Of a DNA stretch of 64,000 bases, positions 1 through 64,000 are shown piece by piece. This DNA is from Phaeobacter gallaeciensis DSM 26640 (GTDB lineage: Bacteria; Pseudomonadota; Alphaproteobacteria; Rhodobacterales; Rhodobacteraceae). The DNA is taken from the NCBI RefSeq assembly GCF_000511385.1, contig NC_023137.1, positions 1,929,001 to 1,993,000 of the forward strand, in the 5' to 3' direction. Numbering within the stretch: position 1 is the stretch's first letter; the number at the start of each line of letters is the position of its first letter. The notes beneath the pieces were generated by a model. It searched no databases. It was not told the DNA's origin and worked only from the letters and a program-made list of their open reading frames with translations. The position numbers were made by a program, and so were the translations under genes.

Positions 1-422
1 TCCATCGACCTGGCCCGAACGCGGGCGCGATAGGGCAACATCTGTTTGCGCGTCAGGCTGTCAGCCAGAAGTTCATGCTCATAGGTCGTGGTGGCATGGG
101 CAGACCCTTGCCCGGTCTTGGTCACCGTCAGCCGACCATTGACCTGATCCCGTTGCGGCTGGGTAAACAGCTGCGGAACCGAGATCTGCAGCCCCACTGC
201 CAGCTTCTTCAACGCCTCGTAAGTCGGTGACATCTGGCCATTTTCAATCTTTGACAGGGTCGAACGCGCAAGGCCTGCCTGATTGGCAGCATGTTCCAGC
301 GTCCAGTCTCGCGCCTTGCGCAACTCGCGCACCCGAGCGCCCAGATCCAGTGGCTCGGTTTCGGCAGCCTCACCCGATGCACGGGCAATAGTGATAAGCG
401 ATTTGGGATCACGAGCGGTCAT
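1..422 (-). CDS. XRE-family regulator with HTH and start of cupin domain (partial)
   Basis: The reading frame begins at an ATG (422-420) and is still open at the left edge, so the C-terminus is missing. About 140 residues are visible. After a 25-residue lead, residues 27-85 form a classic XRE/Cro helix-turn-helix (ARVRELRKARDWTLEHAA, then GLARSTLSKIENGQMSPTYE). A linker follows, then what looks like the start of the C-terminal cupin half. XRE-cupin proteins usually regulate adjacent catabolic or transport genes in response to a small ligand. Here it is divergent from an acyl-CoA ligase across 65 bp (423-487), so it probably controls that promoter. Ligand and target are inferred, not seen. Confidence 0.85.
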   Translation of the reverse strand, partial: MTARDPKSLITIARASGEAAETEPLDLGARVRELRKARDWTLEHAANQAGLARSTLSKIENGQMSPTYEALKKLAVGLQISVPQLFTQPQRDQVNGRLTVTKTGQGSAHATTTYEHELLADSLTRKQMLPYRARVRARSM

Positions 423-487
423 GCTTTTTCCTATAGGGCGGGGCGCGCCATCTTGCAACGCGTGGTTTGCCCAGTTAGCCAATCAAC

Positions 488-2095
488 ATGCAATCTGTGT
501 CTGACAGCGGGCTCTTCCCGCCCTGCCCCGCGCCGTTCAATCTGGCCGACCATGTGCTCTACCAGCGCGCACCTGGCTGTACCGCCGATGTGGAGGCGCT
601 GGCGCTTTGCGTGCTTGCGCCGCATGTTCAGCCCAATGACGCGACGCCAGACGATCTGAGGGAGCCACAATCACGGGAGCTGACCTATGGCGCCCTGCGC
701 GCTGCGGTACGTGGGGTCGGTACGGGCCTGCTTGCACAGGGGCTGACCCCCGGTGACCGGGTGCTGCTGCGCCTCGGCAATACGCCGATTTTTCCGATTG
801 CCTATCTGGCCGCGATTGCTGTCGGGCTGGTGCCGGTTCCCACCTCCGCGCAGCTGACCGAGCCTGAGGTGGCACGCATCATAGATGACCTGTCGCCCGC
901 TGCCATCCTGCGCGATCCCGGGATCGCCTCAGCACCACACCCACGCGAGATTGAGCGCGACTCACTTGAGGCCATGCAGCGCTCCGCACCGCCGGAAAAC
1001 CAGTTTCAAATGCAGCTCGGCGATCCTGATCGACCGGCCTATATCGTCTACACCTCCGGAACCGGCGGAAATCCGCGCGCAGTGGTACATGCTCACCGGG
1101 CGATCTGGGCGCGCCAAATGATGATCCGTCATTGGTATGATCTGCGCCCCACAGATCGCCTCCTCCATGCCGGTGCGTTCAACTGGACCTTCACGCTGGG
1201 CACCGGGCTGATGGACCCCTGGAGCCTCGGCGCAACCGCACTCATCCCCGAAGACGGCACCCCAATCGCTGCGCTACCCGACCTCTTGCGGCAGTATGAT
1301 GCCAGCCTCTTTGCCGCAGCGCCCGGCGTCTATCGCAAACTGCTGCAACAGGATCAGACACTCCACCTGCCCGCTCTGCGCTACGGTCTCTGCGCTGGTG
1401 AGAAACTCTCCAGCCAGGTGGCGCGGGATTGGCGGACAGCCACCGGTACCGCGCTCTATGAGGCCTTTGGCATGTCGGAATGTTCGACCTTCATCTCGGC
1501 CGATCCGGCGCGCCGCCGTGACCCTGAGCAAACAGGCGACACACTGGGCTGGCCGCAGCCGGGACGCCGGTTGGCGATCCTTGATTCCGACGGCAGTCCG
1601 GTGCCGCGCAACACCTCCGGCGTCATCGCCATTGATCGCCGCGACCCGGGGTTGATGCTCGGCTATTACAACGCCGCAACCGCCACTGAGGATCGCTATC
1701 AGGGGGCGTGGTTTCTAACCGGTGATCTCGGTGAGATGACCGAGGATGGTCAGATCCGCTATCTTGGCCGCAACGACGACATGATGAATGCAGGCGGCTA
1801 TCGCGTCTCCCCGCTTGAGGTGGAAGCAGCGTTGGCAACCCACCCCGATCTGGAGCAGGTGGCGGTCGCCTCTGTCGAGGTGAAACCCGATACCCATATC
1901 ATTGTCGCTTTCTATACCAGTGCCAAAGACGTGACCGATGAGGCGCTTTCGGCTTTTGCCAAGGACCGGCTGGCGCGCTACAAACAGCCGCGCGCTTATT
2001 TGCGTCTCGACGCGCTGCCCAGTGGTGCCAATGGCAAACTGCTGCGCCGCGCCCTGCCCGATTGCTACATCCGACACCAAAGGACCCCGTCATGA
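488..2095 (+). CDS. AMP-dependent acyl/aryl-CoA synthetase
   Basis: A 535-residue member of the adenylate-forming (ANL) family, which activates a carboxylic acid to acyl-AMP and then acyl-CoA. The phosphate-binding loop is YTSGTGGNPRAV (about residue 190), the A5-type motif is YEAFGMSECS (about 325), the TGD segment is FLTGDLGE (about 410), and the C-terminal catalytic lysine lies in PSGANGKLLRR (about 517). The closest types by eye are benzoate/short-chain acyl-CoA ligases; the substrate cannot be assigned. The start lacks a convincing Shine-Dalgarno, so a nearby alternative is possible. It is divergent from the XRE-cupin gene and overlaps the next gene by 4 bp (ATGA). Confidence 0.9.
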   Translation: MQSVSDSGLFPPCPAPFNLADHVLYQRAPGCTADVEALALCVLAPHVQPNDATPDDLREPQSRELTYGALRAAVRGVGTGLLAQGLTPGDRVLLRLGNTPIFPIAYLAAIAVGLVPVPTSAQLTEPEVARIIDDLSPAAILRDPGIASAPHPREIERDSLEAMQRSAPPENQFQMQLGDPDRPAYIVYTSGTGGNPRAVVHAHRAIWARQMMIRHWYDLRPTDRLLHAGAFNWTFTLGTGLMDPWSLGATALIPEDGTPIAALPDLLRQYDASLFAAAPGVYRKLLQQDQTLHLPALRYGLCAGEKLSSQVARDWRTATGTALYEAFGMSECSTFISADPARRRDPEQTGDTLGWPQPGRRLAILDSDGSPVPRNTSGVIAIDRRDPGLMLGYYNAATATEDRYQGAWFLTGDLGEMTEDGQIRYLGRNDDMMNAGGYRVSPLEVEAALATHPDLEQVAVASVEVKPDTHIIVAFYTSAKDVTDEALSAFAKDRLARYKQPRAYLRLDALPSGANGKLLRRALPDCYIRHQRTPS

Positions 2096-2763
2096 GCCTT
2101 GTAAAGCTTGATATCCTGTCCGATCCGATCTGCCCCTGGTGCTATATCGGCAAAACCCATCTGGACAAGGCGCTGGCCGAGGTCGGCGATCACCCGTTTG
2201 TCATTGAATGGCACCCGTTCCAGCTCAACCCCGATATGCCGCGCGATGGCATGGACCGGCGCAGCTATCTGGAAGCGAAATTCGGCGGCAAGGACGGCGC
2301 AGTAAAAGCCTATGCCCCGGTTGTCGAACACGCCAGCGCCGCCGGGCTTGAGATCAATTTCGAAGCCATGAAGCGCACGCCGAACACGCTGGACGCGCAC
2401 CGCCTGATCCACTGGGCCGGGATTGAGGGCAAGCAAAGCGCAGTGGTCGATGCGCTGTTTGATGCCTATTTCGTGCAGGCCAAGGATATTGGCGACGCGG
2501 AGATCCTCGCCGATATTGCGGAGGCTGCGGGAATGGACCGCGCCGTTACTCTGCGGCTGTTGTCAGGCGACACCGACGCCGAGGAAATCCGCAACCGTGA
2601 TGCCCATTCGCGCAAGATGGGCGTCACATCGGTGCCAACATTTGTGGTCGCGAACCAACACGCGGTTCCAGGTGCCCAGCAACCGGAACTCTGGAAACAG
2701 GTGATTGCCGACATCCAGAGACAGCTGCAGGAAGGTGACGTGGCCGAGACCGACAAAGCCTGA
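2092..2763 (+). CDS. DsbA/FrnE-family thiol oxidoreductase
   Basis: A 223-residue thioredoxin-fold protein of the FrnE/2-hydroxychromene-2-carboxylate isomerase-like branch. The CxxC active site is CPWC in SDPICPWCYIGK, about residue 12. A helical insertion follows, and the cis-Pro segment is TSVPTFVV near residue 178. No signal peptide is visible, so it should act in the cytoplasm. I chose the ATG at 2092 over an upstream one at 2062 because AAAGGA (2079-2084) is well spaced and the ATG overlaps the ligase stop as ATGA, which suggests translational coupling. The partner of the redox site is unknown; pairing with a CoA ligase might mean glutathione- or CoA-linked chemistry, which is inference. 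Confidence 0.9.
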   Translation: MSLVKLDILSDPICPWCYIGKTHLDKALAEVGDHPFVIEWHPFQLNPDMPRDGMDRRSYLEAKFGGKDGAVKAYAPVVEHASAAGLEINFEAMKRTPNTLDAHRLIHWAGIEGKQSAVVDALFDAYFVQAKDIGDAEILADIAEAAGMDRAVTLRLLSGDTDAEEIRNRDAHSRKMGVTSVPTFVVANQHAVPGAQQPELWKQVIADIQRQLQEGDVAETDKA

Positions 2764-2838
2764 ACGCGCGCCTCAGTACGCCTAGCCTTATATTGAAAGT
2801 CTGGATCTGCGGCACAGAGCAGTCAGACCTTTGCGGCA

Positions 2839-2888
2839 GGACCAGACACAAAGATGCACATGAATCTGTGCGTCTAGGCTGCTGGTCC
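2839..2888 (+). other. Nested inverted repeats in the 213-bp gap before the MFS gene
   Basis: An outer 7-bp helix (2839-2845 with 2882-2888, perfect) encloses an inner 8-9 bp helix (about 2852-2860 with 2867-2875, one wobble) around a 6-base loop. There is no T-run, so it is not an intrinsic terminator. It lies between the DsbA-like gene and the exporter and could be a transcript leader structure or a protein-binding dyad. Confidence 0.35.
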
Positions 2889-2976
2889 AATCCCGAGAGA
2901 TATGTTAGCGCGGACAGAGCGCCGCCCAGACAGTACCCGATTACCGGGGCTCCTGATGTGTCGCCTGAGGTTTCAA

Positions 2977-4200
2977 ATGACAAAAGATATACAGATCAGC
3001 ATGTCCAAAGCTGAGTTCATTGCCCTGATTGCGATGATGTTCGCAACTGTTGCATTTTCCATCGACGCGATGCTGCCTGCGCTGCCTGAAATAGGTCAGA
3101 CGCTCAGCTCCGACAACCCCAACCGCGCACAGCTGGTCATTGCGACCTTTGCGCTTGGCATGGGGGTCGGCACGTTTTTTACCGGGCCGCTCTCCGACGC
3201 CTTTGGCCGCCGGTCGGTCATTTTTGCCGCTGCGGGCCTTTATATCGCAGCTGCGCTGGTGGCCTATGCCAGCTCCTCCATCGAAATGCTGCTATTGAGC
3301 CGTGTGGTGATGGGGCTTGGTGCTGCCGGACCGCGCGTCGTGGCACTGGCGATTGTGCGCGACCTCTATTCTGGCCGCGAAATGGCTAGGATGATGTCTA
3401 TCGCCATGCTGATTTTCACCCTCGTGCCAGCCATCGCTCCGATGATGGGCGCAGGCATTATCCTGCTGACCAGCTGGCGCGGCATCTTCCTGGCCTTTGC
3501 GCTGTTTGCCGTCGTCATCGTCCTCTGGATGGGGCTGCGCTTGCCTGAACCATTGCCGATCGAGAACCGCCGCCCGTTCCGCCTGCCAAGCCTCCTTGCA
3601 GCTGTGCTTGAGATGTTTCGACATCCGACCGTACGGCTGTCGATGATAGTACAATGCCTGTGTCTGGCGATGCTATTTTGCATGATCACGCTGGTGCAGC
3701 CGATCTATGATGTGGTCTTTGATCGCGCTGCCAGCTTTCCGTTCTGGTTTGGCTTCATTGCCATCATGTCAGGCAGCAGCAGCCTGATCAACGCGTCGCT
3801 TGTGGTCCGCTTGGGCATGCGGCGCATGGTGACATGGGCGCTGGCCGGACAAATCATCTTCTCCACGCTGATGCTGGGCCTTGAGGTGCTGCCGCTCTCC
3901 CGTGATCTTATGTTTGCGTTGTTCGTGGCCTGGCAGACCAGCGTGTTTTTCATGGCCGGTCTGACGCTTGGCAACCTCAATGCAATGGCGATGGAGCCGA
4001 TGGGCCATATCGCAGGCATGGCCGCCTCCATCGTCGGCGGTGTGTCCACGGTGTTCGCCGCCGCAGCTGCCGCGACGGTGGGGCTGCTGTTTGATGGCTC
4101 CATTGCGCCACTCACCGGTGCGATCCTGCTGATGGTGGTCGCAGGCTACGCAACCATGCTTCATATGGCACGGGTCGAAAACCGGGTGGCGGCGGAATAA
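2977..4200 (+). CDS. Bcr/CflA-family MFS drug-efflux transporter
   Basis: About 407 residues with 12 predicted hydrophobic helices. The major-facilitator loop 2-3 signature is GPLSDAFGRRSVIF (about residue 72), and the helix-1 pattern FSIDAMLPALPEIG is typical of the Bcr/CflA (DHA1) drug:proton antiporter group (bicyclomycin, chloramphenicol or sulfonamide export; possibly metabolites). I chose ATG 2977 because GAGG at 2967-2970 is well placed; an earlier start at 2902 and a later one at 3001 exist. It stands alone, followed by a strong bidirectional terminator. The exported compound is unknown. Confidence 0.9.
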   Translation: MTKDIQISMSKAEFIALIAMMFATVAFSIDAMLPALPEIGQTLSSDNPNRAQLVIATFALGMGVGTFFTGPLSDAFGRRSVIFAAAGLYIAAALVAYASSSIEMLLLSRVVMGLGAAGPRVVALAIVRDLYSGREMARMMSIAMLIFTLVPAIAPMMGAGIILLTSWRGIFLAFALFAVVIVLWMGLRLPEPLPIENRRPFRLPSLLAAVLEMFRHPTVRLSMIVQCLCLAMLFCMITLVQPIYDVVFDRAASFPFWFGFIAIMSGSSSLINASLVVRLGMRRMVTWALAGQIIFSTLMLGLEVLPLSRDLMFALFVAWQTSVFFMAGLTLGNLNAMAMEPMGHIAGMAASIVGGVSTVFAAAAAATVGLLFDGSIAPLTGAILLMVVAGYATMLHMARVENRVAAE

Positions 4201-4227
4201 CCCCCCGACATATCGCGATACAAAACA

Positions 4228-4258
4228 AAGCCCCTCCAAGCAGTTGGAGGGGCTTTTT
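4228..4258. terminator. Bidirectional intrinsic terminator between MFS gene and mfd
   Basis: A perfect 12-bp GC-rich stem (4228-4239 with 4244-4255) with a GCAG loop is flanked by A-runs on the left and T-runs on the right. It can end the + strand MFS transcript and the - strand mfd transcript. Confidence 0.9.
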
Positions 4259-4280
4259 CATGTCCAGCGCGTCAGCTTGT

Positions 4281-7200
4281 TCAACCAGATTTCGCCTTTG
4301 CCTTGGCTTTCTTCTTTTCGGCAACAACCTTCTCAGCCAGATCCCGCGCGATGGCGAAGGCACCTTTGATCTTGTCGCTGTCTTTCTTCCAATCCCGGCG
4401 CACGACAATCTTGTTGTCCTTCACCTTGGCCAGACCATCCTGCGCCTGAATGAACTCCACAAGCCCCTGAGGCGAGGCGAATTTATCATTGTGGAACTGA
4501 ATGGTTGCGCCTTTTGGTCCACCGTCCAACTTGGCAATCCCGGCCCGTTTGCACATCGCCTTGATCCGCACCACCAGCATCAAAGTGTTGACCTCTTTGG
4601 GCAGCGGCCCAAAACGGTCGATCAGTTCTGCGGCAAAACCTTCCAGCTCCACCTTGGTGCTCAGATCCGAGAGCCGACGATAAAGACCCAGACGCACATC
4701 CAGATCCGGCACGTAATTCTCCGGGATCAACACTGGTACGCCAAGGTTGATCTGCGGCGCCCATTGGTCATCGCCACCGGTCAGGCCTTCAAGTTCACCG
4801 GATTTGATCTTAGCAATCGCCTCTTCCAGCATGGATTGATAAAGCTCATAGCCCACATCACGCATCTGGCCGGATTGCTCTTCACCAAGGAGATTGCCCG
4901 CGCCGCGAATATCCAGGTCCTGCGAAGCCAGCGAGAACCCCGCCCCCAGCGTATCCAGCGATCCCAGAACCCGCAGGCGTTTTTCCGCGCCGGGCGTCAG
5001 GCGCACACGGGGCTTGGTGGTGAGATAGGCATAAGCGCGCGTCTTTGACCGCCCCACGCGGCCGCGGATCTGATAAAGCTGCGCCAGACCAAACATATCG
5101 GCCCGATGCACCACCATCGTGTTGGCAGTTGGAATATCCAAACCGGATTCGACAATTGTTGTCGCCAGCAGCACGTCGAATTTACCATCGTAAAAGGCAT
5201 TCATCCGGTCATCCAGATCACCCGCCGCCAATTGACCATGCGCCACGACATAAGACAGCTCCGGCAACTGCTCCTTCAAAAAAGCTTCAACGTCCGGCAG
5301 ATCGGTGATGCGCGGCACCACATAGAAACTCTGCCCACCGCGATAGTGCTCTCGCAGCAGCGCTTCGCGGATGGTGACGGCATCGAACTCGCTCACATAT
5401 GTGCGGATGGCCAGACGGTCCACCGGCGGGGTGCCGATGATGGAGAGATCGCGCACGCCAGTCAGGCTCAATTGCAGCGTTCGCGGGATCGGCGTTGCGG
5501 TCAGCGTCAGCACGTGGATGTCACTGCGCATCTGCTTTAGCCGCTCTTTATGGGCGACACCGAAATGCTGTTCCTCGTCGATGATCAGCAGGCCGAGGTT
5601 CTGGAACCGCACGGATTTTGCCAGCAAAGCATGGGTGCCGACGACAATATCAACGGTGCCTTTGGCCATACCCTCGCGGGTTTTGGCGGCGTCCTTTGCA
5701 GTAACAAACCGCGACAACTGCCTGACTTCCAAAGGAAACCCGCGAAACCGCTGCGCGAAGGCCGCCGCATGCTGGCGCGCCAGCAACGTGGTGGGCGCAA
5801 CAATCGCCACCTGCACACCGGACATCGCCGCAATGAAGGCCGCGCGCATCGCAACCTCGGTCTTGCCGAAGCCGACATCGCCGCAGATCAACCGGTCCAT
5901 GGGAGAGCCGGATTGAAGATCTTCCATCACTTCGCCAATCGCGCGCAGCTGATCATCGGTTTCCTGATAGGGGAAGCGGGCGGAGAACTCTTCCCAGGCA
6001 TGCGGCGGCGGATCCATCATCGGCGCCTTGCGCAACGCGCGCTCCGCTGCGACCCGGATCAGACGATCCGCCATCTCGCGGATCCGTTCCTTCAGCTTGG
6101 CCTTCTTCGCTTGCCACGCCCCGCCTCCTAGCCGATCCAGCAGCCCCTCGTCATGACCGTATTTCGACAGGAGCTCGATATTCTCAACCGGCAGGTACAG
6201 CTTCGACTGCTCTGCATATTCCAGCAGAATGCACTCATGCGCAGCGCCTGCGGCGGTGACAACTTCAAGCCCCTTATAGCGACCTATCCCATGGTCCACA
6301 TGCACCACCAGATCGCCAGGGCTGAGGGATTGTGTCTCGGTCAGGAAATTCTCTGCCTTGCGGCGTTTCTTTGGCGCGCGGATCAGCCGGTCCCCCAGCA
6401 CATCCTGTTCGGAAATCACCGTCAGATCATCGGTCTCAAACCCATGTTCCAGCGCCCAGACCGCCAAATGCAGACCGGATTTGCCAATTCGGGTGCCGTC
6501 GTTGATCGCGATAACCTCCGACAGACCTTCGTCCTCGATCAACCCGGTCAAACGCTCCCGCGCACCCTCGGAATAGGAGGCGACCACAACCGGTCCCACC
6601 TGCATCCGCGCTTTAATATGATCCGCCAATGTTTTGAAAAGGCTGACACTCTCCAACTGTCGCTCAGGGGAGAAGTTGCGACCAATCCGGCCACCAGCAT
6701 CAATCACCCCAGGTCCGCTGGCCTGCGGCAGCGGATGGAACTGGATCACCCGATGATCCTCAATTGCCGCCTCCCAAGACGCATCATCAAGATAAAGCAG
6801 ACCCGGCGGCACAGGTTTGTAGACCGTGTCCATCCGCCCCTTTTGTGCCATCGCAATCTTGCGGGTCTCATATTGGTCCACGATGCTGTCCCAGCGGGCC
6901 AATCGGGCGGGTGTCACCTGATCGTCCAACGTTACCGTTGCACTCGGCAGGTAATCAAACAGGGTCTCCAGCCGATCATGGAAAAACGGCAACCAATGTT
7001 CGATCCCTTGGTATTTCCGCCCTGCAGACACCGCCTCATAGAGCGGATCATCCGTGCCCGCCGCACCAAACTCGATCCGGTAATTCTGCCGAAACCTGGT
7101 TACAGCGGCCTCATCAAGGATCACCTCGGAAACTGGCGCCAGCTCGACAATCGACAGCTTCTCCGTAGTCCGCTGGGTCGCTGGATCAAAACGGCGCGCC

Positions 7201-7748
7201 CCATCCAGCACATCGCCAAAGAGATCCAGCCGCACCGGGCCGCTCTGCCCGGGAGGAAAGATATCAATGATCCCGCCCCGCACCGCAAAATCCCCCGGCT
7301 CCATCACCGTCGGGCTCTTGGTGAAGCCCATGCGCGTCAGGTAGCCCCGCAGGGCCTCCTCATCGATGCGCCGATCCACCTCGGCAACAAAGGCGGCATC
7401 CTTCAGAACCTGTCTGGCAGGAACCCGCTGGGTCGCAGCATTCAGCGTGGTCAGCAGCACAAACTGCCCCGGCATCTGATGCACCAGCGCCGCCAGCGTG
7501 GCCATCCGCGCCGCAGCAATGTCCGCATTGGGCGACACCCGGTCATAGGGCAGGCAATCCCAGCCCGGAAAACTGATGACGGGCATATCTGGCGCGAAGA
7601 AAGCCAGCGCCGCCCGCGTTGCCTCCATCCGCTTGTCATCGCGCGCAACATGCACCACCGGCGCATTGCTGCTGGCGGCTTCCTTCAGGATCAGCCGCGC
7701 ATCAAAGCCTTCTGGTGCGCCGCCTGCGGTGATTGCCCGTTGCGCCAT
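4281..7748 (-). CDS. mfd: Transcription-repair coupling factor Mfd
   Basis: The 1155 residues match the usual Mfd length. Mfd is a DNA translocase that removes RNA polymerase stalled at lesions and recruits UvrA. Visible parts in order: the UvrB-homology region (residues about 1-330); the RNA-polymerase-interaction (CarD-like) domain with PGDLVVHVDHGIGRYKGL near 480; the SF2 helicase core with Walker A GDVGFGKTEVAMRAAF near 632, DEEQHFG, TATPIPRTLQLSL and the QIRGRVGRS motif VI; then the C-terminal TRCF domain ending in a Lys/Ala-rich tail (EKKKAKAKAKSG). A standalone gene on the minus strand, ending at the shared terminator. Confidence 0.97.
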   Translation of the reverse strand: MAQRAITAGGAPEGFDARLILKEAASSNAPVVHVARDDKRMEATRAALAFFAPDMPVISFPGWDCLPYDRVSPNADIAAARMATLAALVHQMPGQFVLLTTLNAATQRVPARQVLKDAAFVAEVDRRIDEEALRGYLTRMGFTKSPTVMEPGDFAVRGGIIDIFPPGQSGPVRLDLFGDVLDGARRFDPATQRTTEKLSIVELAPVSEVILDEAAVTRFRQNYRIEFGAAGTDDPLYEAVSAGRKYQGIEHWLPFFHDRLETLFDYLPSATVTLDDQVTPARLARWDSIVDQYETRKIAMAQKGRMDTVYKPVPPGLLYLDDASWEAAIEDHRVIQFHPLPQASGPGVIDAGGRIGRNFSPERQLESVSLFKTLADHIKARMQVGPVVVASYSEGARERLTGLIEDEGLSEVIAINDGTRIGKSGLHLAVWALEHGFETDDLTVISEQDVLGDRLIRAPKKRRKAENFLTETQSLSPGDLVVHVDHGIGRYKGLEVVTAAGAAHECILLEYAEQSKLYLPVENIELLSKYGHDEGLLDRLGGGAWQAKKAKLKERIREMADRLIRVAAERALRKAPMMDPPPHAWEEFSARFPYQETDDQLRAIGEVMEDLQSGSPMDRLICGDVGFGKTEVAMRAAFIAAMSGVQVAIVAPTTLLARQHAAAFAQRFRGFPLEVRQLSRFVTAKDAAKTREGMAKGTVDIVVGTHALLAKSVRFQNLGLLIIDEEQHFGVAHKERLKQMRSDIHVLTLTATPIPRTLQLSLTGVRDLSIIGTPPVDRLAIRTYVSEFDAVTIREALLREHYRGGQSFYVVPRITDLPDVEAFLKEQLPELSYVVAHGQLAAGDLDDRMNAFYDGKFDVLLATTIVESGLDIPTANTMVVHRADMFGLAQLYQIRGRVGRSKTRAYAYLTTKPRVRLTPGAEKRLRVLGSLDTLGAGFSLASQDLDIRGAGNLLGEEQSGQMRDVGYELYQSMLEEAIAKIKSGELEGLTGGDDQWAPQINLGVPVLIPENYVPDLDVRLGLYRRLSDLSTKVELEGFAAELIDRFGPLPKEVNTLMLVVRIKAMCKRAGIAKLDGGPKGATIQFHNDKFASPQGLVEFIQAQDGLAKVKDNKIVVRRDWKKDSDKIKGAFAIARDLAEKVVAEKKKAKAKAKSG

Positions 7749-7782
7749 CTCTGTCTCTCTTTCGTCGTCTGCCCGCAGGCAA

Positions 7783-8307
7783 TTAGCCTAGGAACCCGAT
7801 CTGCAGGTTCTGATACATGCCCCAAAGCGCGGTCACAAAGATCGCGACCATACCCACCAGCTGAATGAACAACCGGGTAATGGTCAGTTGCCGGGCCAGG
7901 GCTTCCCCCGCCAGCCCCTCACGATTGATCCGGCGCGCCGAGTTCCAGTTAATTAGGCCAACAATTGCCATGGGAAAGGCCAGAAGAAACACCGCTTGGG
8001 CAAATTCCACCCCGTAGTAGAATCCCAGCATCCCCAGCATCGCGAGCACAAAGCAGGTCATCCCCAGAACCCAATGGCCCGACACCTCAGTAATATACAA
8101 CATCCGGTTCACATTGACGCGGGTGATGGCCTCCAGATCCAGCGCCGCCTGCCCGCCCTGCTTGCGCGCGCGGTAAACCATATCAAACGGCACTCCCATC
8201 ACCCAATGGCTGGCGGAGGACCAGACTACGGCCAGCGCGATCCAGTACCACAGGTTGGAAAAGGACCGCAGATCAATCAGCTCGGTCAAGGTATGAAACA
8301 GATCCAC
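7783..8307 (-). CDS. Conserved rhodobacterial integral membrane protein
   Basis: I read 174 residues from a GTG start (8307), chosen because GAGAAGG lies just upstream and the larger frame running to 8913 crosses the hemB coding region. Four hydrophobic segments are visible: WYWIALAVVWSSASHWVMG near residue 18, VLGMTCFVLAMLGMLGFYYG near 80, AVFLLAFPMAIVGLINW near 102, and a C-terminal FIQLVGMVAIFVTALWG. A basic loop RARKQGG follows helix 1. Similar proteins in Roseobacter genomes have been labelled 'component of SufBCD complex', but nothing in the sequence supports an iron-sulfur role and none is claimed. Divergent from hemB. Confidence 0.75.
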   Translation of the reverse strand: MDLFHTLTELIDLRSFSNLWYWIALAVVWSSASHWVMGVPFDMVYRARKQGGQAALDLEAITRVNVNRMLYITEVSGHWVLGMTCFVLAMLGMLGFYYGVEFAQAVFLLAFPMAIVGLINWNSARRINREGLAGEALARQLTITRLFIQLVGMVAIFVTALWGMYQNLQIGFLG

Positions 8308-8505
8308 TGCGCGGCCCTTCTCTCGTCCAGTCGTTGCGCCCCTATATCCCTCGCGCGGCACTCTGGCACAAGGGGTGGTCCCACTGGCCACAGGATAGGC
8401 AGGCTGGCGCGGCGAATCTGTCACTTGTCGCCGCCGCCATTCCATGCGACCCAAGGGATAAACTGCGACCGCTTGCCGGATTGCACCCTGATCTGCGAGG
8501 ACCCG

Positions 8506-9504
8506 ATGAAGCCGACCGTCGCCCCTTTTCCCGCTGCCCGCCCGCGTCGTTTGCGCAGCGCCCCTGCCCTGCGTAATCTGGTGCGCGAGACCACACTGAC
8601 CAGCGATGATCTGATCTGGCCGGTGTTTGTACGCGATGGCGACGGGATCGAGGAGCCGATCCCCTCCATGCCCGGCGTTACCCGGCGCAGCATTGACAAG
8701 GTGGTGGAGGCCGCGATTGAGGCGCAGGCGCTTGGCATCCCGGCGATCTGCCTGTTTCCCTATACCGACCCCAGTCTCAAAACCGAGGATTGCGCCGAGG
8801 CCTGGAGCCCGGACAATCTGGTCAACCGTGCCATCCGTGCCATTAAATCCGCCGCGCCGGATATTGCCGTGATGACCGATGTGGCGCTGGATCCTTATAA
8901 TATCAATGGTCACGACGGCTATGTGGTTGAGGGTGAGATCATCAATGACGAGACGGTCGAGGCGCTGGTCAAAATGACCGTGGCCCAGGCCGACTCAGGC
9001 GCGGATATCATCGGTCCCTCCGATATGATGGATGGCCGGATCGGAGCCATGCGACGCGCGCTGGAGGCCGCAGGCCACCGCAATGTCACTATCCTCTCTT
9101 ATGCCGCGAAATACGCCTCTGCCTATTATGGCCCGTTCCGCGACGCCGTCGGTGCCTCCGGAGCGCTCAAGGGAGACAAGAAAACCTATCAGATGGACCC
9201 CGGCAATACCGATGAGGCCCTGCGCATGATCGAACGCGATCTGGCTGAAGGCGCCGATATGGTGATGATCAAACCCGGTCTTGCCTATCTCGACATCTGC
9301 CAGCGGGTGAAATCCACTTTTGGCGCACCTACGTTTGCCTATCAGGTTTCCGGCGAATACGCGATGATCGAGGCCGCCGCCCAAAACGGCTGGATCGACG
9401 GCGAGCGCATCATGATGGAGAGTCTCATGGCCTTCAAACGCGCAGGCTGTGATGGGGTGTTGACCTATTACGCACCCGCAGCTGCACGACTGTTGAATGG
9501 CTAG
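8506..9504 (+). CDS. hemB: Delta-aminolevulinic acid dehydratase (porphobilinogen synthase)
   Basis: A 332-residue enzyme that condenses two 5-aminolevulinate molecules to porphobilinogen in haem, sirohaem, cobalamin and bacteriochlorophyll synthesis. The two Schiff-base lysines are in SYAAKYASAYYGPFRDA (about residue 202) and VMIKPGLAYLD (about 257). The metal-site segment is DVALDPYNINGHDG: it carries aspartates where zinc enzymes have three cysteines, so this is the Mg-activated or metal-independent alphaproteobacterial type. I chose ATG 8506 because GAGG lies five bases upstream; the frame is open much further 5' but that part is antisense to the neighbouring gene. The 198-bp gap 8308-8505 must hold both divergent promoters; I see no clear consensus elements in it. 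Confidence 0.97.
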   Translation: MKPTVAPFPAARPRRLRSAPALRNLVRETTLTSDDLIWPVFVRDGDGIEEPIPSMPGVTRRSIDKVVEAAIEAQALGIPAICLFPYTDPSLKTEDCAEAWSPDNLVNRAIRAIKSAAPDIAVMTDVALDPYNINGHDGYVVEGEIINDETVEALVKMTVAQADSGADIIGPSDMMDGRIGAMRRALEAAGHRNVTILSYAAKYASAYYGPFRDAVGASGALKGDKKTYQMDPGNTDEALRMIERDLAEGADMVMIKPGLAYLDICQRVKSTFGAPTFAYQVSGEYAMIEAAAQNGWIDGERIMMESLMAFKRAGCDGVLTYYAPAAARLLNG

Positions 9505-9714
9505 GTGACATAGGCGGTACCGCCGGACCCGCGGCGTGAATGATCGCGCAAAATTGCCGGCAGGAAGCCGCTGATTGCGCCTGTCTCAGTGATGACAGGC
9601 GGCAGCTTTCCGCGTATACCTTGCCGCAGAGCCAGAAAACTGGCCACAATTGAACAGTGACAGGCCGAGACGACAGCCCCGCGCGGCCCCGGCCCCAGAT
9701 AACAGGCAAACAAG

Positions 9715-10290
9715 ATGAGCAGTTCTAATTCTTCCCGTTTGACCCGGCGTGGCTTTGCGCTTGGCACGCTGGCTGGTGCTGGTGTCACCGCCGCATGTGG
9801 CAATGGTATCGGAAACAGCAACGCCTCCACCATCGATGCCCGCGTCGATGCAACCCTGAGCCAGATGTACAGCCAGTACCCCGGCGCTGTCACCCTGGCT
9901 GAGAAATCAACCGGCATGCTGGTGATGCCGCTGGTGACAGAGGCTGGCTTCTTCGTTGGCGGTGCCTTTGGTCGTGGCGCCCTGCGCATTGATGGCGTGA
10001 CGGTCGACTATTATTCCACGGTAAAGGGCAACGCAGGTCTGCAGATCGGCGCCCAGCAATATGCCCATGTGCTGTTCTTCATGACACAGGACGCACTCTC
10101 CAACTTCCGCCGCTCCTCCGGCTGGGCCGCTGGCGCCGATCTGGAGTATGTCATCCGCGACGAGGGCGACTCGTTGGCCGCTGACACCAATACGCTGAAC
10201 AGCCCGGTTCTTGCCGCTGTCTTCGGTCAGGCGGGCCTGCGCCTGGGGGCCACGCTGGAAGGAACCAAATATACCCGGATCATCCCCTGA
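9715..10290 (+). CDS. SYLF (YSC84)-domain lipoprotein with Tat signal
   Basis: A 191-residue protein. The N-terminus LTRRGFALGTLAGAGVTAACG combines a twin-arginine motif (S/T-R-R-x-F-x-L) with a lipobox (TAAC, Cys about residue 28), so it should be exported folded by Tat and lipidated. The mature part (residues about 55-191) is a SYLF/YSC84 domain, with the phrases KSTGMLVMPLVTEAGFFVGGAFGRG and a C-terminal glycine-rich barrel-like segment. SYLF domains bind phosphoinositides in eukaryotes; the bacterial role is unclear. Monocistronic, convergent with the dehydrogenase gene. The preceding 210-bp gap (9505-9714) shows no recognisable element apart from short GC-rich dyads. Confidence 0.88.
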   Translation: MSSSNSSRLTRRGFALGTLAGAGVTAACGNGIGNSNASTIDARVDATLSQMYSQYPGAVTLAEKSTGMLVMPLVTEAGFFVGGAFGRGALRIDGVTVDYYSTVKGNAGLQIGAQQYAHVLFFMTQDALSNFRRSSGWAAGADLEYVIRDEGDSLAADTNTLNSPVLAAVFGQAGLRLGATLEGTKYTRIIP

Positions 10291-10323
10291 TCCGCCCTGG
10301 CTGCGTGCGGTAATATCCGACTT

Positions 10324-10355
10324 ATCTTCTGGCTGAAAATATCCCCGCCGGAGGC
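10324..10355 (+). repeat. 32-bp intergenic repeat, copy 1
   Basis: The sequence matches 59903-59934 at 31 of 32 positions (key core AATATCCCCGCCGGAGGC). Both copies lie between convergent genes, and each is followed after one or two bases by an unrelated hairpin. Confidence 0.8.
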
Positions 10356-10356
10356 T

Positions 10357-10382
10357 ATGGCCTTTCCAATTGGAAAGGCCAT
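10357..10382. terminator. 26-bp perfect palindrome, likely terminator hairpin
   Basis: A perfect 13+13 palindrome centred on AATT, with outer arm ATGGCCTTTCC. It directly follows the 32-bp repeat and lies between the convergent SYLF and dehydrogenase genes. The T-runs are weak on both sides, so termination would be modest. Confidence 0.55.
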
Positions 10383-10401
10383 TGTTATTTCTCGCTTCTG
10401 C

Positions 10402-11274
10402 TTACTCAAACGCCTTCAAACGTTTGAACAGGCTGGAAGTATCCCAGCGCCCGCCGCCCAGTTTCTGCACATCCTTGTAGAACTGATCGACCAGTGCGGT
10501 CACCGGCAGACTGGCGCCCGTCTCCTCCGCCGCATCAAGGCAGATGCCCAGATCCTTGCGCATCCAGTCAACCGCAAACCCGTGCTCAAAATGGTCATCC
10601 AGCATCGTCTCATGCCGGTTGCTCATCTGCCAGCTTCCCGCAGCGCCTTGGCTGATCACCTCGACGACCGCGCGGCCATCCAGCCCGGCCTTGTCTGCAA
10701 AATGCAGGGCCTCGCTGAGCCCCTGAACCAACCCGGCAATCGCAATCTGATTGCACATCTTGGTCATCTGACCGGCGCCGCTTTCGCCGATCCGGCGGCA
10801 GATCCGTGCGTAAGCTGCGATAATCGGCTCGGCCTTGTCATAGGCCGCCTGATCACCGCCGCACATAACTGAGAGTACACCATTCTCAGCCCCGGCCTGA
10901 CCGCCGGAAATCGGCGCATCAACGAAGGACAGCCCCAGATCCACAGCGGCGGTGTTCAATTCGCGGGTCACCTTCGCCGACACCGTTGTGTGGTCCACGA
11001 AAACCGCGCCCGCAGCCATGTCAGCAAAGGCGCCAGTGTCGCCGAGGCACACGCTGCGCAAATCATCGTCATTGCCGACGCAGGCCATCACGAACTCCGC
11101 GCCCGCCACCGCCTCGCGCGGTGTCGCAGCGGCGGCGCCTTCATGCTCCTTTGCCCAGGCTTCCGCCTTTGCTGCGGTGCGGTTGTAGACGGTCACCTCA
11201 TGTCCAGCCGCAGCCAGATGACCCGCCATCGGATAGCCCATCACTCCCAAACCCAAGAATGCAACCTTCGCCAT
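10402..11274 (-). CDS. NAD(P)-dependent beta-hydroxyacid dehydrogenase (3-HIBADH/tartronate-semialdehyde reductase family)
   Basis: 290 residues. The N-terminal Rossmann fold has the family-specific FLGLGVMGYPMAGHLAAAGHEVTVYNR (residues 5-31). Substrate-binding DAPISGGQAGAENG lies near residue 118, and the catalytic lysine is in GAGQMTKMCNQ (about residue 167). Members reduce or oxidise 3-hydroxyisobutyrate, tartronate semialdehyde, glyoxylate/succinic semialdehyde or similar. The substrate is not evident and the neighbours give no pathway clue. Probably transcribed alone; divergent from the penicillin-acylase gene across 136 bp. Confidence 0.93.
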   Translation of the reverse strand: MAKVAFLGLGVMGYPMAGHLAAAGHEVTVYNRTAAKAEAWAKEHEGAAAATPREAVAGAEFVMACVGNDDDLRSVCLGDTGAFADMAAGAVFVDHTTVSAKVTRELNTAAVDLGLSFVDAPISGGQAGAENGVLSVMCGGDQAAYDKAEPIIAAYARICRRIGESGAGQMTKMCNQIAIAGLVQGLSEALHFADKAGLDGRAVVEVISQGAAGSWQMSNRHETMLDDHFEHGFAVDWMRKDLGICLDAAEETGASLPVTALVDQFYKDVQKLGGGRWDTSSLFKRLKAFE

Positions 11275-11410
11275 CTGCTTTCCCCCTGAAGCGTCTTGTC
11301 CTATGTTGGCGCCACCCTAACAGCCGCGCCGCCCGGTGCAATCTGCGAGGGCGAGAAACTGCGCCGTAACCGGGCCAATAACGTCAAAAATCTGAGGAAA
11401 CGCACCACCG

Positions 11411-13900
11411 ATGGGACTTCTCTTTCGCTGGCTCCTGCGCCTTGCCGCCGCTTTGATTCTACTCCTGGTGATGGGACTTGGCCTGGTCTATTTCCTCGCG
11501 GCGCAATCACTACCGGACTACAATAAGGAAATCACCCTTCCCGGCCTGCTCGCGCCGGTGGAGATTGTGCGTGATAACGCCAATGTGCCGCATATCTTCG
11601 GCAGCTATGGCGCCAGCGATGAAGACGTCTATTTTGGCCTCGGCTATGCCCATGCGCAGGATCGCCTGTGGCAGATGACCACGATGCGACGTACCGCCAT
11701 GGGCCGCCTGTCAGAGATCTTCGGCAGCCGCACGGTGCAGGTCGACACGCTGATCCGCCGCCTCGATATCTACCGTCTGGCGCAGCAATCCGTCGCCGCC
11801 CAGACCCCCGAAACCATGACCGCACTGCGCGCCTATTCCGCTGGGGTCAACGCACGCCTGCAGGAAATCAACGAGGACGCACTGGGGCGCGGCGCGCCGG
11901 AGATGTTCCTCTTTAACGTCCCAATGGCGCCATGGCAGCCTGCTGACAGCATCGCGGTGATGAAGCTGATGGGGCTCAAACTCTCTGGTCATATGCAGGA
12001 AGAAATCCTGCGCGCCCGTACCTCTCTGGCGTTGCCCGATTCCGACCGGTTGAAGGATATTCTGCCGGATGCGCCAGGCAACGGCGTTGCCGCGCTGCCG
12101 GAATATGCGGCGCTGTTTCCAGACCTGCCGCGCCATGCCGGCGCCAGCACGGACATCAGCCAGACCCTGCCCTTCATGCCCATCGCCCCCCGTGGGCTGG
12201 CAGGCGCGTCCAATGCCTGGGCCGCCGCCCCCAGCCGGTCTGCGGCGGGGGGGACCCTGTTGGCCAACGATCCGCATCTGGAGCTGACCGCCCCCGGCGT
12301 GTGGTATCTGGCGCGGCTGGAACTGGGCACCGGCGGTGTCATCGGCGCCACCATTCCCGGCATCCCCGCCGTCATCTCCGGCCGTTCGGACCTGCTGGGC
12401 TGGGGCGTGACCTCCTCTTATATGGATGATCAGGATCTGTTCATCGAACAACTGAACCCCGACAATGCCGAGGAATACAAAACCGCTGATGGATACAAGC
12501 GCTTCACCAGCCGCCCCTCGATCATCAATATCAAGGACGAAACCCCGGTCACCCTAACCCTGCGCTGGACCGACAATGGCCCCGTACTACCGCGATCCCT
12601 GTTCGATCTTGCAGCCATTACGCCGCCGGGTCACGTTGTCAGCCTTGGCTGGACGGGCCTCAGCGCCGACGATACCTCCATAAGCGCCGCACTGGAGCTG
12701 ATGCGTGCGAACTCCGTGGCTCAGGCGATTGAGATCAGCGAAGGCTATATCGCCCCCTCGCAGAACCTGACCCTTGCCGACAAGACAACCATCGCCCTGA
12801 AAACTGTCGGCGCCATCCCGCAGCGTGACGCCCGCCATCAGAGCCAGGGCCGGATGCCCAGCCAAGGTTGGCGGAGCGAGAACCAATGGCAGGGCCGCGC
12901 GCCTTATGCTGCCAACCCTGAGTTTGTCTCCCCTATCGGAGGCATCCTCGGAAACACCAACAACAAGCTCTTGGACCGCCCGTTCCCCAATCACGTCTCT
13001 TACACCTGGGGGGATACTCAGCGGATCAATCGCTGGAAGAAGCTGATGCAGGACCGGCAAGTCCACACTCGTGACAGCTTCATCGAGGCACAGCTGGATA
13101 CCGTGTCTTATACCGCCCGCACGCTCCTGCCTTTGATCGGTGCCGATCTATGGTTCACAGGTGAGGCCGCCGCCGAAGGCACACGCGAGCGTCAGCGCCA
13201 GATCGCCCTGTCTCTGTTGTCAGAGTGGAACGGCGAGATGAACGAACATCTGCCAGAGCCCCTGATCTATGCCGCCTGGGTCCGGGCTTTGCAAAAACGT
13301 CTGATCACGGACGACCTTGGGCCGCTGACCGCTGAATTCACGCAAGTAGACCCCCTGTTCCTTGAGCGGGTGTTCCGCAATGTTGAGGGCGCATCGGCCT
13401 GGTGCGACATCCGCCAAAGCGCGCCCTCAGAAACCTGTAGCGAACTGGCCCGCCTGGCGCTGGACGATGCGCTGATCTGGATCGAAGAGACCTATGGTAA
13501 CGCCTTGGAATCATTGCGTTGGGGCGATGCGCATCAGGCGACACAGAACCACGAGGTGCTCGGGGATGTACCGCTGCTGCGGGTATTCGTGAACATCCGC
13601 CAGTCCACCAGCGGAGGTGACAATACGCTGCAACGGGGGCGCACGTCTGGTGAAGGGAAACACCCGTTCCGCAATGTGCACGCCGCAGGCTATCGCGGAG
13701 TCTATGATTTTGCCGATCCCGACAGTTCTGTCTTCATCATCGCCAGCGGACAATCAGGGCACTTCCTGTCACGCTATTACGACGACATGTCCCAGCTCTG
13801 GCGGCGAGGAGAATATATCCCGATGTCACTGGATGAGGATCTGGCCCGTGCGGCCTCCGTTGGTGTCACGCGCCTGATCCCGGCAACCGCCACCGAGTGA
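11411..13900 (+). CDS. Penicillin-acylase-family Ntn hydrolase, membrane-anchored (possible acyl-homoserine-lactone acylase)
   Basis: 829 residues. An N-terminal anchor (residues about 8-30, LRLAAALILLLVMGLGLVYFLAA) is followed by the alpha chain with RDNANVPHIFG. The nucleophile is Ser267 in GASNAWAAAPSRS, where autoproteolysis would free the catalytic Ser, then LLANDPHLELTAPGVWYLARL and the beta-chain motif GNTNNKLLDRPFP. The C-terminal catalytic part includes HPFRNVHAAGYRGVYDF. The family hydrolyses beta-lactam side chains, N-acyl-homoserine lactones or cyclic imides in the periplasm. Quorum-signal degradation or turnover is plausible in a roseobacter but is inference. A GAGGA lies 12 bases before the start. 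Monocistronic with its own terminator. Confidence 0.92.
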   Translation: MGLLFRWLLRLAAALILLLVMGLGLVYFLAAQSLPDYNKEITLPGLLAPVEIVRDNANVPHIFGSYGASDEDVYFGLGYAHAQDRLWQMTTMRRTAMGRLSEIFGSRTVQVDTLIRRLDIYRLAQQSVAAQTPETMTALRAYSAGVNARLQEINEDALGRGAPEMFLFNVPMAPWQPADSIAVMKLMGLKLSGHMQEEILRARTSLALPDSDRLKDILPDAPGNGVAALPEYAALFPDLPRHAGASTDISQTLPFMPIAPRGLAGASNAWAAAPSRSAAGGTLLANDPHLELTAPGVWYLARLELGTGGVIGATIPGIPAVISGRSDLLGWGVTSSYMDDQDLFIEQLNPDNAEEYKTADGYKRFTSRPSIINIKDETPVTLTLRWTDNGPVLPRSLFDLAAITPPGHVVSLGWTGLSADDTSISAALELMRANSVAQAIEISEGYIAPSQNLTLADKTTIALKTVGAIPQRDARHQSQGRMPSQGWRSENQWQGRAPYAANPEFVSPIGGILGNTNNKLLDRPFPNHVSYTWGDTQRINRWKKLMQDRQVHTRDSFIEAQLDTVSYTARTLLPLIGADLWFTGEAAAEGTRERQRQIALSLLSEWNGEMNEHLPEPLIYAAWVRALQKRLITDDLGPLTAEFTQVDPLFLERVFRNVEGASAWCDIRQSAPSETCSELARLALDDALIWIEETYGNALESLRWGDAHQATQNHEVLGDVPLLRVFVNIRQSTSGGDNTLQRGRTSGEGKHPFRNVHAAGYRGVYDFADPDSSVFIIASGQSGHFLSRYYDDMSQLWRRGEYIPMSLDEDLARAASVGVTRLIPATATE

Positions 13901-13940
13901 CCGCAGCAGAGACCGCCCCTAACCGCCTGCCGTAAACCAA

Positions 13941-13975
13941 AAACCCCGCTACCGAATGGGCTGCGGGGGTTTCTT
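13941..13975 (+). terminator. Intrinsic terminator after the acylase gene
   Basis: The GC stem AACCCCGC/GCGGGGGTT (about 13942-13949 with 13963-13971, one bulge) is followed by TTTCTTT. A-rich sequence to the left would also let it serve hflX on the minus strand. Confidence 0.75.
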
Positions 13976-13997
13976 TATGACCTGTCAGAAACGTTGA

Positions 13998-15269
13998 TTA
14001 GAGCGCAGCGAAACGATTTTTCTGGGTCTCGGTCCACAGAACCGTCAATTCGAACCCGGTCTCTGTCTGGGTTTCGCTTTGCACCACATCCTGCTCAAAT
14101 AGCCAGGCACGCTGTTTTCCTTGCGCAAATGTCAGGGTGATCTCATCCTCATGGCGGACCAAGCGCAGCTTGGCGGTGATATCCGCAAGCAGATCCTCCA
14201 GCCCCTCGCCACTGATCGCTGAGATCGCGTGGATACCCTCTTCCCGCTCCGCGCGCTGGCGGCGGGCCTCGGCCTGTTCATCGTCCAGCAGATCCAGCTT
14301 GTTCCAGACCTCCAGCCGCGCGCGACTGTCATCCACCCCAAGAGAGGTCAGAATGCTCTCGACATCTGCAGCCTGGTTTTGGGTCTCGTCATGGCTGATG
14401 TCGCGTACATGCACGACCACATCCGCGGCCAACACCTCTTCCAGCGTGGCGCGGAAGGCCGCGACCAGCTCTGTCGGCAGATCCGAGATAAAACCAACCG
14501 TATCCGACAGGATGATTTCCGGCCCATCAGGCAGCTGCACCCGGCGCATGGTTGGGTCCAAAGTGGCAAAGAGCATATCCTTCGCCATCACCTCAGCCCC
14601 GGTCAACCGATTGAACAACGTGGACTTTCCGGCGTTGGTATAGCCGACCAGCGCCACAATCGGATAGGGGACCTTCGCCCGTGCCGCACGATGCAGCGTT
14701 CGGGTTTTGACCACCTTGTCCAGCTGACGGCGCAAGCGCACCAGCTGTTCGTCGATGGCACGCCGGTCCGCCTCGATCTGGGTTTCGCCGGGACCACCGA
14801 CAAAGCCAAGTCCGCCCCGCTGACGCTCCAAGTGGGTCCAGGCCCGCACCAATCGCGTCCGCTGATAGCTGAGCGCCGCCATCTCGACCTGCAGCACGCC
14901 TTCACGGGTGCGCGCCCGATCCGAGAAAATCTCAAGGATCAGCCCGGTCCGATCCAGGATCTTGACCTTCCAGGCCTTTTCCAGATTGCGCTGCTGCACC
15001 GGTGAGACCGGGCCATCAATCAACACCAGTTCCACCTCTTCATCGTGGAACAGCGTTTTCAACTCATCGATTTTACCCGATCCAAACAACATACCCGCAT
15101 GCGCCTTAGGCAGGCGCACCACATCGGAACCGATCACCTCAATGTCGGGCAGGGCCTCGGCCAAGGACACGCCCTCCGCAAGGGCGGACACCGGGTCACG
15201 GCGGTCGCGGTCTGATTTGATATCGGGATGCACCACCCAAGCACGGGTGGGCGTCCTATCATGCTCCAT
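13998..15269 (-). CDS. hflX: Ribosome-associated GTPase HflX
   Basis: 423 residues from the ATG at 15269, which overlaps the hfq stop as TGATG. A TTG one codon upstream is also possible. HflX splits stalled ribosomes under stress. Visible: N-terminal HflX domain, coiled region with GGLGFVGGPGETQIEADRR (residues 152-170), G1 GYTNAGKST (209-217), G3 DTVGFISDLP, G4 NKLD, and a C-terminal domain. It sits directly downstream of hfq, as in many proteobacteria, and will be co-transcribed and translationally coupled. Confidence 0.96.
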   Translation of the reverse strand: MEHDRTPTRAWVVHPDIKSDRDRRDPVSALAEGVSLAEALPDIEVIGSDVVRLPKAHAGMLFGSGKIDELKTLFHDEEVELVLIDGPVSPVQQRNLEKAWKVKILDRTGLILEIFSDRARTREGVLQVEMAALSYQRTRLVRAWTHLERQRGGLGFVGGPGETQIEADRRAIDEQLVRLRRQLDKVVKTRTLHRAARAKVPYPIVALVGYTNAGKSTLFNRLTGAEVMAKDMLFATLDPTMRRVQLPDGPEIILSDTVGFISDLPTELVAAFRATLEEVLAADVVVHVRDISHDETQNQAADVESILTSLGVDDSRARLEVWNKLDLLDDEQAEARRQRAEREEGIHAISAISGEGLEDLLADITAKLRLVRHEDEITLTFAQGKQRAWLFEQDVVQSETQTETGFELTVLWTETQKNRFAAL

Positions 15270-15508
15270 CAAGAGGCGTCTTCACCTTCATAAAGGCTGA
15301 TCGGCTGGGCAGGCATGATCGTGGAGATCGCATGTTTGTAAACCAGTTGCGACTGCCCGTCCCGACGCAGCAGGACACAGAAATTGTCAAACCATGTGAT
15401 CACACCCTGCAACTTTACACCGTTGATCAGAAAGATGGTGACCGGAACCTTGGTTTTACGAACGTGGTTCAGGAAGGCATCCTGAAGATTCTGTCTGTCC
15501 GAAGCCAT
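15269..15508 (-). CDS. hfq: RNA chaperone Hfq
   Basis: 79 residues, with the Sm1 motif ([27 protein letters not shown]) and the Sm2 motif ([10 protein letters not shown], where E. coli has YKHAIST). Hfq hexamers pair sRNAs with mRNAs. It has the short C-terminal tail usual for alphaproteobacteria ([12 protein letters not shown]). First gene of the hfq-hflX pair. The 128-bp gap to trkH (15509-15636) is the probable promoter region and contains several AT-rich stretches, but I could not fix a promoter. Confidence 0.97.
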
Positions 15509-15636
15509 TATTATTATCTCGCCTTTGTTCTTGTCGCGCTGCGGACCAGCGCCCTGTTAATGAATACTATGAACGCAGATAGTCGGAGTTTCCACCCGAA
15601 AATTACTCATATGACATTCACGGTAACCATGATTGA

Positions 15637-17184
15637 TCAACTGCGCCAGAGGTTTGGTGTCATCAGCGCGATGATCGCCAGAGTTTCCAACCGCCCCAGC
15701 ACCATGGCAAAGCACAGGATCAGCTTTGCAGTGGCCGTCAGATGGATAAGCGCGATGGGTTCTGACCCCGCGATTTCCGTCAGCGGCCCTGTGGTTGAGA
15801 GTGTTGCAATGGTCAGAATCAGCGCCTGTTCAAAATCCGACCCCACAGCGGCCAGGCTGATGCTGATCACTGCCAGCGACAGCGCAAACAGCATAAAAAA
15901 CACCCAAGCCACGAAGGCGCCATTGCGTTGTAGCCGTCGGTTGCCCTTGCCCTCATTGCTGACAGACGATGGGTGAACCAACCGTTCCATCTCCCGCAAC
16001 CCATTGAGGTAGAGCGCATAAACGCGCAGCAGCTTCACACCGCCCGCCGTGGTTGCCACGCCACCACCAATCACCGCCAGCCCCAGAAGGATCATGCCGG
16101 GCGTATTCAACCCCGACCATTGCCGCGCAGTTTCCCAATCAGCACTTTCAAACCCGGTGGTCGACAGGAATGACAGAACGGTAAACGTCGCCCCCCACCA
16201 GGAATGTAGCCCCTGCATCAGATCGCTGGTGGTCGCGACATCAAAACTGGCGATCCAATGGCGCAGGAACAGCAGCAACGGCACGCCAAAAACAATCAGA
16301 AGACCAATGCGAAACTCAGGGTCCCTGTCCAGCCGACTATGGCCGCTGGTCACCGTATCAGCGGAAAAAGTCAGCCGCGACAGGGCAAAGAACATGAACA
16401 GAAACATCACCATTTCGCCGCCAAGCCCACTGGCACCATTCTCCACCCCGCCAACGGCCGAAATACCGGAGGTGGCCAGAACCGACATCGCATGGCCGAG
16501 CGCGACCAAGGCCGTCTCGCCGGTGATAATCAGCAAAATCCACAGCACCAGTGTCAGCCCGGCATAAAGCGGCGCGAGGGTTTTGGTTACCACCACCAAC
16601 TTGCGACGCGGATCCGCGCGCTGCATGTGCAGGGGTGTTTCGGTACCCCGCCCCGGCTCGCCCCGTGCGGTCACCTCAAACCCGCCCAGCGACAGCGGTG
16701 CGAGAATGGCCGAGGCCGCCACCCACATCAGCAGCCCCCCAAGCCAGCCGACCATCGCGCGCCACAAATGTACGCTGGGCGGCAACCGGTTCGGGTCGGC
16801 AAATACATCCGCACCCGTTGTTGTTATGGCGCTGACCATGTCGAAATAGGCGTTAAGGTAACTGGTATTTCCCAGCGCATCCTGCACCGGAACCGCCAGA
16901 AATGCAGGCAGTACAGCAAAGCTGGCCAGCAGTGAGGTCAACTGTCCGGGCATACTATAGCGCGGCACGCGGTTGCCCATCGACAGCCCGACAAGCACAA
17001 CCACCATTAGCCCTACGACACCAGAGTAGAAAAAGCTGCGCGAGGTCTGATGATCATCCAGGATCAGCGCATGGATGGCCGGCACCCACATCGCTAGCGC
17101 CGCTACCAATAGGATCAGCAGAAACAGCGGCAGGCGCAGGAGGCCCCGTGTCCTCTCCTGCGAGGGTTTGCGGTGCCGCGACAT
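15637..17184 (-). CDS. trkH: Trk potassium uptake system membrane subunit TrkH
   Basis: A 515-residue polytopic membrane protein that forms the K+ pore with TrkA as gate. Pore-loop selectivity segments are visible: DMVSAITTTGADVF (about 135), HAMSVLATSGISAVGG, LSFLSTTGFESADW (about 338) and IATLSTTGPLTEIAG (about 466). These are the four TTG/TSG-type filters. I chose the start MSRHRKPSQ (17184), one base beyond the trkA TAA stop, which implies coupling. Five extra residues upstream are possible. Confidence 0.95.
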   Translation of the reverse strand: MSRHRKPSQERTRGLLRLPLFLLILLVAALAMWVPAIHALILDDHQTSRSFFYSGVVGLMVVVLVGLSMGNRVPRYSMPGQLTSLLASFAVLPAFLAVPVQDALGNTSYLNAYFDMVSAITTTGADVFADPNRLPPSVHLWRAMVGWLGGLLMWVAASAILAPLSLGGFEVTARGEPGRGTETPLHMQRADPRRKLVVVTKTLAPLYAGLTLVLWILLIITGETALVALGHAMSVLATSGISAVGGVENGASGLGGEMVMFLFMFFALSRLTFSADTVTSGHSRLDRDPEFRIGLLIVFGVPLLLFLRHWIASFDVATTSDLMQGLHSWWGATFTVLSFLSTTGFESADWETARQWSGLNTPGMILLGLAVIGGGVATTAGGVKLLRVYALYLNGLREMERLVHPSSVSNEGKGNRRLQRNGAFVAWVFFMLFALSLAVISISLAAVGSDFEQALILTIATLSTTGPLTEIAGSEPIALIHLTATAKLILCFAMVLGRLETLAIIALMTPNLWRS

Positions 17185-17185
17185 C

Positions 17186-18562
17186 TTAGAAGAAGTCAAT
17201 CGAGACCTGCATCAGGCGCTCGACCTCGGGCACATCCGCAGCCATAGCAAAGAGGGCTATCACATCGCCCTCCTCAATCCGCATGCCGCCGGTTGGGCGC
17301 ATCACCACGCCGTTTTTGCTGACGGCGCCGACCAGCACGCCTTCAGGGAAATCGATATCACGGATCATCTGCCCCGCCATCGGAGAGGTCGACATAACCT
17401 CCGCCTCGATCACCTCAGCCTCGGCATCCCCAATGGAATAAACCTGCCGCACCCGGCCATAGCGGATGTGGCGCAAGATTGAGCTTACGGTGGTGGCCCG
17501 CGGGTTGATGTAGGCATCAATGCCCAAGGGCGCCATCAGCGGCACCAGTGTCGGGTCATTGATCAGCGCAATGGCCAGTGGGCAGCCCTCGGCCTTCGCG
17601 CGCACCGCTGCAAGCATATTGACCTTATCATCGTCGGTCACCGCCAACATGGCGTCAGCGCGGTCGATCCCCGCCTCAATCATCAGACTGCGATCAAGGC
17701 CATCGCCATTCAGAACGATCGTTCGTTCCAGTGTCTCCGCAGCACGTTCGGCGCATTTGCGGTTCCGCTCAATCATCTTGGCGCGGGTGCGTCCGGTACG
17801 GGATTCCAGCGCCTTCGCCACTTCCAGACCGACATTACCGCCGCCAACGATGACCACGCGGTCCTGACGTTTCTGTTGTTTGCCAAAGACTTCAATCGTG
17901 CGGCTCACGTCATCCACATGGGCAAACACATAAGCACTGTCACCGACGAAAAGCTGGTCGCCCGGCTCGGGCGCAAACAGGCTGCCGTCCCGGCGAATAC
18001 CCACAACGATCGCCCGCAGGGTCGAAAACAGGTCGGTCAACTGACGCAGCGGCGTGTTTACGACAGGACAATCCTCATCGATCTGCACCCCAAGAAGCTG
18101 CGCGCCACCCTCCATGAACATCTCAGTATCAAAAGCAGCCGGCGCAGACAGGCGTTGCATCGCTGCGGCGGCCACCTCGCGCTCGGGGCTGATCACCACA
18201 TCAATCGGCAGATGGTCACGGCGATACAAATCCGAGTAAATCGCTTCCAGATAGCTCTTGGAGCGCAGCCGCGCGATCTTGCGCTGGATGGAAAACACCG
18301 AATGCGCCACCTGACAGGTGACCATATTCACTTCATCCGAATGGGTGGCCGCGATGATCATATCCGCGTCCCGCGCGCCCGCCCGGGTCAACACATCCGG
18401 ATAGGAGGCAAAGCCCGCAATCCCCTGAACATCCAGCGTATCCGTCGCACGTCGCACCAGATCGGGGTTGTTGTCCACCACCGTCACGTCGTTGTGCTCA
18501 CCCGACAGGTGGCGGGCGATCTGCCAGCCGACCTGACCTGCGCCACAAATAATTACTTTCAT
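17186..18562 (-). CDS. trkA: Trk potassium uptake regulator TrkA
   Basis: 458 residues arranged as two RCK modules: KVIICGAGQVGWQIARHLS (NAD-binding, residues 2-20) with a TrkA-C domain, then VVIVGGGNVGLEVAKALE (about residue 233) with a second TrkA-C domain. It is the peripheral nucleotide-binding subunit that gates TrkH. Transcribed before trkH with one-base spacing. The trkAH pair lies between the ntr operon and hfq, the conserved alphaproteobacterial order. Its upstream side is divergent from a lipoprotein gene. Confidence 0.96.
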   Translation of the reverse strand: MKVIICGAGQVGWQIARHLSGEHNDVTVVDNNPDLVRRATDTLDVQGIAGFASYPDVLTRAGARDADMIIAATHSDEVNMVTCQVAHSVFSIQRKIARLRSKSYLEAIYSDLYRRDHLPIDVVISPEREVAAAAMQRLSAPAAFDTEMFMEGGAQLLGVQIDEDCPVVNTPLRQLTDLFSTLRAIVVGIRRDGSLFAPEPGDQLFVGDSAYVFAHVDDVSRTIEVFGKQQKRQDRVVIVGGGNVGLEVAKALESRTGRTRAKMIERNRKCAERAAETLERTIVLNGDGLDRSLMIEAGIDRADAMLAVTDDDKVNMLAAVRAKAEGCPLAIALINDPTLVPLMAPLGIDAYINPRATTVSSILRHIRYGRVRQVYSIGDAEAEVIEAEVMSTSPMAGQMIRDIDFPEGVLVGAVSKNGVVMRPTGGMRIEEGDVIALFAMAADVPEVERLMQVSIDFF

Positions 18563-18673
18563 GTGCTTGTCCCTCGGGGCGCTGATACGCGCAATCGCCG
18601 GTTTTGAATGACAGAAGCCGCAGTAACGGTCAATTCAATTGTCTTGCCGAGGAATTTGCAGCACAATCACAGG

Positions 18674-19153
18674 ATGTTCTTCGCAAAACATACCTTTGTC
18701 GCACTCATCCTGGTCTCGGGGCTGGCGGCCTGCGGACCGGTTCCAGTCTATTACCGCGCGGGTGCCGATGTAGCCCGACGCGACGCGGATCTGCTGTCCT
18801 GCGAGGTTAGCGCCCTGCGGGATGCGCCTGTCGCGACCCAGATCCGACAGCACCCGCCCATCTATCGCCCTGGCGGTGAAATCTGCCGGAATGGGCGCTG
18901 CTATCACCGTGCGGGCTATTGGGAGGATGGCGGCATCTATACCGTCGACGTCAACGCAGATCTGCGCGAGCGGGTGGAGCAGTCCTGCATGGCGTCCAAA
19001 GGCTATCAAAGCATCGCCCTAAAACGCTGCCCGCAATCGGTGGCAGATGCAGTGGGCACCCGCCGCGCGTCGTCCCTTCCGGTGCTAACCGAAACGTCCT
19101 GTGCAATTGCGCGGCGCGGGCAGCCCCCTCAGATCGTCGCCACGGCTCCCTGA
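18674..19153 (+). CDS. Small cysteine-containing lipoprotein, unknown function
   Basis: 159 residues. The N-terminus MFFAKHTFVALILVSGLAACGP has a hydrophobic core and a lipobox (LAAC, Cys about 20). The mature part has a repeated Cys pattern (LLSCEVSALRD, GEICRNGRCYHRAGYW, QSCMASKGYQS, KRCPQ, ETSC), suggesting disulfides in the periplasm. The frame is open further 5' to 18608, but the signal peptide and the AGG before 18674 favour the later start. I do not recognise a family. It is inserted on the opposite strand between ntrX and trkA. Confidence 0.8.
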   Translation: MFFAKHTFVALILVSGLAACGPVPVYYRAGADVARRDADLLSCEVSALRDAPVATQIRQHPPIYRPGGEICRNGRCYHRAGYWEDGGIYTVDVNADLRERVEQSCMASKGYQSIALKRCPQSVADAVGTRRASSLPVLTETSCAIARRGQPPQIVATAP

Positions 19154-19221
19154 CCCCAACCCACATGATTTGCGGGCAGCAAGCCCCTGATATAAAAACT
19201 TCTGTAAGGATACGGCCCGGA

Positions 19222-20637
19222 TCAGGCCATATCCTCCTCAGTTTCTTTCTCCACATGAGCAATCCGCGCGCCCGCTTTGTTCGAGGTCACCACCCCCAGC
19301 GATTTTAGTTTGCGGTGCAACGCAGACCGTTCCATCCCGACAAAGGACGCGGTGCGGCTGATATTGCCACCAAAGCGGTTGATCTGTGTGAGCAGATACT
19401 CCCGCTCAAACGCCTCACGTGCCTCCCGCAATGGCAGGGTTGCAAGCGCGCCGGACAGCACGACACGGCTCTGATCCTCCACCGCTTCTTCTTCACGCGG
19501 CAGATCTTTCGGCTCAATCGGGCCGCTGTTTTCACCAAGGATCAGAACACGTTCCACCATGTTCTTCAACTGGCGTACATTGCCCGGCCACAGCATGGTC
19601 TGCATCAGCGCGACCGCATCTTCGCTCAGCCTGCGCAGCGGCAGGCCCTGACTCTGGTTGAACTGCGCGATGAAATGATCCGCCAGCAGCGGGATATCCT
19701 CGCGCCGGTCCGCCAGTGACGGAACCGGGATCGGCACGACATTCAGGCGATGATAAAGCTCCTGACGGAAGCGATCCGCCTCAATCTCACGCTCAAGATC
19801 CTTATTGGTCGCTGAAATAACCCGCAGATCCACCCGCACCTTGTCAGAGCCGCCAACCCTCTGGAACTGCTGGTCAACCAGCACGCGCAGGATCTTTGAT
19901 TGGGTGCCAAGCGGCATATCCGCAACCTCATCAAAGAACACAACGCCGCCATGTGCCTGCTCCAAGAGGCCCGGCTCAACCCCGCGCTCGGCACTTTCGC
20001 GGCCAAACAGCACCTCTTCCATCCGGTCCGGCTCAATGCTGGCGCAGTTCACCGTCACAAAGGGCGCTGAGGCGCGGTTCGACTGGGTATGGATATACCG
20101 CGCGGCGATTTCCTTGCCGCTGCCCGCAGGCCCGGTCAGCATCACCCGCCCGTTGGATTTGGTGACCTTGTCCAGTTGGCTGACCAAGGCGCGATAGGCC
20201 GCTGATGCACCGATCATCTCGCTGGCGCCGGAGTCCTGACGCTTCAGATCCGTGTTCTCGCGACGCAGCTTTGACGTTTCCATCGCGCGGCGAATAACGA
20301 CCAGCAACTGATCAATATTAAATGGCTTTTCAATAAAGTCGTAGGCGCCCTGCTTGATCGCCGCGACCGCGATCTCGATGTTGCCATGGCCTGAAATGAT
20401 CACCACGGGGATTTCCGGATTGTCTCGTTTCACCACTTTCAGAATGTCGATACCGTCCATCTGGCTGTCCTTTAGCCAGATATCCAGCACCATGAGCGCC
20501 GGCGGCGCCTCATTCAGCGCGGCCATGCATTCCTCGGAGCTGCCGGCCTTGCGCGTGGCGTAGCCTTCATCCTCCAGGATATCAGAAACCAGCTCACGGA
20601 TGTCGCGTTCATCGTCAACAATCAGAATGTCACTCAT
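19222..20637 (-). CDS. ntrX: Nitrogen-regulation response regulator NtrX
   Basis: 471 residues in three parts: receiver domain (phospho-acceptor Asp in MVLDIWLKDSQMDG near residue 53, Lys in FIEKPF), AAA+ domain (Walker A TGPAGSGKEIAARYIH near 170, Walker B GGVVFFDEVAD), and a C-terminal Fis-type HTH (GNISRTASFVGMERSALHRKLKSLG). Where sigma-54 activators carry LFGxxxGAFTGA this protein reads LFGRESAERGVEPG, so the sigma-54 contact loop is absent. Partner of NtrY; in alphaproteobacteria NtrYX affects nitrogen, redox and envelope genes. The start overlaps the ntrY stop by 4 bp. Confidence 0.96.
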   Translation of the reverse strand: MSDILIVDDERDIRELVSDILEDEGYATRKAGSSEECMAALNEAPPALMVLDIWLKDSQMDGIDILKVVKRDNPEIPVVIISGHGNIEIAVAAIKQGAYDFIEKPFNIDQLLVVIRRAMETSKLRRENTDLKRQDSGASEMIGASAAYRALVSQLDKVTKSNGRVMLTGPAGSGKEIAARYIHTQSNRASAPFVTVNCASIEPDRMEEVLFGRESAERGVEPGLLEQAHGGVVFFDEVADMPLGTQSKILRVLVDQQFQRVGGSDKVRVDLRVISATNKDLEREIEADRFRQELYHRLNVVPIPVPSLADRREDIPLLADHFIAQFNQSQGLPLRRLSEDAVALMQTMLWPGNVRQLKNMVERVLILGENSGPIEPKDLPREEEAVEDQSRVVLSGALATLPLREAREAFEREYLLTQINRFGGNISRTASFVGMERSALHRKLKSLGVVTSNKAGARIAHVEKETEEDMA

Positions 20638-22913
20638 GTCAGACCTGCTTTCACTGTACTCTTAGGATGGTCTGCTGCCTCATGTGCAGCAGGTAGGCGG
20701 ATCACAGCCATGGCCCCATAGTGGGCCTGACCGTCGAATACTGGTGCATCTTCCAGCGTCAGTGTTCCGCCGTGTTCTTCGATAATTTTCTTGACGATCG
20801 GCAGGCCAAGCCCTGTGCCTTCGTCGCGGGTGGTCACATAGGGTTCAAACAACCGGGCGCGGTCTTCTGGCAGACCGATACCATTGTCGGCGATGGTGAC
20901 CTCATAGCCGGATTTCGTCGGACTTACAGCAATGCGGATTTCCGGATCAAGATCCGCAACAGTACCTTTTTGTTTCAGTGTTTCAACGGCTTCGCCCGCA
21001 TTCTTGATTAGGTTGGTCAAAGCCTGACCAACCATCGTCGCGTCCAGATCTGTCAGCATCGGTTGCGTTGGCAGATCCGCGACAATGCGCAGATCGGGCT
21101 GACCTGCCTTTTGCAGCGTCACCGCCTCGCGCAGCAGCTTCACCAGATCTTCCTCGCGCCGCTCGGGTTCCGGCATGCGGGCAAATTTGGAAAATTCATC
21201 AACAATCCGGCGCAAGTCATTGGTTTGACGCACAATCACATCTGTCATGGATTGTAGGAGGTCACTGTTTTCCTCGCCCAATTTCGGCGCAAATTTGCGT
21301 TTGATGCGCTCCGCGCTCAACTGGATCGGTGTCAGCGGGTTCTTGATCTCATGGGCGATCCGGCGTGCGACATCGCCCCAGGCCGCCATCCGCTGCGCAC
21401 TGACCAGATCCGTGACATCGTCAAAGGCCACCACATAGCCCTCAAGCCGGTCTTCCTCGCTCCGCCGGGGGGACATCCGCACCAGGAGGTTCTCCAGCTG
21501 CCCTTGACGGGTCACTTTGATCTCGCCCTGCACCACATCAGCGCCAGTTTCGGTTAATTCCTGAAACAACGGTCCGAACTCTGGCACGGCCACTGCCAGA
21601 GCCAGCGACTGGCGATCACCGCTCCAGCCCAGCAGCCGCTCCGCAGATCGGTTTACAAAGGTGACGCGCCCCTCGGAATCCAGCCCAACCACGCCAGAGG
21701 TCACCGACATCAGCACGGAATCAAACAACCGTCGGCGGCGTTCAATCTGATGGGTGTTTTCCAGCAGCGTGTCGCGTTGTTCTCGCAGCTCCAGCGTCAT
21801 CTGGTTGAAGTAGCGGCCCAGTTGCGAAATCTCGTCATCGCCATCGTCCTCTGGCACCTGCACATTCAGGTTGCCTGCCCCGACGCGCCGCGCCGCAATG
21901 GTCAGACGACCGACCGGGCGTGACAGCCGCTCAGCAAACCACATGCCCAGCCACATCGCCGCCAGGATCAGGATCACAGCAAAGCCAAGATACAGCAGGA
22001 CAAAGTCAAACAGCACCCGCCCCCGCTCGCTCTCCAGCTGCTGGTAGAGATGCGCAGTTTCCTTGGTGTCATCCAGGAGGCTCAGCAATTCGCCGTCCAC
22101 ATCCCGGCTGACATAGAGAAACCGATCGACAAACGCATCCAGCCGCACCAGTGCGCGCAGTTCGCTGTTGTCCCAGTCCTGGATCAGGGTGGCCCCTTCA
22201 AACGAGGCCTGGCTGATATCTGCCGCACGCGGTTCCTCAAAGTCGAACTCATATGACCGTTCACCACGCGCCCGGATGGTACCGGCGCCATCCACCACAT
22301 AAGCCTCCTGCAAGCCACGCTGGATCTGCAATTGCCCCTGTGTCAGCACCTGGCGCAGCTGCCCGTCACTAATGAAAAAATTGCGGTTGCGGCTGTTGTC
22401 GATATAGCGCGCCAGCGCCACAGCATCTTCCGACAGGTCACGCTGCTGCTGCTCCTGATAGGCCTCCGCCGCCGCCAGAGAGCTGCCCACAACCTGCCGC
22501 ACCCGGTCAGAAAACCAGCCTTCAAGGCCAACATTAACCGTCAGCCCAGCAAAGAGCGCCACAATCACGGTGGGCGTCAGCGCCAGAAAGGCGAAGGCCC
22601 CGATCAAACGCAGGTGCAATCTGGAGCCAGCAGATTTGGCCCGGCGCGCCGCGATCAGACGCCCCACCTGCGTCAGCACAAGCGCCGCGACAGCCAGCAC
22701 ATAAATCAGATCCGCAAGCAGGATCAGCCGCAGCGACAGCGACGCCACCCCTTGCGAAAACGGGCCGATGATCAAAAACGTCGAAAGCGCCAGCACCGGG
22801 CCCAGAACAACAAGCCCGAGCGCGCCAACATTGCGTGCCCTGCGCGTTCTGCGCCACCGGTCAAGGGCCGCGAATGGCCCATATGCCGAGCGAAGATGTG
22901 ACCTCTGCGCCAC
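20634..22913 (-). CDS. ntrY: Nitrogen-regulation sensor histidine kinase NtrY
   Basis: 759 residues. Two N-terminal membrane hairpins (about 30-65 and 75-130) are followed by a periplasmic sensor stretch, another helix (VLLYLGFAVILILAAMWLGMWFAE near 310), then HAMP, PAS (VVGLDSEGRVTFVNRSAERLLG), HisKA (ARRIAHEIKNPLTPIQLSAERI, His near 525) and HATPase (N box TNLIKNAGEAV, G box DNGIGLPE, EGTGLGLPIVKKI). It is the membrane kinase for NtrX. The 99-bp gap to ntrC (22914-23012) may hold a secondary promoter, but no clear element is visible. Confidence 0.96.
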   Translation of the reverse strand: MAQRSHLRSAYGPFAALDRWRRTRRARNVGALGLVVLGPVLALSTFLIIGPFSQGVASLSLRLILLADLIYVLAVAALVLTQVGRLIAARRAKSAGSRLHLRLIGAFAFLALTPTVIVALFAGLTVNVGLEGWFSDRVRQVVGSSLAAAEAYQEQQQRDLSEDAVALARYIDNSRNRNFFISDGQLRQVLTQGQLQIQRGLQEAYVVDGAGTIRARGERSYEFDFEEPRAADISQASFEGATLIQDWDNSELRALVRLDAFVDRFLYVSRDVDGELLSLLDDTKETAHLYQQLESERGRVLFDFVLLYLGFAVILILAAMWLGMWFAERLSRPVGRLTIAARRVGAGNLNVQVPEDDGDDEISQLGRYFNQMTLELREQRDTLLENTHQIERRRRLFDSVLMSVTSGVVGLDSEGRVTFVNRSAERLLGWSGDRQSLALAVAVPEFGPLFQELTETGADVVQGEIKVTRQGQLENLLVRMSPRRSEEDRLEGYVVAFDDVTDLVSAQRMAAWGDVARRIAHEIKNPLTPIQLSAERIKRKFAPKLGEENSDLLQSMTDVIVRQTNDLRRIVDEFSKFARMPEPERREEDLVKLLREAVTLQKAGQPDLRIVADLPTQPMLTDLDATMVGQALTNLIKNAGEAVETLKQKGTVADLDPEIRIAVSPTKSGYEVTIADNGIGLPEDRARLFEPYVTTRDEGTGLGLPIVKKIIEEHGGTLTLEDAPVFDGQAHYGAMAVIRLPAAHEAADHPKSTVKAGLT

Positions 22914-23012
22914 GTACTGCCCTCATCCTAATGTGCGACCCTTCTGGTCGACCGCCATATATCGTGATCATCACCAGCCCAAACGCCGATCTGCCACGGT
23001 TCTGTGGCGATA

Positions 23013-24425
23013 TTACATCAGTTTGCGACGGCGTGTCACCTCAATATCAAGATCTGTGATCTTCTTGCGCAGCGTATTGCGGTTAATACCAAGTAAATCC
23101 GCACATTTTGCCTGATTTCCACCAGTCATTGCGAGCGATATTTCAATCAACGGGGTCTCCACCTCGCGCATCAGGCGAGCATATAGTCCCGGCGGCGGCA
23201 GCATATCGCCGTGCAAATCAAAATAACGCTGGAGATGGCGCGCCACTGATTCCGACAGTTTTTCACTGCTGAGTGCGCCGCCTGCCGCCGCCATCGGCTC
23301 ACCGCCCGATTGTGCGCCCAGCGCGGCGGTGACTTCATCGAGGCTGATCTCTTCACTGCGGGCTGTCAGCGCCAGACGGCGCACCACGTTTTCCAACTGG
23401 CGGACATTGCCCGGCCATGGAAACTGCCGCAGGGGCTCACGTGCGGCCTCGCTCAGCCGTCGGTGCGGCGCGCCCTCGTTCTCAGCACGCGTCAGGAAAT
23501 GCGCGCACAGCAGAGAAATATCATCAACGCGGGCACGTAGCGCAGGCACTGGCAGCTCGGTTCCGCTGATCCGGTAGTAGAGGTCCTGTCGCAGCGTGCC
23601 AGCCTCCATCGCCGCAGTGAGATTCTGCTGACTGGTGGCAATGAACCGGGGCTGATGATCCCCTGGCGCATCCATCATCCGCACCACGCGGGCCTGCGCC
23701 TCCTCCGACAGGTCCGCCAGCTCATCCAGCAAAAGCGTCCCTCCACGGACCTCAGCCAGCAACTGTGCCGGACCTTCAAGTGACGCGAGATCGGCCGCCT
23801 CCGCCCGGACAAATGGCAAAGTGCGGCGGTCTGACAGATCATGCATCGACCGGGCGATCAGTGATTTTCCGGTGCCGCTTTCACCTGTGATTAGCAAAGG
23901 TATATCAGTGTTCATCACCCGGGCGATCAGCCGGTAGAGCGTTTGCATCACCTCAGTGCGCCCGACCAGCGGCAGGTCCTCATGGCTCTCGTTCGCCGTC
24001 TCCGCCCCATCCGGCGTGACGCCAGTCTGTGTAACTGCGCGCAATGCCCCCTGCCCGCTCCGCCTTTCGGTCAGCGCCTTCGCCGTTCGCTTCATCAGCT
24101 CCGGCAGATCAAAGGGTTTCGGCAAATAATCATAAGCCTCAGCTTCAGCGGCCTTGATCGCGGTCATGATGGTGTTCTGCGCCGAAATCACAATCACCGG
24201 CAGCCCGGGCCGGTCATCGGCAATCTTCGGCAGCATTTCCAGCCCGTTGCCATCCGGCATCATCACATCGGAGATCACGACATCGCCTTTGCCCTCTCCC
24301 ACCCAGCGCATCAGCGTCGTCAGGGAGGAGGTCGCATGAACCTTACATCCGGCGCGCGTCAGAGCCTGGGTCAAGACCGTGCGAATTGTGCGATCGTCAT
24401 CTGCGACCAGAACGGTGCCGTCCAT
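23013..24425 (-). CDS. ntrC: Nitrogen-regulation response regulator NtrC (GAFTGA-less)
   Basis: 470 residues. Receiver domain: [12 protein letters not shown], Asp in [14 protein letters not shown] near 54, Lys in YLPKPFD. AAA+ domain: Walker [18 protein letters not shown] near 180, Walker [13 protein letters not shown]. Fis [24 protein letters not shown] at the end. Between Walker A and B the ESELFG and GAFTGA segments are missing. The same deletion is known for Rhodobacter capsulatus NtrC, which activates sigma-70 promoters. Six bases downstream of ntrB; the pair responds to nitrogen status through PII. Confidence 0.96.
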
Positions 24426-24431
24426 GATGTG

Positions 24432-25577
24432 CTACTCCTGCTGTGGGGCGTTTGGGATGGGTACGGGACGCGGTGCGGTCGGCACGCGCGACAGTGACAG
24501 TCGAAAAACCGTCTGGCCAGGTTCAGAATTGACTGAGATCCAGCCCTGGTGATCGGCAATGATCTTACTGACCAGCGCCAACCCCAATCCAGTGCCATTC
24601 TCCCGCCCAGAGACAAAGGGATCAAAGATATCATCGCGGATCGCGTCAGGCAGGCCGGGGCCATCATCTGAAATCTCAATCTGCAGCGGCAACAGCTTGC
24701 CGGACCCGTCACTGCGGCGCAGTCGGAAGGAATGCTCGTAAAACGTACGGATCCGAATGGTTCCGCCCCCCGGATCCGCAGCCTCTGCTGCGTTCTTCAG
24801 AAGGTTCAGTACCACCTGCAACAGCTGGTCCCCATCCCCCCAGGCCATCGGGAGGGAGGGATCATAATCCTCGATAATTGTCATCTGCGCGCCAAAACCC
24901 AAAAGCGCCGAGCGGCGCGCGCGGTCCAGCACATCGTGAAGATTGACCTCCTGAAAGGCCGGGATGGAGAGATTGCCGAATTGCTCCACCTGCTCCAACA
25001 GCTTCACAATACGTCGGCTTTCGCTGACGATCAGATCGGTCAGCTCCAGATCATCGCCCGACAGCCCCATCGACAACAGCTGCGCAGCCCCGGTGATCCC
25101 TGCCAGCGGGTTCTTGATCTCATGGGCCAGCATCTCTGCCATACCGATGGCAGATTGCGCGGCGGATTTGGCGGAGTGGTTCTGCGTCAGCCGCCCGGCC
25201 AGTTCACGCGGGGAGAGCAGGATCAGCATCCGCCCCTCAACGCCCTGCACCCGCGCCACCTGTACATTGCATTGCAGCGGCGCGCGCCCTGGCGCACCAA
25301 CATCGATGTCATTGACAAACAGGGGCGTGCCATTGTCGCGGGCACGCGCAACCGCCTCGTCGATGGCGGGGGCAATGATCACATGTTGCCAGATCGTCTT
25401 CCCCAGCAGCGCCTTGCGCGAGGTATTGAGAAACCCTTCACCGGCGGAATTCACATCTTCGATCCGGGCCTCCGGATCAATCACAAAGGCCGGCACAGGC
25501 AACGAGGCCCAAAGTGCACTATCGGCCCCGGTCCACCCTGTTGCCCCCTCCGGTGTCCCACCCAGATGCCCGGTCAT
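24432..25577 (-). CDS. ntrB: Nitrogen-regulation histidine kinase/phosphatase NtrB
   Basis: A 381-residue soluble kinase. N-terminal PAS (FVIDPEARIEDVNSAGEGFLN), HisKA with the phospho-His in MLAHEIKNPLAGITGAAQLL (about residue 137), N box VLNLLKNAAEAADPG, D box SDDGPGLPDAIRDDIFDPF, G box ENGTGLGLALVSKI. I chose ATG 25577 because it overlaps the dusB stop as ATGA; an upstream in-frame start at 25610 lies inside dusB. It phosphorylates and dephosphorylates NtrC under PII control. Confidence 0.96.
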   Translation of the reverse strand: MTGHLGGTPEGATGWTGADSALWASLPVPAFVIDPEARIEDVNSAGEGFLNTSRKALLGKTIWQHVIIAPAIDEAVARARDNGTPLFVNDIDVGAPGRAPLQCNVQVARVQGVEGRMLILLSPRELAGRLTQNHSAKSAAQSAIGMAEMLAHEIKNPLAGITGAAQLLSMGLSGDDLELTDLIVSESRRIVKLLEQVEQFGNLSIPAFQEVNLHDVLDRARRSALLGFGAQMTIIEDYDPSLPMAWGDGDQLLQVVLNLLKNAAEAADPGGGTIRIRTFYEHSFRLRRSDGSGKLLPLQIEISDDGPGLPDAIRDDIFDPFVSGRENGTGLGLALVSKIIADHQGWISVNSEPGQTVFRLSLSRVPTAPRPVPIPNAPQQE

Positions 25578-26587
25578 GCTGCCTGCCCTCCCGCAAGGTC
25601 GGGGCTGCAATCCGGCCCAGCGCCACCGGCCAGCGCATCAGGCAATAGCTTCAGCACCGCCTTAGGGTCTTTGGCCGTGAGCACCTCGCGGCGCAGCGGC
25701 GCCGGAGTGGCCGCTTCATCCATATACCAGCCCAGATGCTTGCGGGCGACCCGCAGACCCAGATCAGTACCATAGAACGCGATCATCGCCTCATAGTGGG
25801 CGCTGACCATCTGAACCAGATCCGCACCGGAGGGAATATCGGGGGCGGCGCTGCCCCAGAGGTCATGTGCCACTTCGGCCAGCAGCCAGGGTTTACCCTG
25901 CGCGCCACGACCGATCATCACACCATCCGCGCCGGACTGGGCCAGCGCGCGACGTGCGCTTGCCGTATCGACAATATCGCCATTGGCCAGCAGCGGCACG
26001 GTCAGCGCCGCCTTCACCCCAGAAATCGCCTCCCAGTCCGCGCTTCCCTTGTAGAACTGACAGCGGGTGCGGCCATGAATGGTGACCATCTGCACGCCCG
26101 CATCCTGCGCACGGCGGGCCACATCAGCGGCGTTGAGGCTATCGTCGTCCCAGCCAAGCCGAGTCTTCAGCGTGACCGGCACCGAAACCGCAGTCACCAC
26201 CGCCTCAATCAGCGACAGCGCGTGGTCTGGCGTCTTCAGCAGGGCAGAACCGGAATAGCCATTGGTCACCTTCTTGGCGGGGCAGCCCATATTGATATCG
26301 ATGACTTTGGCACCGCGGCTCTCCACCTGCCGCGCGGCCTCAGCCATCCAATAGGCATCGCGCCCGGCAATCTGCACGGCGGTATTCTCAACATCGGCGC
26401 TCAGTTCTGCCCGTTCGCGTACGCCGGGCTTGGCCTGTACCATCTCCTGACTGGCGACCATTTCGCTCACCATCAGCCCAACACCAAAGCTGCGCACCAG
26501 ATCTCGAAAGGGACGATCCGTGATTCCGGCCATCGGCGCGAGCGCGATGGGAGGTGTCAGAGAAGTGGAACCGAGAGTAAAGGACAA
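25574..26587 (-). CDS. dusB: tRNA-dihydrouridine synthase DusB (NifR3)
   Basis: A 337-residue FMN-dependent TIM-barrel enzyme that reduces uridines in the tRNA D-loop. Seen: the N-terminal APMAGITDRPFR, active-site NMGCPAKKVTNGYSGSALL (Cys near residue 103), TIHGRTRCQFYKGSADW (about 166) and the FMN phosphate site IGRGAQGKPWL. First gene of the ntr operon, the position where it was originally named nifR3. The promoter should lie in 26588-26777. Confidence 0.96.
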   Translation of the reverse strand: MSFTLGSTSLTPPIALAPMAGITDRPFRDLVRSFGVGLMVSEMVASQEMVQAKPGVRERAELSADVENTAVQIAGRDAYWMAEAARQVESRGAKVIDINMGCPAKKVTNGYSGSALLKTPDHALSLIEAVVTAVSVPVTLKTRLGWDDDSLNAADVARRAQDAGVQMVTIHGRTRCQFYKGSADWEAISGVKAALTVPLLANGDIVDTASARRALAQSGADGVMIGRGAQGKPWLLAEVAHDLWGSAAPDIPSGADLVQMVSAHYEAMIAFYGTDLGLRVARKHLGWYMDEAATPAPLRREVLTAKDPKAVLKLLPDALAGGAGPDCSPDLAGGQAA

Positions 26588-26681
26588 CTGCCTAATCCTT
26601 GTGCATATGAAGCGTTTCTAACCGAAGCGGCCTCTATGCGACAATGAAACCCCCGACGGCAAGGCTGCATCTTTTGGCATA

Positions 26682-26698
26682 TGCCTAAATTTTAGGCA
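26682..26698. promoter_or_regulatory. Perfect 8-1-8 inverted repeat between dusB-ntr and ispDF
   Basis: TGCCTAAA, one T, then TTTAGGCA: an uninterrupted dyad in the 190-bp divergent promoter region. This has the size and symmetry of a dimeric repressor or activator site. It does not match the NtrC consensus (TGCAC-type half-sites). The regulator is unknown. Confidence 0.45.
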
Positions 26699-26777
26699 CA
26701 TTATCCAGGGTGATCTGTGTCCATTGCCTCCCCTTGCATCACCTCCTAAACAATTGCGACCCAAGAAAGAGCCGCCC

Positions 26778-27971
26778 ATGCCATCTGATCTGCCCTCTTC
26801 AGCCACCGCCCCATCTTCAGGCACCCCTCGGATCGCGGCGCTGATTGTCGCCGCAGGCAAGGGGCTGCGTGCAGGCGGCGGGTTAGCAAAGCAATGGCGC
26901 CCGCTGGCGGGGCGCCGGGTGATCGACTGGACATTGGATGCGTTTCTGAGTGCAGGGGTTGACCGGATCGCCCTCGTACTCTCGCCGGAAGACCAGGACC
27001 GCTGGCAGGAGTTTTCCAACCGCGATGGGATATTGCTCACCGCCGGTGGGTCCACACGGGCGCAATCGGTGGCCAATGGGCTAGACTTGCTAAGAGATCA
27101 CAACATCGACCGGGTGCTGATCCATGACGCCGCGCGCCCCTGTGTCTCTGCACGCGTGATCGGTGAGGTGGTGGCCGCGCTTGACACCCATCTGGCCGCC
27201 GCCCCGGCGCTGGCCGTGACGGATGCGCTCTGGCGTGGGGGCGATGGCTATGTCACCGGCACAGAAGACCGCAATGGGCTGTTTGCCGCGCAGACACCGC
27301 AGGGGTTCCACCTGTCCCATATCCACGCCGCCCATCAGCAGCTTGCGGCAAATGGCGGTGACGCCGCCGATGATGTGGAGGTTGCCCGCCAAGCAGGGAT
27401 TGACGTTGCCATCATTCCGGGCGACCCAGACAATATCAAAATCACCCGCCCGGAGGATTTCGACCGGGCTGCGCGCAATTTAGGGGGCGACATGGATGTA
27501 AGGCTTGGCAATGGCTATGATGTTCACCGGTTTGGGCCGGGGGATGAGGTCGTGCTCTGCGGGGTGCCGGTGGCCCATGATCGCGGCCTTCAGGGCCATT
27601 CCGACGCCGATGTCGGGCTGCATGCCATTACCGACGCCCTCTATGGGGCGCTGGCAGAGGGCGACATTGGCCGCCACTTCCCCCCGTCTGACCCGCAGTG
27701 GAAAGGCGCGGCCAGCGATATCTTCCTGCGCCACGCCGCAGAGCTGACGCGTTCCAAGGGCTATCAGATTTCCAATGTGGACTGCACGCTGGTCTGCGAA
27801 TTCCCCAAGATCACCCCCCACGCCCCCGCCATGCGCGCCGCCGTGGCGGAGATCCTGTCGATTGATCTCTCGCGCGTCTCGATCAAGGCGACCACGTCCG
27901 AACGGCTCGGATTCACCGGGCGCGGCGAAGGCATTGCCGCCATTGCCACGGCCTGCGTGGTGAAACCATGA
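26778..27971 (+). CDS. ispDF: Bifunctional IspD/IspF isoprenoid enzyme
   Basis: 397 residues. The N-terminal half (about 1-235) is MEP cytidylyltransferase Isp[21 protein letters not shown] nucleotide loop and [12 protein letters not shown]. The C-terminal half (about 237-397) is MEcPP synthase Isp[16 protein letters not shown] with metal-binding Asp/His, [15 protein letters not shown] and [17 protein letters not shown]. Together they catalyse steps 3 and 5 of the MEP pathway. The fused form is usual in alphaproteobacteria. I chose ATG 26778 because AAAGAG precedes it; an upstream TTG at 26724 is unlikely. It overlaps pgpA by 4 bp. Confidence 0.97.
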
Positions 27972-28474
27972 AACGGTCGCGCCTCGCCTTTCTGATCGGC
28001 ACCGTCGGCGGCGTCGGCTACCTGCGCCCTGCCCCCGGCACCTGGGGTTCTCTGGCAGCCCTTCCCTTGGCGTTTGTCCTGCACCAGCTGGGCGGCTTTC
28101 TCCTGCTGGCGCTGGCCACTGTCATCTGCATGGTCGTCGGCGTCTGGGCCGCCGAGGCAATGACCCGCAACCGTGACAACATGGACCCCTCCGAATTTGT
28201 ACTGGATGAGGTCGCAGGCCAATTCGTCGCCCTTTGGGCGATCTCTTACCCCGCTTGGGCCCATGATATTGCGATCACCGCGCTCTGGCCGGGCTGGATT
28301 GCGGCCTTTGTGCTGTTCCGGCTGTTCGACATCTGGAAGCCCGGCCCCGTCGGCTGGGCCGACCGCCAGAAGGGCGCCACTGGCGTAATGATGGACGACA
28401 TTATCGCCGGTATCCTTGCGGCAATCGGCGTGGCCGCCCTTGCAGGCTTTTCTCATGGCGTGCTTGGTCTCTAA
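27968..28474 (+). CDS. pgpA: Phosphatidylglycerophosphatase A
   Basis: A 168-residue membrane phosphatase that makes phosphatidylglycerol. Family motifs: [25 protein letters not shown] near the N-terminus (GxGxxxPAPGTxGS), [16 protein letters not shown] (about residue 75) and [31 protein letters not shown] (about 120), which carry the metal-binding acidic residues. Four hydrophobic segments. The start overlaps the ispDF stop (ATGA). Confidence 0.95.
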
Positions 28475-28491
28475 CCTGAGGAGAGGGTGAT

Positions 28492-28974
28492 TTGGACACG
28501 ACAGACATTATCCGCAAGGCCAGCGCCAAAGGGCACACCCTTGCCACCGCCGAAAGCTGTACCGCCGGCATGATCGCTGCGGCCCTCACCGATGTGCCCG
28601 GATCCTCCGCGGTGGTGGACCGGGGCTATGTCACCTATTCAAATCAGGCCAAGATGGACATGCTGGGGGTCTCCGCCGCCACTCTGGATGCCGTGGGCGC
28701 CGTCAGCGAGGAAGTCGCTGTCGAGATGGCCGAAGGTGCGCTGAGCCGCGCGGGCACATCTTTCGCCGTCGCAGTAACCGGCATTGCTGGCCCCGGCGGA
28801 TCAGAGCACAAGCCCGAAGGCCGCGTCTGTTTTGCCCTCGCAGGCAGAGGCCGCAAAACCCATGTGGAAACCATCGACTTTGGCCCCCTTGGGCGCGACG
28901 GTGTGCGCTGTGCCACACGCGACCATGCGCTCAACCTGATCGGACAGGCGCTCTCAGCCCCCCTGTGCGCGTGA
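28492..28974 (+). CDS. CinA-family protein (nicotinamide-nucleotide amidohydrolase PncC type)
   Basis: 160 residues, a standalone CinA C-terminal domain that deamidates NMN to NaMN. Motifs: ATAESCTAGMIAAALTDVPGSSAVVDRGYVTYSNQAK (residues 16-52) with the catalytic Ser/Thr region, and VAVTGIAGPGGSEHKPEGRVCFAL (about 95-118). The start is TTG (28492), with GAGAGG (28481-28486) at ideal distance and no in-frame ATG nearby. Third gene after ispDF-pgpA, 17 bp downstream. Confidence 0.93.
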   Translation: MDTTDIIRKASAKGHTLATAESCTAGMIAAALTDVPGSSAVVDRGYVTYSNQAKMDMLGVSAATLDAVGAVSEEVAVEMAEGALSRAGTSFAVAVTGIAGPGGSEHKPEGRVCFALAGRGRKTHVETIDFGPLGRDGVRCATRDHALNLIGQALSAPLCA

Positions 28975-29179
28975 CGCAAACCACAGCCCAACTGCCGCTA
29001 TTTCATAGAGCGGGCGGGAATTGAGCAACGCGCCCGCAGGATCGATCATTTTTTCAGCACTTCAATAAAAGCCCGCTTTTCTGGCGCCAAAATGAAAACT
29101 GCCGCTTTTTTCAACGCCAGAGTTCCGCTTTGTCAGGATTCAGATCAACACTCAGCCTGAGACGCGGAAGGAACGGCGG

Positions 29180-30361
29180 ATGAACGCAGCCGATACAGCT
29201 TGGATTATCGTGGCCACGGCCCTTGTCCTCTTTATGACATTGCCGGGGCTTGCCCTGTTTTACGGCGGCCTTGTCCGTGCCCGAAATGTGCTCAGCGTGT
29301 TTATGCAATGTTATGCCATTGCCTGTTTGATGAGCGTTCTGTGGCTCGCCTTTGGCTATTCCATTGCCTTTGGTGGCGGCACTTCAGGTATCTGGGGCGG
29401 CCTGGGCAAGATGTTCATGTCCGGCGTCACCGCCGACAGCCTCTCCGGCACACTGCCTGAAGTCCTGTTCTTTGCCTTCCAGATGACCTTCGCCATCATC
29501 ACGCCCGCGCTGATCGTCGGTGCCTATGTCGAACGGGTCGGCTTTGGCTTTGTGCTGGTGTTCTCCGGTCTCTGGATGCTCCTGTGCTACGCACCCGTCG
29601 TACATTGGATCTGGGGCGGCGGCATGCTGGCCGATGGCGGTATCTTTGGTGAAGTCGGCGTGCGCGACTTTGCCGGTGGCATCGTGGTGCATGAAACCGC
29701 AGGTCTGGCCGCGCTGATCATCGCGGTCTTCCTTGGCCCACGCAAGAACCGCACCACCCCGCCGCATAACCCCGGCTATGTCTTCATCGGGGCGGCTATG
29801 CTCTGGGTTGGGTGGTTCGGCTTCAACGGTGGCTCGCAGCTGGCCGCAGACGGTGGCGCGGCGATGGCGCTGACCGTCACCCATATCTCTGCCGCCACCG
29901 CCTCGCTGACCTGGGCGCTGTGGGAGAAGATCAAATACGGCAAGGCGTCCATGGTCGGCCTCGTCACCGGCACCATTGCGGGCCTTGCCTCCATCACGCC
30001 AGCCTCCGGTTTTGTCGGCCCGGTCGAGGCGCTGGTGATCGGCGCCGTTGCAGGCATCCTCTGCCAGGAGGCCGTGAACCTTGTGCGCAATGTTCTGAAG
30101 ATCGACGACACGCTGGATGTCTTTGCGGTGCACGGCGTCGGTGGCATCTTTGGTACCATCATGATCGCGGTCTTTGGTGCAGGTAGCTGGTTCGCACAGC
30201 TTGGCGGCCTCGCGATTGTCGGCATCTTTACCGCCGTCGTGACCGTCGTTCTGGTCAAGATCACCGCCGCGATCACCCCGCTGCGCGTCGACCTGGAGAC
30301 CGAGACGAACGGTCTGGATATCACCGTCCACGGCGAACGCGCCTATGACATGACCAGTTGA
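29180..30361 (+). CDS. amtB: Ammonium transporter AmtB
   Basis: 393 residues, 11 predicted membrane helices. The N-terminus lacks the long cleavable signal seen in E. coli AmtB and starts directly with helix 1 (AWIIVATALVLFMTLPGLALFYGGLVR). The pore histidines are in FAGGIVVHETAGLAALI and FAVHGVGGIFG, and the signature is WVGWFGFNGGSQLAADGGAA. It moves ammonium and normally docks a PII protein, but no glnK/glnB gene adjoins it. GGAAGGA lies just before the start. The 205-bp upstream region (28975-29179) shows no sigma-54 consensus, in keeping with the GAFTGA-less NtrC in this window. Confidence 0.96.
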   Translation: MNAADTAWIIVATALVLFMTLPGLALFYGGLVRARNVLSVFMQCYAIACLMSVLWLAFGYSIAFGGGTSGIWGGLGKMFMSGVTADSLSGTLPEVLFFAFQMTFAIITPALIVGAYVERVGFGFVLVFSGLWMLLCYAPVVHWIWGGGMLADGGIFGEVGVRDFAGGIVVHETAGLAALIIAVFLGPRKNRTTPPHNPGYVFIGAAMLWVGWFGFNGGSQLAADGGAAMALTVTHISAATASLTWALWEKIKYGKASMVGLVTGTIAGLASITPASGFVGPVEALVIGAVAGILCQEAVNLVRNVLKIDDTLDVFAVHGVGGIFGTIMIAVFGAGSWFAQLGGLAIVGIFTAVVTVVLVKITAAITPLRVDLETETNGLDITVHGERAYDMTS

Positions 30362-30380
30362 GACCACATCATCAGCATCA

Positions 30381-30411
30381 AAAAAACGGGCCTGCATCGC
30401 GGGCCCGTTTG
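30381..30411. terminator. Bidirectional terminator between amtB and the COQ10 gene
   Basis: A 9-bp stem (30384-30392 with 30402-30410, AAACGGGCC/GGCCCGTTT) is flanked by an A-run on the left. It separates two convergent genes. Confidence 0.8.
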
Positions 30412-30439
30412 CATTCGACTACTTAGATCTCTGTGTTGA

Positions 30440-30886
30440 TCAGGTATATAGCTCCGCCGCGCGACGTTCAAAGGCACGCACGATCCGCTGCATCGCCTCG
30501 TTGAAAACAACACCAATGATGCCCTGCAATACCGCGTTCTTGAATTCAAAATCAACAAAGAACGACACATCACATCCGCCGTCCTCGCGGTCAGCAAAGG
30601 CCCAATTGGACTTCATGTAGCGAAACGGACCATCCAGATATTCCGTGTCGATTTTCTTCTCTTCGGCGAACAGCGTAACACGGCTGCCGAAACGTTCACG
30701 AAACACCTTGAAGGAGATCACCAGATCCGCCTCCATCACCTCCGCCGCCCCCTGCGGCACCCGGCTGCGAATACGCGCGGCCGCACACCAGGGCAGAAAC
30801 TTAGGGTAATCCCCGACATCAGCCACCAGATCATACATCTGCTGAGCCGTGTAAGGCATTGGCCGGGTTTCTGAATGGGTAGGCAT
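30440..30886 (-). CDS. COQ10/RatA-type START-domain protein
   Basis: 148 residues of the polyketide-cyclase/START superfamily. The segment PYTAQQMYDLVADVGDYPKFLPWCAAARI is diagnostic of the coenzyme-Q-binding COQ10 / RatA group, followed by GPFRYMKSNWAFA and DVSFFVDFEFKNAVLQGIIGVVFNEAMQRIVRAFERRA. In alphaproteobacteria and mitochondria these proteins bind ubiquinone and support respiration. The RatA toxin-like label used in some databases is less likely here. It shares a divergent region with hpt. Confidence 0.9.
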   Translation of the reverse strand: MPTHSETRPMPYTAQQMYDLVADVGDYPKFLPWCAAARIRSRVPQGAAEVMEADLVISFKVFRERFGSRVTLFAEEKKIDTEYLDGPFRYMKSNWAFADREDGGCDVSFFVDFEFKNAVLQGIIGVVFNEAMQRIVRAFERRAAELYT

Positions 30887-30959
30887 AAGAGGCGCATTTC
30901 CTGCTATGATCGTCTCGCGTCATGTCATATGAACGCGCGGGAAATTCAAGGGGGCACCC

Positions 30960-31505
30960 ATGACACAGCGGCCATATGTCATCGATGTGATGATCTCAGC
31001 CAAGGCTATTGCAGCCCGGATCGAAGAGCTTTGCGCCGAGATCCAGAAGGAATTTGAAGGCACCGACAAACTAGTGGTGGTGGGGCTCTTGCGCGGCAGC
31101 TTCGTCTTTATCGCCGACCTTGTGCGGGAACTGGATCTGCCGATCGAAGTCGATTTCCTTGAGGCTTCCTCCTACGGGGATGCGATGGAAAGCAGTCGGG
31201 AGGTCCGCATTCTCAAAGACTTGCGCGGCGCTATTGAAGGGCGCGACGTGCTGGTGGTTGAGGATATCGTCGACACTGGCCATACGCTGAACCACGTGAC
31301 GCATCTGTTGCGCAGCCGCCAACCAGCACGGTTGAAATCCATCGCCCTGCTGGACAAACCATCGCGCCGTGAAGTGGATTTCCGCTCTGACTGGATTGGC
31401 TTTGAGATCCCGGATGAATTTGTCGTCGGCTATGGAATCGATTACGCGCAGCGCAACCGCAACCTGCCCTTTATCGGCAAGGTCCGCTTTACCGAAGACA
31501 GCTGA
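30960..31505 (+). CDS. hpt: Hypoxanthine phosphoribosyltransferase
   Basis: 181 residues. Purine salvage: PRPP plus hypoxanthine or guanine gives IMP or GMP. Flexible-loop region [18 protein letters not shown] (about 60-77), PRPP-binding [17 protein letters not shown] (about 96-112) and the purine contact region [35 protein letters not shown] (about 138-172). AGGGGGC lies before ATG 30960. Monocistronic. The 214 bp after it (31506-31719) contain a few GC hairpins but no clear terminator. Confidence 0.95.
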
Positions 31506-31719
31506 ACCTGCGCCCGGTCCCTCCGGGTCGCTAATATCCGCCGAACAATCCGGCGTCGGGCGCAAACATCCGCGCCCTGCGCCCTGAGGGTTTCAAAACC
31601 GGCACCAGCCCGCCGATGACCCGCTGTTGCGTCAGCGTCTTTCAGCGCAGTCCATTTGCCAAATCCCCCGATCCCCGCCAAGCCTCATCCAAGTGTTGAG
31701 ATCAAGAAGGAGATCGCCG

Positions 31720-32046
31720 ATGAGACTGGCCTATATCGCTGCAGCCTCGCTCGCCCTTTCCCCCGTCGCAGGGGGCGCCGCGCCCCCGAAATGGGCCCCC
31801 GGCCACAAAAGCACTGCCGCCCACCATGCCCCCGGTCAGATCAAGAAACAGCACAAACCGCGCCACAAGGGCTTTCAGCAGCTGCGCGGCGACTGGGACT
31901 ATATTGACGACCACGCCCGTTGGGGGCTAGCGCCGCCTGCACCGGGTCACCGCTATATCCGCAAGGATGACCAAATTTACGAAGTGGTGCGGGACACACT
32001 GGCGATTGTCGGTGCAGTGGCACTGGTGGATGCGCTCATCGACTGA
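31720..32046 (+). CDS. Small exported RcnB-like protein
   Basis: 108 residues. A signal peptide (MRLAYIAAASLALSPVAGGAA) is followed by a basic, His/Lys-rich stretch (GHKSTAAHHAPGQIKKQHKPRHKG). The C-terminal module, WGLAPPAPGHRYIRKDDQIYEVVRDTLAIVGAVALVDALID, matches the RcnB fold pattern (LPPGxRYVRxxDxYxLI). RcnB in E. coli is a periplasmic factor for Ni/Co homeostasis; most homologues are uncharacterised. AGAAGGAG (31705-31712) fixes the start. The frame is open 93 bases further upstream but lacks a signal there. Confidence 0.82.
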   Translation: MRLAYIAAASLALSPVAGGAAPPKWAPGHKSTAAHHAPGQIKKQHKPRHKGFQQLRGDWDYIDDHARWGLAPPAPGHRYIRKDDQIYEVVRDTLAIVGAVALVDALID

Positions 32047-32093
32047 CGGCAGCCAGCATTAGCTCATTCCGGTAATCACCTCTGAAATCATGG

Positions 32094-33236
32094 TTATCCC
32101 AGAATTTCCTTGAGGGTGGATGCAAAAATGGACACGCCAACCGGGATCGCGTCATCGGGAAAATCATAGTCAGGATTATGAAGTTGCGGCTGCATTTCAC
32201 CTGATCCGAGCCAGACCATCGCGGCCCGTGCGCTCTTCCCAAACTGGCCAAAATCCTCGGACCAGCGCTGCGGTTGATCACGCAGGGCAACGGGATGCCC
32301 TGCCGCGCGGCAGGCCGTCTGCAGGATCGCAACAGCCTCTCCATCATTGGTACAGGCCTCGAACACATCATCAAAGCTGATCTCAACACCCAGGCCACAC
32401 TCCGCGCAGATCTGACGTATCAGATCATCGGCCTCGGCAATCAGCCTCTCCATCCGCGCATCATTGACGGTGCGCAAGGTCGCCCAGACCTCGCCCTCAC
32501 CGGGCGCGATGCCAAAAGTTGCCTCGCCCAAGCGCGCATGGGTCAACGTGACCAGCGCATAGTCTGCGCCGAGATCACCCCCGCCGCCAAGCGCCACCAG
32601 CCCCGACAGCAGCTGCGCCATGGCCCCCGCCGGTGAAATCCCGTCCTGCGGGGCCGCCGCATGGGACGTCTTTCCCGTTAGTCGGATGCGCATCCCGCGA
32701 GACGCACAATTGGCCGCCCCGGAACATAAGGCCACATCGCCAACCCGCCGGCCCGGAAGATTGTGCAAAGAAAACGCATAATCCGGTGCAATCTGAGCAA
32801 ACCGGGAATCCGCAAGCACCGCCCGTGCGCCCTGCCCCGTCTCTTCCGCCGGCTGGAACAACAGCACCGCACGGCCCCGTGCCGGTCGCCGTGCCGCCAG
32901 TTCCTCTGCCAGCGCGGCAACGATGGTCATATGCCCGTCATGCCCACAGAGATGCCCGCGCCCGGCATGGGTAGAGCGATAGGGTTGGTCAGAAATCTCT
33001 TCAATCGGCAGTCCGTCCAGCTCACAGCGGATCATCACGGTCGGCCCTTCCGCCACGCCGTCATAGACGGCCGCAACACCGTGCCCACCCAGGCCCGTCA
33101 GCAGCTGGTCAGGATCATACCCGCGCAGATAGCCAGTGATGAAGGCCGCAGTCTTTTCCTCGGCGCCCGACACTTCCGGGATCTGGTGCAACGCGTGGCG
33201 CAGCTGCATCAGCTGCGCCAGACGGTCCGGCGTCAT
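32094..33236 (-). CDS. M20-family amidohydrolase (hippurate hydrolase/N-acyl amino acid type)
   Basis: A 380-residue di-metal hydrolase. Motifs: the metal-binding [20 protein letters not shown] (about residue 90-109), [16 protein letters not shown] with the catalytic Glu-Glu (about 125), then the dimerisation domain and a C-terminal segment. The family removes acyl groups from amino acids such as hippurate, N-acetyl amino acids or IAA conjugates; the substrate is unknown. The start overlaps the lipA stop as ATGA, so it is translated from the lipA transcript. Confidence 0.92.
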
Positions 33237-34183
33237 GCCAGGCCGAGCTTCTTATTGCGGGCGGCGCGCAGCTGGGCGAAATCATCCCCCGCATGGTAGG
33301 ACGACCGGGTCAGCGGCGTTGCCGAAACCATCAGAAAGCCCTTACCATAGGCGGCTTTCTCATAGCTTTCAAACTCTTCCGGCGTGACGAAGCGATCAAC
33401 TGCGTGATGCTTGGGCGTTGGCTGGAGATACTGGCCAATGGTCAGGAAATCGATGTCCGCCGCGCGCATGTCGTCCATCACCTGCTTCACCTCCTGCGCA
33501 TTCTCGCCAAGGCCGACCATGATGCCGGATTTGGTAAAGATCGCCGGCTCCATCTCCTTCACCCGTTGCAGCAACCGCAGCGAGTGGAAATACCGCGCGC
33601 CGGGCCGCACACCGGGATAAAGTCCCGGAACAGTTTCCAGATTATGGTTGAAGACATCAGGACGCGCCTCAACCACGGTTTCCAGCACCTCAGGCGCGCA
33701 TTTCAGGAAGTCCGGCGTCAGGATCTCAATCGTGGTCTTCGGGCTGCGGTGACGCACCGCGCGAATGGTCTGGGCGAAATGCTCCGCGCCGCCATCTTCA
33801 AGATCATCGCGATCCACGGAGGTGATCACCACGTGATTCAGCCCCAGCTTCTGCACCGCATGGGCCACCCGCCCCGGCTCAAACGCATCCAAAGTGTCCG
33901 GACGCCCGGTGGCGATATTGCAAAAAGTACAACCACGAGTACAGATTTCGCCCATGATCATCATGGTGGCATGACCCTGGCTCCAGCATTCGCCAACATT
34001 GGGACAGCCGGCCTCCTCGCAGACGGTAACGAGGTTGTTCTCACGCATGATCTTATGCGTTTCGGCGTAGCCCTTGCCCCCTGGCGCCTTGACCCGGATC
34101 CAGCTTGGCTTTTTCGGCTGAGCGTTGTCAGGACGATGGGCCTTTTCCGGGTGGCGTTGCTCGGGGATTTTCAGATCTCGCAC
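33233..34183 (-). CDS. lipA: Lipoyl synthase LipA
   Basis: A 316-residue radical-SAM enzyme that inserts two sulfurs into octanoyl-lipoyl domains. It carries both cysteine clusters: [12 protein letters not shown] (auxiliary 4Fe-4S) and the radical-[12 protein letters not shown], plus [13 protein letters not shown] and the C-terminal RSSYHAG (Ser ligand). I chose the GTG at 34183 ([20 protein letters not shown]) because AAGGGAA precedes it and the resulting length is typical. The frame extends to 34285 with no matching family sequence. It leads an operon with the M20 gene. Confidence 0.95.
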
Positions 34184-34576
34184 GTCGATGTTCCCTTGCG
34201 GCAATTGTCTTTTGGTGTTCGTAACATAGTTGCATTCGCTTGACACGACCAGTTCTGCATCCAAACGGGAGGCAGCCTGCGCCAACTTAATACGGCAATA
34301 TCCTGTTTAAATTAATATATTTACTCAGATTGCAGAAACTGCAACCCCGCCAACCGTTGACATACCATCCATGCGCTATGGCCCGGTCCCGCCGCCGAGT
34401 CGCGCGACCGCACGCCGCATATCAATGCACAAATGACGCATCTTCGACCTTATCCCAGCTTCATCCAAACTCACCCTGCAGGATGCGGCATTGCGCCCAT
34501 GAAATCCCCATTGCGAGTGATTTAGAACTATTATAAGTCCTCGCCCGACGACGTATTTATTACCAAGGAGCTGACG
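34184..34576. promoter_or_regulatory. Divergent lipA / peroxiredoxin control region
   Basis: 393 bp without a supported gene. The left part (about 34290-34325) is strongly AT-rich, with TATATT- and TATTAA-like -10 candidates for lipA. A perfect dyad TTGCAG-AAA-CTGCAA lies at 34330-34344. Near the peroxiredoxin gene, TTGCGA (34511-34516) and TATAAG (34532-34537) are 15 bp apart, a suboptimal promoter. AAGGAG before 34577 is the ribosome site. A 68-codon frame at 34330-34536 has no ribosome site and looks random. Confidence 0.4.
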
Positions 34577-35125
34577 ATGAAAGCTGGCGTAAAACTGCCC
34601 GACGTGACCTTCCGCACCCGTGTTCGTGACGAGTCTGTAGGCGGTCCGAATCCGTTCCGCTGGGAAGACAAAACCACCGCCGACTATTTTGCCGGCAAGC
34701 GCGTTGTGCTGTTCTCCCTGCCAGGCGCCTTCACCCCCACCTGCTCGACCTATCAGTTGCCCGGCTTTGAAAAAGGCTTTGCCGACTTCCAGGCCGAAGG
34801 CATTGATGCAATCTACTGCATGTCGGTGAACGACAGCTTTGTGATGAACAAATGGGCCGAATCCCAGAACCTCAAAAACGTCGGCGTGATCCCCGATGGT
34901 TCCGGCGAATTCACCCGCCGCATTGGCATGCTGGTGGCCAAGGACAACCTGGGCTTTGGCAATCGCTCCTGGCGCTATGCGGCCATCGTCGACAATGGTG
35001 TGGTCGAAGCATGGTTCGAAGAGCCGGGCCTCTGCGACAACCATGGCGAAGACCCATATGGTGTGTCCTCGCCGGAAACTGTTCTGGAGCACCTGAAGAC
35101 CGCCAAGGCCGAGGTCGCGGCCTGA
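34577..35125 (+). CDS. Peroxiredoxin, Prx5 type
   Basis: 182 residues. The peroxidatic Cys56 lies in SLPGAFTPTCSTYQLPGFEKG, and the family continues with IYCMSVNDSFVMNKWAE and the C-terminal Prx5 loop FEEPGLCDNHGEDPYGVSSPETVLEHL. It reduces H2O2 and organic peroxides, commonly with glutathione/glutaredoxin in bacteria. Residues 18-40 form a short family-variable insertion. A strong AAGGAG ribosome site and terminator suggest a well-expressed single gene. Confidence 0.95.
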   Translation: MKAGVKLPDVTFRTRVRDESVGGPNPFRWEDKTTADYFAGKRVVLFSLPGAFTPTCSTYQLPGFEKGFADFQAEGIDAIYCMSVNDSFVMNKWAESQNLKNVGVIPDGSGEFTRRIGMLVAKDNLGFGNRSWRYAAIVDNGVVEAWFEEPGLCDNHGEDPYGVSSPETVLEHLKTAKAEVAA

Positions 35126-35192
35126 TCCGCAGGAGCTCAGAGACCGGCTGATCCGCTGGATTCCGGTATCAGATAGACTGACGAAGAAGACC

Positions 35193-35223
35193 AACCCGGT
35201 GCCCGATGGCGCCGGGTTTTTTT
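35193..35223 (+). terminator. Intrinsic terminator after peroxiredoxin
   Basis: An 11-bp stem (35193-35203 with 35208-35218, one G-T wobble), CGAT loop, then seven Ts. Confidence 0.92.
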
Positions 35224-35241
35224 GCTGCACTCACAATGAGT

Positions 35242-36315
35242 TCAACCGATTAGCTCATCCTGCGCCTGCTGCGCATCATAGTGTAGTTTCAACTGCTGCA
35301 GAGCGATGCGCAGCACCACCTTGCCGGAGCGGGCAGACCAGCCCAGCTGGCGCTCAGCGGCTTCCAGGCCTTCCAGATGGCAACAACAGCGCATCACGAT
35401 ATCACTTAGCCCTTCGCCAAGCGCATTCAGCGCGGCGGCAGCTCGCTTTTTGGCCGCCGATGCGGCCTGTCCCGGCCGTCGGCGCCGGGGCATTGTGGGA
35501 CCGCAATCGCCCTCGCGGGCCTGGGCCGAGGTCTGCGCCAGATGTTCTGCCACCTGCGCCAGTTCGAAATCCTCGCGCAGGCGCTCTCCCGCGCGCACCA
35601 GATCGGTTGTCAGAAACGGTGTGCCATCGCGATCTGTCAGCCGTGCCAACATATGCAGCGGCGTCTCCCCCAAACCGTAGCGGGCACGCCGGGGGCGCCG
35701 CCGGTTGCGGTTGGTTTTACGCGTCGCCAGACTGGTGCTTTCCAGCCGCGATCGGGCCCGGTTTTCACGGCTGGCCACAAACTGGCTGAGCGCACTGCGC
35801 CCCTCCGGCGTGATGTGATAGCGGCTGAGCCGCCCGGGTGCCGGACAGGCAATCCAGTCGCGCAACGCCAACGCCTCCGCCAGAGTGCGGTCAACGACGA
35901 CCTTCTTGTCGCCAGCCGCTGCCTCGCGCACCACCACCGCCTTCTCCAGCCCGTCCGCCACGGCAAGGACTGCGCCCTGCGGGTTGAGACAGGTCAGAAC
36001 TTCGACAGCCTCGCTCTCAAAAGCCTCGGCGCAGGTCGGCACGGTCCCCAGCGCCAGCGCACGGGCTGACATCGGCTGCGGGCCCGGCATGTCTCCGGCA
36101 TAGTGACAGGCCGCAAGCGACGCCAAGGCCGCATCAACCAGCGGATCATCGCGACGGGTTTCAACACGTCGGACTTGTCGCAGCACAGTAGACGGGTGGC
36201 AGCCCGCCTGTTTCGCAAGATTGCGGATCGATCGGCCCGCTTCGGTATGTTCAAGATATCGGCACGCCTCCTCAGGCACCCATTCCGGCAAGCCGGATAC
36301 AGCCATAGTTTGCAT
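35242..36315 (-). CDS. DUF6456-domain helix-turn-helix protein
   Basis: 357 residues from ATG 36315, preceded by GGGGTGA; starts at 36330 and 36363 are also open. The N-terminus contains a helix-turn-helix-like stretch (GRSIRNLAKQAGCHPSTVLRQVRRVE, about 25-50). The middle has a winged-helix-like segment (RLSRYHITPEGRSALSQFV) and a very basic linker (KTNRNRRRPRRARYG). The C-terminal 130 residues match DUF6456 (GETPLHMLARLTDRDGTPFLTTDLVRAGERLREDFELAQV, then LGEGLSDIVMRCCCHLEGLEAAERQLGWSARSGKVVLRIAL). It is probably a DNA-binding regulator; targets are unknown. It is divergent from DUF6477 over a 240-bp AT-rich gap (36316-36554) that contains a single DnaA-box-like TTATTCACA at 36371. Confidence 0.85.
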   Translation of the reverse strand: MQTMAVSGLPEWVPEEACRYLEHTEAGRSIRNLAKQAGCHPSTVLRQVRRVETRRDDPLVDAALASLAACHYAGDMPGPQPMSARALALGTVPTCAEAFESEAVEVLTCLNPQGAVLAVADGLEKAVVVREAAAGDKKVVVDRTLAEALALRDWIACPAPGRLSRYHITPEGRSALSQFVASRENRARSRLESTSLATRKTNRNRRRPRRARYGLGETPLHMLARLTDRDGTPFLTTDLVRAGERLREDFELAQVAEHLAQTSAQAREGDCGPTMPRRRRPGQAASAAKKRAAAALNALGEGLSDIVMRCCCHLEGLEAAERQLGWSARSGKVVLRIALQQLKLHYDAQQAQDELIG

Positions 36316-36554
36316 TTTATCACCCCACATGTGATCGTTCGAAACTATCCTTCCACGGGCCATCTACGTGTTATTCACAGACAAAATTCACTCTACTAGC
36401 CTGATTTTTCTGAATAGTCTCAGTTTGAACATCATTGGTTTCAAATTTTCATCAATCAATATCGAATAGACCGTTCGCCGAACCACCCCCTTCGGCAACA
36501 CCCGCATTGGTTGTGTTAAACAGCGCTATCAACAGAGCTGGAAAGGACATGACG

Positions 36555-36851
36555 ATGCAGGATATCTTTGGTCATCTGGCCGCTTTGCGCCGCCCTCGGC
36601 TTTTGGTACGGACAGCGAGGATCGGGGCTGGCGACTATAGCCGACAGCGTGATCTGAAAAGGGTGCTCGGGTATGGTACATTGCCCAAACCTGCGGCAGC
36701 CGTGATGCGGCTTCTGGACCTGGAACGCGATCACAATCGCAGGCGTGAAGCGGGAGATTCCGGGTATTCGCTGACACGTCACGTCGACGTGTTGATTGCT
36801 CTGATGGGCGAAGCAGACGGGCTGCGCCGCCCCGGTCTGAACCTAACCTGA
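36555..36851 (+). CDS. DUF6477-family protein
   Basis: 98 residues: MQDIFGHLAALRRPRLLVRTARIGAGDYSR..., then LPKPAAAVMRLLDLERDHNRRREAGDSGYSLTRHVDVLIALMGEADGLR. Basic first half, helical throughout, no membrane segment. I recognise the DUF6477 pattern, which occurs in Rhodobacteraceae, often beside DUF6456. AAAGGA at 36542-36547 is better spaced for ATG 36555 than for ATG 36549. Function unknown; joint regulation with DUF6456 is inferred from divergence only. Confidence 0.83.
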   Translation: MQDIFGHLAALRRPRLLVRTARIGAGDYSRQRDLKRVLGYGTLPKPAAAVMRLLDLERDHNRRREAGDSGYSLTRHVDVLIALMGEADGLRRPGLNLT

Positions 36852-36872
36852 CCGACGCGCGCGATGAACACG

Positions 36873-36900
36873 CAAAACGGCGGCCCGATAGGACCGCCGT
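36873..36900 (-). terminator. Terminator for the MttB-family gene
   Basis: A 10-bp stem (36877-36886 with 36891-36900, one mismatch) and GATA loop, with an A-run at 36873-36876 that becomes the U-tail on the minus strand. Confidence 0.65.
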
Positions 36901-36952
36901 CTGTAGCCGACCTATGCCGACCGGTACTCTATGCAGCTAAGGACCACCGCTC

Positions 36953-38506
36953 CTACATGAACGCGTCAGGCATGGAGGCTTTCTTCTCCGCAACATAGGC
37001 TTCAAGCTTGCTCAGGACCTCAGGATCCAGCGGCGGGGCCTCATAGGCGTTCAGCAGTGTCTCCACCCGATTGCTGGCCAGAGCAACCGTATCGCGCGCG
37101 CCTTCCTCTTCCCAGGTCTCAAATGGCTTGTAGTCCAGGAGATCGGATTTCCAGAACGCGGTTTTGAAATTGGCCTGCGTGTGTTCGCAGCCCAGATAGT
37201 GACCACCCGGACCAACCTCGCGGATCGCGCCCATGGCCAGCGTGTCGTCGTCAACCACGACACCTTTGGCCAGACCATGCAGTGCACCCAGCTGATCGGC
37301 GTCCATCACGAATTTCTCGAAGTCCGCAACCAGACCGCCCTCAAGCCAACCACAGGAGTGCAGCTGGAAATTCACGCCGGCCAGCAGACCCATATTGAGC
37401 GAGTTGGCCGTTTCATAAGCCGCCTGCGCGTCCGGCAGTTTGGAGCCGCAGAAGGAGCCGGCGGACCGGAACGGCAGGCCCAGACGGCGGGCCAGCTGGC
37501 CTGCACCATAAGTGATCTGAGAGGCTTCGGGCGTGCCAAAGGTGGGCGCACCGGAATTCATGTCGATCGAGGTCACCATCGCACCAAAGATCACCGGCGC
37601 ACCGGGACGGATCAACTGGCTGTAGGCGACACCGGCCAGAACTTCGGCCAGAACCTGCACCAGCGTGCCGGCAACCGACACCGGCGCCATCGCGCCACCG
37701 ACGATGAAGGGCGAAATAATGCAGGCCTGATTATGCGCCGCATACACCTCCAGCGCGCCCATCATCACATCGTCAAATGTCATCGGTGAGTTGATGTTGA
37801 TCAGCGAGGTCATCACGGTGTTGTCACGCACGAAGTCCTTACCAAACAGGATTTCGCACATCTCAATCGAATCCTGCGCCCGGCTCGGTTCGGTCACCGA
37901 CCCCATGAACGGCTTGTCGCTCAGGGTCATATGGGCCATCAGCATGTCGAGGTGACGCTTGTTCACCGGCACATCGGTGGGCTCGCAAACGGTGCCACCA
38001 GAGTGGTGCAGCCACTTCGACATATAACCCAGCTTCACGAACTTCTGGAAATCATCCAGCGTCGCGTAACGGCGGCCGCCTTTTGCATCGCGTACAAACG
38101 GCGGGCCATAGACTGGTGCCAGAACCATGTTCTTGCCGCCGACAACAACAGATTTTTCCGGGTTGCGCGCATGCTGGGTGAATTCAGACGGGGCGGTTTT
38201 GCACAGCTCACGCGCCAGACCACGCGGGATGCGAACCCGTTCCCCATCAATGATGGCGCCAGCTTCACGCCAGCGCTCCAGCGCGGCGGGGTTGTTCACG
38301 AAATTGACGCCCACCTCTTCGAGGATGGTTTCGGCGTTGGCTTCGATTGCCTGCAGGGCCTCTTCGCCCAGCACTTCAAAGTTCGGGATGTTCCGCTCAA
38401 TGTATTTTGCGGTGTCGATCTTGACGCCGGTACGTTCTGCGCGACGGGCGGCACCACCGCCTCCACGTGCGCGGCGGCGCGGTGCTGCTGGAGCTGCTTC
38501 TGTCAT
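36953..38506 (-). CDS. Trimethylamine methyltransferase (MttB) family protein, non-pyrrolysine
   Basis: 517 residues of the MttB/COG5598 TIM-barrel family, which transfer methyl groups from methylamines or betaines to a corrinoid protein. Conserved stretches include LGEEALQAIEANAETILEEVGVNF, YGPPFVRDAKGGRRYATLDDFQKFVKL, VVDDDTLAMGAIREVGPGGHYLGCEHTQANF. The frame has no internal amber codon, so it belongs to the pyrrolysine-free branch, whose known members act on quaternary amines such as glycine betaine. An N-terminal extension (about 25 residues) is rich in Arg, Gly and Ala (RRRARGGGGAARRAER). No corrinoid protein or methyl-THF transferase adjoins it. The substrate is unassigned. Confidence 0.9.
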   Translation of the reverse strand: MTEAAPAAPRRRARGGGGAARRAERTGVKIDTAKYIERNIPNFEVLGEEALQAIEANAETILEEVGVNFVNNPAALERWREAGAIIDGERVRIPRGLARELCKTAPSEFTQHARNPEKSVVVGGKNMVLAPVYGPPFVRDAKGGRRYATLDDFQKFVKLGYMSKWLHHSGGTVCEPTDVPVNKRHLDMLMAHMTLSDKPFMGSVTEPSRAQDSIEMCEILFGKDFVRDNTVMTSLININSPMTFDDVMMGALEVYAAHNQACIISPFIVGGAMAPVSVAGTLVQVLAEVLAGVAYSQLIRPGAPVIFGAMVTSIDMNSGAPTFGTPEASQITYGAGQLARRLGLPFRSAGSFCGSKLPDAQAAYETANSLNMGLLAGVNFQLHSCGWLEGGLVADFEKFVMDADQLGALHGLAKGVVVDDDTLAMGAIREVGPGGHYLGCEHTQANFKTAFWKSDLLDYKPFETWEEEGARDTVALASNRVETLLNAYEAPPLDPEVLSKLEAYVAEKKASMPDAFM

Positions 38507-38710
38507 GGTTTTTCCTCACCACAGGCATTTCGTTGCAGCTGTGATTATATCGCTCAGGCAAAAGGCCGCCGCAGGATTACGGCCATTGAAGTTGAAAAGC
38601 GACATTCCCGACAGGTTTCTCGCGAATACGGGCAAGATTTTCACTCTGCCACCGGTGCATTGAGGGCGCGCGGCAGATCGCGCAAACGCGCTCCGAGGCG
38701 CGAAAATCCC

Positions 38711-38745
38711 TTGCGAAATCTGCGCCACTGCCCTATGGCGCGTGC
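38711..38745 (+). promoter_or_regulatory. guaA promoter, leaderless type
   Basis: TTGCGA (38711-38716), 17-bp spacer, TATGGC (38734-38739), then six bases and the guaA ATG. The predicted transcription start coincides with the start codon, and there is no Shine-Dalgarno. The same layout with near-identical sequence precedes trmFO. The rest of the 239-bp gap (38507-38710) also carries a minus-strand TATAAT (38549-38544) that may serve the MttB-family gene. Confidence 0.55.
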
Positions 38746-40314
38746 ATGACAGAGACATCCCACGACAGCCTTCTCATCATCGACTTTGGCAGCCAGGTGA
38801 CGCAGCTGATCGCGCGCCGCCTCCGCGAGCTGAATGTCTATTGTGAAATCCATCCCTACCAGAATGTCACTATGGACTTTGTGCGCGAGATGGCGCCCAA
38901 GGCGGTGATTTTCTCCGGTGGCCCCGACAGCGTGACCCGCGACGGCAGCCCCCGCGCCCCGCAGGAGATCTTTGATCTTGGCGTGCCGATCCTGGGCATT
39001 TGTTACGGCCAGCAAGTGATGATGCATCAGCTGGGCGGCAAGGTGCTGTCCGGCCATGGCACCGCCGAGTTTGGTCGCGCCTATGTGACCCCAACAGTCA
39101 GCAGCCTGCCTCTGCTGGATGGTTGGTTTGCCGACGACAGCGACCGTGAACAGGTCTGGATGAGCCACGGCGACCACGTCAGTGAGATTGCACCCGGGTT
39201 TGAGGTCTACGGCACCTCCCCCAACGCGCCCTTCGCGATCACCGCAGATGTCAGCCGCAATTTCTACGCGGTGCAATTCCACCCGGAGGTGCACCATACC
39301 CCGAATGGTGCCAAGCTCTACGAGAACTTCGTGAAGATCGCTGGCTTCACCGGCGACTGGACGATGGGCGCCTACCGTGAGCAGGCAATCCAGGCAATCC
39401 GCGATCAGGTGGGCGACAAGAAGGTCATCTGCGGCCTGTCCGGCGGCGTCGACAGTTCGGTGGCTGCGATCCTCATCCATGAGGCAATCGGCGATCAGCT
39501 GACCTGTGTATTTGTGGACCATGGCCTGCTGCGCAAGAATGAGGCAGAAGAGGTCGTCACGATGTTCCGTGACAATTACAACATTCAGCTGATCCACGCG
39601 GATGAGCAGGAGTTGTTCCTGGGCGAGCTGGACGGTCAGTCGGACCCCGAAACCAAGCGAAAGATCATCGGCAAGCTGTTCATCGACGTGTTCCAGAAAC
39701 ACGCAAATACTATCGAAGGCGCCGAATTCCTGGCACAGGGCACCCTGTACCCTGATGTGATTGAATCGGTGTCCTTTTCCGGCGGCCCGTCAGTCACCAT
39801 CAAGAGCCACCACAATGTCGGCGGCCTGCCGGAGAAGATGGGTCTCAGGCTGGTCGAACCGCTGCGCGAGCTGTTCAAGGACGAGGTCCGTGCGCTCGGT
39901 CGCGAACTAGGCCTGCCGCAGAGTTTCATCGGTCGCCACCCCTTCCCCGGACCGGGTCTTGCCATCCGCTGTCCCGGTGAGATCACCCGCGAGAAGCTGG
40001 AAATCCTGCGCGAAGCCGATGCGATCTATATCGACCAGATTCGCAAGCATGGTCTCTATGATGAGATCTGGCAGGCCTTCGTTGCGATCCTGCCGGTCCG
40101 CACCGTGGGTGTGATGGGCGACGGGCGCACCTATGATTATGCCTGCGCCCTGCGCGCGGTGACATCAGTCGACGGCATGACCGCGGATTACTATCCGTTC
40201 AGCCACGACTTCCTCGGTGAAACCGCCACCCGGATCATCAACGAGGTGAAGGGCATCAATCGGTGCACCTATGACATCACATCGAAGCCTCCGGGCACCA
40301 TTGAGTGGGAATAA
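38746..40314 (+). CDS. guaA: GMP synthase (glutamine-hydrolysing)
   Basis: A 522-residue enzyme converting XMP to GMP. The class I glutamine amidotransferase domain (about 1-200) has FSGGPDSV, the nucleophile Cys in [17 protein letters not shown] (about residue 88) and the His-Glu in [11 protein letters not shown]. The ATP-PPase domain has the P-loop [15 protein letters not shown] (about 227). The C-terminal dimerisation domain ends in [15 protein letters not shown], the family-standard terminus. Monocistronic, with a leaderless-type promoter and a strong terminator. Confidence 0.97.
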
Positions 40315-40325
40315 TTCAACATACA

Positions 40326-40357
40326 TGACCCCGGCCAGCGGCCGGGGTTTTTCTTTT
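40326..40357 (+). terminator. Intrinsic terminator after guaA
   Basis: A perfect 9-bp GC stem (40326-40334 with 40338-40346), AGC loop, then TTTTTCTTTTCT. Confidence 0.93.
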
Positions 40358-40458
40358 CTAGAAAGCCCCGATTTAGCTGTATTTTCGCTCATATTTTAAC
40401 GATTTAAACAACTCTCTTTGCGAGGTTTCTGTGAACCTCAACCCGGAGCATCTTCAGA

Positions 40459-42039
40459 ATGATCATCTGCCATCCGCTCAAACTTATTTTCATCAAGACA
40501 AAGAAGGTTGGCGGAACCTCATTTGAGATCGCACTGTCTAGCTATTGCGACGAAAGCAGCATCATCACACCAATCAGCCCAAAGGATGAAGAGAGCCGGA
40601 GGGAGTTGGGCTATCCTGGGCCTCAGAACCATCAATCGCAAATCTGGCCGGATGGAAATGAGGGCAGGCAAGCATTTTTCAACCACATGACCGCCGGGCA
40701 GATCCGCGCGGCTGTTCCGCAGGGTATCTGGGAGAGTTACACAAAGATCACGATCTGGCGTGACCCCTGTGATGCGATCATCTCGCGCTATTACTCGGAG
40801 GGGATGGACAAGCGCAATATTCCATTCGACCAGTTTGTCGGGCACTTCCGCAGCGTCTTAAGCGAGAACCGTCGCATCGCGCCGCTGAATGGCCCGAACA
40901 GCCCCGACATCTTTCTGCGTTACGAGCATCTTGAGGAGGATATCAACGCGCTGGGTATCGACGACCTATGGACGCGGTTCTCAAGCCTGAGCGCGAAGGG
41001 CGCGCTTCGTCCCCCAAGCGGCGCCGATCCGGCAACCGTCTTTGCCGCACATCCTGATGCCGCTGATCTGATTGAGCAGGAAGCCGCGGATGAAATTGCC
41101 CGCTTCGGCTACGCCCGTCCGGTGGCAACGCCAGATCCAGCGGCACTCAAGCGCACAACGGCCTCTGCATCTGGTGCCATACCCTCAGGCAGCGACACCT
41201 CCTCTGATCCTCGGCCTGATTTCATCTTCACCCTCTCTGCCGGGCGCACCGGCACGGCCTGGCTCGCGCGTTTTCTCGGCGAGAACATGAATATTCCATC
41301 GGTGCATGAACCCTTTGGCCTAGATGATTATGGCACTCGCCTGCCTAGTATCGGCCATATGCGGCGTTTCAATACCTACGGCATGAACGGACCTGTCTGC
41401 AATTTTTGGGAGGGCAGGCTTGGCGAGCTTCAAGCCCCCTACGCCGAAAGCAATCACACCTTGGGAAAATGCGGGCTCATTGAGGCCCTTGTTGACCACG
41501 GTCTTGCACCGCGTACAACCATCATCATCCTGCGCCGCAACCTTGCCAAACAAATCGCGAGCTACATCAATCGCAATGATTTTTTCAACATTACAGTGCC
41601 TTGGCAATGGTACCTGCATCCGACCTATCCCAACAAAATTGTGGATCCGACCTCTCTGAAACATCTGGGAGACGTTGGCTCAGCGATCTGGTATGCCTTG
41701 GAGATGGAGGCGCGATATGCCTACTATAAAAATATTTACGGCAGTCAACTCCACTTTTTGGAAACGACATTAGAAGAAGCCACCACTCCAGATGGCGCGG
41801 CGCATTTACTTCGGGCGCTGGGGCATACACGACGCGCAAAACTGCCGCCTAAAACGAATGTATCACCGCAAAGCAATCATATAACTGATACACTTATTGC
41901 TGAGGTGGAAACGCTGCTTGCACGGATAAATTTCAACGCGGAAGAGGCTGCCAAGGACTTTATCCAACGCGGGAACCGGCTTGATGTACCAGCCCTGCCA
42001 GTCCAAGATGGGACGGCCGGGACGGTTGCTGCCGAATAG
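40459..42039 (+). CDS. Tandem two-domain sulfotransferase-like protein
   Basis: 526 residues with two P-loop sulfotransferase-type halves. Half 1 (about 1-225): a 5'-phosphosulfate-loop-like KTKKVGGTSFEIA at residues 13-25 and a 3'-phosphate-site-like TIWRDPCDAIISRYYS near 98. Half 2 (about 250-500): FTLSAGRTGTAWLARFL at 257-273 and IIILRRNLAKQIASYINR near 355. A low-complexity Ser/Thr/Pro linker (TTASASGAIPSGSDTSSDP) joins them. No signal or membrane segment is seen. The sulfate acceptor is unknown, perhaps a surface polysaccharide. The gene is AT-richer than its neighbours (AT-rich upstream gap 40358-40458), which may mean acquisition. Weak GGAG lies 13 bases before the ATG. Confidence 0.75.
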   Translation: MIICHPLKLIFIKTKKVGGTSFEIALSSYCDESSIITPISPKDEESRRELGYPGPQNHQSQIWPDGNEGRQAFFNHMTAGQIRAAVPQGIWESYTKITIWRDPCDAIISRYYSEGMDKRNIPFDQFVGHFRSVLSENRRIAPLNGPNSPDIFLRYEHLEEDINALGIDDLWTRFSSLSAKGALRPPSGADPATVFAAHPDAADLIEQEAADEIARFGYARPVATPDPAALKRTTASASGAIPSGSDTSSDPRPDFIFTLSAGRTGTAWLARFLGENMNIPSVHEPFGLDDYGTRLPSIGHMRRFNTYGMNGPVCNFWEGRLGELQAPYAESNHTLGKCGLIEALVDHGLAPRTTIIILRRNLAKQIASYINRNDFFNITVPWQWYLHPTYPNKIVDPTSLKHLGDVGSAIWYALEMEARYAYYKNIYGSQLHFLETTLEEATTPDGAAHLLRALGHTRRAKLPPKTNVSPQSNHITDTLIAEVETLLARINFNAEEAAKDFIQRGNRLDVPALPVQDGTAGTVAAE

Positions 42040-42147
42040 CTGTCCCGTCATATTGCTGCTCCAGCACCGGGCCGCACCGCGAACATGGCTTGACCTAAGG
42101 AAAAAACTGCCTCCTTCTGCCCCGTAGAATGGCATGTGGGGGCAGCA

Positions 42148-43050
42148 ATGGGACAGAACGACCAACGGATAGGAACAGCTGCGATCTGGATGATCGGGGC
42201 GATTGTCTCCTTCTCCTCGATGGCGATTGCCGGACGGGAAGCCGGTTTGAGCCTCGACACATTTGAGATCATGACCTACCGCAGTGCTGTCGGCCTGGTG
42301 ATCGTCGTCGTGGTTCTGACCGCCACGGGCAGCTGGCGACAGGTGCGCCGCGACCGGCTGGGCCTGCATATCATCCGCAATGCCGCCCATTTCACCGGGC
42401 AAAATCTGTGGTTCTTTGCTGTGACCCTGATCCCGCTGGCACAGGTTTTTGCGCTGGAATTCACCTCCCCGCTCTGGGTGCTGATGCTGTCGCCGCTGCT
42501 TCTGGGCGAAGCGCTGACAAAACCCCGCGTGCTCGCGGCCGCTCTTGGTTTCATCGGTATCCTGATTGTTGCACGTCCAAGCCCGGAGACCCTGAACCTC
42601 GGCGTGATCGCCGCGGCCAGCTCCGCTGTCTTCTTCGCGCTCACCATCATGTTCACCAAGCGGCTGACCCGGCATGAGCCGATCAGCTCGATCCTGCTAT
42701 GGCTGACCTTGATGCAGCTGGCTATGGGTCTGGCGATATCTGGCTGGGACGGGGCGATTGCAATCCCAAATGCCGCAACGGCACTTTGGTTGCTGGTCAT
42801 CGGCTGCGCCGGGTTGGCCGCGCATTTTTGCGTGACCAAGGCGCTCGCGATCGCCCCTGCCACCGTTGTTGTGCCCATCGATTTCGCCCGCCTGCCCACC
42901 ATCGCTGTAGCCGGAATGTTGATTTATGGAGAAGCGCTTAACCTGTGGATCTTGTTGGGCGCGGTAGTGATCTTCTGCGCCAATTACATCAATATTCTCG
43001 ATGCGGCCGGGCGTTTGCGTGCGCATTCAGAACACGGACGATCAGCCTGA
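42148..43050 (+). CDS. DMT-superfamily (EamA) exporter
   Basis: 300 residues with ten hydrophobic helices in two EamA repeats: AAIWMIGAIVSFSSMAIAGR... and LGVIAAASSAVFFALTIMFTKRL.... Each ends in the typical E-x-L/P region (LLLGEALTKPRVLAAALGFIGILIV and IYGEALNLWILLGAVVIF). The family moves amino acids, metabolites or drugs; the substrate is unknown. I chose ATG 42148 because GGGGG sits five bases upstream; an in-frame GTG at 42136 is an alternative. Confidence 0.9.
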   Translation: MGQNDQRIGTAAIWMIGAIVSFSSMAIAGREAGLSLDTFEIMTYRSAVGLVIVVVVLTATGSWRQVRRDRLGLHIIRNAAHFTGQNLWFFAVTLIPLAQVFALEFTSPLWVLMLSPLLLGEALTKPRVLAAALGFIGILIVARPSPETLNLGVIAAASSAVFFALTIMFTKRLTRHEPISSILLWLTLMQLAMGLAISGWDGAIAIPNAATALWLLVIGCAGLAAHFCVTKALAIAPATVVVPIDFARLPTIAVAGMLIYGEALNLWILLGAVVIFCANYINILDAAGRLRAHSEHGRSA

Positions 43051-43082
43051 TTTTCTTGCCGTTGATTGCCTTTGCGTCAACA

Positions 43083-43111
43083 TTGACCGAAAAATTCCCC
43101 CTTGCTAGCGT
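43083..43111 (+). promoter_or_regulatory. Candidate promoter for the FadL-like gene
   Basis: TTGACC (43083-43088), 17-bp spacer, TAGCGT (43106-43111). The -35 is strong and the -10 weak. It would give a leader of about 40 bases containing GGGAGG. Confidence 0.45.
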
Positions 43112-43157
43112 TTTCCAATGTTAAAACCAGACGCTCAAGTCTGGACAGGGAGGAACA

Positions 43158-44285
43158 ATGAAACGCTATCTTGCAACGTCAGCGGCGCTGGCGCTGGCTT
43201 CCGGCTCAGCCATGGCCAGCGGTCTTGACCGGACCGGCCAGCCGATTGGCATCATCTTCGAAGAAGGCACCTACGCCGAGTTTTCCATCGCCACGACGTC
43301 GGCTGATGTCTCGGGCAACGATCTGACAACTCTCAATCCTTTCGGGTCTGCGACCGGCGACGTTGGTGACCGCTTCAACATGTTCGGTGCCGGTTACAAG
43401 CGGGATATCAACGACCAGCTGTCCTTTGCAGTTGTCTTAGATCAGCCGTGGGGCGTAGACGTGAATTACCCGGTTGGAAGCTCGCTCCTTTTGGGCGGCA
43501 CCACGGCAGTAGCCGATTCCAACGCAATCACTGCACTTGTTCGTTACAAATTTAACGACAACTTCAGCGTTCATGGCGGCATTCGTTACCAAGAGATCGA
43601 CGGCGCGATTAACCTAGCGGGCGGCGCCTATTCCTCTATCGGCAGCCAATATAACGTGAAGGTCAACAAGGACGGTGCTTTTGGCTGGGTCGCGGGCGTA
43701 GCCTATGAGATCCCAGAAATCGCCCTGCGCGCGGCACTGACCTACAGCTCCGAAATCGAACATGATTTCGACCTGAACGAAACCTTTGCCAACGGCGTCT
43801 CAGTAGGAACATCGACGAAGACCAAGACACCGCAGTCGGTCAACCTGGACCTGCAAACAGGTATCGCAGAAGACACGCTGCTGTTTGGTAGCATTCGCTG
43901 GGCAGAGCACAGCGTCACCAACTTGGTTGTGCCGGGCCTCAGCGGTCAGGCCGGTCGTTCCGTAGACCTGATCGACCTTGATGACTCGGTCACCTACACG
44001 CTTGGCGTAGGTCGCAAATTCAACGAGAACTGGTCTGGTTCGCTTGCAGTAATCTATGCAGATGTTGATGGCGACAACCTCGTGTCACCGCTCGCGCCCA
44101 CGCACGGCTATGAGGCAATCCGCCTTGGCGTGCAGTACACTCAGGATAAGATGAAGATCTCTGCCGGTATCCGCTATACCAAACTGGGGGACGCAATTGC
44201 CGCGCCCGGTGGTGCTGTGGGAGTCGCGAACTTTCGCGACAATGATGCGGTCAGCTTTGGCCTGAAGGTCGGCTACAGCTTCTGA
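43158..44285 (+). CDS. FadL/OmpP1/TodX-family outer-membrane channel
   Basis: 375 residues. A signal peptide (MKRYLATSAALALASGSAMA) is followed by the N-terminal hatch region typical of FadL (SGLDRTGQPIGIIFEEGTYAEFSI). Repeating amphipathic beta-strands end in a terminal Phe (LKVGYSF), the outer-membrane assembly signal. FadL proteins take up long-chain fatty acids and other hydrophobic compounds. It has a strong ribosome site (GGGAGG), its own promoter candidate and terminator, and a codon pattern suggesting good expression. Confidence 0.92.
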   Translation: MKRYLATSAALALASGSAMASGLDRTGQPIGIIFEEGTYAEFSIATTSADVSGNDLTTLNPFGSATGDVGDRFNMFGAGYKRDINDQLSFAVVLDQPWGVDVNYPVGSSLLLGGTTAVADSNAITALVRYKFNDNFSVHGGIRYQEIDGAINLAGGAYSSIGSQYNVKVNKDGAFGWVAGVAYEIPEIALRAALTYSSEIEHDFDLNETFANGVSVGTSTKTKTPQSVNLDLQTGIAEDTLLFGSIRWAEHSVTNLVVPGLSGQAGRSVDLIDLDDSVTYTLGVGRKFNENWSGSLAVIYADVDGDNLVSPLAPTHGYEAIRLGVQYTQDKMKISAGIRYTKLGDAIAAPGGAVGVANFRDNDAVSFGLKVGYSF

Positions 44286-44352
44286 TCCTGCGTAAAACCT
44301 GCGTGCGCTTACAGGCCGCGCTATAACAAAGACAGGGCCAGGACCAGCTTCG

Positions 44353-44380
44353 CCCCCGCACCCATGGTGCGGGGGTTTTT
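44353..44380 (+). terminator. Intrinsic terminator after the FadL-like gene
   Basis: A perfect 10-bp stem (44353-44362 with 44366-44375), three-base loop, five Ts. Confidence 0.93.
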
Positions 44381-44484
44381 CGTGTCACGACTACATCTGA
44401 GCAGGTCACCTTCGGGCGCTGCCGATTGACCCACGCGCCATTGGTCAGTAGCAAGGCAAGGAACCAACAGGGACCGGATTTCAA

Positions 44485-45348
44485 ATGCTCTATTCGTCTG
44501 CCGAGGCGTGGCGTAAGGCGCCGCATAAACGGGTTTTGTTCTTTGGCATGTCCGGTCTGGGCAAGACCTATATCAGCAATATCCTGCGCGGTGCGGGCAG
44601 CTGGTTTCACTATTCCATCGATTACCGCATCGGCACCCGCTACATGGGCGAATATATCGCTGACAACGCCAAAGCCGAGGCCATGAAAGTGCCGTTCTTG
44701 CGGGATCTGCTGTTGTCGGATTCGATCTATATCGGCTCCAATATCAGCTTTGAGAACCTGACACCGGTGGCGTCCTATCTGGGCAAACCCGGCAACCCGG
44801 CCAAGGGCGGGCTGGCTATGGCGGAATATACCCGCCGTCAGGACCAGTTTCGCACTGCTGAGTTGAACGCGCTGCGTGATACCGGCTATTTCATTGACCG
44901 GGCTGAGCGGCTTTATGACTATCCAAACTTCATCTGTGACACCGGCGGCAGCATCTGCGAATGGGTCGACGCAAGCGACCCCAACGACCCGCTGCTGACG
45001 GAGCTATCGCAGCATACGCTGATGGTCTGGATCAAGGGCGATGAAGCCCATACCCAAGAGCTGATCCGCCGCTTTGATCGCGCGCCGAAACCCATGGCTT
45101 ATGAACCAGCGTTCCTTGCACGTGTCTGGCAAGAGTATCTAAAGGAAAACGCCCTATCAGAGGCAGAGGTGGAACCTGACAGTTTCATCCGCTGGACCTA
45201 TGCGCAGGCGCTGGCCCATCGCCAGCCGCGCTATGCCGCCATGGCACAGAACTGGGGCGTCACGGTGACAGCCGATCAGATATCAGGCATCCGCAGCGAG
45301 GCTGATTTCACAGATGTGATCGCAGATGCCCTTGAGGCACGCGGCTAG
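44485..45348 (+). CDS. Conserved P-loop ATPase/kinase-like protein, unknown function
   Basis: 287 residues. Walker A is RVLFFGMSGLGKTYISNIL (residues 16-34), as in small nucleotide or metabolite kinases. A likely Asp/Glu acceptor region follows (IDYRIGTRYMGEYIADNAKAEAMKVPFLRDLLLSD), then NFICDTGGSICEWVD (about 150) as Walker-B-like strand, and HTLMVWIKGDEAHTQELIRRFDRAPKPM. No helicase or membrane features. I have seen such proteins called simply 'ATPase' in Roseobacter genomes; no function can be given. It lies upstream of metA on the same strand with 96 bp between. Confidence 0.75.
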   Translation: MLYSSAEAWRKAPHKRVLFFGMSGLGKTYISNILRGAGSWFHYSIDYRIGTRYMGEYIADNAKAEAMKVPFLRDLLLSDSIYIGSNISFENLTPVASYLGKPGNPAKGGLAMAEYTRRQDQFRTAELNALRDTGYFIDRAERLYDYPNFICDTGGSICEWVDASDPNDPLLTELSQHTLMVWIKGDEAHTQELIRRFDRAPKPMAYEPAFLARVWQEYLKENALSEAEVEPDSFIRWTYAQALAHRQPRYAAMAQNWGVTVTADQISGIRSEADFTDVIADALEARG

Positions 45349-45372
45349 GCCTTCTACATCACGAGAGCCAGA

Positions 45373-45420
45373 TCCGGGCCATCTCCCGGACGGGCGAATT
45401 CCCGACCAGTACGGGCGGGA
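45373..45420 (+). other. Tandem hairpins in the metA leader
   Basis: Hairpin 1: TCCGGG (45373-45378) with CCCGGA (45385-45390). Hairpin 2: CGGG (45391-45394) with CCCG (45401-45404); the latter could pair instead with CGGG at 45412-45415. No T-tract. It does not carry the GCUAAA-type core of SAM-II, the riboswitch expected before alphaproteobacterial metA. Confidence 0.3.
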
Positions 45421-45444
45421 CAAATAGCACCAAAGGACACGGAC

Positions 45445-46362
45445 ATGCCGATCAAGATCCCTTCAGACCTCCCCGCCTATGACGTTCTCACGAACGAAGG
45501 CGTGATGGTCATGTCGCCGGATCAGGCGGCCCGTCAGGACATTCGCCCCCTACGCATCGGCCTCTTGAACCTGATGCCAAAGAAAATCCAGACCGAGAAC
45601 CAGTTTGCCCGGCTGATCGGCGCGACGCCCTTGCAGATCGACCTGTCGCTGATCCGCATGACGGAGCATCAGACCCGCAACACCGCCGCTGAACATATGG
45701 CCGAGTTCTACCGTCCCTTTCAGGAGATCAAGGACCAGCGCTTTGACGGGTTGATCATCACCGGCGCACCGATTGAGCATCTTGAGTTCGAGGACGTCAC
45801 CTATTGGGATGAGCTGTGCGAGGTCTTTGACTGGACCCAGACCAATGTGCATTCCACCTTTGGCGTCTGCTGGGGTGGCATGGCGATGATCAACTACTTC
45901 CACGGCGTGAAAAAGCACCTCCTGGATCACAAAGTCTTTGGCTGTTTCCGGCATCAGAACCTCGACCCTGCCTCGCCCTATCTGCGAGGGTTTTCGGATG
46001 ATTGCGTCATTCCGGTTTCACGCTGGACCGAAATTCTCCAGTCCGAAATTGACGCGCGCCCCGGCCTGCGCAGCCTTCTGGGCAGTCAGGATGCGGGCCC
46101 CTGCCTGATTGAGGATCCGAGCCACCGGGCACTCTATATCTTCAACCACTTTGAATATGACAGTGATACGTTGAAGCAGGAATATGACCGCGACGTGGCC
46201 AGCGGGACGCCGATCAACGTGCCGATGAACTACTACCCGGATGATGATCCCAGCCGCAAACCTCAGAACAGATGGCGCAGCCATGCGCATCTTCTTTATG
46301 GTAACTGGATCAATGACATCTACCAATCCACCCCCTTCGACATGGCTGAGATTGGTCGTTAA
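45445..46362 (+). CDS. metA: Homoserine O-acyltransferase MetA (acetyl-CoA type predicted)
   Basis: A 305-residue enzyme for the first step of methionine synthesis. The nucleophile is Cys142 in [13 protein letters not shown]; the catalytic His/Glu region is [16 protein letters not shown]. The acyl-CoA selectivity position (residue 111 in E. coli) is Glu in [14 protein letters not shown], whereas succinyl-CoA enzymes have Gly. It is therefore better called homoserine O-acetyltransferase despite the usual MetAS label. CAAAGGA precedes the ATG. The 3' end overlaps the downstream hydrolase frame. Confidence 0.94.
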
Positions 46363-47344
46363 GGGCATGGTGACCGCCGGGCTGGCTCTGGCGCTTGGCG
46401 TTGGCGTGACGCTGTGGCGGGCGAACGCGCGCGAGGCGGAGGCGGTGTCAGCTTACCCGCCGCAGGGCACATTTGTGACCGTTGAAGGGCAGCAGATGCA
46501 CCTGCTGGATCTGGGACAGCCCGCCGCCCTGCCCGCAGGCACACGCGCGCCGGATCTGGTGCTGATCCACGGCGCCAGCGGTCACATCCGTGATATGAGC
46601 TTCCGCCTCGCCCCGGCCCTCAGCGACCGCTACCGGGTGATCATCGTTGACCGGCCCGGATTGGGCTACAGTGACCGCACCCGCGGCAAACAAGCCTCCC
46701 TGAGCAAGCAAGCCGCCCTGATCCGTAGTGCCGTTGATGACCTAGGGGCAACGCGCCCCATCGTCTTGGGGCAAAGCTATGGCGGCGGGGTTGCGCTGGC
46801 CTGGGCGCTGGATGATCCCGACAGTCTCTCTGCGCTGGTCACCGTGGGTGCGGTCTCTCACCCCTGGCCGACACCGCTCAGCACCTTCTACAAGGTCACC
46901 TCCTCACCCTTGGGTCAGCGGCTGGCGGTGCCCCTGCTGACAGCCTATGTTCCGGAGACCACCATTCGCGACACGCTGACAGAGGTTTTTGCCCCGCAGC
47001 CTGTCCCAGACGGGTATTTCGAACATTTCGGACCCGGCCTGACCCTGCGCCGCTCCGCGTTGCGGGCCAATGCGCGCCAACGGGCCGATCTGCTAGCTGA
47101 AATCAAGACGATGGCCCCGCGCTACGGTGAACTTACCTTACCGATTGAGGCGATACACGGCAGTGCCGACACCACCGTTGGGCTGGATCTGCACGCCCGA
47201 CAGTTGGCCCGCGATGTGCCCACGCTCAATCTCACGGTGCTGGACGGCATCGGCCATATGCCGCATCAGGTCGCCACCGATGCGGTTGTTGCGGCGGTAG
47301 ACAGGGCAGCCGCGCGGGCGGCTACGGCAGAGAATTTACGTTAA
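46313..47344 (+). CDS. Membrane-anchored alpha/beta hydrolase
   Basis: About 343 residues if read from ATG 46313, which gives a basic lead and one transmembrane helix ([24 protein letters not shown]). ATG 46367, just after the metA stop, is the main alternative; neither has a good Shine-Dalgarno. The fold is clear: oxyanion [21 protein letters not shown], nucleophile elbow [16 protein letters not shown], the acid in [13 protein letters not shown] and the catalytic His in [11 protein letters not shown]. Substrate unknown. It is probably co-transcribed with metA, so a role in ester or thioester turnover is possible but unproven. Confidence 0.85.
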
Positions 47345-47405
47345 AACGATTCACATTTCGCTGCAAAGCCCCATATAAGGGACAGAAGACAGAAGGAATT
47401 TTCGA

Positions 47406-48275
47406 ATGCCCCTGCCCTTTGACGGTGCCATCAGCGCGTTTTACGAGACCGAAGCCCCGGATGAGATCCGCGCTGCCCTCAAAGGCTCGGACAAGGACGA
47501 TGTGCTGGATCCGGGCTTTCCCTATGACAAACGGATGAGCCGCAAGCGCTATGACAAAGAGATGAAGCGGCTGCAGATCGAACTGGTGAAAATGCAGTCC
47601 TGGGTGCGCGCAACCGGCGCGCGGATTGCCATCATCTTCGAAGGCCGCGATGCGGCTGGTAAAGGCGGCACCATCAAGCGGTTCCGGGAAAACCTGAACC
47701 CACGCGGTGCCCGCATTGTGGCCCTGTCCAAACCCAGCGAACGCGAACAGACGCAATGGTATTTCCAGCGCTACATCACCCATCTGCCTGCAGCCGGTGA
47801 AATCGTTTTCTTTGATCGCAGCTGGTACAATCGCGGCGTGGTCGAGCCGGTCTTCGGCTTTTGCACCGACGGCCAGCGAGAACGCTTCTTTGATCAGGTC
47901 AACGGATTCGAGGAGGCACTGGTTGAGGATGGCATTCAGGTCTTCAAGATCTGGCTCAACGTTGGGCGCGCCGAGCAGCTGCGCCGGTTCCTGTCGCGCG
48001 AAACCGATCCTTTGAAGCAATGGAAGCTGAGCCCGATCGACGTAAAGGGGCTAAGCCTCTGGCAGGAATACTCCACCGCGATCGCAGACACATTGACACG
48101 CAGCCATTCGGACCATGCGCCTTGGACCATCGTACGCTCAGATGACAAGCGGCGTGCACGGCTGGCCGCCATCCGTCGGGTGCTGCACGCGGTTGATTAT
48201 GCCAACAAGGATCCCAAGGCGCTTGGCGATCTGGACGGTGCGATCTGTGGCGGACCGGATCTTTGGGATGCCTAA
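47406..48275 (+). CDS. ppk2: Polyphosphate kinase 2
   Basis: A 289-residue single-domain PPK2 that phosphorylates nucleoside diphosphates (or monophosphates) with polyphosphate. Walker A is [17 protein letters not shown] (about 78-94), Walker [21 protein letters not shown] (about 137), lid module [17 protein letters not shown], and the C-terminal [21 protein letters not shown]. Single-domain length fits class I or III. An AAGGAA ribosome site precedes the ATG. TATAAG at about 47375 with a distant TTCACA may be its promoter. It overlaps the tetR start by 8 bp. Confidence 0.95.
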
Positions 48276-48885
48276 ACGCGGATACCACCACGGCAACCTG
48301 CGTCAGGCGCTGGTCGAGGCCGCATTGCACCTGGTCGAGGCGAAGGGACCGACCGGGTTTACCCTGTCGGAGGCCGCCAAAAAGGCAGGCGTCACCCCAG
48401 CTGCGGTCTACCGTCACTTCGACGGGCGAGAGGATCTGATTGCCGAGGCGGGCCGACAGGGCTACGTCATGTTTGCCGACCTGATGCAGCACGCCTATGA
48501 AAAATATCAGCCCTCTGCCCTGGCCGCGTTTGAGGCGACAGGCCGGGCCTATCTCGCCTTTGCGCGCAAACATCCCGGCCATTACATCGCCATGTTTGAA
48601 AGCGGCATTTCCGTGAACCGAACGCCAGAGCTGGCCGAGGCCGCCAACCGCGCACGGGCCATTCTGGAACGCGCTGCGGCAGACCTCAGCCAGCATATCC
48701 CCGTTGAAAAACGCCCGCCCGCCTCAATGTTTTCAGCCCATATCTTGGCGATGAGCCATGGGGTGGTTGAACTTTACGCGCGGAACTCTCCCGGTGCTGT
48801 CTCTCCCTTTCCGCCTGAGGATCTGCTGGAAAGCGGCATTGGCATCTATCTGCGCGGACTAGGTCTGATTGAGCCGGATAGCTGA
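48268..48885 (+). CDS. TetR-family transcriptional regulator
   Basis: 205 residues. The N-terminal HTH is [58 protein letters not shown] (residues 5-62), the subgroup with a WHG-type C-terminal ligand domain ([30 protein letters not shown]). I chose ATG 48268 because the HTH begins at once; it overlaps the ppk2 end (ATGCCTAA), so the two are coupled. Control of ppk2 or of a remote gene cannot be told. Confidence 0.92.
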
Positions 48886-48945
48886 GACTGATGGCCGGTG
48901 GTATCTGCCCTGACTGACGTCGCCTCTAAACAGTCCAAACAACGA

Positions 48946-48976
48946 AAAAGGCCGCAGATTTCTCTGCGGCCTTTTC
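48946..48976. terminator. Bidirectional terminator between tetR and rpsI
   Basis: A perfect 13-bp stem (48946-48958 with 48963-48975), TTTC loop, A-run left and T-run right. Confidence 0.92.
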
Positions 48977-48996
48977 CAATCCATCTGATCCAGCGA

Positions 48997-49482
48997 TTAA
49001 CGCTTGGAGAACTGGAACGAACGACGCGCTTTGCGGCGACCGAATTTCTTACGCTCAACCACACGGCTGTCGCGGGTCAGGAAGCCAGCAGCTTTCAACG
49101 CGCCACGCAGGGACGGGTTGTACAGCTGCAGCGCCTTGGAGATGCCGTGCTTGACCGCACCGGCCTGACCGGAGAGGCCACCGCCCTTGACGGTTGCGTA
49201 GACGTCGAATTCACCTTCGACACCGGCAACCTGGAACGGCTGGCGCAGGATCATCTGCAGCACAGGGCGTGCAAAATATGCGTTCAGCTCTTTACCGTTG
49301 ACGGAGACCTTGCCGGAACCCGGCTTGATCCAGACGCGGGCAACCGCGTCCTTCCGCTTACCGGTGGCATAGGCACGGCCCAGCTCGTCACGAACGGGTT
49401 CGCGCACGATGGTTTCTTCTGCTACGGTTTCTACGCCTGCAACGGCGCCGAGCTCTTCGAGAGTGTTGATCTGATCAGCCAT
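48997..49482 (-). CDS. rpsI: 30S ribosomal protein S9
   Basis: 161 residues. After an acidic N-terminal extension of about 35 residues (common in alphaproteobacteria) the S9 core starts with [29 protein letters not shown]. It ends with the tRNA-contacting basic tail [24 protein letters not shown]. Five bases downstream of rplM. Confidence 0.98.
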
Positions 49483-49487
49483 CGGTC

Positions 49488-49946
49488 TCAGCTCCGGGTG
49501 TTTTTCTTGTTCATGGATTTGACATCCAGAACCTCGGGGGACTGGGCTTCATGCGGGTGCTCGGCACTTGCATAGATGCGCAGGTTGGTCATCTGCTGGC
49601 GCGACAGGCGGTTGCCGGGCAGCATGCGCTTCACAGCCTGGTAGACCACGCGCTCAGGGTGCGCGCCTTCCAGAATTTGCTGTTTGGTGCGGGATTTGAT
49701 GCCACCGGGGTGACCGGTGTGCCAGTAGAAGTGCTCTTCGCGCTTCTTGCCGGTCATCTGGATTTTATCAGCGTTGATCACGATGACATTGTCGCCCATA
49801 TCCATGTGAGGAGTGAAGGACGGCTTGTGCTTACCACGCAGGCGCATGGCGACGATCGAGGCAAGACGGCCCAGCACCACGCCTTCGGCGTCGATGATGA
49901 TCCACTTCTTCTCGATGTCTGCCGGAGTAGCAGAGAAGGTTTTCAT
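49488..49946 (-). CDS. rplM: 50S ribosomal protein L13
   Basis: 152 residues: [61 protein letters not shown], and [30 protein letters not shown], the L13 signature. Followed by rpsI in the universally conserved pair. The C-terminus is extended by some ten residues. A promoter candidate lies 65 bp upstream. Confidence 0.98.
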
Positions 49947-50010
49947 ATCAGGTCAATCCTGTTTGACGTGAAGGGCACACCAAAGCGGTACGCCCGAATT
50001 CGATGGACGG

Positions 50011-50039
50011 GGTTTACGGCAGCCCAATGCGCAGGTCAA
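50011..50039 (-). promoter_or_regulatory. Candidate rplM-rpsI promoter
   Basis: On the minus strand, TTGACC (50039-50034), 17-bp spacer and TAAACC (50016-50011). This would leave a leader of roughly 57 bases before rplM. Confidence 0.5.
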
Positions 50040-50242
50040 CACCCGTAAATCAGATTTAATTGTTCAAAAACAATATCTTAAAAAATAGGTATAATAATAC
50101 CCCAAATTTCAACGCCGCCCGATGCGCTGCTGCCCCGATCAAAAACCGCAACTGCCGACACGGAACAGGCTTACACGTCTTTTCACCCGTTATGTCACAC
50201 GTTAAAGCTGCATCGGAAAGACGAATTATAGGATCTCATTAC

Positions 50243-50767
50243 ATGTTTCGAAAACTTGCTCTGGCTGGCGCCCTGCCGTTGGCCCTTGGTGCCTGCATGC
50301 AAAATGCCGAAGTTACCACCCCCCCGGTAACGGTGGCGCTCAAGAATCAAAGTGCGACAGCGCCGCGCATTCAGGGTTATAAAGAACTGACCTTCCGCAC
50401 GCATATCGTGCTGGACAAGGAGAAGATGAAGGCGACGGGCGGTCAACCCAGCAGCGCCAATATGCGCGAGGTTGTTGGCGCCAGGTGCACAGTCGAAAGC
50501 ACCGAATTCAAAGCGACATTCATCACCCCGGCAAAAGTCAACGTTCCGGTGCTCAAACGCCGTCCGACCCCGGCTTATGTGCAATGCAACGCAGGCGAAC
50601 AGTCCGGCCGGACCACGCTTAAGCCGGAGCTGAATGGCACAGTGGTAGGCGGCGCCTCGGCTGCCGGTCTTCTGGCCGCGGCCATTACTGCAGGTATCGC
50701 TGCTGGTCGCGACAACTGGTCGTTTATCGGTAACCACGCCTCAGGCGTGTCGGTCATGGTCGAGTAA
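50243..50767 (+). CDS. Lipoprotein with C-terminal glycine-zipper segment
   Basis: 174 residues. The signal MFRKLALAGALPLALGACM ends in a lipobox (LGAC, Cys18). The mature region includes two widely spaced Cys (GARCTVES, VQCNAGE), likely a disulfide. It ends in a Gly/Ala-rich hydrophobic segment (GTVVGGASAAGLLAAAITAGIAAGRDNW) that could insert into or pack against membrane. No family recognised. I chose ATG 50243 for the signal peptide; AGGA lies nine bases upstream. The gap 49947-50242 holds the rplM promoter and an AT-rich stretch with a TATAAT at 50090-50095, possibly this gene's promoter with a long leader. Confidence 0.8.
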   Translation: MFRKLALAGALPLALGACMQNAEVTTPPVTVALKNQSATAPRIQGYKELTFRTHIVLDKEKMKATGGQPSSANMREVVGARCTVESTEFKATFITPAKVNVPVLKRRPTPAYVQCNAGEQSGRTTLKPELNGTVVGGASAAGLLAAAITAGIAAGRDNWSFIGNHASGVSVMVE

Positions 50768-50797
50768 CCGACCCCGTCGATCATCATATCACATATT

Positions 50798-50828
50798 AAA
50801 GGGGCCTGACAGTTCAGGCCCCTTTTCC
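50798..50828. terminator. Bidirectional terminator between the lipoprotein and MocR genes
   Basis: A perfect 12-bp stem (50798-50809 with 50814-50825), CAGT loop, T-run on the right and A-run on the left. Confidence 0.93.
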
Positions 50829-50862
50829 TTTTCCGGACAGTCCTCCCAGAGCTGACCAACAG

Positions 50863-52278
50863 TCAAACGCTGATTTGCTCCGGTGGGTTATCCAAGAGGG
50901 CGCGCAGACGCAGCATGGCATCTTCAAACTGCTTCGGCGTGACGTGACCGTTCACGGCAATCCGCACCGCATTGGGCGCGCGGCCATCTCGCAGGGCAAA
51001 CTCATCGGCAGACCGGATCTGCACACCCTCAGCCTCTGCCGCGCGAGTAAAGGCGGCAGCGCGCCAGCCCGAGGGCAGTTTTAGCCATAGAAACGGCACG
51101 CTCTGCGACCAGATCAGATCAAACCCACCCAGAGTGTTGACTGCGATCCGTATATAACTGTCCATTTCCCGGCGCACATCGGCGACCAGCTTTCTGGTGC
51201 GCGGATCAGACAGCAGGATACGCGTCAGCTCGGCAACCGGCTGCGCAATCCCGAAGTAACTGTATTCCGCCATCCGCCGCAGATCCCGGCCACGCCCCTT
51301 GGGGGCCAGCGCAAACCCAACTCGCAGCGATGGTGTCAGGGTCTTGGAAATCGACGAAACATGCCAGGAGAGATCCGGCGCCAGCGCACGGTAGCTTGGC
51401 GCGCGGGCTTCACCCATCCGATAACAGTCATCCTCGATGATCTGCACCTCATGGCGGCGCAGCACTTCAAGGATCTGCTGGCGGCGTTCCAGCGGCGTGT
51501 AAAGCCCGGTTGGATTATGTACCTCGGGACTGGTGCAGAGCACCATGGCGCCGGTTTTGCGGATGGCCAGTTCCAGAGAGTCGGGCAGAATGCCATGCTC
51601 ATCCATCGCAACACCCACAACCCGCGCGCGCACCAGTTCCGCCGCGCGCCGGAACCCGGCGTACGAAAGATCTTCGACCAGCACGGTCGGTTGCGGCCCC
51701 TTCAGAATGGCCTGCATTACCGTCAGGATGCCGTTCTGCCCACCATGGGTCAGCACCACGTCACGCTCATCCAGTGGGCCCAACGGGTCCTGCGACAACC
51801 AATTGACCACAGCTTCGCGGAGCGGGCGATAGGCATCCCTCGTCGGGTAATTCAGGAGTTGCAACGGATCGCCTTGCGAAATCTTGACCAGCGCCTCCCG
51901 GATCGCCGCCACCTGCCCAACATCCGCCAACCGAGGGCTGAACAGGCTGACATGACTTGGGTCCTTGGTCTCCTTCAAATGCAGCTGACGCGACCAGACA
52001 TCATCCTGAACCTTGGTTTCCGGTTCCGCCACGAAAGTGCCGCGCCCCACCTCTGCCTGCAGCAACCCTGCATCCGTCAGCAGAGAGTACGCCCGCGCGA
52101 CGGTGCCAGGGGTGATTTTCAGCTGGTAAGCCAGCTCCCGCACCGGTGGCAGCTTTGTACCAACACAAAGTGTGCCATCCTCAACCGCGTTTCGGATTGT
52201 ATCGGCGACCCGCTGATATTTGGGGCCGGATCGGCCAGAAATATCAGTTGGCAGCTCATCTGGCCAAATTGTACCCAT
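50863..52278 (-). CDS. MocR-type regulator (GntR HTH fused to aminotransferase fold)
   Basis: 471 residues from ATG 52278, with AAGGAAGGA at ideal distance. The winged helix (about 15-80) is KYQRVADTIRNAVEDGTLCVGTKLPPVRELAYQLKITPGTVARAYSLLTDAGLLQAEVGRGTFV. It is followed by an aspartate-aminotransferase-like domain with HGGQNGILTVMQ, CTSPEVHNPTG and the PLP-lysine segment SSISKTLTPSLRVGFA. MocR proteins use PLP or an amino compound as effector and often bind direct repeats; one repeat here covers its own start codon, suggesting autoregulation. It is divergent from DUF1127. Confidence 0.92.
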   Translation of the reverse strand: MGTIWPDELPTDISGRSGPKYQRVADTIRNAVEDGTLCVGTKLPPVRELAYQLKITPGTVARAYSLLTDAGLLQAEVGRGTFVAEPETKVQDDVWSRQLHLKETKDPSHVSLFSPRLADVGQVAAIREALVKISQGDPLQLLNYPTRDAYRPLREAVVNWLSQDPLGPLDERDVVLTHGGQNGILTVMQAILKGPQPTVLVEDLSYAGFRRAAELVRARVVGVAMDEHGILPDSLELAIRKTGAMVLCTSPEVHNPTGLYTPLERRQQILEVLRRHEVQIIEDDCYRMGEARAPSYRALAPDLSWHVSSISKTLTPSLRVGFALAPKGRGRDLRRMAEYSYFGIAQPVAELTRILLSDPRTRKLVADVRREMDSYIRIAVNTLGGFDLIWSQSVPFLWLKLPSGWRAAAFTRAAEAEGVQIRSADEFALRDGRAPNAVRIAVNGHVTPKQFEDAMLRLRALLDNPPEQISV

Positions 52279-52358
52279 TACAATCCTTCCTTGGACATGA
52301 TGCCTCACAAATTGTACCCAAGCATTGTGATATTAACACAGGATTGTATCAATACAAT
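52265..52358. promoter_or_regulatory. Repeat-rich divergent operator between the MocR and DUF1127 genes
   Basis: A 13-bp direct repeat CAAATTGTACCCA occurs at 52265-52277 (over the mocR start) and at 52308-52320, 43 bp apart. A perfect dyad ATTGTAT-CA-ATACAAT lies at 52343-52358, just before the DUF1127 ribosome site. A further ATTGTG is at 52324. The shared ATTGTA core suggests one regulator, most simply the MocR protein itself. Confidence 0.65.
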
Positions 52359-52369
52359 AGGAAAATGCC

Positions 52370-52603
52370 ATGACACAGAACGCAACACCCCCCTCGCCGG
52401 ATATGCTCTATCTCTCCAGCCGCCCCGCCCTGCCGGTGCTGGCGGAGGTTGCAGTCTCCTTTGCGGTTCTGGTCACCAAATGGACAGTGCGCCAGCGCAC
52501 CCGCCAGGCATTGCGCCAATTGCCTCCGGAACTGCTCAAAGATGTTGGGCTGACCCGTGAAGAGGCACGGCATCAAGGAACTCTTCCGTTCTGGCGCCCA
52601 TGA
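52370..52603 (+). CDS. DUF1127-domain small protein
   Basis: 77 residues. The C-terminal half WTVRQRTRQALRQLPPELLKDVGLTREEARHQGTLPFWRP is the DUF1127 motif (RxxLxxLxxxxLxDIGLxRxxA...FWR). Such short basic proteins in alphaproteobacteria can act as RNA-binding regulators of phosphate, carbon or colonisation traits. An AGGA stretch precedes the ATG. Controlled from the repeat-rich operator it shares with the MocR gene. Confidence 0.88.
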   Translation: MTQNATPPSPDMLYLSSRPALPVLAEVAVSFAVLVTKWTVRQRTRQALRQLPPELLKDVGLTREEARHQGTLPFWRP

Positions 52604-52628
52604 TCCCCGGGCAACGGAACCACCTGAC

Positions 52629-52654
52629 GGCCGGGGCTTGCCCCGGCCTTTTTT
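52629..52654 (+). terminator. Intrinsic terminator after the DUF1127 gene
   Basis: A perfect 8-bp GC stem (52629-52636 with 52641-52648), four-base loop, six Ts. Confidence 0.93.
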
Positions 52655-52688
52655 ATGGGCGGACCACATCCATTTTACAAAAAACCTC

Positions 52689-52764
52689 TTGATCGAATCC
52701 CGCCCCCACCATAGATGCCGCTTCACTTTCGGTACCGATCCCAACCCCGGACTCTTATCCGGGG
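52689..52764 (+). promoter_or_regulatory. Candidate speD promoter and leader hairpin
   Basis: TTGATC (52689-52694), 17-bp spacer, TAGATG (52712-52717). The predicted leader of about 90 bases contains a perfect 7-bp hairpin (52745-52751 with 52758-52764). No known riboswitch pattern is recognised. Confidence 0.35.
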
Positions 52765-52815
52765 GGGCGCTAAGGGCCGGCTGGATTGTCATCTACTGGA
52801 ACGAAGGGGAGTGTC

Positions 52816-53337
52816 ATGACGGACGCCAACCTCTTCCAACTGGGGATCGGTCTGGAGACAGGCGCCCAAGAGGAAGATACCGCCCGCAGTGCAACCACTG
52901 CGATCGTAAACTCACTTGTGGATTCGGATCGCGAAGACCATTTCATCCGTCGGGATGGAAAGGTGTTTGCCGGAACCCATCTTATTATCGAGGTCATGAA
53001 CGGCAGCGGTCTGGATTGCGAAACCCGCATTCAGAACGCCTTCCGCAAATGTGTCGAGGTCTGCGGCGCCACGCTGCTGCATATCCACACGCATAAGTTC
53101 TCACCGCAGGGCGTGTCCGGTGTCGCGGTTCTCGCCGAGAGCCATATCTCCGTCCACACTTGGCCCGAGATCGGCTATGGCGCCTTTGACGTCTTCATGT
53201 GTGGCGACGCCGAACCATGGAAAGCTGTCGACGTGCTGAAAGAGGCCTTTGACACGCCCACCGTTGAGGTCCGTGAACTGCTGCGCGGTGAGGAATTCCT
53301 CGCCAAGGGCATCCCGTCGAAGGAGGCCGCAGCATGA
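52816..53337 (+). CDS. speD: S-adenosylmethionine decarboxylase proenzyme
   Basis: 173 residues, prokaryotic class 1B. It is made as a proenzyme that self-cleaves before the Ser in LAESHISVHTWPE (about residue 107) to form the pyruvoyl cofactor. GTHLIIEVMNG and CGATLLHIHTHKFSPQGVSGVAV are family motifs. It supplies decarboxylated SAM for spermidine. An N-terminal extension of about 45 residues precedes the core. ATG 52816 follows AAGGGGA. The stop overlaps speE by 4 bp. Confidence 0.95.
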   Translation: MTDANLFQLGIGLETGAQEEDTARSATTAIVNSLVDSDREDHFIRRDGKVFAGTHLIIEVMNGSGLDCETRIQNAFRKCVEVCGATLLHIHTHKFSPQGVSGVAVLAESHISVHTWPEIGYGAFDVFMCGDAEPWKAVDVLKEAFDTPTVEVRELLRGEEFLAKGIPSKEAAA

Positions 53338-54188
53338 GCGATCAGACCTGGAACACGGAGCGCCTGCACGCGCATTACGCGCAATCCCTACGCGTTGACG
53401 AGATGCTCTATGACAGCAACACCGAACATCAGCGCCTGAAGGTGTTTCAGAACGGCCAGTTCGGCCGCATTCTGACACTGGATGACGTGGTGCAGACCAC
53501 CGAAGGCGACAATTTCATTTATCATGAAATGCTGACTCATGTGCCGATCATGGCGCATGGCAACGCAAAGCGCGTGCTGATCATTGGCGGCGGCGACGGC
53601 GGCATGGCCCGCGAGGCGCTGCGCCACACCTCGGTCGAGCATGTGACCATGGTGGAAATTGATGCAGGCGTGGTGGATTTCTCCAAAGAATACCTGCCGA
53701 TGCTGAGCGACGGCGCCTTTGATGACCCGCGCCTCAATCTGGTGATCAATGACGGCGCGCTCTTCATGAAAGAGAACACCGAGAAGTTCGATGTGATCAT
53801 CGTCGATTCCACCGATCCGATTGGACCCGGTGAAGTGCTGTTCACCGACACTTTCTATGGCCACGCGGCTCGTTCACTCACTGAGGATGGCATCATCGTC
53901 ACGCAGAACGGCGTGCCCTTCATGCAGGGCGATGAACTGACCGGCACCCTGCGCGCGTTCCAGGCGCTGTTTGCCGATGCCTCCTGCTATCTGGCAACCG
54001 TGCCCACTTATGCTGGTGGACCGATGGCCTTTGGTTGGGGCAGCCACTCGGACAAGGCCCGCAATGTGCGTCTTGAGGATCTTGAGGCGCGCTTCGCCGC
54101 GGCTGGGATCGAGACCGGGTACTACAACCCCGAGGTTCACAAGGCGGCATTCGCCTTGCCGAACTACGTGAAAAAACTGTTCCCCTAA
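53334..54188 (+). CDS. speE: Spermidine synthase
   Basis: A 284-residue aminopropyltransferase joining decarboxylated SAM to putrescine. Motifs: LDDVVQTTEGDNFIYHEMLTHVP (about 42-64), dcSAM-binding VLIIGGGDGGMAREALRH (about 82), VDSTDPIGPGEVLFT with the catalytic Asp (about 156) and TYAGGPMAFGWGSH. Directly coupled to speD, so the pair makes spermidine from SAM and putrescine. Confidence 0.96.
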   Translation: MSDQTWNTERLHAHYAQSLRVDEMLYDSNTEHQRLKVFQNGQFGRILTLDDVVQTTEGDNFIYHEMLTHVPIMAHGNAKRVLIIGGGDGGMAREALRHTSVEHVTMVEIDAGVVDFSKEYLPMLSDGAFDDPRLNLVINDGALFMKENTEKFDVIIVDSTDPIGPGEVLFTDTFYGHAARSLTEDGIIVTQNGVPFMQGDELTGTLRAFQALFADASCYLATVPTYAGGPMAFGWGSHSDKARNVRLEDLEARFAAAGIETGYYNPEVHKAAFALPNYVKKLFP

Positions 54189-54200
54189 CGGGCAGCAATC

Positions 54201-54222
54201 AGGGGGCTTCGGCCCCCTTTTT
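54201..54222 (+). terminator. Intrinsic terminator after speE
   Basis: AGGGGGC (54201-54207), TTCG tetraloop, GCCCCCT (54212-54218), then four Ts. Confidence 0.92.
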
Positions 54223-54296
54223 CTTGGACTGAGTACCAATCCAGCCCGGAGGGCGGGCACGCTTCGCGTACCCGACGCTGCCGCACCCTACGGCCT

Positions 54297-54319
54297 CAAA
54301 AGCTCCACTGGAGCTTTTG
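54297..54319. repeat. Perfect 11-1-11 inverted repeat in the speE-psd gap
   Basis: Arms CAAAAGCTCCA and TGGAGCTTTTG enclose one base. It lies in a 240-bp gap (54189-54428) that also carries smaller dyads (GGCCTTCGGCC near 54326, CGCTTCGCG near 54260). No gene is visible there. The T-run on the right is too short for a strong terminator. Confidence 0.6.
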
Positions 54320-54428
54320 CAAAACGGCCTTCGGCCCCTGGACGGTCCCAGGTCATTCAAATCCCCCTTGGCCCGGACCGCGCTTCTTGCTAGGCGCGAC
54401 AGGAGCGAAACCAAACCGGGCAGATCCC

Positions 54429-55319
54429 ATGCAGCGCGACCCTATCCTAGTTGTTGACCGCGACACCGGCGAAACCTTTGAGGAGGTGGTGCTGGGCGAA
54501 AAATGGATCCGCTGGGCCTATCAGAACGCCAGCGCGAAACCGGTGGAAAAACTGCTGTTCCGCTCGGCCCTGATCAGCCGGTTGATGGGCGCGTGGTTCG
54601 ACTCGCGGTTCTCCAGGGGCAAGATCAGCGCCGTGATCGAGGATCTTTCCATCGACATGAGCGAAGCTACGCGACAGGCTGATAAATATAATACATTCAA
54701 TGACTTTTTCGCACGCAACCTGAGACCTGAGGCGCGGCCTTTTGATCCTTCCCCCAGCGTGATTGCCAGCCCCGCAGACGGCCGCGTGTTGGTGTTTCCC
54801 GAACTGACGGAGGACGTCTTTGTCCCCATAAAGGGTCATCCGATGTCCATTCGCACCATGCTGCCCGGCATCGCGGATCGGTTCATCGGTGGCGCGCTGG
54901 CCATCGTGCGGCTCTGTCCTGCGGATTATCACCGCTATCATTTCCCCGCCTCCGGTCGGATCAGCGCCGCAAAGGACCTGCCCGGCGCGCTCCATTCGGT
55001 GAACCCGATTGCACTGGGCGCCGGGCCGGATGTCTTTGGCGAGAACAAACGCAGCTGGACCCTGATCGACACGGACACCATTGGCAGCTACGCCTTTGTC
55101 GAAGTGGGCGCCTTTGGCGTCGGCTCCATCATCAACACCCGCACCTCAGGCGCGGTCGAGAAGATGGACGAAAAGGGCTACTTCAAATTTGGCGGCTCCA
55201 CGGTCGTGGTGGTGTTCGAACCGGGCCGCGTGCAGTTCAGCGACGATCTGGTCGCCAACAGCGCCAAGGGTCGCGAGACATTGGTGAAAGTCGGCCAGCC
55301 GCTGGCCACAGCTATCTGA
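54429..55319 (+). CDS. psd: Phosphatidylserine decarboxylase proenzyme
   Basis: A 296-residue membrane-associated enzyme producing phosphatidylethanolamine. The catalytic triad pieces are visible: Asp in ASPADGRVLVF, His in CPADYHRYHFPASG, and the self-cleaving Ser in YFKFGGSTVVVVF (FGGST in place of the LGST motif), which becomes the pyruvoyl group. VNPIALGAGPDVFGENKRS is also family-typical. An earlier in-frame start at 54387 is open but unsupported; the ribosome site is weak. Convergent with the thioesterase gene, with only 18 bp between stops. Confidence 0.93.
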   Translation: MQRDPILVVDRDTGETFEEVVLGEKWIRWAYQNASAKPVEKLLFRSALISRLMGAWFDSRFSRGKISAVIEDLSIDMSEATRQADKYNTFNDFFARNLRPEARPFDPSPSVIASPADGRVLVFPELTEDVFVPIKGHPMSIRTMLPGIADRFIGGALAIVRLCPADYHRYHFPASGRISAAKDLPGALHSVNPIALGAGPDVFGENKRSWTLIDTDTIGSYAFVEVGAFGVGSIINTRTSGAVEKMDEKGYFKFGGSTVVVVFEPGRVQFSDDLVANSAKGRETLVKVGQPLATAI

Positions 55320-55337
55320 CGTCTATCGCTCAAGTGC

Positions 55338-55760
55338 CTATCGTTCTGGCGGGATCGCATAGGTCATGGTGGAGCGTGCCACCGGCCGCGGGTCCCCTTC
55401 CGAAAACAACAGCACATCGCCCACCGCAAGCTGGCGACCCAATTTCAACAGCTTGCCCTCCGCCACCAGAGGGATGCCGCCAACCGGCTTGCGCATGAAA
55501 TCAAAAGAGGCATTGGTGGTTACTGCCAGCGCCTTGCGTCCCAGCCGCGACAGAACCAGCGCATAAACCGTGACATCCGCGAGTCCAAACATTGATGGGC
55601 CGGAGATTGTCCCGCCTGGGCGCAGGTGGCGTTCATCCACCAGAAGCCGCATGGTGATACCCTCTTCATCCAACCGGTCGATTGCAAAGTCATTGGCCAC
55701 CTCTGCAAAGACCTCATGCAGATAGGCATCCAATCCTTCAGCATCAAAAGCCAGCCCCAT
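55338..55760 (-). CDS. PaaI-like hotdog thioesterase
   Basis: 140 residues. The core RHLRPGGTISGPSMFGLADVTVYALVLSRLG (about residues 45-75) matches the acyl-CoA thioesterase family (HxxPxGxxxGG...ADxA variant), followed by NASFDFMRKPVGGIPLVAEGKLLKLGRQLAVGDVLLFSEG. It would hydrolyse a medium or aryl acyl-CoA. Divergent from the enoyl-CoA hydratase across 135 bp, so the two may share regulation. Confidence 0.9.
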   Translation of the reverse strand: MGLAFDAEGLDAYLHEVFAEVANDFAIDRLDEEGITMRLLVDERHLRPGGTISGPSMFGLADVTVYALVLSRLGRKALAVTTNASFDFMRKPVGGIPLVAEGKLLKLGRQLAVGDVLLFSEGDPRPVARSTMTYAIPPER

Positions 55761-55895
55761 GCTCGTCCCTCTCCGTCGTTGTCCGCGTTCTTAACAGCCC
55801 CTGCGAGCCGATGTCGCATGGGACGATGGCGCAAACCGGCTCCCCCCTTTGTGCAACTTGGTCTAACGTGGCCTCAATCCGGGGAGGGACACAAG

Positions 55896-56684
55896 ATGAC
55901 AATTTTGGAACGTCACGACAGCAACGGCATCGCCACGCTCTATCTCAACGCGCCTGAGCGGCTGAATGCGCTCTCTGATGCGATGCTGGCCGCCTTGCAG
56001 GCGCAGATCGACAGCCTGCGAAACGACCGCGAAACCCGCGTGGTGATCATCGCCGGGCGGGGTAAGGCATTTTGCGCCGGTCATGATCTGCGCGAGATGA
56101 CCGCGGGCCGTCAGGCAGAAGATGGCGGGCAGGCCTATTTTGCCGATCTCTTCAATCGCTGCACCAAGGTCATGCTGGGATTGCAACAGATCCCGCAGCC
56201 AGTGATCGCACAGGTCCACGGCATCGCCACCGCAGCTGGCTGCCAACTGGTCGCCTCCTGCGACATGGCAGTGGCAGCCGAGGATACGCGGTTCGGGGTT
56301 AATGGCGTCAATATCGGCCTGTTTTGTTCCACTCCGATGGTGGCGCTGACCCGGAATATCAGCCGCAAACACGCGTTTGAGATGCTGACCACCGGGGACT
56401 TCATCAACGCGGCGCGCGCCGAGGAGCTGGGGCTGATCAACCGTGTCGCCGCGCCTGAGGATCTGGAACAGACCACAGATGTCCTCGCCCAAACCGTTGC
56501 CGACAAGCTCGGCGCCGCCGTCAAGATCGGCAAACGCGCGTTTTATGACCAGGTTCAGCTGTCCACCGCCGAGGCCTACGCCCATACCGGCGCGGTCATG
56601 GTCGAAAATCTGATGCTGGGTGACACCATCGAAGGCATTGATGCCTTCCTCGAAAAACGCGACCCGAACTGGAAAAATCGCTGA
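55896..56684 (+). CDS. Enoyl-CoA hydratase/isomerase family protein
   Basis: 262 residues of the crotonase fold. Oxyanion-hole segments: GRGKAFCAGHDLREM (about 57-71) and VHGIATAAGCQLVASCDMAVAAEDTRFGVNGVNIGLFCSTPMVALTRNI (about 107-155). The NIGLFCST block, lacking the usual catalytic Glu at the second position, resembles the ECHDC3-like group, so hydratase activity is uncertain. I chose ATG 55896 because GGGGAGGG precedes it; the frame is open far upstream but overlaps the divergent thioesterase. Confidence 0.92.
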   Translation: MTILERHDSNGIATLYLNAPERLNALSDAMLAALQAQIDSLRNDRETRVVIIAGRGKAFCAGHDLREMTAGRQAEDGGQAYFADLFNRCTKVMLGLQQIPQPVIAQVHGIATAAGCQLVASCDMAVAAEDTRFGVNGVNIGLFCSTPMVALTRNISRKHAFEMLTTGDFINAARAEELGLINRVAAPEDLEQTTDVLAQTVADKLGAAVKIGKRAFYDQVQLSTAEAYAHTGAVMVENLMLGDTIEGIDAFLEKRDPNWKNR

Positions 56685-56834
56685 TCCGCTTAAAAAGTTT
56701 AAAAGACGTCGAAAATTTTAGTCTTTGTTTACGATTGGCGATTTATTGTTTCCATGTCGGGTCTTTCAAACAAGGCAAGATCATGGCAAAGATTGGGCAG
56801 GGCTTGTGAGACACGGTCACAAACCCCGGCACAA

Positions 56835-56984
56835 TTAGGGTCGCTGATGCGGACCGTCCCTCCACCGGGTCTCTCCCCCGGCCAGACAGTTCCCCAGCGA
56901 CCCCAATACTCCTCCCGCTTAGACCAATCGACATTGCGACTGATGGCGTTGGGCTAACACAGACCCCCAAAACGCCAGTTTTTC
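56835..56984 (+). ncRNA. Candidate structured RNA or leader in the gap before trmFO
   Basis: The gap 56685-57051 has no convincing gene. A long rod can form: GGGTCGCTG (56839-56847) pairs perfectly with CAGCGACCC (56896-56904) and extends outward with ATT/AAT. Inside, GGAC/GTTCC-type pairing and a CCGGG/CCCGG apical stem continue it. To the right, GGCGTT (56945-56950) pairs with AACGCC (56971-56976), followed by GTTTTT, a terminator-like element on the + strand. This is compatible with a small RNA of roughly 150-230 bases, but no family was recognised and no promoter is clear. Confidence 0.3.
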
Positions 56985-57016
56985 GCACCGATCAGCACAA
57001 GCCGCACCGCGCAATA

Positions 57017-57051
57017 TTGCGTGACGGCCCCAGCTGCCCTATGTGGCGGGC
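57017..57051 (+). promoter_or_regulatory. trmFO promoter, leaderless type
   Basis: TTGCGT (57017-57022), 17-bp spacer, TATGTG (57040-57045), six bases, then ATG 57052. It is almost the same as the guaA promoter, including the CTGCCCTATG block. Predicted transcription start is at the start codon. Confidence 0.55.
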
Positions 57052-58395
57052 ATGACAAAAACATTGCATATCGTGGGCGGCGGCATGGCCGGCTCAGAGG
57101 CCGCATGGCAGGCCGCACATATGGGCGTAGACGTGGTGCTGCATGAAATGCGCCCCAAGGTGGAGACTTTTGCCCATCAAACCGGCAATCTGGGGGAGAT
57201 GGTCTGTTCCAACTCCTTCCGTTCGGACGATGATGAGCAGAACGCCGTAGGCCTGTTGCATTGGGAGATGCGGGCGGCAAACGGCCTGATCATGTCCACC
57301 GCAGAGCAGCATCGCCTGCCCGCCGGGGGCGCATTGGCTGTGGACCGTGAACCCTTTGCCGAAACCGTGACGGCCCGGCTGAAAGCCCTGCCGAATGTCA
57401 CCGTTTCCTACGAGGAAATCACTGACCTGCCCACGGACGGCCACTGGATCTTTGCCACCGGTCCGCTGACCTCCGCCAGCCTGGGTCAGGCCATTCAACG
57501 GGAAACCGGCGCTGAGGCACTGGCCTTCTTCGATGCCATCGCGCCGATCATCTACGCTGAGAGCATCGACATGTCGAAGGCCTGGATGCAGTCGCGCTAT
57601 GACAAGGGCGAGACCGAGGAAGAGCGCACAGCCTATCTCAACTGCCCGATGGACAAGGATCAGTACGAGGCCTTCATCGACGCGTTGTTGGCTGCTGATA
57701 AAACCGAGTTCCACGAGGGCGAGACCGTCGGCTATTTCGACGGCTGCCTGCCGATCGAGGTGATGGCTGAACGCGGCCGCGAAACCCTGCGTCACGGCCC
57801 GATGAAGCCCGTCGGCCTGACCAATCCGCATCAGCCAGAGGTCAAGGCCCATGCCGTTGTCCAGCTGCGTCGCGACAATGCGCTGGGGACGCTGTTCAAC
57901 ATCGTCGGCTTCCAGACCAAAATGAAATACGGCGCTCAAACAGAGGTGCTGCGGATGATTCCGGGGCTGGAAAACGCCAGCTTTGCCCGCCTCGGCGGTA
58001 TTCACCGCAACACGTTCCTCAACTCGCCCACGCTTCTGGACAATCAGATGCGGCTGAAATCGAAACCCCATTTGCGCTTTGCCGGTCAGATCACCGGGGT
58101 TGAGGGCTATGTCGAAAGTGCTGCGATGGGTTTGCTAGCGGGGCGGATGGCAGCGGCAGAGATCCTCGGCCAGGATCTGCCAGAGGTGCCACAAGAAAGC
58201 GCCATGGGTGCCCTGATCCACCACATCACCGGCGGGGCTGAGGCGAAGACTTTCCAGCCGATGAACGTGAACTTCGGCCTGTTCCAACCGGTCGACGGCC
58301 TCAAGGGCGGCCGCCGTGGCCGCAAGGACCGTTACAAGGCCTATACCGACCGTGCCAAAGTCGCCTGGCAGGAATGGCTGGCAAACTTTTCCTAG
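57052..58395 (+). CDS. trmFO: Folate-dependent tRNA m5U54 methyltransferase TrmFO
   Basis: 447 residues; FAD and methylene-THF dependent, makes ribothymidine at tRNA position 54. FAD-binding [17 protein letters not shown] (residues 5-21), [23 protein letters not shown] with the catalytic Cys region (about 52-74), [29 protein letters not shown] (about 226) and [24 protein letters not shown] (about 345). I chose ATG 57052; an in-frame GTG three codons upstream exists. There is no Shine-Dalgarno, which fits the leaderless promoter. Confidence 0.96.
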
Positions 58396-58428
58396 ACGGG
58401 TCGCAGCCGCTGCGCCTAAGCTGATGCC

Positions 58429-59043
58429 ATGAGCGACAAATTTCTCGACAAGGCCTATGGCCTTGAAACCCCGGAAGCGACCCTGGATCACTACAACCAA
58501 TGGGCCGCTTCCTATGACGCCGAGATTGCTGACAATGGCTATGCAACCCCGGGACGGATTGCCGCAGCACTGGCAGAGGTCCAGCCGGACATGAGCGAAC
58601 CGGTGCTGGATTTCGGCTGCGGCACGGGCCTTTCGGGGCTCGCACTGCGGCGTCAGGGGTTTGAGATTGTCGACGGGATGGACCCCTCTGCCGATATGCT
58701 GGATCAGGCCCGCAGCAAGTCGGCCTATCGCAAGCTCACAGCCATCAGCGTAAGTGACAGCGCGCCGATCCCGCGCGGCAGCTACCGGCGGATCACCGGC
58801 TGCGGCGTGCTAGGCACCGGTGCCGCCCCGCCGGAGGTTTTCGACATGATCCTCCACGCTCTGCCTCGCGGCGGATTATTTGCGTTTTCTTATAATGATC
58901 ACGCATTGGCGGATCCCGCCTATACCGGAAAACTCATCGAATGGGTTGACGTTGGTGCTGCAAGATTGCTCTTTCAGGAACATGGCGACCACCTCCCCGG
59001 TATCAACCTTAAGTCTACCGTATATGTGATTGAGAAAGCGTGA
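58429..59043 (+). CDS. Class I SAM-dependent methyltransferase
   Basis: 204 residues. Motif I is VLDFGCGTGLSGLALRRQGFEIVDGMDPSADMLDQAR (about 63-99), with an N-terminal YNQWAASYDAEIADNGYATP typical of small-molecule or tRNA-wobble-like methyltransferases. The acceptor is unknown. 33 bp after trmFO, and its stop overlaps the gluQ GTG start, so the three form an operon centred on tRNA modification; a tRNA-related substrate is possible. Confidence 0.88.
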   Translation: MSDKFLDKAYGLETPEATLDHYNQWAASYDAEIADNGYATPGRIAAALAEVQPDMSEPVLDFGCGTGLSGLALRRQGFEIVDGMDPSADMLDQARSKSAYRKLTAISVSDSAPIPRGSYRRITGCGVLGTGAAPPEVFDMILHALPRGGLFAFSYNDHALADPAYTGKLIEWVDVGAARLLFQEHGDHLPGINLKSTVYVIEKA

Positions 59044-59915
59044 CATTCACCACCCGTTTTGCGCCCTCGCCAACCGGACCACTGCACCTCGGCCACGCCT
59101 ATTCCGCGCTATTGGCGCAGGATATGGCTGCTATGGCAGGCGGCAAATTCCTGTTGCGGATCGAGGATATCGACATCTCTCGGTCACGGTCCGAGTGGGA
59201 ACAGCAGATCTATGATGATCTGCGCTGGCTGGGCCTTAGCTGGCCTGAACCTGTCCTGCGCCAGTCAGAGCGACTGCCCCGCTACCGGGCCGCCTTGGAC
59301 CAACTCACCGCCATGGGTCTCACCTACCCCTGCCGCTGCAATCGCCGCGACATAGAGGCCGCCGTCGGCGCTCCGCAAGAGGGCGTGCCGCAATTCGGCC
59401 CCGACGGACGTATCTACCCCGGCACCTGCAGGAGCCGCCCGATGACGGACGCGGGTCCCAATGATGTGATCCGCCTCAATATGGGAAAAGCCCTCGCTGC
59501 CACGCCCCTCCGGTCCTTTATTGAGACAGGCAAGACCTATGAAGGTCTGCATCCGCTGGACCCCGATCAACTGCGCCAAGCGGTCGGCGACATCATTCTG
59601 GTGCGCCGCGGCATGGGCAGCGCCTATCACCTTTCCGTGGTGGTGGATGACGCCGATCAAGCCATCAGCCATGTGGTCCGGGGCGAAGACCTATTCGAAG
59701 CGACACAGATACATGTGCTGCTACAGGCGCTGCTTGGCCTGCCTACGCCAACATATCACCACCACCATCTGATCCGTGATGATCAAGGCAAGCGCCTTGC
59801 CAAGCGTGATGATGCCCGCGCCATCGCCAAATACCGCGCCGAAGGCGTAACAGCGCAAGAGATCCGCGCCATGGTTGGCCTCGGCCACGCCAGCCCTGCC
59901 CCATCTTCTGGCTAA
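59040..59915 (+). CDS. gluQ: Glutamyl-queuosine tRNA(Asp) synthetase
   Basis: 291 residues, a truncated glutamyl-tRNA synthetase lacking the anticodon-binding domain. It attaches glutamate to the queuosine of tRNA(Asp). HIGH-type motif in FAPSPTGPLHLGHAYSALLAQDMA (residues 6-29), KMSKS-like GKRLAKRDDARAI (about 254), RIEDID and a CRC...C segment (YPCRCNRRD, YPGTCRSR) for zinc. The start is GTG 59040, overlapping the previous stop as GTGA. Its last residues (PSSG) are encoded within the 32-bp intergenic repeat. Confidence 0.95.
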   Translation: MTFTTRFAPSPTGPLHLGHAYSALLAQDMAAMAGGKFLLRIEDIDISRSRSEWEQQIYDDLRWLGLSWPEPVLRQSERLPRYRAALDQLTAMGLTYPCRCNRRDIEAAVGAPQEGVPQFGPDGRIYPGTCRSRPMTDAGPNDVIRLNMGKALAATPLRSFIETGKTYEGLHPLDPDQLRQAVGDIILVRRGMGSAYHLSVVVDDADQAISHVVRGEDLFEATQIHVLLQALLGLPTPTYHHHHLIRDDQGKRLAKRDDARAIAKYRAEGVTAQEIRAMVGLGHASPAPSSG

Positions 59916-59934
59916 AAATATCCCCGCCGGAGGC
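59903..59934 (+). repeat. 32-bp intergenic repeat, copy 2
   Basis: 31 of 32 bases match 10324-10355. It overlaps the last codons and the TAA stop of gluQ, which means the repeat supplied the present C-terminus of the protein. Confidence 0.8.
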
Positions 59935-59952
59935 ACGGCCCCTCGGGGCCGT
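59935..59952. terminator. GC-rich hairpin following repeat copy 2
   Basis: ACGGCCCC (59935-59942), two-base centre, GGGGCCGT (59945-59952). There is no T-run. It lies between the convergent gluQ and hisI genes and occupies the same relative position as the palindrome after copy 1. Confidence 0.45.
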
Positions 59953-59983
59953 CCACAGCGCGTGGCGCCACGCAGGCCAGTAT

Positions 59984-60343
59984 TCAGGCCATAGGCTTCA
60001 TCAGCTCGATCTCTTCCCCGTCCCGCACCGCAGTATAGAAACAGGTCCGTCGGTTGGTGTGGCAGGCCGCTCCGGTCTGACGCACCACCGCCAATAGGCA
60101 ATCGCGGTCGCAATCCACCCGCAGGTCCACCAGTTCCTGGACATGGCCGGAGCTTTCTCCCTTGATCCAGAAGGACTGACGCGAGCGTGACCAATAGGTA
60201 ACCCTGCCACTCTCCAGCGTCTTCATCACCGCCTCAGCATTCATCCAGGCCATCATCAGGACCTCGCCGCTGTCTTCCTCCTGCGCAATGCAGGGGATCA
60301 GACCGGCCTCATTATACTTTAGGCTAAGAGGATCAAACGACAT
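59984..60343 (-). CDS. hisI: Phosphoribosyl-AMP cyclohydrolase
   Basis: A 119-residue enzyme of histidine synthesis, standalone (not fused to HisE). Motifs: GEVLMMAWMNAEAVMKTLESGRVTYWSRSRQSFWIKGESSGHVQ (about 27-70), then DCDRDCLLAVVRQTGAACHTNRRTCFY with the metal-binding Asp and Cys residues (about 77-103). I chose ATG 60343 over 60361 because AAGG is better placed and the six extra residues are atypical. Divergent from the scaffold gene across 77 bp. Confidence 0.95.
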   Translation of the reverse strand: MSFDPLSLKYNEAGLIPCIAQEEDSGEVLMMAWMNAEAVMKTLESGRVTYWSRSRQSFWIKGESSGHVQELVDLRVDCDRDCLLAVVRQTGAACHTNRRTCFYTAVRDGEEIELMKPMA

Positions 60344-60420
60344 GGCAAAAACCTTTTGCATCTGGGAACTGGCCCCCTATGTATTGGGAACAGCGCGTAA
60401 GGGAAAGCCCGAGGTACCCA

Positions 60421-60873
60421 ATGTCCGGCGAGACCGATCTGATAAAACTCTACTCCGCACGGATCTTGGCGCTGGCCGCCGATATTCCGCATCTGGAGCG
60501 CCTTGAATCCCCGGATGTGACGGTGAAAAAACGCTCCCCCCTCTGTGGCTCGACGGTGACGGTGGATCTTCAGATCAAGGATGGCGCAATTGCCGCCTTC
60601 GGTCAGGACGTCAAAGCCTGCGCACTGGGTCAGGCCTCCGCCGCGGTGGTCGGCGAGGTCATCCTTGGCCGTACCCTGCCTGAGGTCGAGTGCGCGCGTC
60701 AGCAACTGAAGGCAATGCTAACGGAGGATGGCCTGGTCCCGGATGCGCCCTTCGACGGGTTTGAGGTACTGATCCCCGCGCGGGAGTTCAAGAACCGCCA
60801 CGCCTCGATCCTGCTGGCGCTGGATGCCACCTATGAGGCGATGCAGACCCATCAGGAACAGACCTGCGCCTAA
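60421..60873 (+). CDS. IscU/SufU-like iron-sulfur scaffold protein
   Basis: 150 residues of the NifU-N/IscU fold. The three ligand cysteines occur in the usual spacing: SPLCGSTVTVDLQ (about 41), KACALGQASAAVVGE (about 66) and EVECARQQL (about 89). The C-terminal part (FEVLIPAREFKNRHASILLALDATYEAM) is typical of the alphaproteobacterial SUF-associated form. A GAGG seven bases before ATG 60421 decides the start. It sits away from other Fe-S genes in this window. The 306-bp gap downstream (60874-61179) holds only the terminator of the small minus-strand gene and GC-rich dyads. Confidence 0.88.
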   Translation: MSGETDLIKLYSARILALAADIPHLERLESPDVTVKKRSPLCGSTVTVDLQIKDGAIAAFGQDVKACALGQASAAVVGEVILGRTLPEVECARQQLKAMLTEDGLVPDAPFDGFEVLIPAREFKNRHASILLALDATYEAMQTHQEQTCA

Positions 60874-60985
60874 GCGGTCTGCGCTCAAGCCTGACCACTG
60901 CTGACCCGCAAGTATGCTACGTGGCGCCGACGGTCCCGACATCCGCGCGCGGCTGTCGTCGTATCCATAGTCCACGAACCACACC

Positions 60986-61019
60986 AAAAAACCGCCGCAC
61001 ACCCAAAGGGTGGCGGCGG
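60986..61019 (-). terminator. Terminator of the 40-codon membrane-protein gene
   Basis: A 12-bp stem with one bulge (60992-61004 with 61008-61019), three-base loop, and a run of six As (60986-60991) that becomes a U-tail on the minus strand. It can only serve a minus-strand transcript, namely that of 61180-61302. Confidence 0.85.
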
Positions 61020-61179
61020 CAGTATGCTCTCTCATGCGGGACCCGAACGGGACCTGTTGACCTGAGGCAGGTCGGCCAGACCGGCAGGCAAACCGGGCAG
61101 GCTTGGGACAGGCGGCCCCGTCCGGCATAAAGAGTGCGATCAGGAAATCTAAAAACTCACAGCTGGCCGGTCGGTCACA

Positions 61180-61302
61180 TCACAGCAGGCCGGGCAGGTG
61201 CAAACCCGCCACCAGCATCACAACCAGAGCCGCCGCGCCGATGGCGTCCTGCAGCAGTGTCGATTGGGCATTCTGAACAGTCGTCTTGATTTGGGTCATC
61301 AT
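61180..61302 (-). CDS. 40-residue single-pass membrane protein, putative SOS-regulated
   Basis: A small gene with AGGAGG seven bases before the first of two adjacent ATGs. The protein begins MMTQIKTTVQNAQSTLLQ (amphipathic, one Lys). It continues with one hydrophobic helix of about 20 residues (AIGAAALVVMLVAGLHLPGLL) and stops, so it is an inner-membrane peptide with a soluble N-terminal helix. It has its own terminator 160 bp downstream and a LexA-like repeat array 71-116 bp upstream. I recognise no named family, though similar short peptides may exist in Rhodobacteraceae. SOS-induced membrane peptides such as SidA (Caulobacter) or TisB (E. coli) are functional analogies only. Confidence 0.75.
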   Translation of the reverse strand: MMTQIKTTVQNAQSTLLQDAIGAAALVVMLVAGLHLPGLL

Positions 61303-61372
61303 GGTACGTCCTCCTGTCTGTCTTGCTATCGCTCTCTGGCGTTTTGTTGCTTATTTGTTCTCACATTCAGCG

Positions 61373-61418
61373 GAACCTGTAAAGAACTTTATAAGAACAT
61401 TTGCGAACAAGAGGGAAC
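61373..61418 (-). promoter_or_regulatory. LexA-type operator array (five phased GAAC/GTTC repeats)
   Basis: GAAC occurs at 61373, 61384, 61395, 61405 and 61415. The first three are spaced as GAAC-N7-GAAC-N7-GAAC, which on the minus strand is two overlapping copies of the alphaproteobacterial LexA box GTTC-N7-GTTC. The last two have N6 spacing. A TATAAA (minus strand, 61393-61388) lies between half-sites, so LexA binding would block a promoter firing toward the 40-codon gene. Confidence 0.7.
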
Positions 61419-61493
61419 AGAAGACAGAGCAAAGCCACAGAACGCCAGCCGCAAGCCCTACGTTTGCGGCCGTTTCCAGCTCAAAAACAGGTG

Positions 61494-63584
61494 CTAACCC
61501 ACCGAAATCAAACGAATGGCCTGATCCTGCTTCATCAGCCACAACAGAACACGCGCCGCCTGCCCTCGTGGACTGGACAGATCAGGGTCAGAGGCCAGCA
61601 ACGCCCGCGCATCACTTTGCGCCACTGCCATCAGACCGGCCTGCCGATCCAGATCAGCGATACGGAATCGCGGCAAACCCGATTGCGCGGTGCCGATAAC
61701 GTCCCCCGCACCGCGCATCTCCAGATCGGTCTCAGCAATGCGAAAGCCATCCTCGGTCTCCCGCAAGATCTCCAGGCGTTTCTGCCCGCCCTTGCTGAGC
61801 GGCGCTTGGTAGAGCAGAAGGCAGGTCGAGGCCGCCTCCCCGCGTCCGACACGTCCACGCAGCTGGTGCAGCTGCGCCAAGCCAAAGATCTCTGCCCGCT
61901 CAATCACCATGATCGAGGCATTGGGCACATTGACCCCCACCTCAATCACCGTGGTCGCGACCAGCACCTTGGTCTCCCCGGCCTGAAACGCCGCCATGGC
62001 CGCGTCTTTCTCTGCCGCTGGCATCTGTCCGTGAACCAAGCCCACCACGCCATCACCCAGCACCGCACGCAGTTGCTTGAACCGTTCCTCGGCAGCGGTC
62101 AGATCCATCACTTCGGATTCTTCGACCAGAGGGCAGACCCAATAGCATTGCCGCTCTTCGTCAATGGCCCCGCGCAGATGGCTGACAACCTCCTGCATGC
62201 GCTCTGTACTGATGACAGCGGTTTTCACCGGCTTGCGCCCGGGTGGCTTTTCATCCAGCACCGACACATCCATATCGCCGTACTGCGTCAGCGCCAACGA
62301 CCGCGGGATCGGCGTTGCGGTCATCACCAGCACATCCGCGCCCTTGCCCTTCTCCGCCAGTTCCATTCGCTGGCGCACACCGAACCGGTGCTGTTCATCG
62401 ACAATCGCCAAGCGCAGATCCTGAAACACGACATCTGGCTGGAATACCGCATGGGTGCCCACCAGGATTTGGATATCACCCCGCGCCAGCGCCGCGCATT
62501 TTGCGGCCCGTTCCCGGCCTTTGTCACGGCCCGTCAAAATCTCCAGCACCACGCCTGCGGTCTCTGCCAGCGGGCGCAGTGCCTCCAGATGCTGACGGGC
62601 CAGAATTTCCGTCGGTGCCATCATCACGCCCTGCCCACCTGCCTCAACTGCGACCAGCAAGGCCATGAAAGCAACCAGAGTTTTCCCGGCACCGACGTCG
62701 CCCTGCAACAGCCGGTTCATCCGCGCATCTCGCGCCATATCGGCGCTGATCTCCTCAATCGCGCGGGCCTGCGCGCCGGTGGGGCGATACGGTAAGGCAG
62801 CCAATACCCGCGATTGCAGACGGCCATTGCCCAGACTGCTGCGCCCAGGCAGTCCACGATCCCGTAGCCGTGCCAGCGCCAACGTCAGCTGATGGGCAAA
62901 CAGCTCATCATAGGCCAGTCGCGTCCGCCCCGGCGATTCAGCCGCCAGTGCATCCAGCCCATCAGGGGTATGTGCAGCGACCAAGGCCTCCTGCCACGTC
63001 GGCCAGTCCTCCTGTCGGATCTGCGAGGGGTCAGCCCATTCCTGAAGCTCTGGCAGCCGCGACAGCGCGCTTTGCGCCGCCTTGAACATCGTCTTTTGCG
63101 AGACCCCATGGGTCAGATGATAGACTGGCTCAAACTCGGGAATATCCCCCGCCTCAGCCACCGGCACCATATGATCGGGATGCACCATCTGGGCGATGCC
63201 ATCAAACAGCTCCAGCTTGCCCGACACCACCCGGCGCGCGCCCTCCGGCAGCTGCGCCTCAAGGTAGCGGCTACGCCCGTGGAAGAACACCAGCTGGAAT
63301 TCTTCCTCCGCATCGCTCACATGGATCCGGTAGGCGCCGCCCTTGTTGCGCGCAGGCCGATGTGCACCGATGGTGACCTCCACCGTGGCAACAGTGGGGT
63401 AATCAAGCCCACGAATACTGTCGCGACGACGTCGATCCACAATCGAATAAGGCAGCGAATACAACAGGTCGCGCGGCGTCTCTATATCGATCTGCCCGAA
63501 ATGCTGCGCCGTCTTCGGGCCGATTCCCTGTAGTGTTTCCAACCCGGCAAACAGCGGAAACAGGATCTCTGGTCTGCCGCTCAT
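61494..63584 (-). CDS. recG: ATP-dependent DNA helicase RecG
   Basis: A 696-residue branch-migration helicase that regresses stalled forks. The N-terminal wedge/OB domain contains LQGIGPKTAQHFGQIDIETPRDLLYSLPYSIVDRR. The helicase core has Walker A LLQGDVGAGKTLVAFMA (about residue 297), DEQHRFGVRQR, TATPIPRSLALTQYGDMDVS and RGRVGRGEAAS, and the C-terminal RecG motif has EMRGAGDVIGTAQSGLPRFRIADL. It starts within the ligA stop (ATGA), so it is coupled to ligA. The stop is followed by the LexA-like array. Confidence 0.97.
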   Translation of the reverse strand: MSGRPEILFPLFAGLETLQGIGPKTAQHFGQIDIETPRDLLYSLPYSIVDRRRRDSIRGLDYPTVATVEVTIGAHRPARNKGGAYRIHVSDAEEEFQLVFFHGRSRYLEAQLPEGARRVVSGKLELFDGIAQMVHPDHMVPVAEAGDIPEFEPVYHLTHGVSQKTMFKAAQSALSRLPELQEWADPSQIRQEDWPTWQEALVAAHTPDGLDALAAESPGRTRLAYDELFAHQLTLALARLRDRGLPGRSSLGNGRLQSRVLAALPYRPTGAQARAIEEISADMARDARMNRLLQGDVGAGKTLVAFMALLVAVEAGGQGVMMAPTEILARQHLEALRPLAETAGVVLEILTGRDKGRERAAKCAALARGDIQILVGTHAVFQPDVVFQDLRLAIVDEQHRFGVRQRMELAEKGKGADVLVMTATPIPRSLALTQYGDMDVSVLDEKPPGRKPVKTAVISTERMQEVVSHLRGAIDEERQCYWVCPLVEESEVMDLTAAEERFKQLRAVLGDGVVGLVHGQMPAAEKDAAMAAFQAGETKVLVATTVIEVGVNVPNASIMVIERAEIFGLAQLHQLRGRVGRGEAASTCLLLYQAPLSKGGQKRLEILRETEDGFRIAETDLEMRGAGDVIGTAQSGLPRFRIADLDRQAGLMAVAQSDARALLASDPDLSSPRGQAARVLLWLMKQDQAIRLISVG

Positions 63585-64000
63585 GTGCCTGCAATCAGCT
63601 CCAGCCAGCCGTCCTCATCCAGGATCCGCACCCCCAAATCGCGGGCTTTCTGCTCCTTTGACCCAGCACCCGGGCCTGCCACCAGAATATCGGTTTTCTT
63701 CGACACCGATCCGGCGACCTTCGCGCCCAACCCTTCGGCGCGGGCCTTGGCCTCTGCGCGGGTCATCTTCTCCAATGTGCCTGTGAAAACCACCGTCAGC
63801 CCGGTGACCGGACTGTCATTCTGAGGCGCCTCTGGCGGGATGATGTTCAGATGGCCGCGCAAGTCATCAAAGGCCGCCCGCTCATCCGCATTGGCAAAGG
63901 CATCGGACAGCGACAACCCAAGCGTGGCGCCAATGCCATCAATACCCGTCAGGTCGTCCCAGGCCGCGCGCGCATCAAGCGGCACGTTCAGCGCGGCGAT
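63581..64000 (-). CDS. ligA: NAD-dependent DNA ligase LigA, C-terminal part (partial)
   Basis: The frame enters from the right edge and ends at 63581; about 139 C-terminal residues are visible. The first part (AAWDDLTGIDGIGATLGLSLSDAFANADERAAFDDLRGHLNI) is the end of the helix-hairpin-helix domain. The last 80 residues form a BRCT domain (GLTVVFTGTLEKMTRAEAKARAEGLGAKVAGSVSKKTDILVAGPGAGSKEQKARDLGVRILDEDGWLELI), the standard LigA ending. The catalytic adenylation domain lies outside the window. It is transcribed ahead of recG. Confidence 0.93.
   Translation of the reverse strand: MAALNVPLDARAAWDDLTGIDGIGATLGLSLSDAFANADERAAFDDLRGHLNIIPPEAPQNDSPVTGLTVVFTGTLEKMTRAEAKARAEGLGAKVAGSVSKKTDILVAGPGAGSKEQKARDLGVRILDEDGWLELIAGT

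Follow-up and report, generated by a model that had tools for sequence, protein, structure and literature searches.

A putative LexA-controlled message behind recG in roseobacters and their relatives, carrying a 40-residue membrane peptide and a structured 3'-UTR RNA

The DNA behind recG of Phaeobacter gallaeciensis and of most of its family appears to encode one message under a LexA-type promoter, in which the gene for a 40-residue membrane peptide is followed by a structured RNA. That a single SOS transcript delivers both effectors, a membrane peptide of the SidA kind and an RNA in its 3' UTR comparable to DinR of Klebsiella, we regard as an even chance. The locus lies in a stretch of 64,000 nucleotides (hereafter the window), for which an SOS-controlled membrane peptide had been predicted from the letters alone. 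What this original prediction observed in the sequence is largely borne out; it missed the structured RNA, which lies outside its coordinates and fills the rest of the presumed transcript. Both kinds of element are known, SOS membrane peptides as well as SOS 3'-UTR RNAs. Their combination, at such a depth of conservation, was to our knowledge not known before, and we know of no earlier widely conserved structured RNA that stands behind a LexA-type promoter and is tied to a peptide.

Results

A LexA-type promoter upstream of the peptide gene

The features of the locus are collected in Table 1. The five GAAC repeats that had been predicted upstream of the gene were found on the plus strand with starts at 61373, 61384, 61395, 61405 and 61415, that is, with the claimed spacings of 11, 11, 10 and 10 bp. 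Two pairs of them read on the minus strand as exact GTTC-N7-GTTC, again as had been proposed. Furthermore, a sixth half-site, GTTC at 61357 on the plus strand, stands in the inverted orientation; it is part of GAACAAATAAGCAAC and is kept in relatives. The TATAAA pointed out in the original prediction does lie between half-sites, but the family consensus at that place is TcAaAAA, from which it differs; it is probably not the -10 element and was dropped as such. We read TTTAC and GAGAAC as the likely -35 and -10 elements, because in these genomes lexA is preceded by TTGACA and, about 17 nt away (counted by eye), by TAGAAC, which lies within the box. A simple sigma-70 scan listed no promoter at the peptide locus.

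Table 1 Features of the peptide and RNA locus in the window
Feature	Position	Strand	Basis or remark
Extra upstream half-sites GTTC-N6-GTTC-N6-GTTC	61395..61418	-	Lengthen the array; a single GTTC-N6 step before the core box is frequent among family members
LexA-type box 1, exact GTTCTTATAAAGTTC	61384..61398	-	Core box throughout the family; directly precedes the likely -35
Second exact GTTC-N7-GTTC, GTTCTTTACAGGTTC	61373..61387	-	Overlaps the likely -35; last half-site outside the family consensus
Likely -35, TTTAC	61379..61383	-	Analogy with TTGACA/TAGAAC of lexA promoters
Likely -10, GAGAAC	61357..61362	-	Inferred from position and spacing
Inverted near LexA box GAACAAATAAGCAAC (GAAC-N7-CAAC)	61346..61360	-	Overlaps the likely -10
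Shine-Dalgarno AGGAGG	61310..61315	-	Ends 7 nt before the ATG
Gene of the 40-aa membrane peptide	61180..61302	-	ORF and profile; D19 and G22 invariant in a 38-sequence alignment
Structured RNA: closing stem, three hairpins, C-rich loops (CUGUCCC, CUGCCU-type)	61019..61146	-	Covariance model
Intrinsic-terminator-like hairpin, then T6	60986..61019	-	Folding
recG	61494..63584	-	Upstream neighbour, same strand
NifU/IscU-like gene (presumed name)	60379..60873	+	Convergent downstream neighbour

In the window, 1.35 exact GTTC-N7-GTTC would be expected and three are present, a number equalled or exceeded in 14 of 100 shuffles. Since the motif is thus not significant within these 64 kb alone, the comparison across loci had to decide. 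The third copy, at 29171-29185 on the minus strand, is probably a chance occurrence.

For this comparison, 170 distinct loci were used, which remained from 199 after removal of one non-homologue and of duplicates (among them L142, equal to L125, and L151, equal to L133). An exact GTTC-N7-GTTC stands at most 160 nt upstream of the frame in 165 of the 170 loci, as against 0.0014 expected per 160-nt strand, an expectation computed from the flanks of the same loci. The longer form GTTC-N6-GTTC-N7-GTTC is present in 151; the direct array has three half-sites in 80 loci, four in 73, two in 15 and five in 2. The consensus of the GTTCTTTAC loci is GTTC.CaAATGTTCTcAaAAAGTTCTTTACa, followed by about 13 weakly conserved bases and then by aTGAGAACAAA.gg.CAACAaa. 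Of 151 distinct loci with GTTCTTTAC, 142 have GAGAAC, or a sequence close to it, at a distance of 16 nt, 4 at 17 nt and 1 at 3 nt; in the other 4 the element was not found. The inverted GAAC-N7-[CG]AAC was observed in 161 of the 170 loci, with CAAC in 157 and exact GAAC in 6, and the direct and the inverted box occur together in 158.

The same exact box was present at recA and at lexA in all eight genomes checked. In the P. gallaeciensis genome, WGTTC-N7-GTTCT has 13 sites and its reversed control pattern 3; of the 13, one is at recA, and another lies about 100 bp before a gene that, recognised by eye, we take to be uvrA. This genome has further LexA-box-like sites (among others G000:C1:2107157, 2297904 and 2576156, C2:64887 and C7:3715). 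Judged by eye, one of the further sites precedes a presumably radical-SAM-like gene by about 30 bp, a second precedes a DNA-methylase-like gene by about 45 bp, and a third stands next to an HTH-repressor-like gene. According to excerpts of PMC12700426, GTTCN7GTTC is the LexA motif of Caulobacter, and approximately 97% of the Caulobacter SOS promoters carry a single box. The peptide promoter thus has the operator of the alphaproteobacterial LexA (SOS) regulon. Because the box is found at 165 of the loci and at recA and lexA, and an inverted near-box lies over the likely -10, LexA control of the peptide promoter is very likely, and the claim to this effect is strongly supported by the comparison, including the near-invariant spacing of the motifs.

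The 40-codon frame encodes a predicted membrane peptide

The predicted gene with its AGGAGG was confirmed as an ORF of 40 codons with an ATG start. A Shine-Dalgarno-like stretch precedes the frame in 159 of the 170 loci. In the 143 loci whose frame has 40 codons, the first, second and third codon positions diverge by 0.39, 0.23 and 0.57, respectively. The third position is the most divergent and the second the least, which is the mark of a translated and selected protein; the frame is almost certainly a real protein.

One hydrophobic helix had been proposed for the peptide. Indeed, a hydrophobic stretch is present (best 19-residue mean 2.06, from residue 21), and the AlphaFold model is a single helix of residues 2-39 with a mean pLDDT of 85.3. 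The net charge of residues 1-18 is +1 or +2 in 130 of the 170 loci, and in all 170 the tail that begins with residue 34 is uncharged; this charge pattern suggests that the peptide starts in the cytoplasm and ends in the periplasm. The locus therefore unites a short protein, one predicted membrane helix and an SOS-type operator, the features by which a SidA-type peptide would be recognised. No significant match of the peptide was obtained in Pfam, NCBIfam, PHROGs or PDB (best E values: PHROGs 0.12, Pfam 0.28, PDB 4.4), and a viral fold library contained no significant relative. A search of a public protein set yielded 885 proteins, and the best 120 of these 885, where named, were called 'hypothetical' or 'uncharacterized protein'.

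The peptide gene is conserved across the family

At E ≤ 0.01, a translated search with the peptide gave matches in 298 of the 394 family genomes. A peptide profile matched in 138 of 149 genomes of the order, and in ten of the eleven missed genomes a peptide that is shorter or divergent occupies the place instead. We inspected the region directly behind recG in 12 genomes, namely the 11 without a profile match and one with a weak match. Eleven of these have a promoter of this type and a short frame that is hydrophobic and contains the D-x-x-G core; some of the frames have just 31 residues. The remaining one (L241) lacks both the promoter and the peptide frame, an outcome that speaks against the prediction in this genome and not in the other eleven. 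The short or divergent peptides that the searches missed or matched weakly are those of L239, L240 and L242-L250, in which the promoter and the place after recG are kept.

To look beyond the family, 289 genomes of the class were drawn; the matches were four members of the family and a single partial one within a longer frame. With a loose peptide profile (E up to 1), 176 of 387 genomes of the class were counted, six of them family members; among the matches listed in this draw, those from outside the family were weak (best 3.8e-4) and mostly partial, inside long frames. In neither of these two draws did the profiles give a convincing peptide homologue outside the family. Given the matches in 298 of 394 and 138 of 149 genomes, the versions at the missed loci and the lack of real matches outside the family, the peptide gene, judged by this sequence distribution, is a core gene of the family.

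The genomic place is equally constant. All 170 loci have the C-terminus of RecG upstream of the peptide, on its strand, and recG was correctly placed upstream in the window by the original prediction. The NifU-like gene converges from downstream in 147 of the 170.

A structured RNA fills the rest of the presumed message

A dedicated terminator had been claimed for the gene. None was found right behind the ORF; the terminator-like hairpin with its T6 lies about 160 nt beyond the stop codon, and a structured RNA of about 130 nt occupies the DNA between them. The closing stem of this RNA consists of three blocks with a C-rich bulge and is followed by three hairpins.

A covariance model (R1) was built from 22 sequences, and a refined model was used to search the 149 genomes. 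In the window, the RNA model gave one match at E ≤ 0.001, that at the locus (35.8 bits, E 1.9e-6). At an E of up to 1, R1 matched where expected in 91 of 100 loci; this count is 94 matches less three that lie off the 3' UTR (L016 at 2489, L020 at 2880 and L181 at 106), and it includes the seed sequences, which were among the searched sources and match by construction.

In 75 distinct RNA sequences, 86.8% of the cells were paired, compared with 67.9% in shuffled and 34-46% in slid alignments. Cells changed on both sides numbered 378 against 105 after shuffling, and all 30 pairs had such changes. The covariation score was 0.446, as against 0.169 shuffled and 0.07-0.09 slid. None of 500 shuffles reached any of these pairing or covariation values, and the set of 94 sequences behaved alike; the alignment was fitted to the model, which favours structure, but the closing stem already showed compensating changes in the seed alignments made before the model. 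Pairing is better in this stem (88-96%) than in the hairpins (58-88%). The fold of the RNA in the window has a z of -4.3 with the terminator and -2.3 without it; across 60 loci, the mean z of the terminator-free part was -1.6 (27% below -2), compared with +0.5 for the peptide frame. It is thus covariation, rather than folding energy, that mainly supports the structure. Taken together, these findings leave hardly any doubt that 61019-61146 is a real structured RNA.

The loops are conserved also in sequence: CUG[CU]C[CU] occurs 3.04 times per RNA vs 0.49 times in shuffles, and its complement 0.018 times (114 thinned loci). Rfam 15 has no match in 60600-61700 apart from a chance mir-2820 at 60800-60865, with 20.6 bits against a cut-off of 84. 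The RNA would be suitable as a new RNA family.

Under strict filters, the RNA was found in 101 of the 149 genomes, with exactly one copy in each. All 101 copies are on the strand of the peptide and follow its match at a distance of -2 to 69 nt (median 9 nt), and none was found away from the peptide message in the 149 genomes. The 48 genomes without a match owe this at least partly to divergence and to the strict filters. With the filters off, the recG surroundings of the 12 genomes with missed or weak peptides gave weak RNA matches (best E 0.0036). Two loci, L154 and L189, have the promoter and the peptide and neither the RNA nor the terminator, so that the peptide can stand alone. These natural deletions could help to separate the functions of peptide and RNA.

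The end of the message is conserved as well. A GC-rich hairpin with a T run was detected by a regular expression in 166 of the 170 loci; the four that fail are L032, where the contig ends, L163, where another hairpin with a T run is visible, and L154 and L189, which have none. A T run of at least six was present in 142 of 157 loci with a stretch of 120-240 nt after the stop codon. A simple terminator scan listed none in 60900-61500, nor the hairpin at 60986-61019. The single message would be about 365 nt long, from approximately 61350, the presumed start, to 60986. Its 3' end, with an RNA and a terminator behind a LexA-type promoter, has the arrangement of DinR, provided that the parts are transcribed together, as their positions suggest.

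Candidate targets of the RNA

ftsZ was chosen as the candidate target before looking, following DinR. Its start region has AGGCGG in 12 of 12 RNA-bearing genomes and ACAGGCGG in 11, and it can pair with the loops. We ranked it among 338, 330, 326 and 313 sampled genes of P. gallaeciensis, G055, G204 and G278, respectively, with gene starts called crudely (Table 2). By loop energy, ftsZ ranked only within the top 11, 12, 9 and 26% of genes. Furthermore, AGGCGG is also kept at ftsZ of G174, G026 and G397, whose loci are without the RNA (in G026, the locus alone was searched), and its conservation is thus not explained by the RNA. ftsZ as the target is accordingly not supported. ACAGGCGG is rare at the other sampled gene starts (1 of 1307); the ftsZ loci are L279-L290 and L371-L382.

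Table 2 Fraction of sampled genes that score as well as ftsZ or better
Measure	P. gallaeciensis	G055	G204	G278
Loop energy	0.109	0.115	0.086	0.262
Longest perfect match to the loops	0.021	0.152	0.322	0.233
Longest perfect match to the whole RNA	0.071	0.585	0.617	0.633
G-U allowed	0.612	0.479	0.267	0.597

Pairing of the RNA with the start region of its own peptide gene did not stand out: across 50 loci, cognate pairs reached -25.3 kcal/mol and non-cognate pairs -26.2 kcal/mol, so the cognate ones were no better. As neither ftsZ nor the own start region is special, it is from the conservation of the loops that we infer a role in trans, to which we give slightly less than an even chance.

Discussion

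A possible course of events can be drawn from these results. LexA bound to the direct GTTC-N7-GTTC at the -35 and to the inverted near-box at the -10 would keep the promoter shut. Upon DNA damage, RecA-driven cleavage of LexA would open it, and the message would be translated into a single-helix peptide of 40 residues in the inner membrane. The peptide would most likely serve as a checkpoint effector that, in the manner of SidA, acts at the membrane, for instance on the late divisome; for the divisome in particular, which is named by analogy, our expectation stays a little below half. The remainder of the message would fold into the conserved RNA, showing its C-rich loops and ending in the terminator, and this RNA would most likely base-pair with G-rich translation start sites, either as the full message or after processing.

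In the furthest-reaching form of this reading, one LexA-controlled message delivers two independent effectors, a peptide that halts division or membrane work and a trans-acting RNA with C-rich loops; we give it a probability of roughly 0.4. The peptide might instead be the sole effector, and the RNA a cis element for the stability or the translation control of its mRNA. The RNA starts a median of 9 nt behind the peptide match and was found nowhere else in the 149 genomes, and L154 and L189 keep promoter and peptide without it, as such an element would allow. However, its loop sequences are conserved at 3.04 vs 0.49, which seems to exceed the need of a mere stabiliser, and its pairing with cognate start regions is no better than with non-cognate ones. 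A purely cis-acting RNA is hence a plausible though doubtful explanation. The reverse, in which the ORF is a mere leader and the RNA the whole function, could appeal to the shortness of the frame and to the strong covariation of the RNA, but it is hardly credible in view of the codon positions, of which the third diverges most and the second least, and of a protein profile that matches more genomes than the RNA does (138 vs 101 of 149).

The nature of the peptide and of its regulator can also be read differently. As a small hydrophobic peptide with a single helix under LexA-type control, it could be a depolariser that slows the damaged cell, rather than a division inhibitor; excerpts of PMC3567139 describe DinQ as a toxic SOS peptide with a single transmembrane segment that depolarises the membrane. 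TisB and DinQ, however, belong to type I toxin-antitoxin loci with antisense RNAs, and an informal look at the upstream and downstream stretches noticed no conserved antisense partner. Moreover, conservation at one locus and the invariant D19 and G22 would be more in keeping with a specific protein partner than with a generic pore, and we consider depolarisation unlikely. That the GTTC array serves another regulator than LexA, which would put the gene outside the SOS response, is very improbable: the extra half-sites with N6 spacing and the rigidly placed inverted near-box do exceed a plain LexA box, but the same exact box stands at recA and lexA in 8 of 8 genomes and is, according to excerpts of PMC12700426, the LexA motif of Caulobacter.

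If the reading of two independent effectors is true, a dual-function SOS transcript has been kept in one place after recG, with the peptide in nearly all and the RNA in most of the family. The locus is a concrete, single-copy and nearly universal candidate for the stop of division at the time of DNA damage in roseobacters and their relatives, which are abundant marine bacteria. As the RNA is tied to the peptide in what looks like one message, the two could be separated by simple mutations, a stop codon on the one hand and loop changes on the other.

In searches of the open-licence PMC literature, we recognised no description of the peptide or the RNA, nor did they list an account of the way in which roseobacters and related bacteria halt division once DNA is damaged. 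The peptide and RNA locus is not named in excerpts of the Dinoroseobacter LexA-site study (PMC6473078), and excerpts of papers on Ruegeria sRNAs and on bacterial structured RNAs (PMC4809877, PMC2864571) name no such locus.

Several known systems share parts of this arrangement. CcsR of Rhodobacter sphaeroides is an sRNA with C-rich loops, and the pyrimidine-rich loops of both RNAs suit purine-rich start sites; the loop motif and the locus of CcsR are different ones. TisB of Escherichia coli is an SOS-induced membrane peptide of a type I toxin-antitoxin locus. The same is said of DinQ of E. coli in excerpts of PMC3567139. Like both of them, the locus described here combines SOS-type control with a short membrane peptide; their antitoxins are antisense RNAs, whereas the RNA here is on the same strand and presumably in the same message. 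With DinR of Klebsiella, known to us from excerpts of PMC10907235, it has in common that a short SOS message of the LexA type carries an RNA at its 3' end and stops at an intrinsic-type terminator. The host message of DinR is unrelated, however, and the stretch of it that pairs with ftsZ is described there as Klebsiella-specific, whereas the fold found here covaries across most of the family and carries C-rich loops.

SidA of Caulobacter crescentus, according to excerpts of PMC4211646, is an SOS-induced division inhibitor of 29 residues in the inner membrane, which interacts with FtsW. Both peptides are alphaproteobacterial and short, with a membrane helix and LexA-type control by GTTC-N7-GTTC; the peptide described here differs in its 40 residues, its promoter of several boxes and the structured RNA behind it. 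The SidA- or TisB-like character claimed in the original prediction is an analogy without sequence support; the profiles find no convincing homologue elsewhere in the class. By this analogy, the peptide most resembles SidA in its size, its setting and its control.
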